The notes beneath the pieces are model-generated. The model was not told the DNA's origin and made no database searches. It saw only the letters and a program-made list of their open reading frames with translations. From Syncephalastrum monosporum B8922 (Eukaryota; Mucoromycota; Mucoromycetes; Mucorales; Syncephalastraceae), in NCBI GenBank assembly GCA_000697355.1, contig JNEN01000867.1, forward strand, positions 1 to 64,000: a stretch of DNA of 64,000 nucleotides. The letters are read 5' to 3'. The position numbers and the translations under genes are program-made. Positions within the stretch are counted from its first letter, which is position 1. Each line of letters opens with the position of its first letter. Below are positions 1-64,000 of this stretch, piece by piece.

Positions 1-2461
1 ACACAGCAGGACGCATGATCTAGAAGGAACAAGCAATTTAACGCCATCGGAGCAGTACACATGCGTGTAAGGTACTCGCTCTCGTATAATGACCGAATAC
101 GTCACCAGGAAAGGAAATGAAAAAGAATGTCATTGACATGGCGTGATATGCGCGGCAAGGTCTCCGGTCTCCTACGTGAGCCCGGGACCTCAACAACAAG
201 GAACGAAAAGAGCAGCCTTGCAGCAAATGCATGTATACAGAAAAAAAAATTTTAGACCCGGCGCGGGCCCCTTCCGAAAAGAATCCCAGAGTAGTATACG
301 TAGCCGACCTGATACCCTTCATAGACTGGAGGGACCATCATTGAAGACACTCGGAAAAAATACTATTCGTAATGCCCAAATGAATTGTATTCCAGTGTAA
401 AACAAGGCTTTCTGTTCTAGATATGTAAGCAGTCATCATATCTCCAAAGATGCGAATCTAGAGCGTGTGGTTTATTTTCGTCGTTTTGAGAGAGTAATGA
501 ACCGGTACTTCCCCTTTAAGCAGTAAAATGTTGCCAGTCGGTATGATCAGAAGAGCAATGAACCAGTACTTTCCTTCCTTTCTTGTCGTCAGTGAATGAA
601 GCTTGTTTAAGCCGGGACGCATCTAGCGTCTCATTTTTCGAAAAATATATATATAAAGGCTGTTCACTTCAAGTAAGCCTACCCACCGCACTTCTTTTCA
701 ACGTTCCATACACCTGTCTACCTTACTGTCAAGACCATATGGGTAAATCCTGCAGCTCAGTATGTTTTATTAGTACGCTAATGTTTCTTTGACTTAATTA
801 GAGGCCAGCTTACTATTCGTCCAGTGTATCACATGTGGAGGCTACATTTCCTGCTCGGCTTAGCGTTAACGTTCAGGTATGATTTTGAAATTCACAATCG
901 GCGAGAGTGGATCTAACGGGTTCTATTTTATATGTAGCAGCTACAAGATCCTTTTGAACGTGCGACCATTGCAGCAGCATCGATCCGTCAAACTTGCATT
1001 GCGTGCGATAAGGTGTGTTTACTTTCGAAAGAGTTCAGTTTATATTAATGACATCGTCTCTCTCTTTTTCCTTTACCATCTGCTCTAGTACTTTTCTTCG
1101 GCTTCGTCGGCGTCTGAGTAGTCTATTAGCTCATCAAAAAGCTCAATAGATTATGGTAACGCGACGTCAAGAAAAAAGCCAGGTGTTCGCTTGCCTTTTA
1201 GTTTGCAGCGTTCACAAAGAAGAACAACTACCGAGCAGATGAAAACTGTCTCTTGTTTCCTTAATTGGTAAGCACTGTCACAAACATAGCGAATGGAAGC
1301 CATTCTAATTTCATAGGAATGTGGATGTAGGATAGTAGCCCAGATATTATAATCTATATTCTTTTTTTTATTTCTTTTATTAAATATCTATTTAATAATA
1401 AATTTATATGTATTTTTTAAATTTAAAAAATTTATTATTTGTTATATTATATATATCCATATGATCAAATAACATTTTTTATCAGTTTTATTGCCAATCT
1501 ATACTTTCCTACGTATCATAAGACGGACTTGGCTTAGGAAGCGAATAGAGTTCTATGCGTGATACCTCGGCATACTTTGTGTGCCATGATTTAGCGAGGG
1601 AATAGCTTGCACTCATGCAGCTTTTGCGGCGATAAACAAGTACATCCACGGGCCTGCGTCTCCTTTTCCAAATATTTACCTCGGGAGTCCAGTATGATGA
1701 AGTTTCTCACTTGTCCAGGAGGCAATTGTGAAGCAAAATATGACCTACCATAATGGTGAAGGAAAGTAAAAGACGCCTGTATAAAAGCGAACGACGTCAG
1801 TTTCTCTGCCGTATACTTCCAAGTCACTCTCGTCTTTGGTGGCCGGCCTCTGTCTATGTATATATAATTGCGATGAGTCGAAAAACATAGACAAGACTAT
1901 AGAGAAGATGAACATTAGCATCCTCCGTGAAAACGTACTTTTCATTGATGGATGTACTTATGTAAAATGGTACAAAGAAAACAGTGGGACGGTTCTGAAT
2001 TTAAGTTGCTGTACATCGACTTAGAGGCGATCGTGCCTTGCCAAGTGGAATATCACCCATTTTAACTGACTCGAGCAGATAGTTGGCCGGTCTGTACCAA
2101 TTGGTTATCTTACAATTTCTCCCCGAACGTCCCGCTTCTCGTGATTGAGCTATTGAGCGCCAGGCACACTTTGGGCAAAGACATCAAGTAATTTGTTCAG
2201 AAACTTATTTGATATGGCTAGTTTGATATGGCTAAAAAAATACAAGAGAAAAAGGGCGAAAGAGAAAAGAAGGGAAGAGTGGTAGAGGATCAAGAGAGAG
2301 ACAGGACGCTATTTACATAAGACGGTCAAGATGAAAAGAGACAATGACTATGGAAAAGAAAGTGGCCGCGACTGTGTGCGATAAAAGGCGAAGTACAGGA
2401 GAAAGAGGGGTACGGGGCGGGTAGAAAGGGAGAAGACCCGTGACGGGGACACAAAGAATGC
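1..2461. other. Intergenic stretch, no gene recognised
   Basis: Only short, unconserved open frames occur here on both strands and none reads like a known family. The stretch contains a very AT-rich patch at about 1341-1470 and a purine-rich patch at about 2225-2460 that forms the 3' flank of the GATA gene. I see no tRNA or repeat structure in it. Confidence 0.6.
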
Positions 2462-4791
2462 TCAACTTCGCTTCAAAAGGGTCAAAACCGTGGCTGCCTC
2501 AACTGCATCCACGCCGGCTGACATGGGATATGCCTCTGATAAGCCGATTTTTTCCACAATGGACATATCGACAGTGTGTCGCCGTTGCTGCCCCACCATA
2601 GCCGACAGCGGCGGTGATGAGCTGCTCGAGGAAGCGGTTGGACTATACGAGCCTGATATAGAGTGGGATGAGGAGGAAAGACTGCTGCGGGTCTCGTGGG
2701 GTGGTGCAGGCACGACAAACACGCTACTGCTGGTATGCATGACTGGGTGGGGGATGCGATGGTGTGGGTGGGAGTCTTCCTCGCCCTCTTCGCGAATGCT
2801 TAGGTTGCGGGCGGCATCGATATTACTTTCCATCATCTCATCGTCGCTCGTATGCATGCGTTCTGCTTTGACCGATGGTGAAGCAGCCGCCGCCGCCGCT
2901 GCGCTCGTTTTACGCCGGTCTGCTGCCTTGGACGCCGATTTCTTGCGCTTCTTTTCACTTTTGCTTGATCCTCGGCGTTCCTTCATGGGCGGCGGTCGTT
3001 GCCGGTGCTGCTGTGGGAGCGGATGGGAAGAAGACTCAGCCGGAGTGTCCTGACTGGAGTTGCCACACAGGATCTTGCCATGTTTCCATTTGACGCCGCA
3101 GGCGTTACACAGCGTGCCCGCGCCCTGAGGGCCTCGGCGCCACATGGGAGTGCTTTTCGAGCCGCAGTAGAGACATTTTTTGACACTCCCACTTTGGGAG
3201 CTCCGGCTCTTGGAAGTACTTGCACAGATGGCGGGCGGGGCAGTTTTGGGAGACGTGGGCCATTTGGGTTTTTCTGGAAATGCCATGGGATCGTCGTCTA
3301 GACGGGGCGCTTGAGTTACACAGACTAGAGCAGACCTATGTGGTACCTTTTTCGTAGTCGTCGCTGCTGCAGGCATCCGAGCGCATCGAGTTCCGATGGC
3401 GCGGGGGGCTGCAGAGCATTTCCTCCCACTCTGATTGGACGTCGGCGTGGGTGGTGGGCGACAGCGGCATCAGGGTGGTGTCGGTGGGTGTGTCGTGCGA
3501 AGACAGCGCGCGGTCTACCTTTTGCACTGCCACTTGCTCATTGTGGTGGCGCATCTAATATGAGAGCGAAAGGAAAAGAAGAAAGGCGGTTAAAAATAAC
3601 TCTGCAGATGAAAAGGAAGATCGACATACGAGCTGCACCATCTTATCGCAGATAGACTCAAACGTAGATGTGGTTTGTTTGACAGCCAGGTAGAGGCGGC
3701 GTGACACGTTGGAGAGACGCATGTTAACCACGTTACCATGGTCAGCGGAAGGGGTCATGTCGCGAATGAACCCACCAGGGTCGGTGGAACGGCGGCGGGG
3801 GAAGAGCGATCTCCGCATAGGGCTCCCAGCAACGGGGCAACTGGCGGTGCTGCAGACAGCAGCAAATTCATCGAGTTTCGTGGCGAAAAAGGGACGGGAT
3901 TCCTCAGGTTGAAAGCAGACCGGCTCGGGTGCATGGAATGAAAAAAGAACCTTTTTATAAAAGGTTAGTTGTCATTTGTAACAACACACACACACACACA
4001 AAAGAGAAGAGAGAGAGAAAAAGGAAGAATAAAGATGGCGTGTGATTCCAAAGATAATAGACTTACTTCAAACGGCGGAGTTTCGTTGACGGCCTCTGCA
4101 ACGGCATCGTGGGGAAATAGAAAGTAGTCGAGGTCTGGCGATGGGCTCGTCATATCGAGTTGGGCAGGCGGGTTGAGACAAAAGACAATATCGTGAAGGA
4201 TGACCTTGTGCCGTCTTCTTTTTTTGGGTGGCAGTGCGATGGAGGGGGAAGCGGCCTTGTCGGCCAGCAACGGGAAAAATGCCGCTGTCTTGGTGTGTTG
4301 CTTATTGTTCACAGGGTTACTGCCGTTATCGTCCTGGTAGTGATGGTGATAGTGATAATGGTCCATGAGATATTCAGAGAGAGGCGACACCGAGACAGAG
4401 CGCGAGGGGTCGGATGGGCTGGGATGGTCTGGATCCGCCAGATTGGGGTCGTCTTCGCGCTTGATCTTTTTCTCCGTGGCCGGGTCGGCTACATCGGATT
4501 CGAGGATCTCGTAAAAAGCCGCCTTGGCCAGGCTGTGCTGAGGGCCCTCGAGCGATGACAGGCCGAGAAAGCGTACTTGGACCCGGTGGGCTTGGCCATC
4601 GTCGGTGGATCCGACATGGAATTGGGCGGGCAGGCGATAACGCTGGAAGGCATCCGTCATCCAGGTACCACTAGAAAAGGAAAAAGATGAAGCGATGGAT
4701 GAGCACCCTGACCGTAGATCGGCTTGCTCAGGCGGGCTTACGTCCGGTGGGCGCTTTCGCTGCTTGCTCTTGACCTTGTGATGAAGGACAT
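2462..4791 (-). CDS. GATA-type zinc-finger transcription factor, five exons
   Basis: Predicted nuclear DNA-binding regulator. My model has exons 4791-4742, 4670-4067, 3923-3630, 3554-3347 and 3309-2462, all phase-consistent, giving 667 residues. The start ATG follows directly on an in-frame TGA. One GATA finger lies at about residues 431-455 with spacing CX2CX18CX2C (CLYC ... CNAC), TPMWRRGP in the loop and a basic KWKHGKIL tail, which is the class with 18-residue loops seen in many fungal GATA factors. The finger is followed by a lysine/arginine-rich segment, a run of eight alanines and a long Ser-rich tail; the N-terminal half has no family I recognise. The last intron (3346-3310) is only 37 nt, so that junction is the weakest part. 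Which fungal GATA subclass (nitrogen, light, iron) it belongs to cannot be told from the finger alone. Confidence 0.85.
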
Positions 4792-5581
4792 TCAGGATAG
4801 GAAAGCGTGGGTTGGTTGGAGAAAGGGCGTGTGTTGGGTTTCAAAGACGGCGAGGGAATCCTATTTTGGATTCTCGAGCCTTTTTCTCTAAAAAGAAGAA
4901 ATAGAAAAGGGAGAAGGAAAATCCGCCTGTTATCGAGTGAACGACGCCCGATGCAGTTGCTGTGTAGGTTAGGTGGCAAGCGACTAATGGAAGAAACCAA
5001 AGCTGCTTATCCTTTGGGTGTGTGATAGAAGTTTCACTACATACTGTATTCGACTGTGTACTGTACATATATTGTGGTGTGATGGATAAACTGGAAGGGG
5101 CCCCAATGCAAGGTTGCACCGACTCCATTTCAGTGCGCACGCCCAGTCGCAACGCATGTATACACACACCGCATTCTCGCCTTATTGAACAGATACGCAC
5201 ACGCCCATAAAATAATTCATTCTGATTGACTCAATCCTGCCCAAATAGAAACCATCCTTCTTTATTTACACCCTGCCCCCCGCCCTTTCTCTCGTTCGAC
5301 TAATCGAGCCAAACTTATCACTATTCCACTCCAGCACCCTGGCTAAAAGGATCACATGGTATCCAAACAACCATAACTCTATTTTGGCTTCCTCTCCTGC
5401 CAACCCATCGCACGTCCGATAAACATTTGCCATTTTTTTGAAAGATGTCCAATATTCTTTTTGTTTTATTTGAGACAAAGAAGACGAAGTTCTTTTGTTG
5501 ATGCTCCTCCCCCTTTCAAAAAGTTCTATGAAATTACAGTCTAATGTCCGGCGGTGGCGTTCATCAATTGGGGCGTGGTAT
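4792..5581. other. Intergenic, promoter side of the GATA gene
   Basis: Between the start of the GATA gene and the 3' end of the ADP/ATP carrier. No supported gene; open frames here are short and differ in all frames. The carrier 3' UTR should occupy its right part. Confidence 0.5.
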
Positions 5582-6639
5582 TTACTTGAACTTCTTGCCG
5601 AACATGATGAGCTGAAGCTGGTCGTAACCAGACAGGACACCAGCACCAGCGATGGCACGGAGGATGTTAGCACCGGCACCCTTGAAGAGCGACTTGGTAC
5701 CCTCCTTGGCGACGATCTCCTTGAAGGCGTGGAGGGAGGAGTCGTACTTGACGGCGGCACCGGAGGTCATCATCATACGTCTGCGGACGGTGTCAATGGG
5801 GTACGAGGCAAGACCAGCACCAGTGGTCACAGCCCAGCCAAGAAGGAACGAGGCAAGGAAGGACTTCTGAAGGTTCTCAGGCATGACGGGCTTGAGCGAG
5901 TCGTACATACCGAAGTACAGACCACGGTAGACGATGATACCAACGCAGGAGATGGTGAAACCACGGTACAGACCGGCAATACCGTCAGACTTGAGGGTCT
6001 TGCGGTAGACATCGACAAGACCGTTGAACTGGCGGTCTCCACCACCCTTGGCAGACTTGGCGTCGTTGGCAAGACGGGTACGGGCGTAGTCAAGGGAGTA
6101 GACGACTAAATTAATGATACAGGGGTTAGTTTGTGTTTGCAGTCACACCCAGCCCGAATCATCCGCAATTTTTCGAGGAAAGAAAAAAGATCAACTTACA
6201 GGCAAGCGAAGCGGCACCAGCAGCACCACCGGAGGCCAAGTTGCCGGCGAACCAGGCCCAGTAGCCGTCCTTGTTCTTGTCCTTGTTGAACATGCGCTTG
6301 AACTTGTCCTTGAAGGCAAAGTTCAGGGCCTGCGTGGGGAAGTAACGGATGATGTTGGCCGTGTTACCACGCCAGAACGAGACAACACCCTCATCCTTCA
6401 TGGTGCGGGCGAAGCAGTCGCCAATACCCTTGTAGGGCGAGGCAAGACGACCCTGCTTGATCATCTCGTCCTGGTTCTGGATCAAGAGCTTGATACGCTC
6501 AATGGGGGCGGCAGCGGTCTTGGAGACGGCGGCGGAGACACCACCCATGAGGAAGTCCTACAATGGTGAGGTCAGCCAAAGGATGCGATGGTGGAGAGTG
6601 AATATCGACGCTTACAATGACGAACTGGTTATCAGACAT
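5582..6639 (-). CDS. Mitochondrial ADP/ATP carrier (adenine nucleotide translocase)
   Basis: Exchanges cytosolic ADP for matrix ATP across the mitochondrial inner membrane. Exons 6639-6616, 6557-6200 and 6105-5582 give 301 residues, the usual length (about 300). It has three mitochondrial carrier repeats: PIERIK in repeat 1, the SLDYARTR variant typical of ANT in repeat 2, and [11 protein letters not shown] in repeat 3; the RRRMMM hexapeptide is the diagnostic ADP/ATP carrier signature. The first coding exon is only eight codons (MSDNQFVI), chosen because it supplies the conserved start just before DFLMGG. The coding sequence is strongly GC-ending at third positions, as expected for a highly expressed gene. 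A TATA-like AATATAAG lies about 65 bp upstream of the ATG. Confidence 0.96.
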
Positions 6640-6699
6640 CTTGGAAGGAGTGGGGTAAGAGAAAAGGGGGGAACAAACACCTTGGGCGGCTTGTCTGGC

Positions 6700-6712
6700 T
6701 TCTTATATTCCC
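6700..6712 (-). promoter_or_regulatory. TATA-like element of the ADP/ATP carrier gene
   Basis: On the minus strand this reads GGAATATAAGA, 60-75 bp upstream of the carrier ATG at 6639. Placement and sequence suit a TATA box; inference only. Confidence 0.35.
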
Positions 6713-7011
6713 AATTTTTTCGCTCACAGAAAAAAATTTTCTTTGCGGGCTTTCAGGGCGGACACGACATTTTCCGGGCTGTTTTTATGTGCAGGTTTCA
6801 CTTTACAACCCCCCTGCAAATGTCCCTCTTTCACGGACGCCCAAGTGATATACTTGCATCGGGAGGCTGCTTTTCGTCCTCTCTAGGCAACTATCCAATT
6901 TTGACGGCAGCGTGTGTAGTGTTTATATGCACAGATTTCTTTTTATTTATCGAATGGCGAAGAAGGTTAACCTTGTTGCGGAAACTAAAAAAGACCCAGG
7001 AACGGCGCCAA

Positions 7012-8564
7012 TCAGGAACCAATGTCCAACTTTTTCAGCTCTTCCTTGGTCATCTTTGGGATATCATTTAAGGCCTGCTCAATAATCTGGCCAGCTTTGG
7101 TAAGTTCTTCCTCCGAAATGACCAGCGGTGGTGCGAGCCGAATGATGTTGACGTGCGTCGGCTTCGCGAGCAGACCCCTTGATTTGAGTAGCAGGCACAG
7201 CTCCCAGGCCGTCTTGTCCGACTGAGTCTCGTCAATGACAATAGCGTTCAGCAGTCCTTTTCCGCGCACTAAATGAGACAGACAGTTAGAGAGAGAGAGA
7301 AAGGGAGGGTGTCAGCAACAGGAAATTTCTTCCAGTCGGTTTCAAATTTATCAGAACAAAACTTACCCGTCTGGAGAAGAGGGCTCTTGATGTTACGCAA
7401 CTGGGTGCGGAACTGCTCGCCCAACTTTTCGGCGCGCTCGGACAGCTTTTCATCTTGAATGACCTCCAAGGCAGCGATGGCTGCCGCACAGCCGAGGGGG
7501 TTGCCACCGTAGGTCGATCCGTGCTCGCCTGGCCGGATGCACAGCATCACATCCCGATCAGCCAGCACAGCCGACACCGGATAAACGCCGCCGGACAGGG
7601 CCTTACCGAGCAGCACCACATCCGGACGGACGCCGTCGTGCTCCACACAAAGCTTCTTGCCCGTGCGTCCCAGACCCGTTTGAATTTCATCAGCAATGAA
7701 GAGCACATTGTGCTTCTCGCAGAGCGCCTTGCATCGCTTGAGATAACCTTCGTCGGGCACCATGATGCTACAAGTCCAGAATCACATGTTATCATTGGTT
7801 TATCTTTTCCCTTTTTCTTTATCGTTATCTTTCAAAAAACTTACCCCGCCTCGCCTTGGATGGGTTCCACCAGAAAACCAGCAACGTGCTTGCCATGCTT
7901 TTCAAGGACGGCCTCCAGGTCATCTGCGTTGTTGTACCGGATCAACGGGCAGCCATTGACCTTGGGACCCACGAGCGGCAAAAACGGACCGAATTGGCCA
8001 AACGAGTCCTCGTCGGTGCTCATGCTGATCACGCCTGTGGTGCGGCCGTGGAAGTTGTTTTCGCAGCTGAGCACGATGGCCTGATTATCCGGGATGCCCT
8101 TCTTGACGTAGCCCCAGCGGCGTGCGAGCTTGATCGCAGTCTCGACTGCCTCGGCACCGGTGTTGACGGGGAGAACCATGTCATAGCCAAAGTACTGCGT
8201 GACGTATTTGGAAAAGGAGCTAAACACATTGTTGTAGAACGCACGGGAGGACAATGTCAATATTTGTGCCTGATCGCACAAAGCTTTGACGATCTTGGGG
8301 TGACAATGGCCTTGGTTGACAGCCGAGTAAGCGGACAGGAAATCGAGATACTCGTTGCCCTCCGGGTCCCATACGCGAGTGCCTTGCGCCTTGGCAAAGA
8401 CGACCGGCAGAGGGTGGTAGCTATTTGTATCCAGAGGAAGCATGTCAGTGAGGGTGAAGTTGCTTCTGGTTGGGTGTCCATTGATATTATCCACATGTAA
8501 CATACTTGTGAGCGCTATAGTCGTGCTCGAGTTGAATGCATTCTTCAGTAGAGAGTTGAGTCAT
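7012..8564 (-). CDS. Ornithine aminotransferase (EC 2.6.1.13)
   Basis: PLP enzyme that converts ornithine plus 2-oxoglutarate to glutamate-5-semialdehyde and glutamate, in arginine breakdown and proline formation. Exons 8564-8506, 8420-7845, 7767-7367 and 7268-7012 give 430 residues, the normal length. Class-III aminotransferase features are visible: [15 protein letters not shown] around the PLP-phosphate site, FADEIQ-type motif ([14 protein letters not shown], Asp at about 238) and the PLP lysine in GKALSGG (about residue 267), then GSTYGGNPL. The junction of exon 1 and 2 restores [15 protein letters not shown], which is highly conserved in the family and validates the small first exon. No clear mitochondrial presequence, so it is probably cytosolic as in yeast Car2. 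Confidence 0.96.
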
Positions 8565-9935
8565 GTTCAAGGAGTGAGAGAGAGAGAGAGGAAAGAGTGA
8601 CGGATTCGTCTTCATGCGAACAGCCGTCTTATTTAAAGCGCCGCGTGTTTTTTTCGCACGGATATTCACACGGGGTTTGCATCACTCTCACTGTCGGCAG
8701 CACATACACATAGCATCACTCGTACTACAAGTCTATTTCCGCATCCGCAACCTTCTTTTTCGTCACAGCGAAAGATAACGTTCCAATTAGATCATCAATC
8801 CATTGACTTTATCGAAATATATTTCTTGCATTTTCTTTTGGAACCGTCAATCCATTTTTTCCGTGTAAGCAAATCGAAATACAAATAGTTTAGCTCACTT
8901 GACACGGATGATGACGCGCTACAATGCCTCGTTTATTGGCCATGCATCAGGCGACGTCGTCATTGACTTTTTGGCTTGGGAGACTCACCGTGTGAGCTAC
9001 ATTGCCGCCAGGTCACGCAAGCATCTGGTTGGTTGGCATGCCATGACAAACATAAAGGAAACATCCGACTGGTAATATCTTATAAAGCATGTACCAATCT
9101 GATGGAGAGGAGATGTAGCACGCGTGAGAACTGTGCAGATTGGCTTTCAGATGAGGTGGCACATTCGGTGTTGTTTGGGCTGATAAATTGATGGCGAGCA
9201 AGATATGCCGTTAAGTGACTAGTCGCCTGCCGTTAAGTGTTAGACCGGCGGAAAAGGCCGGGAGTTTCTTTCGCTGGAAGTGGTGCTGAGCAGGTACATC
9301 AGAGAGCATGCACACGTTACATACAGTACTGCAATGCGGTGTTTACGCGCCCCTTGGGTTGCGCTGTAATGTGTCTTTCCTTTCCGGATCCATCTTCCAA
9401 ATTTTTCAAAGAGACCCAGAGATATGGAGTCAAATCAGCAATCAAGGGGTGGTGCTGGTCGGGATGGAAAAGAGAAATGCGTGATTGATACTCATACATA
9501 CTCAGCAATACCGACAGCAAGGAAAAAGTTCGCAATGAAACTTTATATCCATGCGTGTCTGTGCCTGGCATGAAAAAGATTGGCGTGTCTGTTTGCCTGT
9601 TCTCCCAGGGCTACGCTGCCTTCTTCTTTGGCTGCTGCAGTTGCGCTTCATCCTGTGCAGCGTACAGGAAATCTGTTCAATAAAAGTGCCTACATGCTAT
9701 CATGTCGAATGATTTCCATAGCAGCAGCATCAGCAGCTGACCCAGTCGAGAAAGTGTGTGTGTGTGTGTGCGTGTGTCTAATTGCGAATTCAGGAGTACG
9801 TGTCTCTGTCACTCACTTCCCCACTCATTGCATTCTTATCCTTATATTTTCTTTCCTTACCTTTTTTTTCCCTCACTTTTTTTTTACGAAGCGACCTGGC
9901 TCATCTTCCTGTCTCAGTGTGCCTTAATTGATGCC
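8565..9935. other. Divergent promoter region between ornithine aminotransferase and striatin
   Basis: Contains (GT)n at about 9755-9775 and several homopolymer runs but no supported gene. A possible 5' exon of striatin sits at about 9720-9755 (it reads as Gln-rich QQHQQLTQSRK after a TAG acceptor, ending at the GT repeat), so the true striatin N-terminus may begin inside this stretch. Confidence 0.45.
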
Positions 9936-12789
9936 ATGGTAATGCACACTTCAGCCGAATACACGCTGCCAGGCGTCTTGCACTTTTTGCAGGCTGAATG
10001 GAGACGATTCGAACGAGAACGCAACGAATGGGCCATCGAACGAGCCGAGCTAAAGGTGCTTCCCTGCTTTTAATATGCAGAAAGAAAACTCATCTTTTTC
10101 ATCTCGTAATGACCAGTCTCACATTGCCCTTCTCGAGGGCGAACGTCGTGGTTTCGACAATCTCAAACACGATCTACTCAAACGCATCAAGATGCTGGAG
10201 TATGCACTCAAGCAAGAAAGGTACAAACTTTAACAACAGCAAAGAGTTGCCATATTTATAATATAACAACAGGGCGCGCCGTCAAGGCCCCACTAAAAAC
10301 ATAATGACGAGCGCTGTCGATTCACCCAACGCACGCAAGTATCACCATGGCAATCATAAAGAATAGGCTACTGACGCGTCGAGCGCAAACAGCTTCCTCC
10401 CCCGTAACACAACCCGAGTCGACCACCATCCAAGAATTCAGCACCATGACAGAAAAATCACGCGAACGCAGTCGCAACCTCCTCAATTCGCACGTAAAAG
10501 GATCATGACCCTTGCGCGGATCGGCTAACGTATGTGATAGATGCTTACAAGAGATCAATACCCTCACGGCCATGCCAACCCAATTCCCACTCTTACATTC
10601 CTTGCCTTATGACCCGCTGAAACCGACTTCGAGCGACCTCATGATCCATTCGAAACCCGCTTCGTCACCCTCGCCGCCCTCCGCGAGCGATACCTCCTCT
10701 CCCGCTTCGTCCCCCTCTCTCTCCAACCGCTCCTTGAAGAACGGCTCACCTGCTACGAGCAGTACCAAAAAGAACGCAAAGTTGCCCACCGGCACCGGCA
10801 CCATCCGAGCCTCGGCTTCGCGAAACACCAAAAACCGTTCTTTCACGAATGAACCGTCGGCCCCGCCTCAGGGCCGTCCTCCGTCGCCTCCCTCCTCCGA
10901 GCAGGCCGGGAACGACGTGCCGCCCAACGTCGACGAGGTAGCCATGTTGAATAATGTCATGGATGAGGAGAAGCCGAACGCTGACACGGAAGATGAGACA
11001 TTACTGGTAAGAAAGGACAGGAAAGAGAAGGCCATGACAATGTGGGGGTTGCTGATTAGGGCGAAAAAAAAAACAGTCGAAACAAGTACAGGAAAAGTAC
11101 AATCTCTCGGACGAAAAGATGAAGCGCATGGTCAAGAGTTCTCGAAAAGGCATGAAAAGTGAGTGAAAGGTATAAAAAAAAGGGAAAAAGACAACTGACA
11201 CTGTCATAGATACGCAACGCCAAGGTTCTCCTGAGCCAGGCGAGAACGAGCCGTTTTCAATGAAAGCAGATCTCAGCAGTCAGGTACGACACCAATACTG
11301 GCGAGCCCTCAGCAGTAATCAGCTCAACAGGACCCCTTTTTTTTCGTATGCAGATCAGCGATTTGGATGCCGACCAGAAGAATGCCGCACAAGAGCAGCA
11401 ACCCAAGATGTGGAAGCCGAAGCAAACCATCAAAGGGTAAATCTTGGATAATGGAAAACAGGGTCAGGGAATAGCACTGATACGAATGTAGGCACCTTGA
11501 CTCGGTACGTTCCGTGGGATTCCATCCGACCGATCTTATTGTTGCTTCGGGGTCGGACGATGGCACCGTCAAGGTCTGGGATCTGAGCTCTTCTATTGGA
11601 CGAGATGGGAACTCCGTGCGCAAGTAAGTAGTCGTGCATGGTTGAAAAAAAAAGCCAGTAATGGGGCCTAACCGAAAGGTAATCACAGGCCAGGCATGGA
11701 GGAAACAATGCCACAAATCACGTACCGCGGCCATACCCACCCGGTCTCATCTGTGATCGTTTCGGGTGACCAGAAACGGGTGTATTCTGCCAGTTTGGAT
11801 ACCACCATCCGTGTATGGAGGCTCCCTTCCGCAGGGCACACATTGTATTCCCCCGTCGGTAAGTGATTGTGTCACTTTCCAATAGGGATGAGTAAACAAA
11901 CGAATTATTTTTACGACAGATCCGTCCCTGAAAATAGCCACCTTTGTGGGACACAGTGATGCAGTCTGGGACATCCAGCTTTCTCTGGAGGGCTTGTTGG
12001 CCTCAGCTTCTGCGGACGGCACTGTCAAGATCTGGAACACCGAGTCTTCCGGTGATTTGTTGAAAAGCTCGTGGGGCTACGACGGTGTGACGCCCGAAAA
12101 CGAGGATCGCCGTTACGTTGCGCCCACGTGCTTACAGTTCTGCCCTACCGATACGAGCAAGGTTGTGGTAGGCTATGCGAATGCAACGATCCGGATTTAC
12201 GATGTGGCGACGGGTAAATGGGTGACGACATTAGCCAACAGTGGTGACCAATACGGTATGTCTTTTAAACAATCCTCCGAGAGGAGGAACATATCAGGAC
12301 GGAACGAAACCAATGGATTGACCAACACATGATAAAAAAAAAAGACGGAACGGTTAGGACTCAGATCAATACGTTGGTCGCACACCCAACCATGCCGCTC
12401 GTTGTGTCGGGCCATGAAGACAAGCAGATCAAGTTCTTCGATCTCAGGTCGGGATCCTGCACTCAGTCCATGTCGGCGCATACGGACGCCGTGGCGGCCC
12501 TGGATATCGATCCTTCCGGGTCGACACTCGTTTCAGGAGGTAAAACTATAATAATGGTATTTTTTTTGTTGTCTTTATCAGACCAATGACCATTTTCCAT
12601 TTAGGACATGACGGATCGATACGGCTGTGGGACATGAACCAGGCCAAGACGTGCATCCAAGAGTTTACAGCCCATCGAAAGAAGGCGGATGAAGGCGTAA
12701 TGAGCGTACAGTACCATGAACGGATGCCATGGATGGTCAGCGGCGGAGCGGACGGGCAGGTCAAGGTCTATCACCATGGACATCATTAA
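9936..12789 (+). CDS. Striatin-family WD40 scaffold of STRIPAK
   Basis: Scaffold that holds PP2A and kinases in the STRIPAK complex (homologues PRO11 in Sordaria, Far8 in yeast). Thirteen exons, all phase-consistent: 9936-10055, 10117-10220, 10273-10338, 10367-10489, 10541-11006, 11077-11158, 11210-11283, 11354-11436, 11492-11623, 11689-11858, 11920-12255, 12345-12539, 12605-12789; 711 residues. The N-terminus has the family hallmark YTLPGVLHFLQAEW, followed by a coiled coil with KMLEYALKQER, then CLQEINTLT, a Pro/Ser-rich linker, and C-terminal WD40 repeats (GHSDAVWDIQ, ASADGTVKIWN, HDGSIRLWDM, GGADGQVKVY). Keeping the conserved CLQE motif needs a GC...AG intron at 10490-10540. The start is the first ATG of the exon, but an additional upstream exon is possible. 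Confidence 0.93.
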
Positions 12790-12920
12790 TCCCAGCAAGA
12801 TGAGACCAATCGTATCACATCGGATAATGTAATTTTTTCGAAGCCGCTCCGAATAAAAAGGCACCCACCAGGGGCGGCTTTTTTCTGTTTACCTTCTTTT
12901 TCATATCCTAAACAAAAAAA

Positions 12921-13417
12921 ATGTCCCCCGCTGCCAACGCTGCTAAGCGCTCGTTCTGGAGCATCTGGTACAAGCCTGAGGTATTCGATTGTTCCCAAAA
13001 CCGAAGAAAATGGTTTTAGTTATGAGGAAAGGAAGTTTTCGTTCTGATCTTTTTTTCTGTTTCCTTCGTGTATAACAGATTATCCCTATCTACGTCACCG
13101 TTGGCGGTGCTTGCGGTCTTGCTGGCTGGTACCTGACCCGTCTTGCTCGGTAATTCGTGATGGAAAAGAAAAGAATTAGATGATATGTGTACTTATCATA
13201 CATATTGGTTTTTCTATTTAGTGGCCCCGAGGTTGTCTGGGACCGCAAGAGCAACCCCTACCCCGTACGTATCAAAATTGTTTTCACTACGATATGTTAT
13301 GATACTGACTTTTTTTTTTAATATGTACAGTGGCAAAACATTGACCAGAACACTCAGGTCAAGCTGATGACGGTCAACCAGAAATTCGACAAGGTCTACT
13401 CCCGTGACCGCCTGTAA
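12921..13417 (+). CDS. NDUFA4/B12D-family small respiratory-chain subunit
   Basis: Single-pass inner-membrane protein of the NDUFA4 (MLRQ) family, first assigned to complex I and now mostly regarded as a cytochrome-c-oxidase-associated subunit. Four short exons, 12921-12980, 13079-13149, 13222-13264 and 13331-13417, join in phase to 86 residues. Visible features: a short N-terminal stretch ending SFWSIWYKPEIIPIY, one hydrophobic segment YVTVGGACGLAGWYLTRLA, then GPEVVWDRKSNPYPW, which is the family signature; the tail is charged. No exon is long enough to stand out as an open frame, so this gene is easily missed. It begins 131 bp after the striatin stop, same strand. Confidence 0.9.
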
Positions 13418-15213
13418 ATGACAAACCTTACCCCCTGGAGAAAATGGGACGTCGCTTTCCTTTTTTGTTTTCGATATTAGAGTTTTCGCCATAAAGACGG
13501 GGCATGCCACCATCTACCCGGCAGCCCTTTATTTTACCTTACAATCCTCGTCAACGATGCTGCATGTCCGTCAATGAGGCTTGGATCGTGTGATGACTTT
13601 GCCAGAATGTCAAACGGCGTATGGTTTCAAAAGTGGTTCATCGGAAAGAGGGCAGTATCTTGGTTGGTTGAGTTTATCGTGGGGCATCTTATGGTTTCAG
13701 TCGTTGCTATTTTGTTCCAGAAGCAAATGATCGTGCTCCCTATGGACAGGAATACAGTTTGAGCAGTGTACTGCGGTATCCTCTGCGGTAAACTTATGTC
13801 CATTTATTTTATCCATGATAGTCCGACCACAGTATCTAGATATTCCATGCCTGCGATCAATCAATTTGCGCTACACATTCTCTGCGGTTTAGTGTGTAGC
13901 ACAACGAGTTTTAACATACGCATGAAACAAATACAATAGACGAGGCATACCAGTATTTGGTACGATATAAAGTAACTTGCCACAAATACAAGCCAAGGCA
14001 CCTGCATATGTCTTTCAGGACTGCATCCATGTTGCACGCGTACATACCGTGCAAGCCTTTATGCACGGTAAACCCACGAAAACCAAATTGCAAGGTGTGG
14101 ATGTATCAACGTATGAGAAAACTGCGTGGCCCTAACTCGATCGTTTGGGCGGGCGGTGGTAATTGAGCTATCGCGGTATCAAATTCTCACTACTCTATGC
14201 GATACGGTTGTAGCGATGATGATAGCTTTGGGAAAATATCCAATTATCGAGTATTCAGGTTATCGAGCGGGCAATGTAGTTTATCGCTTTGCTGTTGGCG
14301 CATTCAAATGGAATGTGAAGCGGCTAGCATTCTCGACAAATTCTGCTTTCTAGTCTCTTCCTTTTTCGCTCTTCTTTTCAGTCAGTCTGTAAAGTATGCT
14401 TCACAGTGAACAAAATACCTCTACGTACAGTATACAGTATTTCATACAGGAATCCGTACTTTTGCTTGCTCAAAAATTATTTTATGTACCGTTACACTGC
14501 ATTCCGGTTGTATCTTATCCAAGTCCAAACTCGCCTAGTCTATAATCTCTCACAGGTCGATCAACCTGAAAGAGTAACGGCGCTGATCGAATTATTGAGT
14601 GAATGAGCTTATTGAAATCTGGAGCTATATCATTAATGCGCATCATACTACTCACAGCCAGCATATTGGCATTTGATTGCAAGCAAACAGGGAAATGCCG
14701 GCTCATATAATTGCGATAATCAAATAGATTTGATAGAAAGAAGATGGACATGGAGAAGTGAAACGACAGTACTATTTTGAAAAGGGTCGCTGCAGATTCA
14801 AACAATAGATGGCTCTATCAATCCCCATTTGACAATAATGTATCAAAGCGTAAACAGGGGTGGTTCCTGCCGTAGTTCTCCTCATAATGCATACGACATG
14901 GCATACCGAATATACGGACGGTGATACAGCACATACAAATTAGATGTAAGCATGCCTGTGTCGCTATTTATATATATCCATTGATAGCATTTCCAGTGAA
15001 TGTATACTATATAGCACAGATTAACGATGCAATGGTCACTGATATACAAGTAAGAAACAAATTGAGACAGCACGCTGCAATATGTGTAAGATCGAAATAT
15101 AAATTCTATTATGCTCAGCAAAGACAAACCTGTTCAGGGTGTCGTTTTCCCCTGCTGACCTCACCTAGGCAGAAATCAGGGAAATAAAAACAGAATAAAG
15201 CAGATGGCAAAGT
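13418..15213. other. Gene-poor stretch; contains most of inverted-duplication copy 1
   Basis: No supported gene. From about 14406 rightwards the sequence is a diverged inverted copy of about 37730-38866 (see the repeat entries); the left part (13418-14405) shows nothing I recognise. Confidence 0.5.
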
Positions 15214-15435
15214 CTATAAGTATCTCGTAAGTTCTCCGTTCTCAAATTCAGTTTTGCAAATTATTCTTACGCGAATTCCCGCTGTACTGCGTTTTGTTGG
15301 AGATTCAGAACCTTGGACCTGCGCAATATTGTCGTTCACAGATGCTGCTTGACCAAACATAGGTGTAGTTGGGCGGCTGAGAGCAGACGACATCACGGTC
15401 GCCAGCAATATGAGGGAAGCAACGATGGAGCGCAT
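15214..15435 (-). CDS. Small secreted protein, 73 residues (duplicated family member 1)
   Basis: Unknown function. A clear secretory signal peptide (MRSIVASLILLATVMSSALS) is followed by a short, mostly polar chain with PTTPMFGQAAS, a dibasic KR (about residue 48) that could be a Kex2 site, and a single cysteine in IICKTEFEN. It is a single-exon gene. The ORF at 37867-38076 is a paralogue: the signal peptide, PTT, GQAA and ICKTE(L/F)EN are conserved while the middle has diverged, which suggests coding constraint on both. A TATA box lies about 130 bp upstream of the ATG. It could be a secreted peptide precursor or a small effector-like protein; I do not recognise a family. Confidence 0.65.
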   Translation of the reverse strand: MRSIVASLILLATVMSSALSRPTTPMFGQAASVNDNIAQVQGSESPTKRSTAGIRVRIICKTEFENGELTRYL

Positions 15436-15563
15436 GCTGGTCTTTGCCAGTCGTAGTGCCAGAAGTGGATAGGTTAAGATAGATTGGTGTTATGGAATTT
15501 CTTTATTGGAGAATATGATTTGATAGTTGATGTCGGTTGCCAAAAGTAAAGAGCAGCCAGCCC

Positions 15564-15571
15564 TATTTATA
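15564..15571 (-). promoter_or_regulatory. TATA box of secreted-protein gene 1
   Basis: Reads CAGTATAAATAGGGCTGG on the minus strand. The same 5' context (TATAAATAG followed by GCTG) stands upstream of the genes starting at 16241 and 37867, so it appears to be a shared core promoter. Confidence 0.6.
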
Positions 15572-15911
15572 CTGTTTCCTATACTACTGTGATCATTAGA
15601 ATTAAGCCCCGTGCATAAGAAAAATTATGCTGAATTTGCTTGCACGCCGGCAGAAACATTCACCCAGGAAGGTTCCATGCATTTTTTGATATACTTGGTT
15701 GATCCAGATATCAGTGTATGGTAGGGACTAACGCATAGGAAGGACCTTAAGCCACGAGAAATGAATTTTCAAAGGGGAACACATACATGTGTGACTTATT
15801 TAACAAACATTTATTATGCACAAATGGCGTCATTACACGAAAAATTGAAGGACATCACTCCATACAATAAATGCCCAAGTGCATAAAGTTATGTAAGTAT
15901 CTCAGCTACTG

Positions 15912-16241
15912 TCAATCCGACGCGCAACCAGGGAACGAGGGGAAAAGGTCGCAAAAACCCGGGATCTCAGAAACATCCGGAATATCTGGGGTGGGCGGAA
16001 CGTCAGGAGCGTCAGGAGCGTCAGGAGCGTCAGACTCTCCTGGATCCTCCGGGTTCTCTGGGTCCTCTGGAGCCTCTGAGTCATCCTGGCGCTTGCTAAG
16101 AGATTCATCAATGCTCTGGAGCTGTGCAAAATCGACACTGCTCGAGGGAACGTCTAGATCGCCAGCAATGGCAGCCGTGGGGGCGCTGAGAGCAGACGAT
16201 GTCAGAGCAACTAGCAAGAAGGCAATAACGGTAAAACGCAT
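15912..16241 (-). CDS. Small secreted acidic Pro/Asp-repeat protein, 109 residues (family member 2)
   Basis: Unknown function. Signal peptide MRFTVIAFLLVALTSSALS, then a pro-like segment ending in a dibasic KR (LSKRQDD, about residue 54), then a very acidic Pro-rich tail with EAPEDPENPEDPG and a tandem DAP/APD tripeptide array encoded by a 9-nt DNA repeat (16001-16030), and a C-terminal end with two cysteines (GFCDLFPSFPGC). The start is the ATG immediately before the signal peptide; the longer upstream frame is not needed. Signal-peptide sequence, the AQ.Q...S..KR segment and the TATA context resemble those of the genes at 15214 and 37867, so I place it in the same family. The KR site suggests processing into a mature acidic peptide, which is inference. 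Confidence 0.65.
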   Translation of the reverse strand: MRFTVIAFLLVALTSSALSAPTAAIAGDLDVPSSSVDFAQLQSIDESLSKRQDDSEAPEDPENPEDPGESDAPDAPDAPDVPPTPDIPDVSEIPGFCDLFPSFPGCASD

Positions 16242-16345
16242 TTTAATCGTATCGCTGTAAAGCCTTGAATATATAGGAAAGGGAGGATGAAATCTGGTAT
16301 TGGGGAATATGAGATGATAGCTATTGACATCCATGGCTGCAGCTC

Positions 16346-16353
16346 TATTTATA
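16346..16353 (-). promoter_or_regulatory. TATA box of secreted-protein gene 2
   Basis: Minus strand reads ACAGTATAAATAGAGCTGC, about 105 bp upstream of the ATG at 16241 and nearly the same as the element at 15564. Confidence 0.6.
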
Positions 16354-18515
16354 CTGTCTTTCTATCATGTTGGTCGCAATAGAATTTGATACTATCCGTA
16401 AAAGAATGAAAACAAAATCGGTTTCTCTGTGGTGTGTATGCCGATATATGCCGGAAGTTGAAAGTTGCCATGCGTTCCTGTTGAGCTATATCATCAAGAT
16501 CTTACGTACATTGAAGTTACAATTTGCTGATATTTATTTGTACAAACCATATATATGCTTGATGTAAAAGACAGAATGACTAAGTTGGAGGTCTACAAAA
16601 CGAGCAAGATTAGTACAAAGTCATCAGACGCTCGTGGTGTCAGGTATAAAAAAACAACCCTACGAATTTGGGTAGAGTGCATATGATATCATGTTACCGC
16701 ACGATGGGTCCTGGTAATCAAGCAAAATATCATGCACAACGAGTCCGGCTACAAAAGTTGGATAAGTGTGCGTAAGGTTGCATCAACGCCCGTGTCAACG
16801 AGATCGTAGGAATTTTGTAAACATGGCAGGCGTTCGACCTAATGATAAGCATTATGAGCATAGTGTTATTATGCCTTTGAGGTAATAAGACGCAATTGTT
16901 ACATTTGTCTGTAGCATTTAACTGCAGAACTATATCCTTCTGTGATCATCTTCACAGACACTTTTCCTTCAAACGATTACAAGGAGTTCATTAAAAATAG
17001 CTTTTACTACGAAACCAGTACGATAAATATGCTTTGATTTCATGGTGAAGTAATTCACGAGTGACTGGATGTGTTGGATCACAACCTAACTGGTGGGCTA
17101 ATACCCATAGCTTGTCTTTAACCCGTTGCCGGATCTTCTGCTGCAGAATCAAGCGTTTCCCCTGCTTCCGTTGACATTGATATGTCATGTTGCAAATTTG
17201 GCCCATTGCATGATGCGTCAGTATTTGAATTGTCGGTTGATTTCCGTGTGAAACATACTTCGGGCTCGAAAAGCTCAGAGAATATTACAGGTGTGCCTCG
17301 TACTGTCATTTTGCTTGTCAAGGTAGCTTTGAATACCAATATTTATAGCCCTGACCAATCGCATCGACATATAAGTGAAAGAAAGGAACACGATGTCCGT
17401 ATGGGTAGCCTCTGTGATGTGAAAGTATTGTTTGTCTCTTTGATTTGTTGGTGTAAAACAGGTCCGCGGACACAAATTTATAATCAATGCAGCGTCCTTG
17501 ATCTTTATAAATTAAAAGAAGGTCGGGCCAGTCAATATCTTATATTTATGCCCTCTCAAAATCCGAGTGAAGGAGCGGAGACGAGTCTGATGGGGGAACC
17601 TGTCCTCACCAGCGATGATGCACGTGTATGTCATTTCAAACCAGTAAAGCTGATGATGAGCCTGGACTTTTATCGAAACTAGACGATCCTTATTAGTTAA
17701 AAGGCATAGCAATGGTCCTTTAGCAATGGTATATGAGTAGATATTCGCTTTCTAAAGTAGGAGCCAGAGCGACTTGTAAGCCAATGGCGATTGCTACAGT
17801 GTCCTGTCAGAAACGAGTGCCCTGCAGGGAGATCCAAAATATCTGATGTGCATACTGGAACAGAGCAGAAAATGTAGTACTCGCCGCTAATAGATCTTAA
17901 AGTATAGTTCCTGCCTAGTTTTTTACAAAGACTTGCAGAATAGGAGTACCTATGGTATACATAATACATTACACCGATGGTAAAGTGTCACGCTCAATGC
18001 GCGCTATTGCTACTCCTGCTATCCACATCATTTATATATATGCGTTGTATGCATTGGCTGGTACTGAAGTAGTCACGCAGACTAAGTCTCTAATTATGCC
18101 TCTTTACATTATTTCCGTGGACAAACGCTTGCGCCCCAATCGCCTCTACGCTGTTCACAGAATTGGATCTTTTCGTGCAGTTAGTCAAATGGGTGAAGCT
18201 ATCGACAGAATGCCCAAGCCTGCCAGACACCTCGCCGGTGTCGTCACCGTTATCAATTTTGATGGTGCGATTCCATGCGCCTAGGTGCAGTCATGTATAA
18301 GTATTTAATTTTGAAATCCTGTTACAGTATGAAAATCACGGCTTGCACCATCGTCCCGTATAAATGCTCAGACGTTCCAATAATCACCACTTAGCCCGAA
18401 GTAACAAATTTCAGAAATTAACGAATATTAGGATCTATTTGAAAGTAAAAAACGGACATATAGATCTAACTAGTAGGGCATACGAGATAGCCCTAAGTAA
18501 ATAAAGGGGACAAAT
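16354..18515. other. Gene-poor stretch with unassigned open frames
   Basis: Two open frames are noteworthy but unsupported: 17182-17682 (+), 166 residues, and 17952-18284 (+), 110 residues with a basic end. Neither matches a family I know and neither has clear splice or promoter context. On the minus strand at 16991-17206 there is a basic frame with KIRQRVKDKLW that could be a decayed coding fragment. Confidence 0.35.
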
Positions 18516-18830
18516 TTATTCCCACTCGTCGTGGCGGTCTTCGTCGTGGTGACGGTAGCCGTGACGGTAGCCGTGGTGGTAGTCCTTCTCAATGGCAGAG
18601 TTGGCCTGCTTCTGCGAGTTGTCGTTGAGGAGACCATTGGCAGCGACGTTGTTCAGCTATGCGCAATGAAAAGACATTTAGCATCTGTCACATGTCTTGG
18701 AGATATCGGGTATATAACTTACGAGACCGTCGGTGTCGCCAACGTTGGTGTTGGAACCATCAACGCCGGTGTCGGCAAAGGCAGCGGTAGCAAAGACGGC
18801 GGCGAAAAGAAGAGCGAAAGAGATCTGCAT
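18516..18830 (-). CDS. Small secreted His-rich protein, 82 residues, two exons
   Basis: Unknown function. Exons 18830-18723 and 18656-18516 join in phase 0 with GTAAGT and TAG splice sites. The product has a signal peptide (MQISFALLFAAVFATAAFA), a short Asn/Gly/Asp-rich segment (NTNVGDTDGL), an amphipathic stretch LNNVAANGLLND, and a His/Tyr/Arg-rich C-terminus with the near-repeat HHGYRHGYRHH followed by acidic DEDRHDEWE. No cysteines. The histidine cluster suggests metal binding in the wall or outside the cell, but that is inference. A TATATA lies about 65 bp upstream of the ATG and the codon use is GC-ending, as in well-expressed genes of this window. Confidence 0.75.
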
Positions 18831-18894
18831 GATTGATTTGCTTGATTGAAGACTTGAGTGGATATCGATCGGAAAGTCGTTTGTCTTCGACCCT

Positions 18895-18900
18895 TATATA
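18895..18900 (-). promoter_or_regulatory. TATA-like element of the His-rich secreted-protein gene
   Basis: Minus strand reads GTATATAAGGGTCG about 65 bp upstream of the ATG at 18830. Confidence 0.45.
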
Positions 18901-21900
18901 CGATTTCTCTGTCCGGACGATGGTAAGTCGGGGCATCGAATTGAGCCATGAAAACAAATTCGATAAGTCCAAATGAGTGATGATTCACTTCTGAAAAAAA
19001 TTGCGTTCGAAGGCCTGTCATGCTTGCACCACGCGGTTTCTGTTATGTATTGTATGGTCACAATGTCTGATTTGTTTTTTTTTTTTTTTTCAATGTAACC
19101 CCTTCCTGCCCCTGTCCACGCGGCGAAAAAAATTTCTGCATTTCACCGCTTTTGTTGGTCAACAAATCACTTTTCAGAGCGCATCCAACAACAGACACAT
19201 ATGGAGCTGACATTTTTCTTTGTGGTCCTACTGCAAGTGGTCATATCTTTTGCAAACAACTTTTGTGATCGAGTTGCCTGCTAAGGCTATGGCTCGCTTC
19301 AGGTTGGTGACGATAAAATTTTTGATGCGCATGCTGTTGTGGGTCGCAAACAGGAGAAACGATAAGACGCGTAGGTATGACAGGATCCTCTGGAATCACA
19401 GTATTCTAGATATGCGCGTGATTAGTAAAAAAAAAGGGCTTCCAGTGTGGGTTTGAGCGATGCAGAAAAAATAAAATATTACTGCTTTAGGCAGAAGATG
19501 ATAAGCAGGGAAAAAGCTACATACACGCTCGCTTAGCCATTGATGCTGTGAGCTGATTTTCTATAATTGAACAAATGGGATATGTGTCGGTATCAAACTT
19601 CTCATAAGTATTGACTTTTACAGAAAGTAAATTAAAAAGATGCACAGAATTGAAGATCAAGGCGGATCTGTTTACGGTAACCGTAGGAATATACCCCTCG
19701 GCATATGCAGGTTTCTGCAGGCATTCTGCATAGCAGAACATGGCTCCCATCACAAAATTGCTCAGGCTGCTTTGACCTTTCCATAGATTACCGAATTCTC
19801 CTTTTGCTTATCCCGATCATATTTACCGAGGCCATTGGTTTGCATGTCCCTCCGTACCTGAACGCAAATCACTCCTGACAGAACGAATTATGCAGTTACA
19901 ATTTGCGGCATTGTCACGGACCAAGGAGTGGATAACCTCACAAAGCTCACGTCCTTGTACACAGATATTCATTACGTCTTTGCGAATTTTTACCTTGCCA
20001 TTTTGACAGTGGATTATACTAGTTTGAAAAAATAGCACGTATGTCAATTCGTGTTCCGCACAAATCAGGGACTAAACATATCGGCAAAAGAGCAACAAAT
20101 CGAACAGCCGGCAGAGATGCGAGATATCAGTAGAGTCCCATAACATGTTAGCTTAAAATGTCAGCTTATTCTAGAATGGAGTAATCGTAATATTTACTAC
20201 CTGACACGAAAAGTACGCGTGTAGATTTTTCTTCGTACCTGAATTGCACAGCTGCAGTTTCACTAATTAAGTTCAGCAAAGGCAAATCGTAGATGAGCAG
20301 CGCATCATTGTAATGCATAAGTCGCACTCATTCGTGCCGAAATTACTCGTACGTACATGTATCAAGCAAAATATATGCACAAGTATATGCATATAGAAGC
20401 CGGTAGCGCGTGCTTAAAATTAAAACGTACACTAAATGAAGTTTTAATAATGGACAAAAAAGAATGAAATCTGTTGGGTAAAGGGTAGAAAGTACACAAA
20501 AGTCATGGCTATACCCGCTCCTCATGGATACAAGGGTGTGGCCTGTGCATCGGGATTTCTCCCACGTATTTCACTGAGCGCGCGTGAATACGCGCTGTTC
20601 CCTACCAGATGGCGCCACCGCCAAAAACGGCACTAGTATATCAAATGAATAGCAATATGAACAGATAGAGTGCATCGCAAAGCATACGCATGCCGCTGAA
20701 CCAATTTTCTGCGCAATTAGGTCATAAGGATTCTCCCAAGAATTGGATGAGAGCTGCCCGACAAGACAAAAATATTAAGAGGGCTTTGCAAGATGAATGC
20801 TTAAAGTGGAGAAGTTGTCAATATAGCTCCTTAAGTATCAAGTGAGAGGTCATTATTGCAGTTGATGTGCGTGGGCCTTATTACGACTCTTCTTGTCGCG
20901 TCCTATAATCTAAGTCCCGCTCAAAAGGTAACGCATGTCTTCTACCATGCGACTTGCGGTTTTGCAGACCGTGGACACTTGCTTTTTGCACTGTATTCCT
21001 TATCCTCATGGAATGGGGATGCTGTCTCAAATGTAAAGTACATTATAAAGATATAAAAGTCGATCTGAGATGCTCCTCAGAGCCAGGCTATCATACTATC
21101 ATCTACGAAAGTAAAGCTAGATTCCACAGAACCTTTATTTGCTGCCACCTGTTTCAGCCGCCCATATTCACTAAAAAATTTGATTGGCCGAAAGACTTTG
21201 GGTTGTGTCTCTCGGCGCATGATTCACAAACACTAATGGATCGATTTTCAGTGCCTGGACAGTCGTCGATCACCAAGATGACTCAAACACCAAAAGACAA
21301 CTTCTAGTTGAATCACAGTCTCGATACCGCTCTTCTTTGGTATGCCCATTGTTCAAATAAATTTTAGTAAATCATGGGCTTTGGTCGTGAGGGCGTTTGC
21401 CTTCTACTCTATGAAAGGGGGCTGATCTCTGATTTTGAACGTCATCGGAATGTGTCCCTGAAGTTCGCACTGGTTTCTTTCTTTGTGCACTCAATTAAAA
21501 GGCTGGGTGAGGCCATTATTTCAAATATAATATACCACCTATTGGGCCTGTTGTTCCTATGAAAATAGAGATTTGGAGCCAGTCTACCCCCTATGAAAAT
21601 GTTGCCCATGGAGGTCCATTCCATTGCCCTCATCAGATCTGTTGTAACGTATCTTATATATTACTCGTATTTTTTTAAGGCAGTAATAGATGTGTATCTA
21701 ATCGCACTTATGCAATTTTATGCAGAGAGGGCTTTACCCCAATGTTTTCCTGTGTTGAGAGCGAGGAAATAACTATGCCTTACGACTGCTCTAATATGTA
21801 TGTGTGCTTATGAGGCTTTGAATGCTGAGCTCTAGAGTGACGTGTGAACTCACTGCTGAAGTTTATTTGTCAAGATATACATATACCGCTGTTTCGAGCC

Positions 21901-22373
21901 TAATGGTGGCCATAGAGGCACATGAAAGACTCCCTCTATCTTTTGGTCTTCTCTTTCAATATAGACTACTGTCACATATTCCGTCATACCATCATACTAG
22001 CGATATATGATTTATCCATAGTTGTACCTTCTGCTAATCACTCTGTTTGATAGTATAGTATTCTTCTTCTATAGCATATAAGCGCACAAGCAGTTTCAGC
22101 GTTCGCAAGTAGGAAAAAGATGATGCGAGTCAGGCAGAGCGCCTTCGAGGTTTTTCAGTTAATGTTAACTCACAGTAAGCTGGACATCAACGATACAATT
22201 CTATGACAATGGAACCTACTTATTGGTTTGGATCTGCAGCAATGAAGACACGGGTATCAAATCTATGTAAGCAATCTGCTAATGTGATTATATCTATCTA
22301 ACCTGGGCTCGTAATTCGATTCTCATCTTCTGGAATATGATCTATGCAACTACCTGAAAGCTGTATTCTCATT
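18901..22373. other. Gene-poor stretch, nothing assigned
   Basis: About 3.5 kb with many stops in all frames. Weak candidates are 19823-20047 (-), which reads like part of a protein (GKVKIRKDVMNICVQ), and 20954-21307 (+), which begins with a hydrophobic leader. No homology recognised; probably eroded accessory DNA. Confidence 0.4.
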
Positions 22374-22848
22374 CGATACCGTGGACGACCCCATGGCCTT
22401 TTCATGTAACGCTTCGAAAGCGTCAGACATAACTTTAGATTCGGACATGGCGATTACCATAGGCTTTCTGTCGTGCGAAGTCTGCTCTACACGTGCTTCA
22501 CATGTACGATGATGTTGAGCTTTGACTTCTCTGCCCGCGTACAGGTTTATAACTAGATTGCAGAACATTCGCGCCCCTGTCTGGGTTATGTTTCTGGCAC
22601 TGTTGTAGTAGACAAAGGACAGAGTGAAGAGGAAAGGCCCAAAGGTACGCGTAAATCATTTGTAGATGTATTACGTAACCTGCAATCTGGTGACCATCTT
22701 GTACCTGGAGGAAATCCTGTATATTTCTGGAGCAATTTAGTGCCTTATTTCCTACGGTGGTTCTCCCTAGTCTGTCATCAGTTGATCAGCCTTGCAGCCT
22801 ATTGCTCAAGGTACCCAGCGTTCACAAAAACAATAGAGCTTAGGTAAG
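22374..22848 (+). pseudogene. Decayed coding fragment of unknown family
   Basis: In the plus direction the translation looks coding but is broken by stops: one piece carries SDMAITIGFLSCEVC and ends in a stop near 22511; a second piece, open from about 22553 to 22850 without an initiating ATG, contains GYVSGTVVVDKGQ, LQSGDHLVPGGNPVYFWSN and YFLRWFSLVCHQLI, ending near a GTAAGC donor. The amino-acid texture (Trp, Gly, Pro spacing) is unlike random shadow frames. It may be an eroded transposon or family gene; I cannot name it. Confidence 0.4.
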
Positions 22849-22954
22849 CTCAACATTGAAAGCGCTCTGACATATAGAGTAGATTACACTGAGGCTATCG
22901 TATGATTTAAATCCTATCTGTGCATGACATATTATTTATATAACTAGCCTACGA

Positions 22955-23990
22955 ACTTTCGTTCCGAAATCAGTTCTCGTGGACTACACTTCACTTCTTC
23001 TACATACCAGCTACCGGGGCCGGGGTCGTCGACGCGCGCTCACGGCGCGCTGCCGCCGCCTCACCTGAAGCTGAATACACGTTTGAGTCACAGTGACACA
23101 TTACCCAGTTGCAAAACACTTACCGGTGGGCGGGGAGCAGACATTCGGCGCGATGGCGATGTCTATGAGGGTAGTTGCAACGGTGGTCCCGGCCACCGAC
23201 AGCCGGCTAGTGGGTCGCAAAACGGGAAGAAGGAGAGAGGGAGAGCAAGCGGAGAGGAAGAGACGCAAAGGGAGAACGAGGAAGGAGCGGAACTGAAACG
23301 TGTGTTAATGTCTCATTTTCAATGCATAGACCTGAATCTGTTTCTCTTACGGGCAGAGGAAAAAGCGGAAAAAAAACCTCTGATTTTGATAAAGCAAGCG
23401 GAGAGAAGGTGGAAGAGGCACGAACGGAGAAGAAGACAGGAGGAGAAGCGAGGAAGAGGACTGCAAGCTAAGTATACATTCAGAAGGAGATTAGTGTTGT
23501 CCAAGACCATGTACTCTTGACGCGACAACTTACTTTCATGCACACCGGTGCAGTTGGGGGCGAGCAACCGGTGGCAGAGGGACTTGGGAGAACGCAGTGG
23601 TCTATGTTGCACTTCTTATTAGTTTATACTTGTAACCAAAATCCTTTTGTATATACTTGCCAGCAGGATGACTTGACCAAAGTAAAGAAGAAGAAGAAAA
23701 GTAGACGTGGGAGAAAATAGTCTTCTTTTTCTATGAAACAGACTCGCATCAATGAACTTTCATGCGATAACATGAAGGGCGTCTGCCAATGGAATAAAAA
23801 CGCAGGAAAAAAGACCTTGACAGGTATTGACGTCAGGTATCTTTCGCGTTTCAGAGGATTCATTGGCCTATTTTGCTATCACGCGGTTCACCTTTACCGA
23901 AGGACACAGGAAAAAAGACCTTCATGAAGACTGACGTCAGGTACCGTTCACGTTCCAAAGTGGTCTACTTTGCCAGACACCCTGTCCGGG
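22955..23990 (-). repeat. Dispersed repeat, copy A (partner copy B at about 48535-49615, inverted)
   Basis: About 1.03 kb, roughly 80-85 percent identical to copy B in opposite orientation. Read on the minus strand it starts with promoter-like material (CCAAT-type boxes and two perfect TGACGTCA palindromes at 23828-23835 and 23932-23939), continues through a leader, and contains three splice-donor-like GTAAG sites that are preserved in copy B (CATGAAA|GTAAGT, GCCC|GTAAG, CCCACCG|GTAAGT). The end at about 22955 has CTAGCCTACGAA as in copy B. In copy B the same unit stands directly upstream of the PD-(D/E)XK-like gene, so this unit looks like the 5' region of a gene family. Confidence 0.75.
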
Positions 23991-23999
23991 AATTGAACC

Positions 24000-24996
24000 C
24001 GGCCTCCAGTATCTTGCTTACGTAGTTATAGGACAAAATTATTTTATTTATATAATAAGCCCACTGACGTCTTGGGATAGCTTTATTTGGGAAAGTACGA
24101 TATGACAGGTGGTGGGGGGTGGGAGCAAGTGAAGACATTAGATATTTGTGCCTTGGGTGATCGCGAGCGTGCTGAAAAAGATAATAGGACGCATCATTTT
24201 TTGATACAGTATGACGTAAAAAAGGGTGTGGTGGCGCGGGCCAGGTGCACAAACAGCCGCATGTCACAATAAGCTTCTCCACATTTGAGTACGTGTGCCT
24301 GCAACACGCGGACCACTTTACAGAAATGGTAAGCGTTGGAAAGCGAATGCGCCTATTAGTAGGGTAGTCAAAAACAACAAGGCAAAAAGATGGGCCTCTG
24401 TTATAAATTGCCCGTTTACGGGAATATAATTGAGACAAAGGGTCCACCAATGCATTGTGAGACACGAAGTGATTTGGTTTGTGAGAGCAAGTTACTTTGG
24501 CGAAAATGATACACGATGCAATTGTTTATGAGGTATTTCCGCTCCAAGCACGTGGTGACATGGATATATATAGGCTCCGTCCCCAAGACAGCAACCAAAA
24601 CTGAGTTCGTGGGGGGGGGGGGGCCCACGGCTGCGAAATAAAGGAAAAAAAAAGGTCATAGAGGACAGATCAACAATAAACATTCCATTGAAGGGGATGA
24701 TTGAGTCGAGACAATGGACAGGGATCGAAAGAGAAAGAAAAAGGACAGGATATATATAGGTCACGTATAATACTGTAGTATGAAGTATGATATAGCCAGT
24801 TGTGGAGTCTGGAAGAAAGTGGGTACTCGGTGACACCGAAAAGCGGGATGGGTGATCACTCTAGACCGAAAATGGGCAATGACCCCCCTTTGTCAGGCAA
24901 ATCCCCATTTCATGCTTTTTTGCGTTTTCGGCTGCCCTTTTCGGTTTTCTTTTTTTTTTCTCTTTATTGTCTTTTTGAAGGGCCTGACTATGGAAG
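24000..24996. other. Intergenic, promoter side of the Spo71-like gene
   Basis: No supported gene. Contains an uninterrupted run of about 12 G at 24609-24622 and a poly-T run just before the Spo71-like start. An upstream exon of that gene ending before 24997 cannot be excluded. Confidence 0.45.
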
Positions 24997-27542
24997 ATGC
25001 ATACCGACACGGGGCCGATACTCAGGGCAACGAATAGCGCCAGTGGCGAGATATCCAAGAACACGCCCGTGCCTGACTGGGCTTCCTGTTCTTCGATGCG
25101 CTCGAGCCCAGACTCGTCATTCTTCCTTCGTACGCCATCACCACCTACCGCCATTCCTTTTCTCCATCGCAAAGATGAGAAGAAGCCCATCCTTGAGCAG
25201 AGGTAATTCGGACAGGCGACAGGCGCAGCATACATTTATGAATGGATTAGACTGGAAGAGCGAGAGCAAGCGCTGCTTTCGCCAACGGTTGCGAGCGGTG
25301 GACGCCGGCCCCTGGTAGAGACGCACTCGGCCACGACTTTGCCGACCATCCGTGAATTTCCTGCCAGCCCGAGCGAGTCGACACCGGACCTCGCGACACA
25401 GTGGCCGAACCGCTCCTACGATAATCGCCTGAGAGCTCCATCGCCTTCGTTTGTCTCGAACCGCACCACTTCCACGTGTGGCCCACCTGCCATCCCGCTC
25501 TGCCAGGTCGCGAGCGTGAACGAAGTCTCCTCGAGCGACGCGGGCATCCTCAAAAAGGGGCGTCTGCTGTGTTCAAAACAGCTGTCCTGGTACAGTCGCC
25601 GTTCTTCCGAGACGGACATGACCCGGAACCACCTGCGCCTGCGACAGAGCCGTTTTCGGTGGCGTGAATTCAAAGTCGTTTTGAAGTCTGACAGGATCGA
25701 GCTCTATCATGTCTCGGTGCGTCATGTAAAAAACGATCGGCGTCTGGTGCTGATGTAACTCATACGCTTGCTTTGTATCATCTTTTATAGTCTCTTGTTT
25801 TCCAAGCCAAACGCCTCGCGCATATCATCTATTTGCATGAATCGCGCAAACATCACCGGTCGGCTGTTCAGCTGAGCTTCGCCACGCACCTAGATTATAC
25901 CCTCTCCATCGCCTTCCGTTCCGCCATGGAACGCAACGTGCGTTTCCTCTTCACGGCGCGTTCCGAAAAGGATACCCAGGACTGGTACATGGCGCTCTAC
26001 CATTGCTTGCCCACGCATTCCAAACGGATGATACCGCCCACGATCGACTGCACCCTGCCCACCCTCGACCATCTCCGCATACGCATACCCATCACAGACG
26101 ACCAGCAAACTTCCATTCTCACCAAGGACCTGAATATCCGCATCCAGGATATCAAGCGCTGCATCCTCGCCATGCTGGATGACCGAAACATGCGTCCCAT
26201 GGGTTGGTTTCCCGAACGCGTCTCGCTGTACTGGCGCAACAGCCACGACCGTCTCGAACGCGTCGCGGATGATGCGTATCTCATTTGCCCACAGTTGATT
26301 GAACAGGTAGCGAGCACGAAGACAGAGCGGAAGAAGGTTCTGATCCTGATGGTATGCTTTCCTCTTGCTTAGAGCCACACCCTCGAACTACATGCCAACG
26401 CACATACGCCGTCGACAGCCGTTCTTCCCCCCGTTTCGGAAGGCTTCCTGACTTGGTGGAGCCTGAGCCTGCGAAAGCCCAACAAGCTGCAGAAACACGT
26501 CGTGTACGCTTTGACAGACGGCCACTGTCTGTTTCTCGTCAACCCGTACCGGGCGCTGCCGATGGAGAGCGAGCAGCATCCGGACGGCCGGCAGCGCTGG
26601 ACGCTCGGCCGCATCTCGCGCGCGTCCCTGTTCCACCCGCACCATCACAGTCGCGCCCATCGACCGCGCGTCTCGACCGGCGGCGGCATCACGCTGCGCA
26701 CCGCGACGCGTTTCTTCTTCCGCGACACGCGCGACCACGCGAGCGAGTTGGCCGACGTGGAGCGGCAGAATGCGAACCTGAGCGCGGCCTTCGCGGTGGT
26801 GGACATGACGCAGGCGGCCGAGGTGCAGTCAGCCAAGGACTTCAAGGATCGCAAGACATTTTTTGAAATCAAGACCAAGGACGGCAGCCGTCTCTTGCTC
26901 GAGGCGCCCACGGTGCAGGCCATGTTTGAGTGGATCATGCGCCTGCGCAAGATGATGCAAGGTACCACCCTCACGACCGAGCTCAAGGAGCGCCTCACGA
27001 TTTTGGTAAGTCGAGTCGAAGCTCAGTCTGTTGCGTATATTTTTTACGGATAGTTTTCGCTGACATACACATGTATGCGATAGCAATCCGGCATCGTCTA
27101 TGTTCGAAAAGGCTATACCTTTGAGCAACGGTTCTGTGTCCTACTGCGCGGCCACGGCCTGATGCTCTTTGACAGCCGAAAGAAACGGCGGCCGTCGTCC
27201 TGGGCAGGGTCCTATGCACACTTTCTGACTGTGCCCCTGGACGAGAAGACGTATGTGTATTCGGACGACCAGCCGGGCAGTAGCACCCACCTCCCGCCGC
27301 GGCTCTTTCCAGATGGCACGACGAACGAACGCAACGCAGAGTGCAGTTTTGCGGTGTGGCGGGCCGACCAGCGCCATGTGCTGGTCTCCCTCCGCGAAAA
27401 GCTGTCCGTCCTCAAGCTCGGCCATCGCCTCGGCAGCAAAGGCACGATTTGGATCTTTATGGCGCGGACGCGCGCTGAAAAAGAGGCCTGGGTCTGGGCC
27501 GCCCATCACGAAATCGATCGTTCTTTGCAGCAGGGCGTTTAA
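24997..27542 (+). CDS. Spo71/Mug56-like multi-PH-domain protein
   Basis: Likely membrane-associated protein. In budding and fission yeast the related Spo71 and Mug56 act in spore (prospore) membrane formation; the role here is inferred. Exons 24997-25202, 25251-25716, 25791-26351, 26373-27005 and 27084-27542 join in phase to 774 residues. After a Ser/Pro-rich N-terminus there is a first PH domain (ILKKGRLLC ... FRWREFKVVLKSD ... ARSEKDTQDWYMALYHCLP), a linker with LPTLDHLRIRIP and VSLYWRNSHDRLERV typical of the family, a second region TWWSLSLRKPNKLQKHVVYAL ... TVQAMFEWIMRLRKMM, and a final PH domain (SGIVYVRKGYTFEQRFCVLL ... RTRAEKEAWVWAAHHEI). The ATG is the first after an in-frame TGA. Three of the introns are 48 nt or less to 78 nt. 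Family assignment is from memory of motifs, not a search. Confidence 0.75.
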
Positions 27543-27950
27543 GGAATACATGTCCGCTTTCTCCTGCATACCGCGCTAGAACACACACACACAAACACAC
27601 ACACGAAAAAACCTCACACGCACATGTTCATCACTTCCATGTAAATACATACTATTGTCGCTTTTTGCATACCATCCACAAGAAGACATCTAATCCTTCG
27701 CGTATTCCCCCGGTCGAAGCTGCTGCTTTATCAATACAAATTTTTCTTATTTCTTTCGTGTTGTTGGTATAAGACGGGGAAGGGGGGACATCAAACATAA
27801 AAAAGGCTCAACAACTGTGGAAAAACAAGGCGACGTGATATGGGTAAGAGAGATAGAGAGGGATGTGTGTGTTGTGTGTGTGTTGGTCTGTCTGGAAAAG
27901 GCTAAAGAGGTAGGGAAGATCATAAATGGGTAGAGGATATAGCGTTTATC
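27543..27950. repeat. Convergent intergenic spacer with CA and GT microsatellites
   Basis: Lies between the stops of the Spo71-like gene and Arp1. Contains (CA)n at about 27581-27604 and (GT)n at about 27863-27882, otherwise nothing recognised. Confidence 0.6.
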
Positions 27951-29486
27951 TTAAAAAGTCTTTTTGTGAATAATATCAGGATCTTCCTGGTACTCTTCGG
28001 CAGAGACCCACATCTATAGAATAGGAAACATGAGACTGGGTAGACTTCCATACGCTTTTTAGCTTACCTTTTTGAAGGTACTCAATGAAGCCAGGATAGA
28101 GCCACCGATCCAGGTACTGTATTTACGCTCCGGGGGCGCATAAATCTTGATCTTGATATCCTTCAAGGCCAGAGCCTTGATCTCGAGGAGCAGACGCTCA
28201 CCGAAACCTAGCACGTCCCACCCGTTAGCCCTTGCCGTTCACTGGATCTGTTCATCTTGTTTGTTTACCTTTGCACAGAGTCGAACCACCGGAAAGCACG
28301 ACATTCGAGTAGAGGGCCTTTCTTAAATCGAGATCGGCACGGCTGATACTGTCGCAAATGACTTGGTGCACGCCCGGGTACTCCTCGCCAATGAGCTCGG
28401 GGTGGAAGATGATCTCGGGCGCACGGAAACGCTCCGAGCCGAGCTTGATCACGTTACCGTCAGGCAAGACAAAGTCATCCATCTTGCCGCTCATCTCCTT
28501 TTCTTCCTTGACGGGGTTCTGCGCAATGTAGCACGTCTTTTCCTTGATGATGCGGACGACCTCCTTCTCGGCCGTGGTGTGGAAGTTGTAGCCGGATTTG
28601 CGGAGCAGGAGCTGCAAGTACTCGGTGATGTCGCGGCCTGCAATGTCGATACGGCGGATGGCGTGTGGGATCGCAAAGCCCTCGTAGACGGGCACGGCGT
28701 GGGTGACGCCGTCGCCAGAGTCGAGCACGATGCCGGTGGTTCGGCCGGACGAGTATCTGAGAGGAAGATAAGGCAAAACAGAATGAGTTACTCCCGGGCC
28801 TTTGTGGAATTATAGGACAGCCGAATGAGGACTCACAAACTGAGGACGGCTTGGATGGAGGTGAAGAGGGCGGGCACGTTGAAAGTCTCGAAAAAGATCT
28901 GTGCGGCGGTGTCGCGGTTCGAGCGCGGGTTGAGGGGTGCTTCGGTGAGCAAGACGGGGTGCTCTTCGGACAAGGTCTTGAGCTCGTCTGTGTAGATGTA
29001 CTGCCAAATACGCTCCATGTCCTCCCAGTCCGTCACAATGCCGTGCTCGAGCGGGTACCGGATCTTGAGCAGTCCTCGCAGTTCTTGTGCTTTCCGTCCG
29101 ATGAACGTGTCGCCCTCGACTGCACCGGCCATGATACGCACATGCTTCGGGCGGCCCACCCTGCAAAGTAGACGTACATCCTAGGTTAATACCGACAAGT
29201 CGCTTTTCATGGCTGTATGTAGTGTCGAACGCACAGTGAGGGGAAAAAGCACTTGGGCTGCTCTTCACCTGCAAAACCAGCCTTGATGACACCCGATCCC
29301 TACAGATGAGGTCAGTCTTTTGTTCCATACGAAGAGATGCCTGCCATACGTTATCAATGACGACGGGCTGGTTCGTCAAGACCTATAAAAACGCAGACGA
29401 GTGAGCGAGGTCAGTCCGGCATATCTTATAAACGATGGACGTTTATAGACAGGAGAAGCGCGTACATCATCGAATTCTGAATTCAT
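27951..29486 (-). CDS. Actin-related protein Arp1 (alpha-centractin), dynactin filament subunit
   Basis: Forms the short actin-like filament of dynactin, the cofactor of cytoplasmic dynein. Seven exons: 29486-29466, 29382-29350, 29299-29235, 29160-28837, 28756-28269, 28207-28068, 28013-27951; 377 residues, the family length. It starts [21 protein letters not shown], an Arp1 rather than actin N-terminus, and has [56 protein letters not shown] and the C-terminal [11 protein letters not shown]...HKKTF that separates centractin from actin. The nucleotide-binding glycine motifs are intact. The first two coding exons are 21 and 33 nt. It shares a 296-bp divergent promoter with Cdt1. Confidence 0.95.
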
Positions 29487-29782
29487 TGCGAATGTAGGGT
29501 TGGTGACTATGAAATGGTTTGTTTGGTTTGGTTTGTTGTTAGCACGCACGCACACACGCAATGCACAAGACAGGACAGGAACTTGAGTCTCGTACCTTTT
29601 TTTTTTTACCTTCTTTTCGGCAGGGGTCCAAAAAGGTCGGACTCTGTCTTTCGTAGGTGTATGAATCGACCTGCTTCCCACTCTTGTGCGTGTGTGACTT
29701 GTTCATTCTATTGCAATTCTATTTTCTGACTGCCTCTCGTCGTCCTGCTCTCTTTCTTCTTCCTCTTTATGCGTTGCCCCTC

Positions 29783-31407
29783 ATGCAGACGCGTCTAAAG
29801 CACTTTCGTACAGTTGTAAGTCTTGTTTGCTCTGTCAATATTTATTTCTCCTTGCTAAGCCCCTTGTTAGCGACATACGTCTCTGAGCGATGATGTTGTC
29901 AAGCCGATCAAACAACAGCTTCAGGTACATTCAGCCTCTGAAAAAAAAAAGAGTCGGTTGTATGCCCAATAACACGCATTCGATAATAGCAGAAGCAGCA
30001 GGAACAGCAACGACAACAGCCTCAGCCTCAGCAGACAAAAAAGACGACTGATTCAGAAAAGACCAAAAGTGTATCGGCTGTGAGACGCAGCGGACGCATC
30101 GCAAAGACCCAGCCTTCCATTCTCGACTCATTCCATAAACAAAAGAAACTGATTGCACCCAAAGAAGAACAAGTCATACCCAGTCCGAAGGAAGAAGCTC
30201 CCGCACCTCCCAAGCGCACGCGCGCCCTGTCGGACGCACAGGAAAAACCAGCGGAAAAGAAGCCGTGCGTCGAGAAAGGCGAGAAAGGCGAGAATGCGTC
30301 TGTGGTAGAAGCACCCACTGAACCCTCGACGGTGCCTGCTGCGGAAGAAGACAGACAATCTCAAAAACCCTCTGAGCAGATACAGTCACTTGAGAAGGAC
30401 GCCACCGCTTCACCCGGGCCTATCCACTCTCAGCCTGTAACGGAGACCCCCGAAAACGACGAGACACCCTTAAACAGGAGTGACGACACAAGCAGTAATG
30501 CACAAGAGAATCAGGTGGAAAGTCTCAAGGTGGAGTCCCATGAAACAAAGCTTGCTCAAGATACCTCCGCGACCTTCCAGGTATAGAGAAAAGATCCTAT
30601 CAACCCGTGTTGTTCTATAATCTGCTCACTGCCCCTCCCTTTCTCTCTCTGATTGCAGAGCAACCAGCAGCTGATTGAAGCAGAGAAACGCGTGCTGTGC
30701 AAGTTCCGTGTTTCGCTAGACATCACGCTGACGTTCCATGCCGCACAAAAGCGTCCTGTGAACTTCCATGCGGTCTTGCCCACCTTACGAATGCAGGTCC
30801 AAAGGTACTTAATACATGCGAATAATGATTGGATACCGAATCAGAAGAGAAGGGAGAAACTGACATTCGGAACGCTAGAAATGTCACGCAGTCGCATCTG
30901 GCCAAGGTCATCTATCTAGCCGCCGACTTCTACATTCTGGAGCCATTCGAGCACAAGGAGAGACAGACCGTGATTGAAACGTACATTGTCGAGATTGGCA
31001 AGAAATGGAAACTGCCCATGAATGGCAAGGACATGCATGATCGCGAGGCTTATCTGAACATGCGGCTCGACTACTTCTTTGACACCCACAAGCAGGCGGT
31101 GAGCGTGCCTGAGGCTGAATTACCCAAGCACCGCAAGAAGATCACGCGCGAAGAATGGTTGGCAACGGCGCCGCTGCCCGAAGGCGTGCGGCAGATCTTG
31201 AAGCGACAGGAGGAAAAGAAGAACAAGACAGACGAGCCCCAGGCGGAACGACCGCCGCCGGCGGGTACGGTCAAGGAGCGCGGAAGTGCCCTGCTTGCAC
31301 GCGTAAGTCAAATTCTAGAAAGAAATGTGTCTCGCACATGATGGACTCACTGCTTTTGTATTGTCTGCAATGATTAGATCCGTGCCAAAGCTGCGAAGAA
31401 ATCATAA
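29783..31407 (+). CDS. Cdt1-like DNA replication licensing factor
   Basis: Loads the MCM helicase at origins together with ORC and Cdc6. Exons 29783-29815, 29871-29924, 29990-30580, 30659-30804, 30879-31302 and 31378-31407 join in phase to 425 residues. The N-terminus is Gln-rich and then carries RRSGRIAKTQPSILDSF, a stretch like a PCNA-interacting (PIP) motif followed by basic residues. A disordered acidic middle leads to a central domain LIEAEKRVLCKFRVSLDITL ... FHAVLPTLRMQVQRN ... SHLAKVIYLAADFYIL, which matches the geminin-binding-type winged-helix of Cdt1, and a C-terminal part with EEWLATAPLPEGVRQIL as in the MCM-binding winged helix. The assignment rests on these motifs; Cdt1 is poorly conserved so some doubt remains. 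Confidence 0.8.
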
Positions 31408-31751
31408 TGATTGATGTACATATAACAAACAAAAATTTGCATAAACCCCCCACATTATCCCATTCATTCCCGAAAAGAAAAACATGATTTAGGCGTACAA
31501 GTATGTCTTTCGCATTGACATTTGCACGCATTTTTTTTTCCCTGTTGCGCGGGGTGAATCTCAAAGTAAAGTTGCCATGTTCACCCCAAAAAAGTTCATC
31601 GTGTGTGACATGAAGTCATGAAATTATGAAATGGGATCGTTTCATGTGACAGCATCGATTTTGACTCGCGGTTTTTAAAAGGAAAGAGGCATTACAGACA
31701 CCTTGGATAAAAAGCAGAAGGAACTCACTCTGCTTCTTCCTTTAGTTCTTC

Positions 31752-34576
31752 ATGGCTTCATTCACAGCAGCAGGGTCCACCGTCCCACCATCACCCACGT
31801 CACCTTCGAGTCTGTTTCCGTCCCAACAACCCAAACCTGTGCCTCCAGGAAAGCTCCGAGTAAATGTCATGTTCGGATTCCGGTAACTTTGTTGTCTCAT
31901 ACTTGATTTATGCCCAGCTCCAAGTCCATTCCTGCTTTCTCAATGTGCCTGTCAAGCGACCCTACGTGGTCATTACCATGGGAGGTAACCTAGAAATATA
32001 TGAGAGAGGCGAGCAAAAGAGCTGAAATATCGGTACCAAATGTGTAAAAGACCAAAAGTACGAGACGTCCGTCTCGGAATATCCACAGGGCAAATGGCAC
32101 GAGAGCTTCGAGTTCACGGTCACATTCCACGCGCAGCTGTTTGACACGATTCAGATGGACCTGTACGATGCGTATCTTCTTCTGCCGGATCGGCACGTTG
32201 GACGCGCTGAGATCCGCGTGCGATATCTGGAAAGCATGCCCGACACATTTACAAACTACTACGAAATCTGGGACAAGCGGCTGTCCTCCGGCGCGTCCTC
32301 CAATGTCGGGCGCACCAAGACCATGGCCACCAACGTTGGTGCCATTCAAGCCAAGATCTTGTACCAATACCAACGCATGGAAAACGCGCCCTTGCCGAAT
32401 GGCAGTGAGGGCGATCTGGGCATACCCCACGCACGGTCCCCGCCGAGCATGACACCCTCTCGAAGCACACCCGTCACCGACGACCAGCTGAGGAAGGAGT
32501 TCCTCCAACATCTCGAGGAGCAGCGCGAGAAACAGAGCATTGTGTTTCACAAATACGACGAAGGCGAGCAAAACCCGGACAAGTTGGAACACGTCGGCCT
32601 CGACTATCCGGATGAGAGCTCGAGCGAGTCTGACACCGACCTTGGCCTGCGACGCCGGCCTTCTGCGCACGCCGCCACTGAAAAAGACGTGGCAGTCGAG
32701 CATCAGCAACAGCAGCAACAGCAGCGAGAGGCGCAGACGGGAGAGAACAAGGCAAATAATATGTCGGCCATCACACGCATGTCGAGCACGGTGTCGTCCT
32801 GGTTCGGCATGACCCCGACCACGAGCACGTCCACTACCCATACTGCAACCTCGGCCGCAGCCGCACAACCACAATCACCGTCTTCGACCTCATCTGCCAA
32901 ACCCAAGCCGGCCCATGAGCCGGACACGATGCCCAAAGGCTTGGACGTCCTCGCCGATGATGACGAGAGCCTCAAGACCTTCCCACTGCTGGATACCCTC
33001 GGCTCATGGACGGTCAACAAGGAGACCAACCAAGTCTTGCGTACCATTGGCAAATTACTGGCTGCTTTCGTGAGTCGCACGTACAGCACAAACAGATGAA
33101 ACACATACTAATCTTTCATATATTCACATCAGGGACAAGGCTTTGAGCTATCCAACTTGCAGATACTAACGGGTTTCACGATGCTCGAGAAGTTCTACCA
33201 GGAACTGCCACGCGATCGCACCTGGGATGTCGTCGACGACCTGTCCGAGGTTGAGCTGGCCGCGCATTTTTGGAAGTTCTCGGTGGCGTCCTACGGCTGG
33301 AAGGGACTGAACTTTATCGGCAAAGGCAATGGTTATATCTCGGATGCGATGCGCGACCACTCGGACACGCTGTCGATTCTCGAGTATCTGGCGATCCCAA
33401 AGGAAGACCTGCTGGCATACGAGTTTCGGTCAGCGCAGGCCTTCCGGCCGAGCTACTTTATCGTGCGCGACCGGCCCACAAACTCGATTGTGCTCGTGAT
33501 CCGAGGCACCATGGTAAGCCATAGAATTTTCCATATGAAATCCGTGATAGCATGAGGTCGTGAAAACTCATCTGGATGCCTATATGACTAGAGTGCGTTT
33601 GATACGATGACCGATTTGGTGTGCGAATACGAGCAGTGGCGCGGCGGCCTGGTGCACCGTGGCATGAAATCAGCCGCGGTGTGGTTCTTTCGACACGTGG
33701 CGCCCAAGCTAGTTGCGTACACGAATGAGCACTCGACCTCGGCGCTCTACATTGTCGGCCACAGTCTAGGCGCGGCCGCTGCGTCCATCTTGACTATCAT
33801 GCTCCTTGATTTCATGGATGAGTTCCGCAAGGACAAGAACGAACCGTTCACGCTGCGATGCTTTGGCTACGCACCGGCGTGCGGCCTTAGTCTCGACCTG
33901 GCGGAGAAGTACAAGGACCATATTGACTCGATCGTGTTCGCCGACGACGTCGTAAGCAAGCTCAGCTATGGCTCGGCGATGGACCTCAAGCACTTGATCA
34001 TTGCGAGCGCAGAAGCAGCGCAGACGGTGGGTTTGAGCCAACTCCTGTGGACGGGCAAGCCGGAGGGCGAGTTGTGGAAGGCGGCCTTCGACCGGATAGC
34101 CGAGTGCCGCAAGCGATGTCTCGAATCGCTCGAAAACCCACGGCTCTATGTGGCAGGCCGCATCTATCAGTTTTGGCTGGTAAGTAAAACAGCAGAAAAA
34201 AGACAAGGGAGCCTGAGCCAGGGTCGATATTCACATGTGAATCCCACTTTGTGTGTGTGTGTGTGTGCAGGACCCGGCGCCACATAACGAGACTCGGATC
34301 GTGATTGAACGCACAGACGCTCGGCGGGTGTCGAGCGAGGTGATTGTGCGGCGCTCGATCGTACTCGACCACTTGCCGACCAACTTTGACGTGGCGTTCC
34401 GGCGGGCCCGCGAAGCACTCATGGTGGGCGCAGGCAAAATGACGGAGGACGGCATCCTCCTCGACGAAAGTGGGGAGCGGGATATCGGCCAGCGTCTCCA
34501 GGACCTGGCTCTCAAAAAGACGACGAGCCGGACGGGTGGGCAAGGTCATGCCGTTGATAAAGATACCAAGCGATAA
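31752..34576 (+). CDS. C2-domain class-3 lipase (diacylglycerol-lipase-like)
   Basis: Serine lipase probably acting on membrane glycerolipids. Exons 31752-31859, 31918-31984, 32051-33069, 33133-33513, 33592-34179 and 34271-34576 join in phase to 822 residues. A C2 domain is at the N-terminus (GKLRLQVHSC ... PYVVITMGDQKYETSV ... WHESFEFTV), followed by a long disordered Ser/Gln/Thr-rich region and then an alpha/beta-hydrolase domain with the lipase-3 nucleophile motif GHSLGAAAAS and an oxyanion-side segment VLVIRGT. The arrangement resembles sn-1-specific diacylglycerol lipases without their N-terminal membrane helices, which I do not see. The intron at 34180-34270 ends in a (GT)n tract next to its acceptor. 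The gene begins 344 bp after Cdt1. Confidence 0.9.
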
Positions 34577-34723
34577 TTTATGCGCTCTGCCCCCTTTAGA
34601 TATAAACACGTGATAAATGAAACGGGAAAAGTGTTCTTTTTTTCTGAGAGAAGGCTTTAAGATGGTAGAAAGAGTAGGTAAAAAGAGACAAAAAGAGATC
34701 AGGAGGAAAATGAAATCATCGAT

Positions 34724-35609
34724 TTAGAGGAGCTTCTCGATCTCGGGGGCGATGGCCTTGGGCTCGGTGGTGGACGCATAGCGCTTGACGACGTTACCCT
34801 CGCGATCGATGAGGAATTTCTATCATGTTCGGTCAGCATATTTGAACAGAAACACACATCTCATTCTTCGCTTACCTCAAAGTTCCACTTGACGCGCTTC
34901 AGGCTATTCAGAGCATGGATGGTCAACGTTAACGCATTCGGCACAAGCAGAAGAACGAACGAACTTACCCGAGGATGCCAGGCTGGGACTCCTTGAGGAA
35001 CTTGAAGAGGGGAGACTCGTTGTCGCCATTCACATCACTATAGGAAATAGAGGAAAGCGTGAGAAAACCGTCTCATTCCTATTATCATCAGTGTATCTTG
35101 TTATGACTTACACCTTGGCGGTCAGAGGGAACGAGACGTCGTAGGTGAGTCTGCAGAACTCCTGAATCTCTACAATTGAGCAAATAGTATTTTCAGTCCA
35201 TTGCCCAGTCAACAGAAGCATGCCATCACTTACGTTCTTCACTGCCAGGTTCTGTAAATGGGTGGCGTGACATTGTCAAGAAAGTGGTGTGAATATGTGG
35301 GCGCATGGACGGGCATGAGGGAATGGCTTACCTTGACCAGCAAACTGGTTGCAAGGAGCACCGACGATGGTGAAGCCGCGGTCCTTGTACTGCTTGTAGA
35401 GCTCCTCAAGGCCGGTGTACTGCTTGGTGAAGCCACACTTGGATGCCACGTTCACGACCAGCACGACCTGTGTTGTTTCGTAGGTTTAGATTGATAAGCA
35501 GACATGTGCTTTTTTCGTTGTGCTTTACCTGGCCCTTGAGGGCAGACAAGTCCCAGTCCTGGTTCTTGATATCCTTGACGGTGAAATCGAAAAACTTCTT
35601 GGAGGCCAT
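34724..35609 (-). CDS. Glutathione-peroxidase-family thiol peroxidase (Gpx3/Hyr1-like)
   Basis: Reduces hydroperoxides, in fungi usually with thioredoxin as donor. Seven exons: 35609-35529, 35467-35332, 35251-35234, 35169-35112, 35037-34969, 34903-34876, 34819-34724; 161 residues, the typical monomeric fungal size. The peroxidatic cysteine is Cys38 in [12 protein letters not shown], followed by [13 protein letters not shown], a resolving cysteine Cys84 in QEFCRLTY, and the catalytic Trp-Asn in RVKWNFEKFL. It is a cysteine, not a selenocysteine, enzyme. Exon 3 is only 18 nt and exon 6 only 28 nt, so automated models often fail here; phases and conserved residues confirm both. It is convergent with the lipase, 147 bp between stops. 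Confidence 0.95.
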
Positions 35610-37866
35610 GTTTTTTGGAAGATAAATGAAAAAGGTGAAGATAGATTGAAGTTCGAGTTGGATACGCGTTATATTTTATTATTTTTATTTTACTTGCGAT
35701 CGCTCTCGTTTTCGCGCGAACGGTAAATTCGGGCCGCGAATGACCGAATGACAAATCAAGGCGGCCTGTCCTGCACCCATTCTGATTCGTTACCGCTCTA
35801 CGGCCTTTGCTTACTATTTTCTGCCAAGATAACAGGATGATGCGTCTTGACGTGGACTTCCTTATTCGTCTACCTTTTTTCAGGACCAGCAAATCGGTAC
35901 ATTGTCTTTACGGATGTGTAAGCACAGCATCAATATGTACATATTGTACACATTGTACACATCATACACACTGTATGTAGTGTACTGTAAGTGTGTATGT
36001 ACGATCGTGTCACGCAGGAACATTGAAATCTCGCGTGATAATAAAGCCATTCTATTAACTCCTGCGGCTATTTGCTGATTCTTGTACATACATTATTGGT
36101 CATCGGATTTGAAAGTAGTATGTCGTACTATTTGAGTGCTGTGCAATAGTCCGCTCAAGTTATACGCATAGACCACTAACTAGCTTGCAATGAGCTGTTG
36201 CCCAAAAAGAGAATTGTTGCCTCCGGACTATGATACATTATTATGAGTGGAATCTCGTCGGTTGACAGATAGGTATTGTACACTGTATATGTGGTCTCAC
36301 TCGCTCTGTGTTTTCCAAAAGCATGTATCGGTGGATAGTATGTTCTAACTCGCTACATCTAGGACAATCCAGTGCACCATGTTATGTAGACTACACGTTA
36401 CCGGGCCATAACAAAAGCTACAATTGCTAATGTATTTACCATGGGACACGCAAAAAAAATTCAGACATTTATGAGTTCAAGGAGACAAACAGATCTAATA
36501 AATCTACAAATTGTGAACTGCGGAACACTCGCGTGCGAGGTAGCGTACGACTCGTACACCATCGTTCATCATCGAGCCGTGCAAGAGCGGAGAGTTGGGA
36601 GAAGGAACCCGAAAAATAACCAGGAGCAGCGTGAACAACTTGATGGGGGCCAAGAAATAGAACACAAGGCTTCAACGCTCAATGCTATCTGCTTCATTTA
36701 TTTGTAAATTTAGTTCTGGCACAATTCTGGTACTCGATGAAGCCCCGGTGCTTACTGAAATCTTCGACTGTATCTCCGCAAGGTTTTGCCGCATTTAACG
36801 GTGAAACTACTGGCGGACGTGTTGTGTTATATCAGTGAGGTGCTGGTAAACTGTCGAGTGACTGACGGACGAGCCCTCAAATCCCTTTTAGAGTTCAGGC
36901 GACATCCTTGTCGTAGCAAGTCGGATGCTGCTCGATATAGCTTTGAACCAGGATAGCCACGCCGCCAATGATTCTCCGCCCTTGCTTGCTGTTTCGAGAA
37001 TGTCCATGTCAAGTTAGAAACGAAACAAACAAATAAAGAAAATTACACTGCTCTCTATTGAGACGGGATAGATGCGAGCTGTCATACAAGTTAGCTCGAG
37101 TATGTACAGCGGCACTACAGTCCTTAGTCGCAACTACCTCTCGGACTCAATTTTCAGTGACATTTTAGAAGATTTCGTCATAATTTGACTAAAGTCGAGC
37201 TAATGGAAAAGTATCGCAGGACATACGGTGTACTTCCCCGATGCCATATACGCAGGGATGGATCCCGTGAAGCAGCAGTAGAAAGTGCGACAACGTCCTG
37301 ATTACAGGAGTATTTCAGGAGCGTTCTCTAGAGCTCTATCAACGTATGAAGTTACAAGCTATACACAGTAATCTATACCTCATCATCACTGACTGTATTT
37401 CTAAGAACGAACGCCCCTTCCCCCCGAAACGGTAGCTATAATGCTATACATTTATTGCTCAAGACGAACGGGATATGCATATTGCTCCTCCAGACATTCC
37501 TGCATATGATCTTCATTTTCTGATACTGGGCACCGCAGTTTAAACTATAAATATATACGCTCTATTCCTACGATATGTTTAACTCTTGAATTACAAAAAG
37601 GAGATCAAAAAATGCATGGAACCTCCCCGGGTGAGTCTTTCTGTCGGCGTACAAAACAACGTCAACATACAGTATTCTCCTTCTCACGCACGGATTTTGA
37701 TTCAAATGGTCACAGTACAGAAGTGTAAGTAACTACATAAATAGGGCTGCTGTTTACTTTTGCCTACGAGTATCATCTATCAACTCATACTCTCCAATAA
37801 CGGAATTCCATAATACAGTTCTATAATAACACATCGACTCATGGCATTACAAGTGATAATATCAGC
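35610..37866. other. Gene-poor stretch
   Basis: No supported gene in 2.2 kb. The first part is the peroxidase promoter; a short repetitive patch around 35935-36000 is rich in TGTACA/TACACA-like words. The right end (from about 37728) belongs to inverted-duplication copy 2. Confidence 0.5.
37736..37743 (+). promoter_or_regulatory. TATA-like element of secreted-protein gene 3
   Basis: Reads CATAAATAGGGCTG, the same context as the element at 15564 with the first T changed to C, about 130 bp upstream of the ATG. Confidence 0.45.
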
Positions 37867-38076
37867 ATGCGTTCTATCGTTGTTTCTCTCCTACTGCTGG
37901 CGACTGTGCTGTCGCCAGCTCTCTGTGCTCCAACTACATCCACATCTGGTCAAGCAGCACCCCTCAGCGGAACCGTTGAACAGCTCGAAGGCGCTGTACC
38001 TCCAACTACATCCAAAATACCGGAGCAAACTGTAAGAACGATTTGCAAAACTGAACTTGAGAACGATGAGAATTAA
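37867..38076 (+). CDS. Small secreted protein, 69 residues (duplicated family member 3)
   Basis: Paralogue of the gene at 15214-15435. Signal peptide MRSIVVSLLLLATVLSPALC, then APTTSTSGQAAP, a variable middle, and the conserved C-terminal segment VRTICKTELEN with one cysteine. It lacks the dibasic KR of its paralogue. Conservation is strongest in the signal peptide and the ICKTE motif, and indels between the paralogues keep the reading frame, which argues both have been under selection as proteins. Function unknown. Confidence 0.65.
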   Translation: MRSIVVSLLLLATVLSPALCAPTTSTSGQAAPLSGTVEQLEGAVPPTTSKIPEQTVRTICKTELENDEN

Positions 38077-38870
38077 CGAAATATTTAAAGCTCATACAAA
38101 TGAAAAAAAAAACCTGGGAAAAATATAATAATAGAGGATCATTCTGCATTTGGCCGGAGGCGCAGCGAATAAAACTCTTATTAGTTGTCTTTGCTTGAGC
38201 GTGCTTTCTCACTTTATTGCTTATTTATATATCAGTAGCCATTGCATCGTTAACCTTTGCTATATTGCATAGTATACATTTACTAGAAATGCTATTGATA
38301 GGGATGTAAACAACGATATAGGCATGCTTGCATCTAATTCATCCGTTTACTCGATACATACTATGTCGTATGCATCATGGAGACACAACGGTAGGAACCA
38401 CCTTTGCTTGAAAATTACTTCCTACACTATGATACATTCGCGATATTCTATCAAATAGGAATTGATACAGCCATCTATTCCTTGGATTTGCAGCGAATCT
38501 TCCAATTTTAGGTACTATCTTTTTTATTTTTCTATGTGTCCATCTTCTTTCTATCAGCTATTTGATTATCGCAATCGTGTGAGCCAACATTTCCCTGTTT
38601 GCTCGCAATCCATTGGCAACATGCTCTGAGTATGGTACGCATTAATAATATAGCTCCAGGTTTCAGTAAGGTCACTCACTCAATTGATTCGATAAGCCCC
38701 GTTACTCCTTTGAGGTGATCGACTGTGAAATTATTAAGTAGAGACGTTGGGACTTGGATAAGACGCAACCAGTCAGTTTTAGCGTTGCATAAAATAACTT
38801 TTGAGCAAGCGAAACTACGGATACCTGATATAAAATTCTGTACGTAGAAGCATTTTGTTCACTATGAAGC

Positions 38871-39381
38871 ATATTTTGTAACTGACCGAAAAGTAGGGAG
38901 AAAAAGAAAGAGACGGAGTTTCCCGAAAAGAATTCGTTTGGTTGCCACGGTGGAAGTACGCTGGAGGCAGCTCGATAATCTTTGCCTTACTAACTCGGAG
39001 GAGGTGGATCTGTATGGTGGGTGAACCAAAGAAAAAAGTGAGTGTACTAAATCATGAAAAAAAAAAAAAGCGCAGCACATCACAACACTCACAGTATAAG
39101 CTACTTGAAAGATAAGGTCTAGGGAATAAAAGCCATCATCAAATCTGAGTCCGGAGATGGTAAACTTCGACGACGACTTAGCACAAATGACTGGATGTCT
39201 CCGTGAGACTCTGCCGGTTGATCCAATCACAAGCTGTTTCCAACAAAGCCAAATGCATAACCAGTCAGCTGGAAGCGGAGTGTTGTATCTCTTTTTCAAG
39301 CAAAATAAAATTCCTCCCATCTCTCCATCTATTTTATTCCATATCTTTTCTTTTTATATCACCACATATACATATCATATA
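38871..39381. other. Promoter region of the Cia2 gene
   Basis: No gene supported; the plus frame that runs into Cia2 from 39157 lacks conserved sequence before 39382. Contains a poly-A run at 39057-39069. Confidence 0.5.
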
Positions 39382-39867
39382 ATGGAACTGCTGAACGCGA
39401 ACCCGGTTGTGTACGAGATAAGCAACAACATTGGTCGCGTGGAGACCGATGCGGATTACGACGACAACTTGGCCGATCCTATTGATTCCGAAGAAGTGTA
39501 CGAATTAATTGCATCCATCTCGGATCCTGAGCACCCTCTGACGCTGGAGCAGCTCAACGTCACTCAATTGGAACACATTACGGTCGACGACGAGCACAGC
39601 AGGGTGCTGGTGGAATTCACACCCACGATTCCGCACTGCTCGATGGCCACCTTGATTGGCCTGTGCATTCGGGTGCGTCTGCTGCGCAGTTTGCCGGAGC
39701 GGTTCAAGGTCGATATCCGAGTGCGCAAGGGCACCCACCAGAGCGAGAATGCGGTTAACAAGCAGCTCAATGATAAGGAGCGTGTGGCGGCTGCGCTCGA
39801 GAACAAGCACCTTCTCGAAGTTGTCAATCAGTGCCTTGCCACCGCCGGTCTGCGGCCCTCGGCCTAG
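39382..39867 (+). CDS. Cia2/MIP18-family cytosolic iron-sulfur assembly factor
   Basis: Part of the CIA targeting complex (with Cia1 and Met18) that inserts Fe-S clusters into nuclear and cytosolic proteins. Intronless, 161 residues, like human CIAO2B. Visible signature: [20 protein letters not shown], a Leu/Gln segment TLEQLNVTQ, a beta strand [20 protein letters not shown] that includes the reactive cysteine of the family (PHCS), [10 protein letters not shown], and the C-terminal [14 protein letters not shown]. The start at 39382 gives a normal-length N-terminus ([12 protein letters not shown]); the frame stays open upstream but is unlikely to be coding. Intronless structure contrasts with all neighbours. 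Confidence 0.95.
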
Positions 39868-40108
39868 ACAAAAACGTTCATGTCTACATCAGCAAAAGAA
39901 CATTATATCTTTATGTACAAAGGAAACATTATATATATAAAAAAAAGTACAAAATCAGAACTGTAAATGACTGGTTGGGTGAAGGGGATAGCGAATGATG
40001 CTTTGCCGTGTGTGGAGTAATGGATATGTTTTGACCTTGTTTTTTTTCTTTTTCGTTTTGGTTGGTTTCCTTGGAGGGATTGGTTTACAAAAGCGACCTC
40101 TGCATTTC

Positions 40109-42636
40109 TTAGCCAAAGATATCGTTGCCCATGCCGAGCTGGACAAGGTCGTAGACGATCATGAAGAAGACGGAAGCACTCAAGAGGCCACTGGAGACGA
40201 CGGCAATGAAGAACGGGTTGAGCCAAGGGCGAGGCTTGAAAGCCATGAAGTGGGGATGGTCGGCGGGGTAGACGGGCGGTGGGGTTTCGTTGGCGGCGTC
40301 GTCCTCTGTCTTGATGTCCGAGGGGATGACAGCCGATGACTTTAGGCTAAAGTTGCTACAAATCATCGATATGCGAGTATTGTTGTTGTTGCTATTGTTG
40401 TTCTGGTGAGGACTATTCTCATCCCGCTTCTCGGTGATGCCGAGACCCTTAGCGGGCGAGGATGAGGCGACAGTGCTGGACCGGTTATTGTTGGAAGCTG
40501 ATGAAGGCGGTGGCGACGACGACGGTGGCTGATTGCGAGGCGAGCCGGGTACGTTGAGGATGTTGGGCGAGCCTTGCGGCGAGGGTGCATCGGGTGGGAC
40601 TTGCAGACTCGAGGCCTCGGTGATCTGGCTAAAGATGATGGCAGGTGGCGAGGCTGGTGTATTGGTGATTTCGTTCGGGAAACGCGGCGACCGGGGCGAA
40701 AGTGGCGACCGCGGAGACAGCGGTGTGCGCGCCGAGCGAGGCGAGAAGGCGAGCGAGCGAGGCGACAGGCCCAGGGCAGCTTCGAGACGGCTGCCTGTGC
40801 CGGCGTGGATATGCGATTCGGTACGGCGGACCGAGACAGATCGGTTTTCATCTGGGAATTGCATCGTCACGTCCGTCGGCTCTTCCGGGTTCTTTTCTGT
40901 CACTTGCTCGATCGAGGTGGTGTACCTGCGTGCGGCAAAGTAAAGCACAAATGGAAGGATGAAGTTCACCGTCTACAGAATTTTGAGGTCATGTGGTGAA
41001 TACGAGTTAGGGGATCAATCCAAATAAAGATGACGTGGGCGGGAACTTACCGACTGGAAGAAGAGACTGCTCCAGTTTTGGATGGTGCCGACATAGTCCT
41101 TGGTCTGCAGAGGACTAAAATAGTATAAATTTAAGATAGAGTTCAAGAAGGACAGACAGTACAAGCGAACTTACATGCAGACAAACCAGGGGAAGATGTT
41201 GGACCAGAATACAGCCCAGTGGCGGCCGCATATATTACCACGCATGAGGTTATCACGGATAACAATGGTAAAGACAGGGATGGACGTGACCAGGGCGCAG
41301 ATGGGAAAAATATAGGTTGTGACAAGCGAGGCAGTGGATCCTGTTTCAAGTACCCATCCCGTCGGTTAGTGTTTACGCCACAAAATAACAGCACCTTTTT
41401 TTTTTTTTTTTAATTCCGCGGTTTATGCAACTTGCCTTGAGTGCTCAGAATGGCCAGAATATCACTGCTGGCGTCCATTTCATAGGCCATCGCACCAAAA
41501 ACACCTATAGATGGGTTCAGCGTCGCAGTCCCATTGTTTCTCAAAGATGCTTACCGAGGAAGATGTACATGATGGTTGAGATGACTACCGAGATAGCCAA
41601 CGTTCTGTGGATGTTGACGTCGGGTCGCAGGCCATTGATCCACGTCGGAACCTAAATGACATGCAGAAGGAAAGACGATGATGAGCACCCCGCTAAAGAC
41701 ATTCATTGCGTTCTTACCGTGGTGATATAGCTGTAGTTGAAGATCACAATACCGAGCACCTGCGTCGAGTTTGGGCCTACCGCAGGCAGACGTGAGGTCT
41801 CGAGACCCTCCTGGCAAAAGGCAACGACCCACTGAATCAAGACCGCGATAAGGATGATAAAAGATGTCATCTGCACATAAATGTTCTCGACCAAGCTAAA
41901 GAAGCCAAGCGGCATCACCATAACCAGGGTGAGCAGCAGACCAAACGTAAAGATGTAGTAGTCGTCCGCAGAGAAGGGCGAGTTGCCGAGGACGGTATGC
42001 TCGCTGATGCAATACCAGCGACCGGGCGCGATGCCCAGACCGCATGTGCCGTTAAAGAGCGTAAGAAGCATACTGTCAATGGTCTATGGTCATATTGAGT
42101 GAGTTTTTGTTTCGTTTCGTTTCTGAGGTTCAGTGATCAGTGTAGAAGTATTCCTTTACCTGGGCTGCCAAGATGATACTTGCGATGTTGACGGCCTGCA
42201 GGGCGAGGAACAGGACAAGCTGGAAAAAGTAATGGTACTTTTTACCCAGAATAAGCTGAGCGACGGTGGTGAATTCGACTTTTGCTTGAAACTTTTCATT
42301 GCCGCGGATGCTGGAGAGCACCTCGGTTATAAACAAGGCGGCGATCGAAGAAAGTATCGCGACACAGAAGAACACAAACATAGGTGCGAGCCAGCCAGAC
42401 TATTTTGGAGAGCATAAGCTTCTCACAGAGCGCCTTGTATAAGTATGTCTTTACCTGCTGGAATAGGGTGGGGATTGTGGACAGGCCAGGACCCTAGAAT
42501 AGCGTCGATGCGCATGGACGATCAGTTCAACGGTCCTTGCATGATAGATCTCTCTATCCATTCTGCATACCGTCATGGAGGAGACGAGGAGAGCAATGGA
42601 GCCAAATGTACCAATGCCTGCTGATTTTCCCGGCAT
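40109..42636 (-). CDS. AVT/SLC38-type amino-acid transporter with long SPR-rich loop
   Basis: Amino acid/auxin permease family (vacuolar AVT-like) membrane transporter. Nine exons: 42636-42571, 42493-42455, 42399-42160, 42083-41718, 41651-41555, 41504-41436, 41340-41175, 41114-41051, 40972-40109; 656 residues. The N-terminus reads GIGTFGSIALLVSSMTGPGL, the family's first helix, followed by about ten hydrophobic helices. An unusual hydrophilic insert of roughly 200 residues precedes the last helix pair and contains many Ser-Pro-Arg units (LSPRSPLSPRSPRFP). Intron 41435-41341 starts GC (AAG|GCAAGT), a classical GC-AG intron. Convergent with Cia2, 241 bp between stops. Substrate and compartment are not predictable from sequence. 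Confidence 0.9.
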
Positions 42637-44898
42637 GTTAATAAGAAAAAGTGTGAAAGAAAGGATAAAGCACTTGCGTCCATTGGAGCCTGGAAAGATG
42701 CGAGGTATTTATACTGCTGAATTATTGGGCTCTTTACTGTGGAGTGAAAATCCATACTGGGTAAATAAACCCAATTTTAGCAAAATAAATTGGCGCTTTT
42801 TTTTTTATTTCTCAGCTCGTTCATTATCCGGTTTGCCGATAACCTTTTCTGCTTCCTAGTCCTCGTCGCTACTGGAACGATTCGTGTGTTCGGTACCGTT
42901 TTCACAGTAGGAGGGCAGGATGTAATCAGGGCCGGAAGATGTATTGTTTACGCACCTGCCGTGAATCGAACATTCCCAAACTTTGTAATGGTGGTAGTGT
43001 TGTATAAACCATCATTTGGGTCCAAACAAATAAATGGTATGCATGGGGATCCGATGATGCGTTGCATTTTCGGCACAGGACACGTGGAAGTGACCCATCC
43101 AAAGGTTGTTTATGTTTTTATATTGGTCTAACCAAAGGGTTGCAAAACAAATGCTTTTCGGGAAAACAAAAGGGTGTGCGAGAGACATTGCATTGTCAGA
43201 GGGGGGAAGGAAGAAACACCCAGCCTAATTATTTCACTTCATTTGCCGATCTTCCTCTCTCTCTTTCTTGGTTTGTTCTGCATAGAATCAGCCGTGTTGT
43301 TGTTGTCTCTGAAACATGCACGGGTGCACGGGACTTTCATAGATAGCTGTGCTAAAAAAGAGAAAGCAGGGAGAGAAGGCGTAAAGTAAAAAAAAAAAAA
43401 AAGCCCAGGGGGAGGGGGGAAGTAGAGCTCACTTTGTGTCCCCGTGATGCTTTCAAACCGATGTATGCAAGAGCCCTTAGCGTGCGTATAGATTGATACG
43501 CGTGATGACGGATGACGGTGCAGTCTATGCAGAGCGTACGCGGTCCTAAGTGATCTCTTGAGCGTTTCAAAGTGTCATCCTCACATCACGCAAGAGCAAT
43601 GTATGATTTTTATTATTGTGGTTCGGCCGAGTCAAGCGCAAAGAGAATACAGCATAAAGTTTGGCACATCTCGGCAAAAGAGACGTGTATATTTTGATGG
43701 TTGTATGCGTGTGCGACACCACACGGCACATATGGTGCTAGCATCCCGAGCGCAAAACAACGGAGGAGATCTGGTCTGTTATATTCATTGGTGGAGGTCA
43801 TGCTTCACTCGCTCACATTCGGTTTCTCGTTCTTCTTGTTATCCTGTGTTTCAAATGTATTTGCTGCTCCTCTGTTCCCGTTTCGTGGGCAAACCACTTC
43901 TGATTTCCTTTTTCCTTTCTCTCTCGGATAATCGCTTAGCGTCCTGAGCCTTGATAAGCTCTTGTACACGTGTCCTTCTTGTTCCTTTTTTTTTTTCAGC
44001 ATGCTTATACGGGCGCTTTTTTTTTTTTCTGACTCCTCTTTGCTTTCGTACTATCTGGGTTGTTATCTTCGGCATGAGTACCTCACAGACGCCCCGGGCC
44101 AAGTCAACCTTATTTCATGATGTATTCATAAAACAATAAAGACATAAATACCCGAAGGATAATTTAGAAGGGAAAACGGTAAGAGTGGTACCTTTTAAGC
44201 GAAATCAAGAAAATTTACATGTAGCCAATGACAACAATTTGCCAAGCACATTTTGTGCTCTCATTTGCGATGAGCATAGCCAATAGTGATAGTACCTTTT
44301 TTCGGTCACCCGCGGCTCCATGATATATCAAGAAAAAAAAAAAAAGAGGAGCCACTTAGCATGCGGTGTAGCGAGAAGAGATCGGCGTAGTGTGATTCCT
44401 TTTCTTTGTGTTGGTTTCCAAATGAAAACTCTGGATGGAATGTTTCCATGGACCAAAACGGATTTGGAGATGGTGCTGTATGACTGCTGCAAAACGAAAG
44501 ATCCATAGACTTTGCTTGTATTAGAGCATAGTACGCCATTTTTAATTTTAGCCTTTTCCAGTTTGCAAGCAACATCAAGGTAGTACACCGAAGCATTGGT
44601 AACAAGATCATCTTATGAGTGGTTGGGTAGGCAACGTTGTACCTGCCTCACTCAGCAAAGGCGTGGATGAGCCCAAAGCGAGTGTAGAATGAAGTTAGGT
44701 GGGATCCTCTTTCCGCAGTAGACAGATGATGAATTGTCATAGCGGAGAGTTGAGTAGGATCGCTGATCATTCTGGGGTGTGGAAATTGAATTGATGGGAT
44801 TGATGCAGGCCCATTGGGTGGCTTTTTTTGGCAGAGGCCGAAAGATCTTGATTGATTTTAAGCTTCTTCCCAACTTTCCAGCTGTCAACCAACAAAGA
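42637..44898. other. Intergenic stretch between divergent transporter and Ade13 genes
   Basis: 2.2 kb with several poly-T/poly-A runs (42798-42808, 43387-43402, 43987-43999, 44019-44030, 44330-44345). No conserved coding sequence recognised in any frame. Confidence 0.5.
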
Positions 44899-46547
44899 AT
44901 GTCGCACGACAAGTACCAGTCGCCTCTGACTTCACGTTATGCCTCCAAGGAGATGGCCTACAACTTCTCGGAGGACAAGCGCTACCTCACATGGCGCAAG
45001 CTCTGGCTCAACCTCGCCATCGCCGAGCAGCGCCTGGGTCTGACCGACATTACCGACGAGGCTATTGAGCAAATGCGCGCCAACCTGACCAACATCGACT
45101 ACGAGGTCGCTGCTGCCGAGGAGAAGAAGCGCCGCCACGACGTCATGGCCCACGTGCACGCGTTTGGCCAGGTCGCTCCCAAGGCGGCTGGTATCATCCA
45201 TTTGGGCGCCACCTCCTGCTATGTCACCGGTAAAGAGAACAGAAGAAGAGAAGAGGAAGAGGAAGAGGAAGAGGAAGAGGAAGAGGAAGAGGAAGAGGAA
45301 GAGGAAGAGGAAGAGGGATAGGCTGTTTTGTGAGACTTACAGAACACACTCGATGCAGACAACGGTGACTTGATCATCCTGCGCGATGCGTATGACATCG
45401 TGATAAAGAAGCTTGTGCACGTCATTGATATCCTGTCCAAGTTTGCCGAACAGTACCGCGACCTGCCTACGCTGGGCTTCACCCACTTCCAGCCTGCCCA
45501 GCTCGTCACCGTCGGCAAGCGTGCTACGCTCTGGATCCAGGAGCTTCTGTGGGATCTGCGCAACTTTGAGCGCGCCCGCGACGATCTCAAGATGCGCGGT
45601 GTGAAGGGCACGACCGGCACCCAGGCCTCGTTCATGGCCCTCTTCAACGGCGACCACGACAAGGTCGAGCAGCTCGACCAGGCCGTCACCGAGCTCTCCG
45701 GCTTCAAGGAGGCCTATCCCGTCTGCGGCCAGACTTACTCGCGCAAGATCGACATTGATGTCCTCCACCCGCTCTCCGGCTTTGGCGCGACCGCGCACAA
45801 GATGGCCACCGACATCCGTCTGCTCGCGAACCTCAAGGAGATTGAGGAGCCCTTCGAGAAGGATCAAATCGGCTCGTCCGCCCTGGCCTACAAGCGCAAC
45901 CCCATGCGCTCCGAGCGTGTCTGCTCCCTCTCGCGTCACCTCATGGTCCTCGTCAACGACGCGCTCCAGACCAGCGCCGTCCAGTGGCTCGAGCGCACCC
46001 TCGATGACAGCGCCATCCGCCGTATCTCGCTCCCCGAAGCCTTCCTGACCACCGACATCCTCCTCACCCTGCTCCAGAACATCAGCGAGGGCATGGTCGT
46101 CTACCCCAAGGTAATCCAGCGCCGCATCAACCAGGAGCTGCCCTTCATGGCCACCGAGAACATCATCATGGCCATGGTCAAGAAGGGTGGTGACCGCCAA
46201 GAGTGCCACGAGGAGATCCGTGTCTTGTCGCACCAGGCTGGCCACGTCGTCAAGATGGAGGGCGGTGAGAACGACCTGATTGAGCGTATCAAGAAGACCG
46301 AGTACTTCAAGCCGATCTGGGACGAGGTAAGAAGCAGCCGTGGATTGACCCGGTGTCTGTCGTGTGTTATTTGTTTTTTACTTACCACGGACTATGTCTA
46401 TAGCTGCCCGCTCTTCTGGACCCCTCCACCTTCATTGGCCGTGCTCCCGAGCAGGTCGACAGCTTCATTGCCAAGCACGTCCAGCCCGCTCTGGCCCCCT
46501 ATGCCGACATCCTCAAGGAGCGCACCAAGGCTGAGCTGTCTGTTTAA
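44899..46547 (+). CDS. ADE13: Adenylosuccinate lyase (EC 4.3.2.2)
   Basis: Catalyses two steps of purine synthesis: SAICAR to AICAR plus fumarate, and adenylosuccinate to AMP plus fumarate. Exons 44899-45229, 45359-46326 and 46404-46547 give 480 residues (yeast Ade13 is 482). Fumarase/aspartase-superfamily features: [10 protein letters not shown] at the exon 1-2 junction, [24 protein letters not shown], and the signature loop [15 protein letters not shown] with the catalytic serine. The acceptor at 45358 was chosen over an earlier one because only it restores [15 protein letters not shown]. Codon use is strongly GC-ending, consistent with high expression. Intron 1 (45230-45358) is largely a GGAAGA hexamer repeat. 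A truncated transposon begins 46 bp after the stop. Confidence 0.97.
45238..45318 (+). repeat. GGAAGA hexamer microsatellite inside ADE13 intron 1
   Basis: About 80 nt of almost pure purine, units of GGAAGA/GAAGAG. On the coding strand it would translate as poly-Glu if unspliced and then meet a stop at 45319. Confidence 0.85.
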
Positions 46548-46593
46548 ATTGTCTCTTGTTTTATTTCATCTCGTGCATAAACATATTTTTTTC

Positions 46594-47287
46594 AGCATAC
46601 AGTGCTTCCAACAAGTAATGTCACAGCCAATCAAAATCAATGTCACTGGTCAATTGAAAATGATTTCATTGGCCAGTCAAACTCTCAAGAGCCCGGTCCA
46701 GTAAAGGCACCCGTGCTATTGTCACCAGGCCTACTACGAGAGCAAATACAGTGTCTATATTGGGTGCTATTTCTGCCTCAGGTTTGATAAACGTTGGTGT
46801 AAAAAAACCTAGACCTGCAAAGAAGAGAAAATCTGATGGATATATAAGCTCAGGAACTGTTACTGGTCACTATATCAGTTTCTTAAAAACGACAATCGGT
46901 GAAATGGACGAACATCCACATATGAAAGGCCACTATATTGTTATGGATAATGCACCTATTCACACAAATGAAAACATAAAGAAGTATATTGAATATCGAG
47001 GATATAAATGTGTGTATCTTCCTACTTACTCCCCAGAGCTTAACCCAATTGAACAATTCTGGGCAGTGACAAAGAGTAAAGTTAAGCGTCATAGGTTCTT
47101 GCAGGAAGACACTTCGTCCAAGAGGATTACAGAAGCCTGTAACAGTGTGAAGCAAAGTCATTTCAAAGGTTTCGTCTCGCATTCTTACCAGTGTTGGGAC
47201 AAATGTCGAAATAGACAACCTATGTAATGACCCAAACGAATGTGCAATTAGGAGAAAACGGATAAGTGGACAATCAGAAAAAAAAAA
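46594..47287 (+). mobile_element. Truncated Tc1/mariner (IS630-like) DDE element, copy 1
   Basis: The plus-strand frame at 46751-47227 encodes the C-terminal part of a DDE transposase: SILGAISASG, the second catalytic Asp in MDNAPIHTN, and the third acidic residue in LPTYSPELNPIEQFW, then a long basic tail. The first catalytic Asp region is missing or broken by stops upstream (a matching frame with [19 protein letters not shown] runs back only to about 46663), so it is not an active transposase. The left boundary is AGCATACAGTGCTTCC, with a TA next to CAGTG as in Tc1 elements. The sequence is virtually identical to the inverted copy at 51427-52115. Confidence 0.85.
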
Positions 47288-47368
47288 TTGTTGTCGTTTG
47301 GCACAGATACAAAAAACCATGCATTCCTCCCTTTTCTCCCTTTTCTCCCTTTCAACCGCTTTCAAACC

Positions 47369-47794
47369 ATGTCATCTAGTGACACTGTAAATTCCAACAA
47401 CGACAGAAATACCGTTATTCTGTTGAAAAAATCATGTCCTTATTGCGACAAGTCGTATCAGTCGAATCGAAACGCCGTGAACCATATCGCTGCCAGTCAT
47501 CAGAAGGAAGTGGAACGTCTTCTCTCTGGTAACCGCAATTTTGGCATATACAGTCAAGCGACTGTTCAAAAGTACGAACGACTTGGCTACTCCATTGTGG
47601 TCCACTATAGCTGTGTCTCTTGCAAGGAGACCTTTGTTGTGAAAGAAGAACTGCGAAAGCATTGCGACTTGAACCACGTCATGGCAGCTCAACCTGAAAA
47701 TCTACTCTATCTACTTCTATCTATCTATCTATCTACTTCTTCTACTTCTTCTACTTCTTCTACTTCTTCTACTTCTACTTCTACTATCTATTAA
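47369..47794 (+). CDS. Protein with two C2H2-like zinc fingers, possibly the 5' part of a larger gene
   Basis: Unknown function. The first finger is CPYCDKSYQSNRNAVNHIAAS followed by H (CX2C...HX4H type), the second CVSCKETFVVKEELRKHC..NH. Between them is a basic/aromatic linker. The frame ends in low complexity made by CTAT and ACTTCTTCT microsatellites (47703-47790), so the natural end is unclear. In Mucoromycota, C2H2 fingers like these are, to my memory, often joined to the RPD...GEVK domain that occurs at 50480-50570 on the same strand, so the two ORFs may be halves of one gene split by repeat B. Start ATG chosen as the first in the frame after the transposon remnant. Confidence 0.6.
   Translation: MSSSDTVNSNNDRNTVILLKKSCPYCDKSYQSNRNAVNHIAASHQKEVERLLSGNRNFGIYSQATVQKYERLGYSIVVHYSCVSCKETFVVKEELRKHCDLNHVMAAQPENLLYLLLSIYLSTSSTSSTSSTSSTSTSTIY
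47703..47790 (+). repeat. CTAT and ACTTCTTCT microsatellites
   Basis: Consecutive short tandem repeats, CTAT units then ACTTCTTCT units, at the end of the zinc-finger frame. Confidence 0.85.
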
Positions 47795-48534
47795 AAAAAT
47801 GTTGAAGACTTTTCTCCGAAAATTCATAGTAAAAATAGAGAAAAAAATTCATAGGGAAATTAGCCGTGACGTGTCTTTGTGACATCGTTATCTACATATA
47901 CCATCATACACGTCGTCCTTTTAATGACATACAGGTTGCATGTATTCGGTATCTACATACTGTATACGGTATGTATATATGCATACGCATAGAGGAAAGT
48001 CTTGCAACATAATATTCACTCAATGTTCCTATCGGTAACTGGGTACGAACCCCCCAACAAAGGGATCTGGGGCCTTCAGCCCAAGCTAGCCTTCGACTCG
48101 GACAGGAGACACCCGAAGAACAAGTGCAAGCTGTGATGACCTGTAGTTGCACGCGAAGGGGCTCAGCCGCAAAAGACGCAGCTTGAAGGGTTACGAATGA
48201 CCGTAGCAAAGAGATCGCGAAGCTGGCTGTCTTATGGAATCATATCATGCACCGGTGGCCGATACGAATTTTTTTTTATGTTCCAGCATGTTATGAAACC
48301 ATCAAGTCTGACCTATGCACTGCTCTACCAAAGGTATATGTAACTATTATTAGCTGACATACATCGTATGGCTATATGCTATCATGTCAAACGATGACTC
48401 GGCTGTAGTGATTCTCCTTATCCTTTCATCTCCCGAGTGCCATTCATCGAAATATAGAGAGAACAGATATAAATCTGCATATCTGGCACGTCTTCCGTGG
48501 AGCACATATAGCATCAATACCCTTTTCATGAGTA
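47795..48534. other. Spacer without recognised gene
   Basis: Contains a GC-rich patch at about 48035-48200 with some tRNA-like words (see rejected items) but no cloverleaf; otherwise nothing assigned. Confidence 0.45.
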
Positions 48535-49615
48535 CTCTGTCCCCATCGGTAAATGTGAACCGCGTGATGGAACAACAGGCCAATGGATTCTTTGAAACGC
48601 GAAAAGGTAGTTGACGTCAATGCATGTCAGGGTCCTTATCTTTACGCTCTTTTTCCCATTGGTAAAACGTGGATTGCGTGATAGCTTGGTTAGCCAATGG
48701 AACCTATAAAATTTGGAAAAAAGCTCTACGTCAATCCCTGTCAGGTCCTTATCTTTTACTTCTCCTTTCCCATTGGCACAGCCCGCCCGTGTTCTTGCAT
48801 GAATATCGATTGACACGCGCTCTTTCTCATAAAAGGTCTTTTGTTTTCTCTCACGTCTACTTTTCTTCTTCTTCTTCTTTACCCTGGTCAAGTCTTACGC
48901 TAGCAAGTGCATACGAAAGGATTTTGGTTACAAGTATAAACTAATAAGAAGTGCAACATAGACCACTACATTCCCCAAAGTCCCTCTGCCACCGGTTGCT
49001 CGCCCTCAGCTGCACCGGTGTGCATGAAAGTAAGTTGCCGCGTCAAGAGTACATGGTCTTGGACAACACTAACCTCCTTCTGAATGTATACTTAGCTTGC
49101 CGTCTTCTTGCTCGCCTCTCCTCCTGTCTTCTTTTCCGGTCACGCCTCTTCCTCCTCTCTTCCGCTTGCTGCCCTCACATCAGAGGTTTTTTTTCCGCTT
49201 TTTCCTCTGCCCGTAAGTGAAACAGATTCGTGTCTATGCATTGAATATGAGACATTAACGCACGTTTCAGTTCCGCTCCTTTCTCGCGTCCCCTTTGCGT
49301 CTCTTCCTCTCCGCCTCCTCTGCCTTTCTTCTTTCCCGCTTGCGACCCACTAGCCGACGATCGGTGGCCACCGTTGAAAACACCTTTATAGACATCGCCT
49401 CTGCGCCAAATGTCTGCTCCCCGCCCACCGGTAAGTGTTTTGCAACTGGGTAACGCGCCACTGTGACTCAAACGTGTATTCAGTTCAGGTGAGGCGGCGG
49501 CAGCGCGCCGTGAGCGCGCATCAACGACCCCACGCCGGTATGTATATTAAAAATGAAGGGTAGTCCACGAGAACTAATTTCGGAACGAGATTTCGTAGGC
49601 TAGTGGGTATTTAAA
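48535..49615 (+). repeat. Dispersed repeat, copy B: leader/promoter unit upstream of the nuclease-like gene
   Basis: Inverted relative to copy A at 22955-23990. Its left part has two tandem units of about 90-110 bp (48583-48696 and 48697-48780), each with a CCAAT-type box, a TGACGTCA or degenerate version, and CTGTCAGG(G)TCCTTATCTTT; a TATAAAA stands at 48705-48711. The right part has three GTAAG donor-like sites shared with copy A. It ends at GTAGGCTAG, 49 bp before the acceptor of the first recognisable exon of the nuclease-like gene. Confidence 0.75.
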
Positions 49616-49663
49616 ATATTTTGCATGACAATGATTTGGTTTTCTAAATCTTATTCGTTTTAG

Positions 49664-50834
49664 GATCATTACTACACCTGACGATATCATCAAGTTAGGC
49701 TGGATATTTTGTTGCCCAGACAATGACCATCTTGTCTTTCAGAACATTGACATTACCAAGGGGTTTCAGGAATTTCGCCATTATGTGAAAACGATCGTTG
49801 ATGAACCGCGTCTCTTGACGTACGAGTCCCATGTCCAGCACGCCTTGGCATTGTCATCAATCCTCTTGCTAAAGCCATCGCGCACCAACAGTGACCTTCA
49901 CCAGTTCATAGGACGTGAAATATACGAAGGCCTTATTGAATATTTGCTGGAAGAATATGGCATTCGGTCGTGCGAATTTGACCAGTGTATTCGGCTTGAT
50001 GCTGAAAAAATCGTGAAGGTATAATCAAGAGAGTAAAAAAATGGCTGTAGCTTATTTATCAGTTATGTAGAATTGCATCAGAAAGAAGATCACAGAGTTT
50101 CAAGATTCTCAAAAATTGATGGCTCTTATGGTTGCGAGCAACGATGTCCACAACAGGATACTGTTTTGCTTTCGAAATCTGTAAGTGCGAATAAGGAAGA
50201 ACGCAAGTCATAGCGCTTATTCATTATATGTCAATTAACATTTGCCTGTAGACTCGAACAATTACCTTTGGAACCAATCAGTCAGAAGGTTGATGAATTG
50301 GAGTTGATTACAAGATATACCACTGCGGCTATCAATCCACTGTTGGAAAACCTCATGAAGCACGTCATGTTTCGGTGGTATGAAAACAAAAATTTCGGTC
50401 AAATGCAAGCTCAATTTTTTTTTGGCATTTTCGCGTACTTTAGGACATCTATTGCCAATGACGAGTGCAAATCCAGTGAGATATCTTTGTTACAGGCCAG
50501 ACCTGATTCTACAATCAGCATGGTGATAGGCACGGAGATTGGGCAAACTGTAGGATATGGAGAGGTGAAACCGGCATCCCAGGCGTTGAATCACAAGCTG
50601 GTCGGAAAAGACTTGGTGCGATTGGCGCTTTTAGCAAAAAACGCCAGTGATACGTATCGTAGCAAATTTGTCCTGTCGTTTCTTGCCGTTGGTAAGTTTT
50701 TCTGTTTTTATTTTGAATTCAAAAAAAGACATATTAACACTCTTTCTTTAATCTCATCATGTTAATAAGGACATCACGCGACATTCTATTTGACTGATGG
50801 TACAAGAAATGGCTTCTATCATGTGACGTCCTAG
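49664..50834 (+). CDS. PD-(D/E)XK-like protein of a Mucoromycota-type expanded family (5' end unresolved)
   Basis: Unknown function; motif suggests a restriction-endonuclease-like fold. Exons 49664-50018, 50071-50180, 50252-50691 and 50770-50834 join in phase, giving 322 residues plus an undefined upstream start (the first exon opens at an acceptor, one base before ATC). After an alpha-helical N-terminal part (LEEYGIRSCEFDQCIRLDAE), the C-terminal domain has ARPDSTISMV and, about 20 residues on, GYGEVKPAS: the RPD...GEVK pair fits the PD-(D/E)XK active site. It ends HHATFYLTDGTRNGFYHVTS, matching the usual FYL...GLY end of the family as I remember it. It lies between two inverted truncated transposons and directly behind repeat B, whose donors may supply 5' exons. 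A start codon within repeat B (for example the ATG at 49411) does not join in phase. Confidence 0.65.
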
Positions 50835-51426
50835 CGTAGCTCTGGACTCACTTATTACACGAGAGGTCTGCTACGGTCTATCACCCACCCGCCCGCCTGC
50901 TTTCTGCTTTTCTGTTCGCTCTCTTTCAAAGATGTAGTAATAGATTAGCTGTCAAAATTTTTTTATCTTTGTTCGCAATTAAAACGGAGAACTTAGGAAA
51001 CCAATAAGTAAGCAGACCTCGAAGTGTAATACCCAATGGTCGAAATTGCCCATATTCAGTTACCCATGTCTTTGAAAGAACTTCCACTTTCATCGCACAA
51101 GCCGACCAATTGACAATCGTTTCCTCAGCCTTCTGGAGCTTGTGCGTCGACCAGAAAACGGATAAACAATCATCACTTTGCCAACCCTGTCCGACAATGA
51201 AATAGCAACAATTATGGATATCCGCGCCATCTGCAAAAGAAAAGCAAGTACCAGCCACCACAATCATTGATACCTCCCATCCTACTTAATTCCTGTACAT
51301 TTTTATTAAAACAGCTGGTGAAATATTCACAATATTCGTTTAAAAAAACCGCGCTAGATGAGGCTGACCAAGCTGAACAGTTTTGGATAGCCTTTTTTTT
51401 TGGCTGGCAGTTTTGGATAGCCTTCT
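50835..51426. other. Spacer with an unassigned minus-strand ORF
   Basis: The minus frame 51267-50926 codes for 113 residues rich in Cys and Trp near its start (CFSFADGADIHNCCYFIVG). It has no family I recognise and overlaps the downstream flank of the nuclease-like gene. A 27-nt tandem duplication with TTTTGGATAGCC lies at 51379-51426. Confidence 0.4.
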
Positions 51427-52115
51427 TTTTTCTGATTGCCCACTTATCCGTTTTCTCCTAATTGCACATTCGTTTGGGTCATTACATAGGTTGTCTATTT
51501 CGACATTTGTCCCAACACTGGTAAGAATGCGAGACGAAACCTTTGAAATGACTTTGCTTCACACTGTTACAGGCTTCTGTAATCCTCTTGGACGAAGTGT
51601 CTTCCTGCAAGAACCTATGACGCTTAACTTTACTCTTTGTCACTGCCCAGAATTGTTCAATTGGGTTAAGCTCTGGGGAGTAAGTAGGAAGATACACACA
51701 TTTATATCCTCGATATTCAATATACTTCTTTATGTTTTCATTTGTGTGAATAGGTGCATTATCCATAACAATATAGTGGCCTTTCATATGTGGATGTTCG
51801 TCCATTTCACCGATTGTCGTTTTTAAGAAACTGATATAGTGACCAGTAACAGTTCCTGAGCTTATATATCCATCAGATTTTCTCTTCTTTGCAGGTCTAG
51901 GTTTTTTTACACCAACGTTTATCAAACCTGAGGCAGAAATAGCACCCAATATAGACACTGTATTTGCTCTCGTAGTAGGCCTGGTGACAATAGCACGGGT
52001 GCCTTTACTGGACCGGGCTCTTGAGAGTTTGACTGGCCAATGAAATCATTTTCAATTGACCAGTGACATTGATTTTGATTGGCTGTGACATTACTTGTTG
52101 GAAGCACTGTATGCT
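51427..52115 (-). mobile_element. Truncated Tc1/mariner (IS630-like) DDE element, copy 2
   Basis: Same content as the element at 46594-47287 in opposite orientation; the encoded transposase fragment (51958-51482) is identical residue for residue to that of copy 1, and only isolated base differences are visible (for example GTGGAC versus GTGGGC near the right end and the length of the A run). The same upstream stops are present in both, so the two copies arose after decay. Together they form large inverted repeats flanking about 4.1 kb. Confidence 0.85.
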
Positions 52116-52615
52116 ATTCACTTTATGGCGCAGCCCCATCCTAATTATCTTCGTGGACTTCCGAACAAGTTCCAATGCGTTCTTGTGAGATTTGATAATT
52201 TGTAAAGACTTCTCGAGCATACAGCATCTGCAGCGTCGGTTGCACCGAGAAAACGCTGGTATCAGCCGTTCAGCCAGCAAGTGATCGCCTTTGAGTCATG
52301 GTCAGCTCCTAGTTTGCAGAGCGTTCGGAGCTCTGCGCATATTTCATCTGTGAATTGAGATGGTCGCATATATAGGATGGGTACGGAGTTGACGTAGGTC
52401 TCTAGTGGCACGATATAACATTGGTGAGCTTTTATCGATGGGCAAGTACTGCTTGGGTGGAGCTTATGGCACTTATTCGTGTCGTCGTGTGTAACGATGC
52501 ATTCGCGAAATTGAAGTTTGGCATTCCGTTAGTGCCGCAGCAACCGGTAGCAGCAGCATCAAACCGCCTACAACTCGTTTCTTTATATTATACCGTTTTA
52601 CCTCTCAAACCTGTC

Positions 52616-53211
52616 ATGGCCTCTCTAGACGAATGGGCAACAGACCAATTAGGCGTCTTTCTCGGTGCGCTTGGCTTCGATGCGGAAGCCATTCAAACCC
52701 ATATTCTTCCTGACCTCGCACGCCTCGACAGTCCCGAAGCGGTCATGAACCACTTGACAGTACGTTTTCGCCGCTGCAAGACAAACTCTGGCTCACACAA
52801 TCGCAATAGGATCTACTTGGCACAGGGCCCAATGAGCTTGGCTTTATGAAAGAGTACTCGAGACGCCGCTTTGCGTCTCAACCGCCGCGATCGTCGCCTC
52901 AACCTGCTCCTAAAAAGGTGCAGACTGCCCCTACTCCACCGCAACAACAACGGCAACCACAGGACATTCCGTCCTCGTCCTCGCACACCTTTCCTTCTTT
53001 ACCTGCCAACGCGAACGCGAATACGAACCACTGGCCAGCGAATATCAACGTGTACATGAAAAGCAAAACAGAGGGCGACTATGTCTCCAGGTATGATTGC
53101 TCTATCAGCTTGAACGACTGTTGACCCATTTATGTAGTCAAAAGGGCAAGAAAGCAAAGTCGAGTACGTCGGCTACAACGTCTGGCACGGCTCCCAATGA
53201 CCCTACGGAGA

Positions 53212-53242
<31 letters not shown>

Positions 53243-54351
53243 TCAGCAGAAAAAGAAAAAAAAGAAGAATGAGATGACGCTTGAGACTGCCTTGAAAGAG
53301 TTGGATATCCAGACTGATCGCAAACGACGACCCTGCCAATGTCAAGGTATAAGCGCACACAGACGCATATGTGGTGACGCGTTTCTGACCTTCCCCGTTA
53401 CTCTTCATTAGCCACAAAGCATCCTCTTTTAACGGTGGCGCCCAACTGTCTTAACTGCGGCAAGATCATCTGTACGCTGGAGGGTACGGGGCCGTGTACT
53501 TTCTGTGGCACACCAGTGTTGAGTAAGGAGCAGCAAGTGGCCCTGATTGCCGAGGCCAAGCGGAAACGCAGCGAAGCCAAGGCACAGCAGAACCAGCAAC
53601 CACGCCGTGCCAAGGCAGCACCAACTCCTTCAGTGGGCTATGCGGCCAAGGCGGGTGGTGGATTTAGCCATTACCACCACGACGAGGATGCACAGGAGGA
53701 AGAGGAACGGCGGAAGAGGGCCGAGGCGCACAAGGAGAAGCTCCTCGAGTATCAACGGACCAGTGCAAAGCGCACCACTGTCATCGGTAAGTCGAGGCTC
53801 AGATCGCAATTAAAAAGTGGAAGGCAACCCGAAGGCTGATGTATGCGTATGTGCATGCGCGCTTAGACCAAGCAACCGACTTTACCTTACCCTCGGACAC
53901 GTCCAACCCGTGGTTGTCGCCGCAGGAACGTGCGCTGCAGATGAAGCAGCAGCAGGCCAATCTAAAGAAACTGCAGAACCAGGGTGCGGCTGCGAAACGA
54001 AGGGTCATGACCCTCGACATCGGGTCGCGCCAGGTGACGATGCAGGATCATGTCTCTTCCGAGTCCGAGTCCGAAGAGGAACCCCAGGATATCAAGGCAC
54101 CGGCACCGGCGCGTGCTGCGTCCGCCGACGATGGCTCGGCCGGCACCTATGCCAATAACCCGCTTCTCAAAGGGATACAGGCACCCAAGTTCATGGGTGC
54201 GCATGAACGGGAAGGCAAGGGCGGTCGACGGCGGCGCATGCAGCGGGTCCAGTACGACCAGGACGACGAGGACGAGGGTTATGATCTGCAGTTTGCGTCG
54301 AGTATCGCAGACGATAAGGATGTGACTTTCGAGCCCGTGACATGCGGGTAA
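52616..54351 (+). CDS. ASC-1/TRIP4-like zinc-finger protein (ribosome-quality-control trigger subunit)
   Basis: Homologue of human TRIP4 and yeast Rqt4, a subunit of the ASC-1/RQT complex that splits collided ribosomes. Exons 52616-52759, 52810-53090, 53138-53346, 53412-53786 and 53867-54351 join in phase to 497 residues. The hallmark is the C2HC5-type zinc finger NCLNCGKIICTLEGTGPCTFC at about residues 216-236, followed by a Lys/Ala-rich helix. The N-terminus (DEWATDQLGVFLGAL ... HLTDLLG) resembles the TRIP4 N-terminal helical domain. A CAG-encoded polyglutamine tract (nine Q) and a Lys run lie before the finger. The gene is convergent with LSM12 with only 54 bp between the stops. Confidence 0.9.
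53215..53240 (+). repeat. CAG trinucleotide repeat (polyQ) in the TRIP4-like gene
   Basis: Nine consecutive CAG codons, coding strand, in frame. Confidence 0.85.
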
Positions 54352-54405
54352 AATAAATACGTGGACTGGACTGTATGTGAGGGATGATATACACCGATTC
54401 GTTTA

Positions 54406-55400
54406 TTATTTTTTTGCGTTTTCCAACCGTCTCCTCTCCCCTTCCAACTGTACAAGTGAAAGGCGAATGGTCAGCCACGGTTATGCATGATATAAATATA
54501 TATGTATATATTATAGTTGTAACGTACCACTTTCTTGACTCGAGCGAGAGATGCTGCGGAGGAAGCGTTGGCCTTGCAGTTCTCGACGCCATAAGGCGGG
54601 GTGATCAAGACTTCATCGAGCACGACAATGGTGTCATTAGCCCAGCGACAGGGTAGACTAGGAGGAGATAGGGGGGTGAATATACATGTTCTATGTACAG
54701 ATACAATAGAATGCAATGTAATAGAAGAGAATGCTTACGTCTTGCTCAGAGCATCGAAAATGTCCTGCGCTTCTTTGGTAACACCGACACCCATGCGTGC
54801 CACGCGCTGCTTCAAGTGTCGGATGCCTTCTGCTTCACGCGCCTCGAGACGAGGGATATTAACAGGACGGAGCGGGAGATAGTCGTCGGGAGCAGAGGAG
54901 GAGGCAAGCGTCGAGTCGATGGACATGACTTCCTTGATATGCGAGATCTTGATGATACGGAACGGAAGTCCTTTACGGGTATGACGGGGTACCTGAGCTG
55001 CGCACTGTATTTACAGGGTTAAGGCTGATATATACATATATATAAAGAGAGGGAGAGTGTGAGAGCTCTCTCTTTTCTTTTCTCTCGCGTCTCGTTCGAC
55101 CATCATATACAGATATTTCATAAAAAGGATATCAAGTGCAATGCAGTTGGTCAGGCGATCATAGGTAAAGATGCGACCCTCGACTTCCTCGTTGGTAGCG
55201 GTCTTGATCTTGATCTGGCGACCCACCAGCCATTCCAGCGAGTTCTTTTTAGGGTTGGACTGTTGCTGTTGCTGTTGTTGCTGCTGTTGTTGCTGCTGTT
55301 GCTGGTGGTTGTGTGAATGGGTCTGATGTGTGGTTGTGGTTCCCGTCGTGGATTTTGGCAACGATTTGCGGCGTTGAGACGGGGCTGCTGTGCCTTCCAT
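54406..55400 (-). CDS. LSM12-like protein with a U12-type AT-AC intron
   Basis: LSM12 proteins have an Lsm domain plus a C-terminal anticodon-binding-like domain and take part in RNA and translation control. Exons 55400-55133, 55006-54739, 54657-54528 and 54447-54406 join in phase to 235 residues. A His/Gln tract (about 15 Gln) precedes the Lsm domain (LEWLVGRQIKIKTA ... VEGRIFTYDRLTNCIAL), which continues across intron 1 into RIIKISHIKEV. The AD domain has LPCRWANDTIVVLDEVLI and TPPY, and the last small exon gives KKVLEGERRRLENAKK. Intron 1 (55132-55007) has no usable GT or AG ends; AT...AC ends with U12 consensus restore the frame exactly. An optional in-frame upstream ATG exon exists beyond 55418. 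Confidence 0.92.
55007..55132 (-). other. U12-type AT-AC intron (intron 1 of the LSM12-like gene)
   Basis: Donor reads CTTG|ATATCCTTTTT, a full match to the U12 5' splice consensus ATATCCTT. Near the 3' end stands GCCTTAACC, matching the U12 branch-site consensus (TTCCTTAAC), about 12 nt before the terminal ATAC|AG. Phase is 1 on both sides and the join gives IALECAAQVPRH. Length 126 nt. Confidence 0.88.
55259..55305 (-). repeat. CAG/CAA (polyQ) repeat in the LSM12-like gene
   Basis: About fifteen Gln codons, mixed CAA and CAG on the coding strand. Confidence 0.85.
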
Positions 55401-55753
55401 CTTGTGTTTTGAGAGCAAGTGTTACCGATGAGGGCCATATGTGCATCGATGGGCTTACCAGGTGACAAGGATAAAACGAGGGAGCAAATAGAGAGAGAAA
55501 GAGAGAAAGACACGAAAAGGCGAAAGGAGAATTCGGGTAGTTGGGGTAAAGTAAGTGGGTCTACGCACGCACACACATACAACAAGACACCAAAAGAGCA
55601 CACACGCTCTCGCCCAGCCAAAAGAAGCCCGAATCCCGCTCACGCTTGGATCACCGACCCACCAAAATCATTCACTAATTCATTCATTCAATTCATCCCC
55701 TTTCTCTCTCTCTTCCTTACTTGCTTTCTTTTGTATTTATTCATTTTCTCATT

Positions 55754-57456
55754 CTAATCTACCCGTCGCGTAAAGCTGGCCCACACGCCATACCGTGGTT
55801 TGGTTGTCAAGACGACCTTGGTATCTATGACACTGTCAGGCTTGAGTGAGCAAGTGAACTGGTTGATCGTCGACGCAATCACGGTGCGCAGCTCGAGGAT
55901 GGCCAAGTTCTTGCCGAGACACGAGTGTTGTCCCAGCGTGAAGGACAACTCGGGAAAGTCGTACTGATGGTCGCTGTCCACCACGGCCTGGCTCTCGTCG
56001 TCTTCCTGCTCGTGCTCGGGACGCAGCCAGCGCGAGGGATCGAACCGGTCCGGGTCGGGGAACACATCCGGGTTCATCTGGAGGCCGCGCACGTTGCACC
56101 ACACCTCGGCACCACCAGGCACAATCACGCCATCCACCGGCGTATCCTTGTTGACGTGCACAGGGATAAACACCACGGCCGGGTACTTGCGCATCGTCTC
56201 GCGGTACATCGCCGTCACGAGCGGCATCTGTGCAAACTTGTCCGGCGTGATCACAGCCGTCTCGGGCGGGCCTAGCACGCTGCGCACCTGCTCAAACAGC
56301 TCTTGCTGTAGGGCTGGGTTGCGTGCCAGTTCAGAAAAGCAGAAGGCGAGCGTGTGCGCTGTCGTGTCGTACCCAGCAAACGTCAGTGAGAGCATGTCGT
56401 TCACGAGGTCCTCCTGGTCGTCTGCGTACCGCCCGCTCGCTGCTGCACAGGCCGCCACCGATCGGAACGTCTTACCGTCGTCGTCTTTTGCATCTTCCAG
56501 TGCGAGGCGGAGCGAGTCGCGGATGAAGTTTTTGAGGAGCTCGCGGCTCGGCCGGAAGGCGCGCTGCGCCCACTTCGTTTGGTTGATGCCAAAAGGGAGC
56601 CATGCTTCGACGGATTGGAAGCCGAGTCCCAGACGATGATGCTCTTCCTACAAAGTATAGTTCATGTGTGAGAGACAGCTTGGATCGTACTTCTTCGGTG
56701 TCAATTTGTACCTTGAGGTTGGCTCGGCCGCCCACCATGTCATAATTCAGGTCACTGCGTCCATAGAGATAGTAATTGATAACATCCATCGTCAAGTCCA
56801 TGAAAACTTCATCGAGCTCTAGGAAGGTGCCGTCTCTGGCGTGTTGGTCAAATATCTGCATAAGCTGGCCTGCGCGCTTGCTGACATAGGGCAACAGGTT
56901 GGGCACGAGCTGCCGCGGTTGGAAGGGAGGCAGCAGGACGTGACGGCGCCAGCGCCAATCCTAACAGGTCGATATCGAATTGAATAAAAGTCTGAATCCC
57001 ACACCCACACGCGTTCCTCCGCGTACATACCTCGCCCACCGTGTTGTTGATACTCTTGCCGCCAAAGACAAGATTCTGGATAAATCGAATGAGGTTACCG
57101 CGTTGCACAAGCGTTCCCGTCTGGCCCTTGCGCTTGGCCTGGCCGTCGACCAAGACATCCTTGATACCACGGAGCGTGTTGACGAGCACGGTCGGAGTGC
57201 CCATGATGGACCAACAAACGCTCACGGGCGACTGCTTTGGGTCTTGGCCTACGCGGATCAGAAACGCAGAGAGCTTGTCGGTTGTGTCGCTGTCCTTGGG
57301 CGGTGGCACCAGACCAAAGTAAGTGACTAGGAAATTGTCGGAGGGTGCCACAGGCGCGTTGCGGAGTGGCGAGCAATAGCGGCGGTATGCATAACGCGCG
57401 GTGAGCGTCGCCAATGCAGCCAGCGTTGTTGTCGGAAGCCAGCCAGCCAGTGTCAT
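55754..57456 (-). CDS. Cytochrome P450 monooxygenase
   Basis: Haem-thiolate oxidase, presumably ER-anchored. Exons 57456-57031, 56960-56712 and 56647-55754 join in phase to 522 residues. The N-terminal hydrophobic stretch (WLPTTTLAALATLTARYAY) is the membrane anchor. Helix C has DWRWRRHVLLPPFQ, the I-helix has FAGYDTTAHTLAF, the K-helix ExxR is in YRETMRKYPA, the PERF-like motif is DPDRFDPSRW, and the haem-binding loop is FTLGQHSCLGKNLA with the cysteine ligand. All key residues are intact. The substrate and CYP family cannot be named from sequence alone. Divergent from the DUF2039 gene with 1.0 kb between starts. Confidence 0.96.
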
Positions 57457-58481
57457 GAGAGTGAATAGGTATCTTGAGGTGCTACCTGCCTAATAGTAAT
57501 GCTTCTTTCGCACTTGCTTGGAGCGTGTGGTTTTTAAGAGATGAACTGTCGGACAAGTGCCATTGAGCGGATTCAGCCAATCAAAGGCCTGCTGGCTTGG
57601 TAGCCAATGGATCAATCAATGGTGCATGCGTGCCCCTGAACACCGTGGCACGGTGATCTTTTGCTTCATTGTCCTCTGCATAGTATCTGGTGGTGCTTCT
57701 CTCTTTTGGATGATACATTCTGATAGCATGACTAAAAAGGATTCGGGGCATTCTGTCCTTGCATGCAAATTATGTTCATAGGAGGTCGTGCACATTATCA
57801 GACAATAAAATGAATTGCGAGTCACCCCGCAGTCATTGATGCCTCTTCTGCATATTGTGCGCTCTAGATATCATGAAGGTAGCAACGTAGCACTCTCCTT
57901 ATCCATATGTAATGTGGGTCACATAACCAGGAAAAGATTTTCCGCTTCAATAAGATCTCTGATCAGAGAAACAGCCTCTGCTGCCCGGTCGTTTATTGCT
58001 GGAAGCTCTACTACACGAATACGTGTCTTTGTAGTACAATAGCATTATTGATATAGATTATTGGTGCTTTGGATCCTCACTAAATATTAAATGCCTGATG
58101 CAATACTGTAAGAACATGATACAGCGTATATGGGAAAGACTCACACCCACAAAGGGTATCCAGTGTATCCTACTGAAATTCTCATTACTACAGCCACTAT
58201 TGATACTGCTCAATCACCAAAGTAAAGCAAACACTAGTCTGATCAAATATAAAGGCGAGAAAGGTAGCGTCATGTTATGGTGAAGATATGACAGCTGCTG
58301 CCGGTCTATTTTTATGTGCCTGAAACCTGGATCCCGAAATCAGGCAAGCGGGATGAAATTTTAACATTCAAGTGGCTTACATGCAGTAACTTTCCTGCTT
58401 CTTTCCACTTTCTACTTTTGGATACACCTCGTCTCTTTTTTTTTTTTTTTTTTTTCCTTTGCTCTCTTTTCGTTATTGACA
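57457..58481. other. Divergent promoter region between P450 and DUF2039 genes
   Basis: No gene recognised. Contains a 21-nt poly-T tract at 58436-58455 just upstream of the DUF2039 start. Confidence 0.5.
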
Positions 58482-59233
58482 ATGTCCTCCAGAGTCAGCA
58501 CCCGCAAGGGTGATAATAAGAAGCGGGCGCAAAAGCATCAGAACACCACCGCGTGGAAGCCCAACAAGGGTTCGAAAAAGACCAAGGAGATCAACTCGCT
58601 TCCGATCTACGGTCTTTGCACCCGTTGCCATGAGCAAATCGAATGGCGCAAAAAGTACAGAAAGTATAAGCCTCTGACGACCCCGAAACGATGGTAGGCA
58701 AACAAAAGATGCATGCTCTATTATACTCTATATTCTAGTAGCTGACGCTATGAGTAGCACGTCGTGTTCGGAAAAGACGATCAAAGAAGCGTATCATGTC
58801 TTGTGCAACCCATGCGCAAGCGACAAAAAGGTCTGCGCCAAGTGCCTGCAGAGCAAGGAAATCGTAGCAAAGTGAGTCAGAGCAAGTGTATTTTTTAGTC
58901 TATGCGTTACTTATGCATTCATTTAGGAAAGAGGATATCCGAACGGCTGCGGATGAAGTCCGCGAAGAGCAAGAGCTGCAGCGACTGCTGTCGCGTATGT
59001 CTGTGCGACAGAAGCGAAGCTACCTCCGCAAGATGGAGCGTGGCGATGACCTGTCACATATCAAGGCCGAAGACTTTGAGGACAGCGATTTTGATTTTGG
59101 CAGTGACCTCAGTGACGATGACTTTGACGACGACGACGAAGAAGACGACGACGAAGACAACGAGGACAAGGATGAGGACGAGGACGATAAAGCGTTGGCG
59201 AGCAAGGCCAAGGATCTGAAAGTGTCAAATTAG
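58482..59233 (+). CDS. C9orf85-like (DUF2039) zinc-ribbon protein
   Basis: Conserved eukaryotic protein of unknown function. Exons 58482-58693, 58758-58871 and 58927-59233 join in phase to 210 residues. The N-terminus has the family's RAQKHQNTTAWKPNKGSKKT, then paired zinc-binding cysteines: LCTRCHEQIEWRKKY, a second knuckle CTSC formed exactly at the exon 1-2 junction, YHVLCNPCA and VCAKC, which is the C9orf85 pattern. The C-terminus, rare in the animal protein, is helical and then strongly acidic (Asp/Glu run of about 35 residues). The basic N-terminus and acidic tail would fit a nuclear or ribosome-biogenesis role, which is inference. Confidence 0.9.
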
Positions 59234-59822
59234 AGAACACAACATACCAACCATACCAGCTCGACGCGCGTAGACACACGCTACCTGCACTTACATTAAC
59301 GTACCTCGCATCTCTTTTTTATGTATTCCGCCACATGTATAAAGTACTCAAAGCAGCATGCTCGTCTAAATCATGTCTATTCTGCGTAAACAGGAAGAGA
59401 TTGAAAAGAGTCAATGGAAGTGTATGCCCGGTGGCCACGTGAGAGCGGGGAAGCTCGATTATCAGTAGCAGACCGAACCTGGCGAGCAGTGGGTCAGGGG
59501 CTAAATTTAATCAATGAAGAGGAGAGTTTCCCATCCAGGTCTCCGGCGCCTTATAAGTGCAGTGAAAGTCGAAGTAACTCAGTACTCTACTAGGGCATCA
59601 GTACATGTACACTTTTTGGATACATGTGTACAGATTCCCCTGCTTGTCATCCGAAAGGAAATAATCACACCGCTTGACTGTGGGGTGTGTCTGTCTTACC
59701 AAATTATTTCCAACCCTGATCTCAAAGATGCCATACGGGTCACAGGATTCTTTCTATGATCAGATAAAGCAATGGTCTATATTTACATATACAAGCATGG
59801 GCAATTGCCTGGGAATTCTACT
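59234..59822. other. Convergent intergenic spacer
   Basis: Between the stops of the DUF2039 and Sls1-like genes; nothing recognised. Confidence 0.5.
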
Positions 59823-62318
59823 TTAGCTCGAAGGAGCATAACGCCAGCGTCGTGCTATGCTATGCACCGTTTCCACAAACGCGTCCCAGGACTCAATGCT
59901 AGCTGGCTTAATCTCGTCCACCGAGTCAGGCACGCTATCAGCCTCAACCGGCACAACCTACGCACCCACGTAAGAGAATTAATATTCAAATGAAACGAAC
60001 AAGCTATCGAATGAACTTACCGAAAGTTCTGTGCGACTGGAGCGTGTGATCTGGTCTTCGATATCACTTACGACGACCATGGAATTGTTAACAAGGTACT
60101 GCGAGTCATAACGGAAAGCGATATGTGCAAGCGTCATTTCCTCGTCCTGCGTGACCTTGTTCAACGCCATCGGGCACTCGAGTTCCGAGTATCTAAAAAT
60201 ACCATGAGCGTGTATTCCTTTGTACCTCCTATTGACCTTACCCAACGGATTCACACTGCTCGAGGAGTTCGCTCATCACGGGCGTCAAGCTTTGCATACC
60301 AGGCTTCTCAGACGCACCAAAGAGGGTGCATCGGTTGGCCAATAAGCGGACATCGATAGTGCTGGTGAAGAAAAAAAGTGAAATCCGACATCAATAACTC
60401 TGTGTAAAAAATACTAGATGCACAAGCACTTACCCAGCCAAGTCGAGCATATCCAATGTGGATCTGCTGTGTTCACCCACGATCCGATCGAGCTGCAGGT
60501 CACCTGTCTCCTGCACATTGAATCCAACCTCGAGACGCTGGAGACCTTCTTGGTCAGCATGAACGTCATTCAGCGTCGCCAAAAGCGACCGGTTGACGTA
60601 GTGAAGATGCACCGAGCGGCGATGTCGGCCAGCCTCGACTGAGATGGGCATGAAAGGGGCGGTGATACGCGTCGGTGGGTGTCTGTACATGGGGTGAGCC
60701 ACGCTTTTTTCACTGTATTCTTATGAGCACTTACGCTGCCATGAACGATTTGCGTCCTCCGGTGGTCACTTGGGCCAAATAGTCTTGCAGCGCATTCAAG
60801 GAAAAGTTACCGACTAAACCGGGCTGCAGGATATTGGGGCCCTGTCCCAGGACAGGATTTTGAAATAGGCCGTTGCCAAATCTAGTAGAAACATGAGCCA
60901 TCTCGACTTGCCCCACTTTACCTACTTACGTTGCTTTCAAGTTTGTGACCTCGCCCTTGCTAACGTCCAGAGGTTCGAGAAGCCGGGCCTTGATTTTTGA
61001 CCAGTCGAGTGGATCTTGGGATTTGGCTTGTTCCCTATGTATATTCATGTTATAACAGATGTGTCTGTTGTTTGATCGTTCTACTTACGGTTCCCGACTA
61101 TGTACGAAGTAATAGGGTAGATCGGTCACGCTTGTGTTGATGGGCTGGAAAGACACAATGAATCACGCCAGTGTATACCAGGAAAAGCCAGCTTGACTTA
61201 CCGTGACTTGGGATTTCTGTATACGGCTCCAACCAACGGAGCGAGACACCAAGGGAAGGGCGAGCGGGTCATGGACGGGCATGAACTGGAGGTCGAGCTG
61301 GGTCGAGGGGTATTCAATGACAGCGCCGTCCGACGCATCCAACGAGGGGGTCTCGGTGAATTCGAGCTAGCAATAGTACGGCATGGGTATGGACAGTAAT
61401 CGAAAATTACACACTGTTTTGCATACCTCTGTCAAGGAAAGCTCGAGCATATGCTGAGCGTCTTGGATGGCATCCTGCGTGCGTGCCCAAAAATGGAACT
61501 AAAGAATCACAAGGGTTAAGTGAGCGAACACAGCATGCAGTTGCGCTCACCTTTTGGTCGACCAAGTCAATGTAAGCCTCGCATGTCTTTGAGATATCGG
61601 TGACGACGGGGCTGATCCGGCTCGTAAAGTCAGGCCAGGCGAGGTGCGAGGCCAAGCGAGGAATGTCGGCCGAAGCATGCTTGAAGACAAGGCTGGCCTC
61701 CACCTTCTGGCGGGCTTGCTCGACACTGTCGGGTTGACCTTCGATGACGTATCGTAACTTATCAAACTGGACAGTGATCCGGACCTGGTCTTCTTGCTCA
61801 ATTTGTCGGAGGGCCTCGCCATTGTCTTGGACGAGGAAGAAGAGGTCGTGTTTAGCCCCGCGGCCAATGTGCTTTACGTCGTTCCTGCGTCGTTGGCGTT
61901 CCTCCTCGGCAATCATGTCTTTGCTCTTGACGCCCCAGAGGTCGTGCATAATGTGGCTGATGAGATCGCGTTTCCTCAGCGACTTGTTGGCAAAGCGCTG
62001 TTGTTGTCTGAGGTAGAGTCGTAGCTGAGGGACGGTGAACGAGTTGTTGAGGCTGTCGCGCACTTTTTTGTACTCCTTGTTAGAAAGCACCGACTTGAAT
62101 TGTTTCTCTCCATCGGATCGTTGTTTATAGGCGGGCTGGAGCGCTTCGATCGCGCCAAAGATGGTACGATCTTGGGCTGCCGTGTCGTCCGGAAAGAGAT
62201 TCTCGTCGTTCGGGCGGATCGCTGTTGCATGAAAGCGGGCACATGCCACGCGGGTCTTTAGAGCGGGACGCACCAAGGGCGTACGCACCCAAGAGAGCGT
62301 GCAACGAAGCGATGCCAT
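59823..62318 (-). CDS. Sls1-like mitochondrial inner-membrane-associated protein
   Basis: Probably the counterpart of yeast Sls1, which couples mitochondrial transcription to translation at the inner membrane. Ten phase-consistent exons: 62318-61551, 61498-61427, 61366-61202, 61144-61089, 61034-60930, 60881-60735, 60682-60434, 60361-60242, 60192-60021, 59957-59823; 662 residues. The N-terminus is a mitochondrial presequence (Arg/Ser/Leu, no acids: MASLRCTLSWVRTPLV). Then FTVPQLRLYLRQQQR ... LISHIMHDLWGV, a SAP-like segment found in Sls1 proteins, and a KH-like stretch VRITVQFDKLRYVIEGQPDS. The C-terminus ends WDAFVETVHSIARRWRY. The start is the ATG at the presequence; a longer open frame upstream to 62513 is not presequence-like. 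Family call is from motif memory and should be treated as probable. Confidence 0.75.
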
Positions 62319-62566
62319 GACCAGCCTTGCGATGTGCGTTTGACAGCTGCAAGGCAGAAAAAAAAAGTCGCAATTGAAGTACAGCTTTGTTGATGGCCTA
62401 TCTGGAATTTTTGTGGCCGATGATACAGTGAAGAAAATAATCCTGTCGCATGCCCATGAAATTCGTATTGGTGTCAAACGCAAGAGTCGTTTGACATCCC
62501 AAGTCAAGCTCAAGGAAGCTTGCTTTTTAACTCATTTCTTTGTTACACACCATCTTAACAATACAC

Positions 62567-62677
62567 ATGGGTAAAAACCGCCCTTCCCATAAGCCTCGTG
62601 CCATCAACGAGAGAGTGCTGACGTCCAATATAAACCGCAAAAGTTATACGGGCATATTGCCCGAGCCATCTGTCTGA
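62567..62677 (+). CDS. Short ORF, 36 residues, possible truncated host gene
   Basis: Reads MGKNRPSHKPRAINERVLTS and ends ILPEPSV. The basic start resembles nucleolar or ribosome-associated proteins, and it is divergently placed 248 bp from the Sls1-like start, as a real promoter would allow. The frame stops 101 bp before the 3' end of the Fanzor remnant, so it may be the 5' end of a gene cut off by that insertion. Not recognised. Confidence 0.35.
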   Translation: MGKNRPSHKPRAINERVLTSNINRKSYTGILPEPSV

Positions 62678-62778
62678 CCGGCGGCTCATACTATTCTTGT
62701 TCTTTTATCTGAATGGTATGTGGTGGCGCCACGTCTTGTTTTCCTTATTTTGCGAGGTCCGGAGCTCTCTCCCGTCGT

Positions 62779-63985
62779 TCATCGTTGTTGACGCGCATGT
62801 AAGGCGGGATGAAACAACTCTCTTGGTCTTTGGCTCGTCCTCAGGAAAGCATCCGACGCCAGGACTTTCTTGTGCGCCGCCATTCTGTCCCTGTGGAAGT
62901 AGTACTTGCACTCCGGGCATACCTTGACACGAAGGACCTTTTCTTAAGAACATGGTGTACACCTGCTTGCCTTCTTGCAGGCAACGTGGGCAGACTCGGC
63001 TGGTACAGAATCCATTGATTCGTACAATCGGATATCCCTGCTGCTTGGCATGGCGTGTCAGTGCGCTCAGAAGCTTGTTGTCCATCGGGGACATGGCGCC
63101 TTTTCCTGGGGTACTACTGCCTTGTCCGTCGAGACCAGCTACAATAAGGACATTGGCCCGGTTTGCATCACCAACTCTTTTCGCAGTTCCTAGCAACAGG
63201 TTGCAAGTGCGGTCTACTTGCGATCGGATAGACATCTGCGTGGTCCAGAATTTGCGTGCAACAGAAGCACTCGTGTAAAATCTGCGGAGCTGGCCCCTTC
63301 GTCCGTTTGCTTGGTAAGAACGAAGCTTTCCCTTGAAGGAGCCCCGCAGGTTTGTACCCTTGACATGTCGTGAGATCTCTGCTTCGATTTGGTGCATGCC
63401 TAGGCGGTCTTTCCTGTTCTCTAACCAGCGAGCATTGCATTTGGTCTTTCCATAGATCTCTTGACGAGGGACATAGATCTGGATACCCTGTTTCTCGCTC
63501 GCTTGACAGACGGGCATGGCGAAAGAGGCGACTGGGCAGATTTCACCGAAATCCATACCAATAATGGTCTTTACAGATTTTGATACGTCCGTTGTCAGGA
63601 ACGAGCGGATGTCTGGGTAGTGTTCCTTTCCGTGAACCTCTCGCTTTTTGATCCAATTCGTAAGGGTTTGGAGAAGTCGAATCCCGTCTCTCTTGGAAGA
63701 TGTGCCAACTGTATATGTGGGTAGCGTCTTACTAGGAATGAACTTGCGGAGCTTCCAGTGGTAGGCGCGCTTGTAAAGATTGACACTGTTCCCTGTGGCA
63801 ATAACTTTGGTCGAGATGTCGAGACGAGCCCCATCGCATGTGATCGGAGTTCAATAACCATGGCATCATATATACTTTAGCTTTCTATCAGCAGGGGCCC
63901 CAGCAAGATAGCTCTTATAGTTGAGCAGAAAACTATTCGCCGTGTCCTTATCACAGGACTACTCCATAATACGAGCTAGAGATAC
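62779..63985 (-). pseudogene. Decayed Fanzor (eukaryotic TnpB-like RNA-guided nuclease), running toward the window end
   Basis: Minus-strand coding sequence related to TnpB/Fanzor RuvC nucleases. The continuous frame from 63850 holds a basic segment (NLYKRAYHWKLRKFIPS), then RuvC-I with its Asp in IIGMDFGE (codon 63553-63551), a bridge-like region LENRKDRLGMHQIEAEISRH, and VLIVAGLDGQG...KLLSALTRHAKQQG. The TSR-VCPRC zinc knuckle follows INGF, where the family normally has a Glu (catalytic, RuvC-II) at the Gly codon 63013-63011. The second knuckle VKVCPECKYYFHRD and the RuvC-III Asp (62889-62887, RDRMAAH) are found in a frame one base away, after an A4 run at 62942-62939. Upstream, 63985-63852 also reads like coding but has stops at about 63872 and 63852. 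So the copy has a catalytic substitution, one frameshift and N-terminal stops; unannotated short introns could explain part of this. Confidence 0.75.
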
Positions 63986-64000
63986 CTTGGGAGTCCATGC

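Follow-up and report, generated by a model that had tools for sequence, protein, structure and literature searches.

A decayed Fanzor copy in Syncephalastrum monosporum and related copies that appear to join an XPG/FEN1-type nuclease to Fanzor

The window analysed here comprises 64,000 nucleotides, positions 1-64000 of contig C94 of Syncephalastrum monosporum B8922, the genome of which is available as 27.5 Mb in 198 contigs. On the minus strand, from about 63976 to 62645, blastn comparisons revealed DNA homology to contigs C162 and C186 of the same genome, and this segment corresponds to the C-terminal part of a gene for Fanzor, a eukaryotic relative of Cas12. The first-pass annotation had placed a Fanzor remnant at 62779..63985; the remnant itself was recovered, but the homology runs further and includes the right end of the element. 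The following features were located:

62645..63976, minus strand: whole remnant, 5'-truncated with the right end kept, 5' limit approximate (blastn homology to C162 and C186)
62705..63850, minus strand: open frame of 381 amino acids (stop to stop) for the C-terminal half of Fanzor; it begins ahead of RuvC-I and stays in frame up to the first zinc knuckle
63542..63559, minus strand: RuvC-I GMDFGE, read directly, aligning with DCGE/DLGE of the relatives
63011..63013, minus strand: GGA codon (Gly) at the alternative RuvC-II Glu position (read directly; alignment A1)
62981..62992, minus strand: first zinc knuckle CPRC, within CTSRVCPRC (read directly; alignment A1)
62779..62943, minus strand: second frame with knuckle CPEC (62919-62908) and RuvC-III HRDRMAAH (62895-62872)
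62645..62714, minus strand: conserved segment at the 3' side, probably the right end with the scaffold region of the guide RNA, 83% identical to C162 over 70 bp and common to distant subfamilies
62645..62667, minus strand: GGCTCGGGCAATATGCCCGTATA, hairpin-forming core of the right end, present at 11 genome places with at most 3 mismatches
61410..62321, minus strand: first long exon of a neighbouring SLS1-like host gene outside the element (Pfam SLS1_N, E 1.9e-9)

The collinear order of GMDFGE, CPRC, CPEC and HRDRMAAH on the minus strand, described in the first-pass annotation, could be read directly, and the two knuckles lie in different frames as stated there (CPRC in 63850-62705, CPEC in 62943-62779). 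The profile search proposed in the same annotation gave matches of Pfam Cas12f1-like_TNB to both frames in order, with profile positions 3-36 on the 381-residue frame (E 7.7e-4) and 39-58 on the second frame (E 5.1e-3), but neither piece reached the cut-off of 26.3 bits. None of 1778 candidates from a large protein database matched the window protein at E<=0.001, and a comparison with the PDB yielded a single chance-level match (E 0.8). The SLS1-like host gene starts about 325 bp past the end of the remnant on the same strand.

Alignment A1 consists of nine rows, the ninth of which has no letters at the column of the alternative RuvC-II Glu. Seven of the eight lettered rows contain Glu at this column and the window row contains Gly, which agrees with the earlier reading of GGA in place of a Glu codon before the knuckle. 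According to the available text of PMC10711439, the RuvC-II Glu of Fanzors is located six residues before the first knuckle Cys and not about 50 residues upstream of the finger. Judged by the alignment, the residue lost in the window copy is this repositioned ('alternative') Glu. At the canonical place, about 40-45 residues upstream and positioned by eye, the rows from this genome contain M, L or V before DG, so the window copy is not alone in lacking the canonical Glu. The near relative on C186 retains both the Glu codon and a single reading frame across the knuckle linker, and therefore neither the Glu loss nor the frame break is common to this copy. The linker is read through without an intron in C164, C179, C173, C176 and C186.

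Because the homology is limited to about 63976-62645, nothing of the window copy is left ahead of the last coding exon, and the 5' half is gone. Since the Glu is lost, the frame broken and the 5' half missing, the window copy is, as far as its DNA sequence can tell, an inactivated and truncated Fanzor relic and ordinary in itself. Inactivation had already been concluded from the Glu loss and the frame break; the 5' truncation had been missed. Comparison with C162 and C186 gave dN/dS values of 0.41 (240 codons) and 0.36 (293 codons), respectively. These low values suggest that most of the divergence arose under coding selection and that the window copy died comparatively late. As introns are retained in the fuller copies, retroposition was discarded as an explanation for the 5' truncation.

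A search of the genome with the window protein identified 22 further matches at E<=0.001 (23 including itself). The nearest relatives are located on C162 (79% identity over 246 amino acids, the best match, with one internal stop) and C186 (75% over 187 amino acids), followed by a group with 41-48% identity (C179, C173, C164, C176, C24 and C156) and a distant group with 29-38% identity (C166, C116, C3 and C16). A genome scan with Cas12f1-like_TNB detected 26 places, 25 of them above the cut-off; the window copy is absent from the 26. The better-preserved relatives expected by the first-pass annotation were thus found, including copies in which one frame contains the Glu and both knuckles; C164 has DCGE, TSQICPHC, CRVC and HRDG in a single frame. 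The RuvC-I motif in the rows of A1 reads DCG, DFG or DLG, and DPG is absent. A scan of viral contigs with A1 produced 15 pattern matches and no relatives. Among young family copies dN/dS was 0.31-2.22, a range that is uninformative.

Further matches to Cas12f1-like_TNB on contigs C46 and C86 (L001 1-1455 and L004 1-1020) belong to a second lineage of Fanzors within this genome. In L001 the RuvC-I motif reads ADPG and is accompanied by VDEYYTSQVCSRC, so that DPG and the alternative Glu occur together. The Fanzor copies on C186, C176, C24, C156, C3, C173, C46, C86 and C40 are no more than about 1.5 kb away from a contig end, and the assembly therefore probably breaks in these repeats. The copy on C162 (L030, L050) looks chimeric: its XPG part and upstream DNA are 86% identical to C164, and its RuvC part is close to that of the window copy and shares only about 42% protein identity with C164.

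The relatives had been taken for plain Fanzors. The Fanzor part was confirmed, but those copies with upstream DNA appear, from their predicted exons, to be XPG/FEN1-Fanzor fusions. In C164, the best-preserved copy, eight predicted exons separated by seven GT-AG introns of 46-74 nt encode an uninterrupted protein of 1,426 amino acids, in which about 390 residues of an XPG/FEN1-type nuclease precede the Fanzor part. The predicted intron that joins the two parts is 61 nt long and its phase matches. Reading the upstream exons of C164 and C166 base by base, we found MG(I/V)K, (V/I)D, LV(L/F)DS, READAQVVY, SRDGDLF(A/C)YGG and GNDY in this order. These motifs comprise the N and I regions with conserved acids and the H3TH region with GxDY that characterize XPG/FEN1 nucleases; the aligned acids are presumably the metal-binding acids of this superfamily. 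According to the alignment, C179 and C162 carry the XPG exons of C164, with a shifted start in C162. C16 matches weakly, with a deletion, and contains XPG parts only up to the I region followed by a late Fanzor part. The GT and AG of the C164 introns are kept at all seven introns in C179 and at all five that can be aligned in C162; in the order C164/C179/C162, the lengths are 74/78/76 nt for intron 2, 72/72/74 nt for intron 3 and 59/54/58 nt for intron 5. At the right end of the C164 frame (L034, about 5260-5364) the stop codon of the close copies is missing, which explains why the last predicted residues extend through the right end into the flank.

The dN/dS of the XPG half was 0.26 between C164 and C162 (372 codons, dS 0.23), 0.34 between C164 and C180 (171 codons, with many gapped positions dropped) and 0.50 between C164 and the very close C179 (389 codons). 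At the level of codon comparison, the value of 0.26 shows purifying selection on the XPG half. Single sequences matched Pfam XPG_I with E values of 7.3e-4 (one exon), 0.0066 and 0.016 (joined exons), each time under the cut-off, and a single-sequence match of the XPG part to EXO1 was weak (E 0.018). Using a three-sequence profile of the XPG part, five EXO1 sequences were recovered at E 3.1e-5 to 5.4e-4, with RAD2 next at 0.2. NCBIfam contained no match for the XPG part or for the external protein P0006 described below. Across the whole genome XPG_I matched five places, none of them an element copy, and these were taken for host genes. A structure prediction with a mean pLDDT of 49.4 gave Cas12j as the best fold match, level with Fanzor; the RuvC/zinc-knuckle fold of Fanzor/TnpB could be recognized in this low-confidence model.

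Thirteen loci with a Fanzor RuvC were compared, a count that leaves out C158, C197 and C69. XPG exons are present upstream in five of them (C164, C179, C162, C166 and, weakly, C16), five are cut by contig ends (C173, C176, C24, C156, C3) and three are 5'-truncated (C94, C186, C116). XPG pieces for which no Fanzor part was detected occur on six contigs (C79, C180, C196, C131, C17, C167); in the 1.65 kb of C79 that were read only exon 1 was seen, and the C196 piece lies at a contig end. On C77 an XPG tail is located immediately upstream of a decayed Fanzor N half. An inverted XPG part directly against a solo right end was observed on C180 (L047 433-1558), with no Fanzor frame seen between them.

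Relatives were also found outside the genome. Used as homologue queries, the C164 exons identified three proteins each. P0006 ('hypothetical protein EC973_000314 [Apophysomyces ossiformis]', Mucorales) was annotated by its depositors as one protein with both parts. In a two-sequence comparison it gave a single collinear match to residues 129-1178 of C164 (22.6% identity, E 1.7e-43), and the XPG part (5.9e-25), the middle (2.3e-16) and the RuvC part (1.9e-6) also matched separately; the best of 30 shuffles in the control reached 26.2 bits. P0006 contains the I region and GNDY and matched XPG_I at E 2.1e-4, under the cut-off. It is incomplete, because the XPG N region is missing and the end falls inside RuvC; its structure model (mean pLDDT 32.5) was left unused. 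P0005 (tag lgn) is a single open frame that runs from the XPG tail into the N half of Fanzor, with 39% identity over residues 346-976. P0002 matches the C half, and its contig has the same size (17,803) as that of P0005. Both P0002 and P0003 have Glu at the canonical (GED) as well as the alternative RuvC-II position, a point of possible relevance to how the site moved.

Further copies and a conserved region beside the 3' end, as the first-pass annotation had proposed, were found in addition to the 22 protein matches: a scan with GGCTCGGGCAATATGCCCGTATA allowing up to 3 mismatches detected the 11 genome places listed above, and the reversed control none. Fanzor frames adjoin 8 of the 11 (C24, C94, C156, C164, C173, C176, C179, C186), short C-terminal leftovers adjoin the sequence on C38 and C184, and on C180 no Fanzor frame lies beside it. 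The 3' end with this sequence is common to subfamilies of only about 40% protein identity. In most copies it is followed by TAGTTTCTATATA or a near variant, beyond which the flanks diverge; the right end of the window copy diverges from the other copies after CGTATA, and that of C162 is more divergent and was detected by BLAST. The element ends had been expected elsewhere in the genome. Recurring right ends with hairpin sequence do occur there, but the window has a right end of its own at 62667-62645.

In a hand-drawn structure with three hairpins, 88.2% of 136 cells pair, compared with 22-50% when the partners are slid. This percentage was matched by 14 of 500 shuffles and the covariation score by 2 of 500; two pairs are changed on both sides, a number reached by 285 of 500 shuffles. 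RNAalifold predicted the last two hairpins on the right ends, with an unfavourable covariation term of +0.34. On these alignments the covariation of the right-end hairpins is modest. A search of window positions 62400-64000 against Rfam gave no match at the gathering threshold. From its recurrence and hairpins, the segment 62667-62645 is probably the right end and guide-RNA region of the element.

At the other side, the element has the same sharp boundary in C164 and C179, at TATATTCAGC. A frame in C164 that by eye resembles aldo-keto reductase starts about 40 bp after this boundary. The left end of C179 (L049 and L032 joined, oriented 8140-8722) contains about 350 bp of extra DNA that by eye resembles the end of a Rieske-type host gene, and most of this stretch is missing in C164. 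Inspection by eye recognized no transposase among the upstream frames of C164 and C179, and a search for an inverted right end upstream in C164, C179 and C162 gave at best 17-19 of 31 bases, which is not convincing. Helitrons have 5'-TC and CTRR-3' ends with a 3' hairpin, or in the case of Helitron2 asymmetric inverted repeats, and their autonomous partner encodes Rep/helicase. Most right ends of the present family read CTATATA, not CTRR; a 3' hairpin is present. The 5' fragment without a right end on C79 shows that plain decay also occurs.

Taken together, we consider it quite probable that the window contains the decayed and 5'-truncated remains of a mobile element, and that the fuller protein of this element consists of an XPG/FEN1-type nuclease, a lysine-rich linker and Fanzor, with a guide-RNA scaffold at the 3' side. 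At the level of sequence, the remnant, the lost Glu, the frame break, the truncation, the recurring right end and the fused frame in relatives are established, as are the acidic motifs of both nucleases in relatives and the selection acting on the XPG half. Alternatively, the element could contain two adjacent genes, one for a Fanzor and one for an XPG-like nuclease, and the fusion would be an artefact of exon joining. The exon joins are indeed predictions, the XPG pieces on six contigs may stem from a separate XPG gene family, and in the diverged and decayed C166 no donor that clearly matches was seen for the joining intron. Against this, the two parts of C164 are only the 61-nt intron apart with fitting phase, conservation of the Fanzor N exon in C164 and C166 begins about 130 residues ahead of its first Met, P0005 is open across the joint and P0006 was deposited as a single protein with both parts. 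We therefore regard two separate genes as unlikely. That an unrelated protein carries RuvC-like and zinc motifs by chance might be proposed because each Pfam piece of the window is under the cut-off and searches of the large protein database and the PDB with the window protein alone retrieved no relative; the 22 other genome matches, the relatives above the Pfam cut-off and the common right end refute this reading, and we give it practically no weight.

The window copy itself could be thought to have a function. TnpB-derived proteins act as repressors in bacteria, and a domesticated, nuclease-dead RNA-guided repressor near the SLS1-like gene would be in line with the loss of the catalytic Glu, the retained right-end hairpin sequence, the position about 325 bp upstream of that gene on the same strand and the mostly constrained divergence from C162 and C186. 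However, the reading frame is interrupted between the two knuckles, and the copy lacks the N-terminal half, where Fanzors carry their recognition part; the low dN/dS can date from before the frame break. Such a role is very improbable. Equally hard to credit is that the frame break represents an intron of a working gene. The family is rich in introns, but the five relatives named above cross the linker without one, the only GT..AG stretch noticed by eye spans about 20 nt compared with 46-74 nt in the family, and splicing would bring back neither the Glu nor the 5' half that has been lost.

Returning to the fused element protein, we lean slightly towards the view that a fungal element lineage encodes an RNA-guided protein in which a catalytically complete FEN1/XPG nuclease is fused to Fanzor, the second nuclease processing the R-loop or cut ends and taking over part of the job of a transposase, with the window copy as a dead relic. 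The right-end hairpins would be transcribed as omega RNA with the DNA just past the end as guide, and the Fanzor half would open and cut matching DNA. Most likely, the XPG half would trim flaps, bubbles or displaced strands at the Fanzor cut, and repair from the element-bearing copy would then keep or multiply the element. The window copy takes no part in any of these steps now. If true, a Fanzor with its own flap-type nuclease in one chain ties RNA-guided cutting to end processing, and the XPG-Fanzor family, under selection and seen in another Mucorales species, is a concrete protein to test. The window copy is of value as the entry point to this family and as the source of one of its right ends.

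In the literature searched we found no description of an XPG/FEN1-Fanzor fusion; XPG and FEN1 are absent from the main texts of PMC3627910 and PMC11423790. As judged from sequence and as far as this literature extends, an XPG/FEN1-type nuclease and Fanzor in one chain appears to be an undescribed arrangement. The family shares with EXO1, XPG (Rad2) and FEN1 the MG(I/V)K start, LV(L/F)DS, EADAQ, SRDGDLF and GNDY in order (C164, C166), but here the nuclease is fused to Fanzor and located on a repeated element. Compared with Fanzor1 (SpuFz1 of Spizellomyces punctatus; PpFz1 of Parasitella parasitica, Mucorales), it adds the N-terminal XPG/FEN1-type nuclease of about 390 residues, and RuvC-I is DCG, DFG or DLG instead of DPG. 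DPG is said in the available text of PMC10711439 to be near exclusive in Fanzors; it was not treated as defining here, because in SpuFz1 D383 and N385 were reported to coordinate the metal (PMC10432273, available text). The pattern D-X(125,275)-[TS][TS]XX-C4 zinc finger-X(5,50)-RD given for Fanzor/TnpB in the accessible part of PMC3627910 is present in C164 in one frame; in the window copy the spacing from D to TS is 182 residues, and the second knuckle and RD are in the other frame. The S. punctatus ghost loci, with omega RNA and no protein (PMC10432273, available text), resemble, at the level of DNA, the C180 right end without a Fanzor frame and the C38 and C184 right ends with short C-terminal leftovers. 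For the Chlamydomonas Fanzor1 elements CRe-1, 2 and 3, one-ended transposition was reported (PMC3627910, available text). Like these elements as described there, the present copies keep right ends, have lost 5' parts and have extra host sequence at a left end; unlike them, the family also includes a 5' fragment without a right end (C79).
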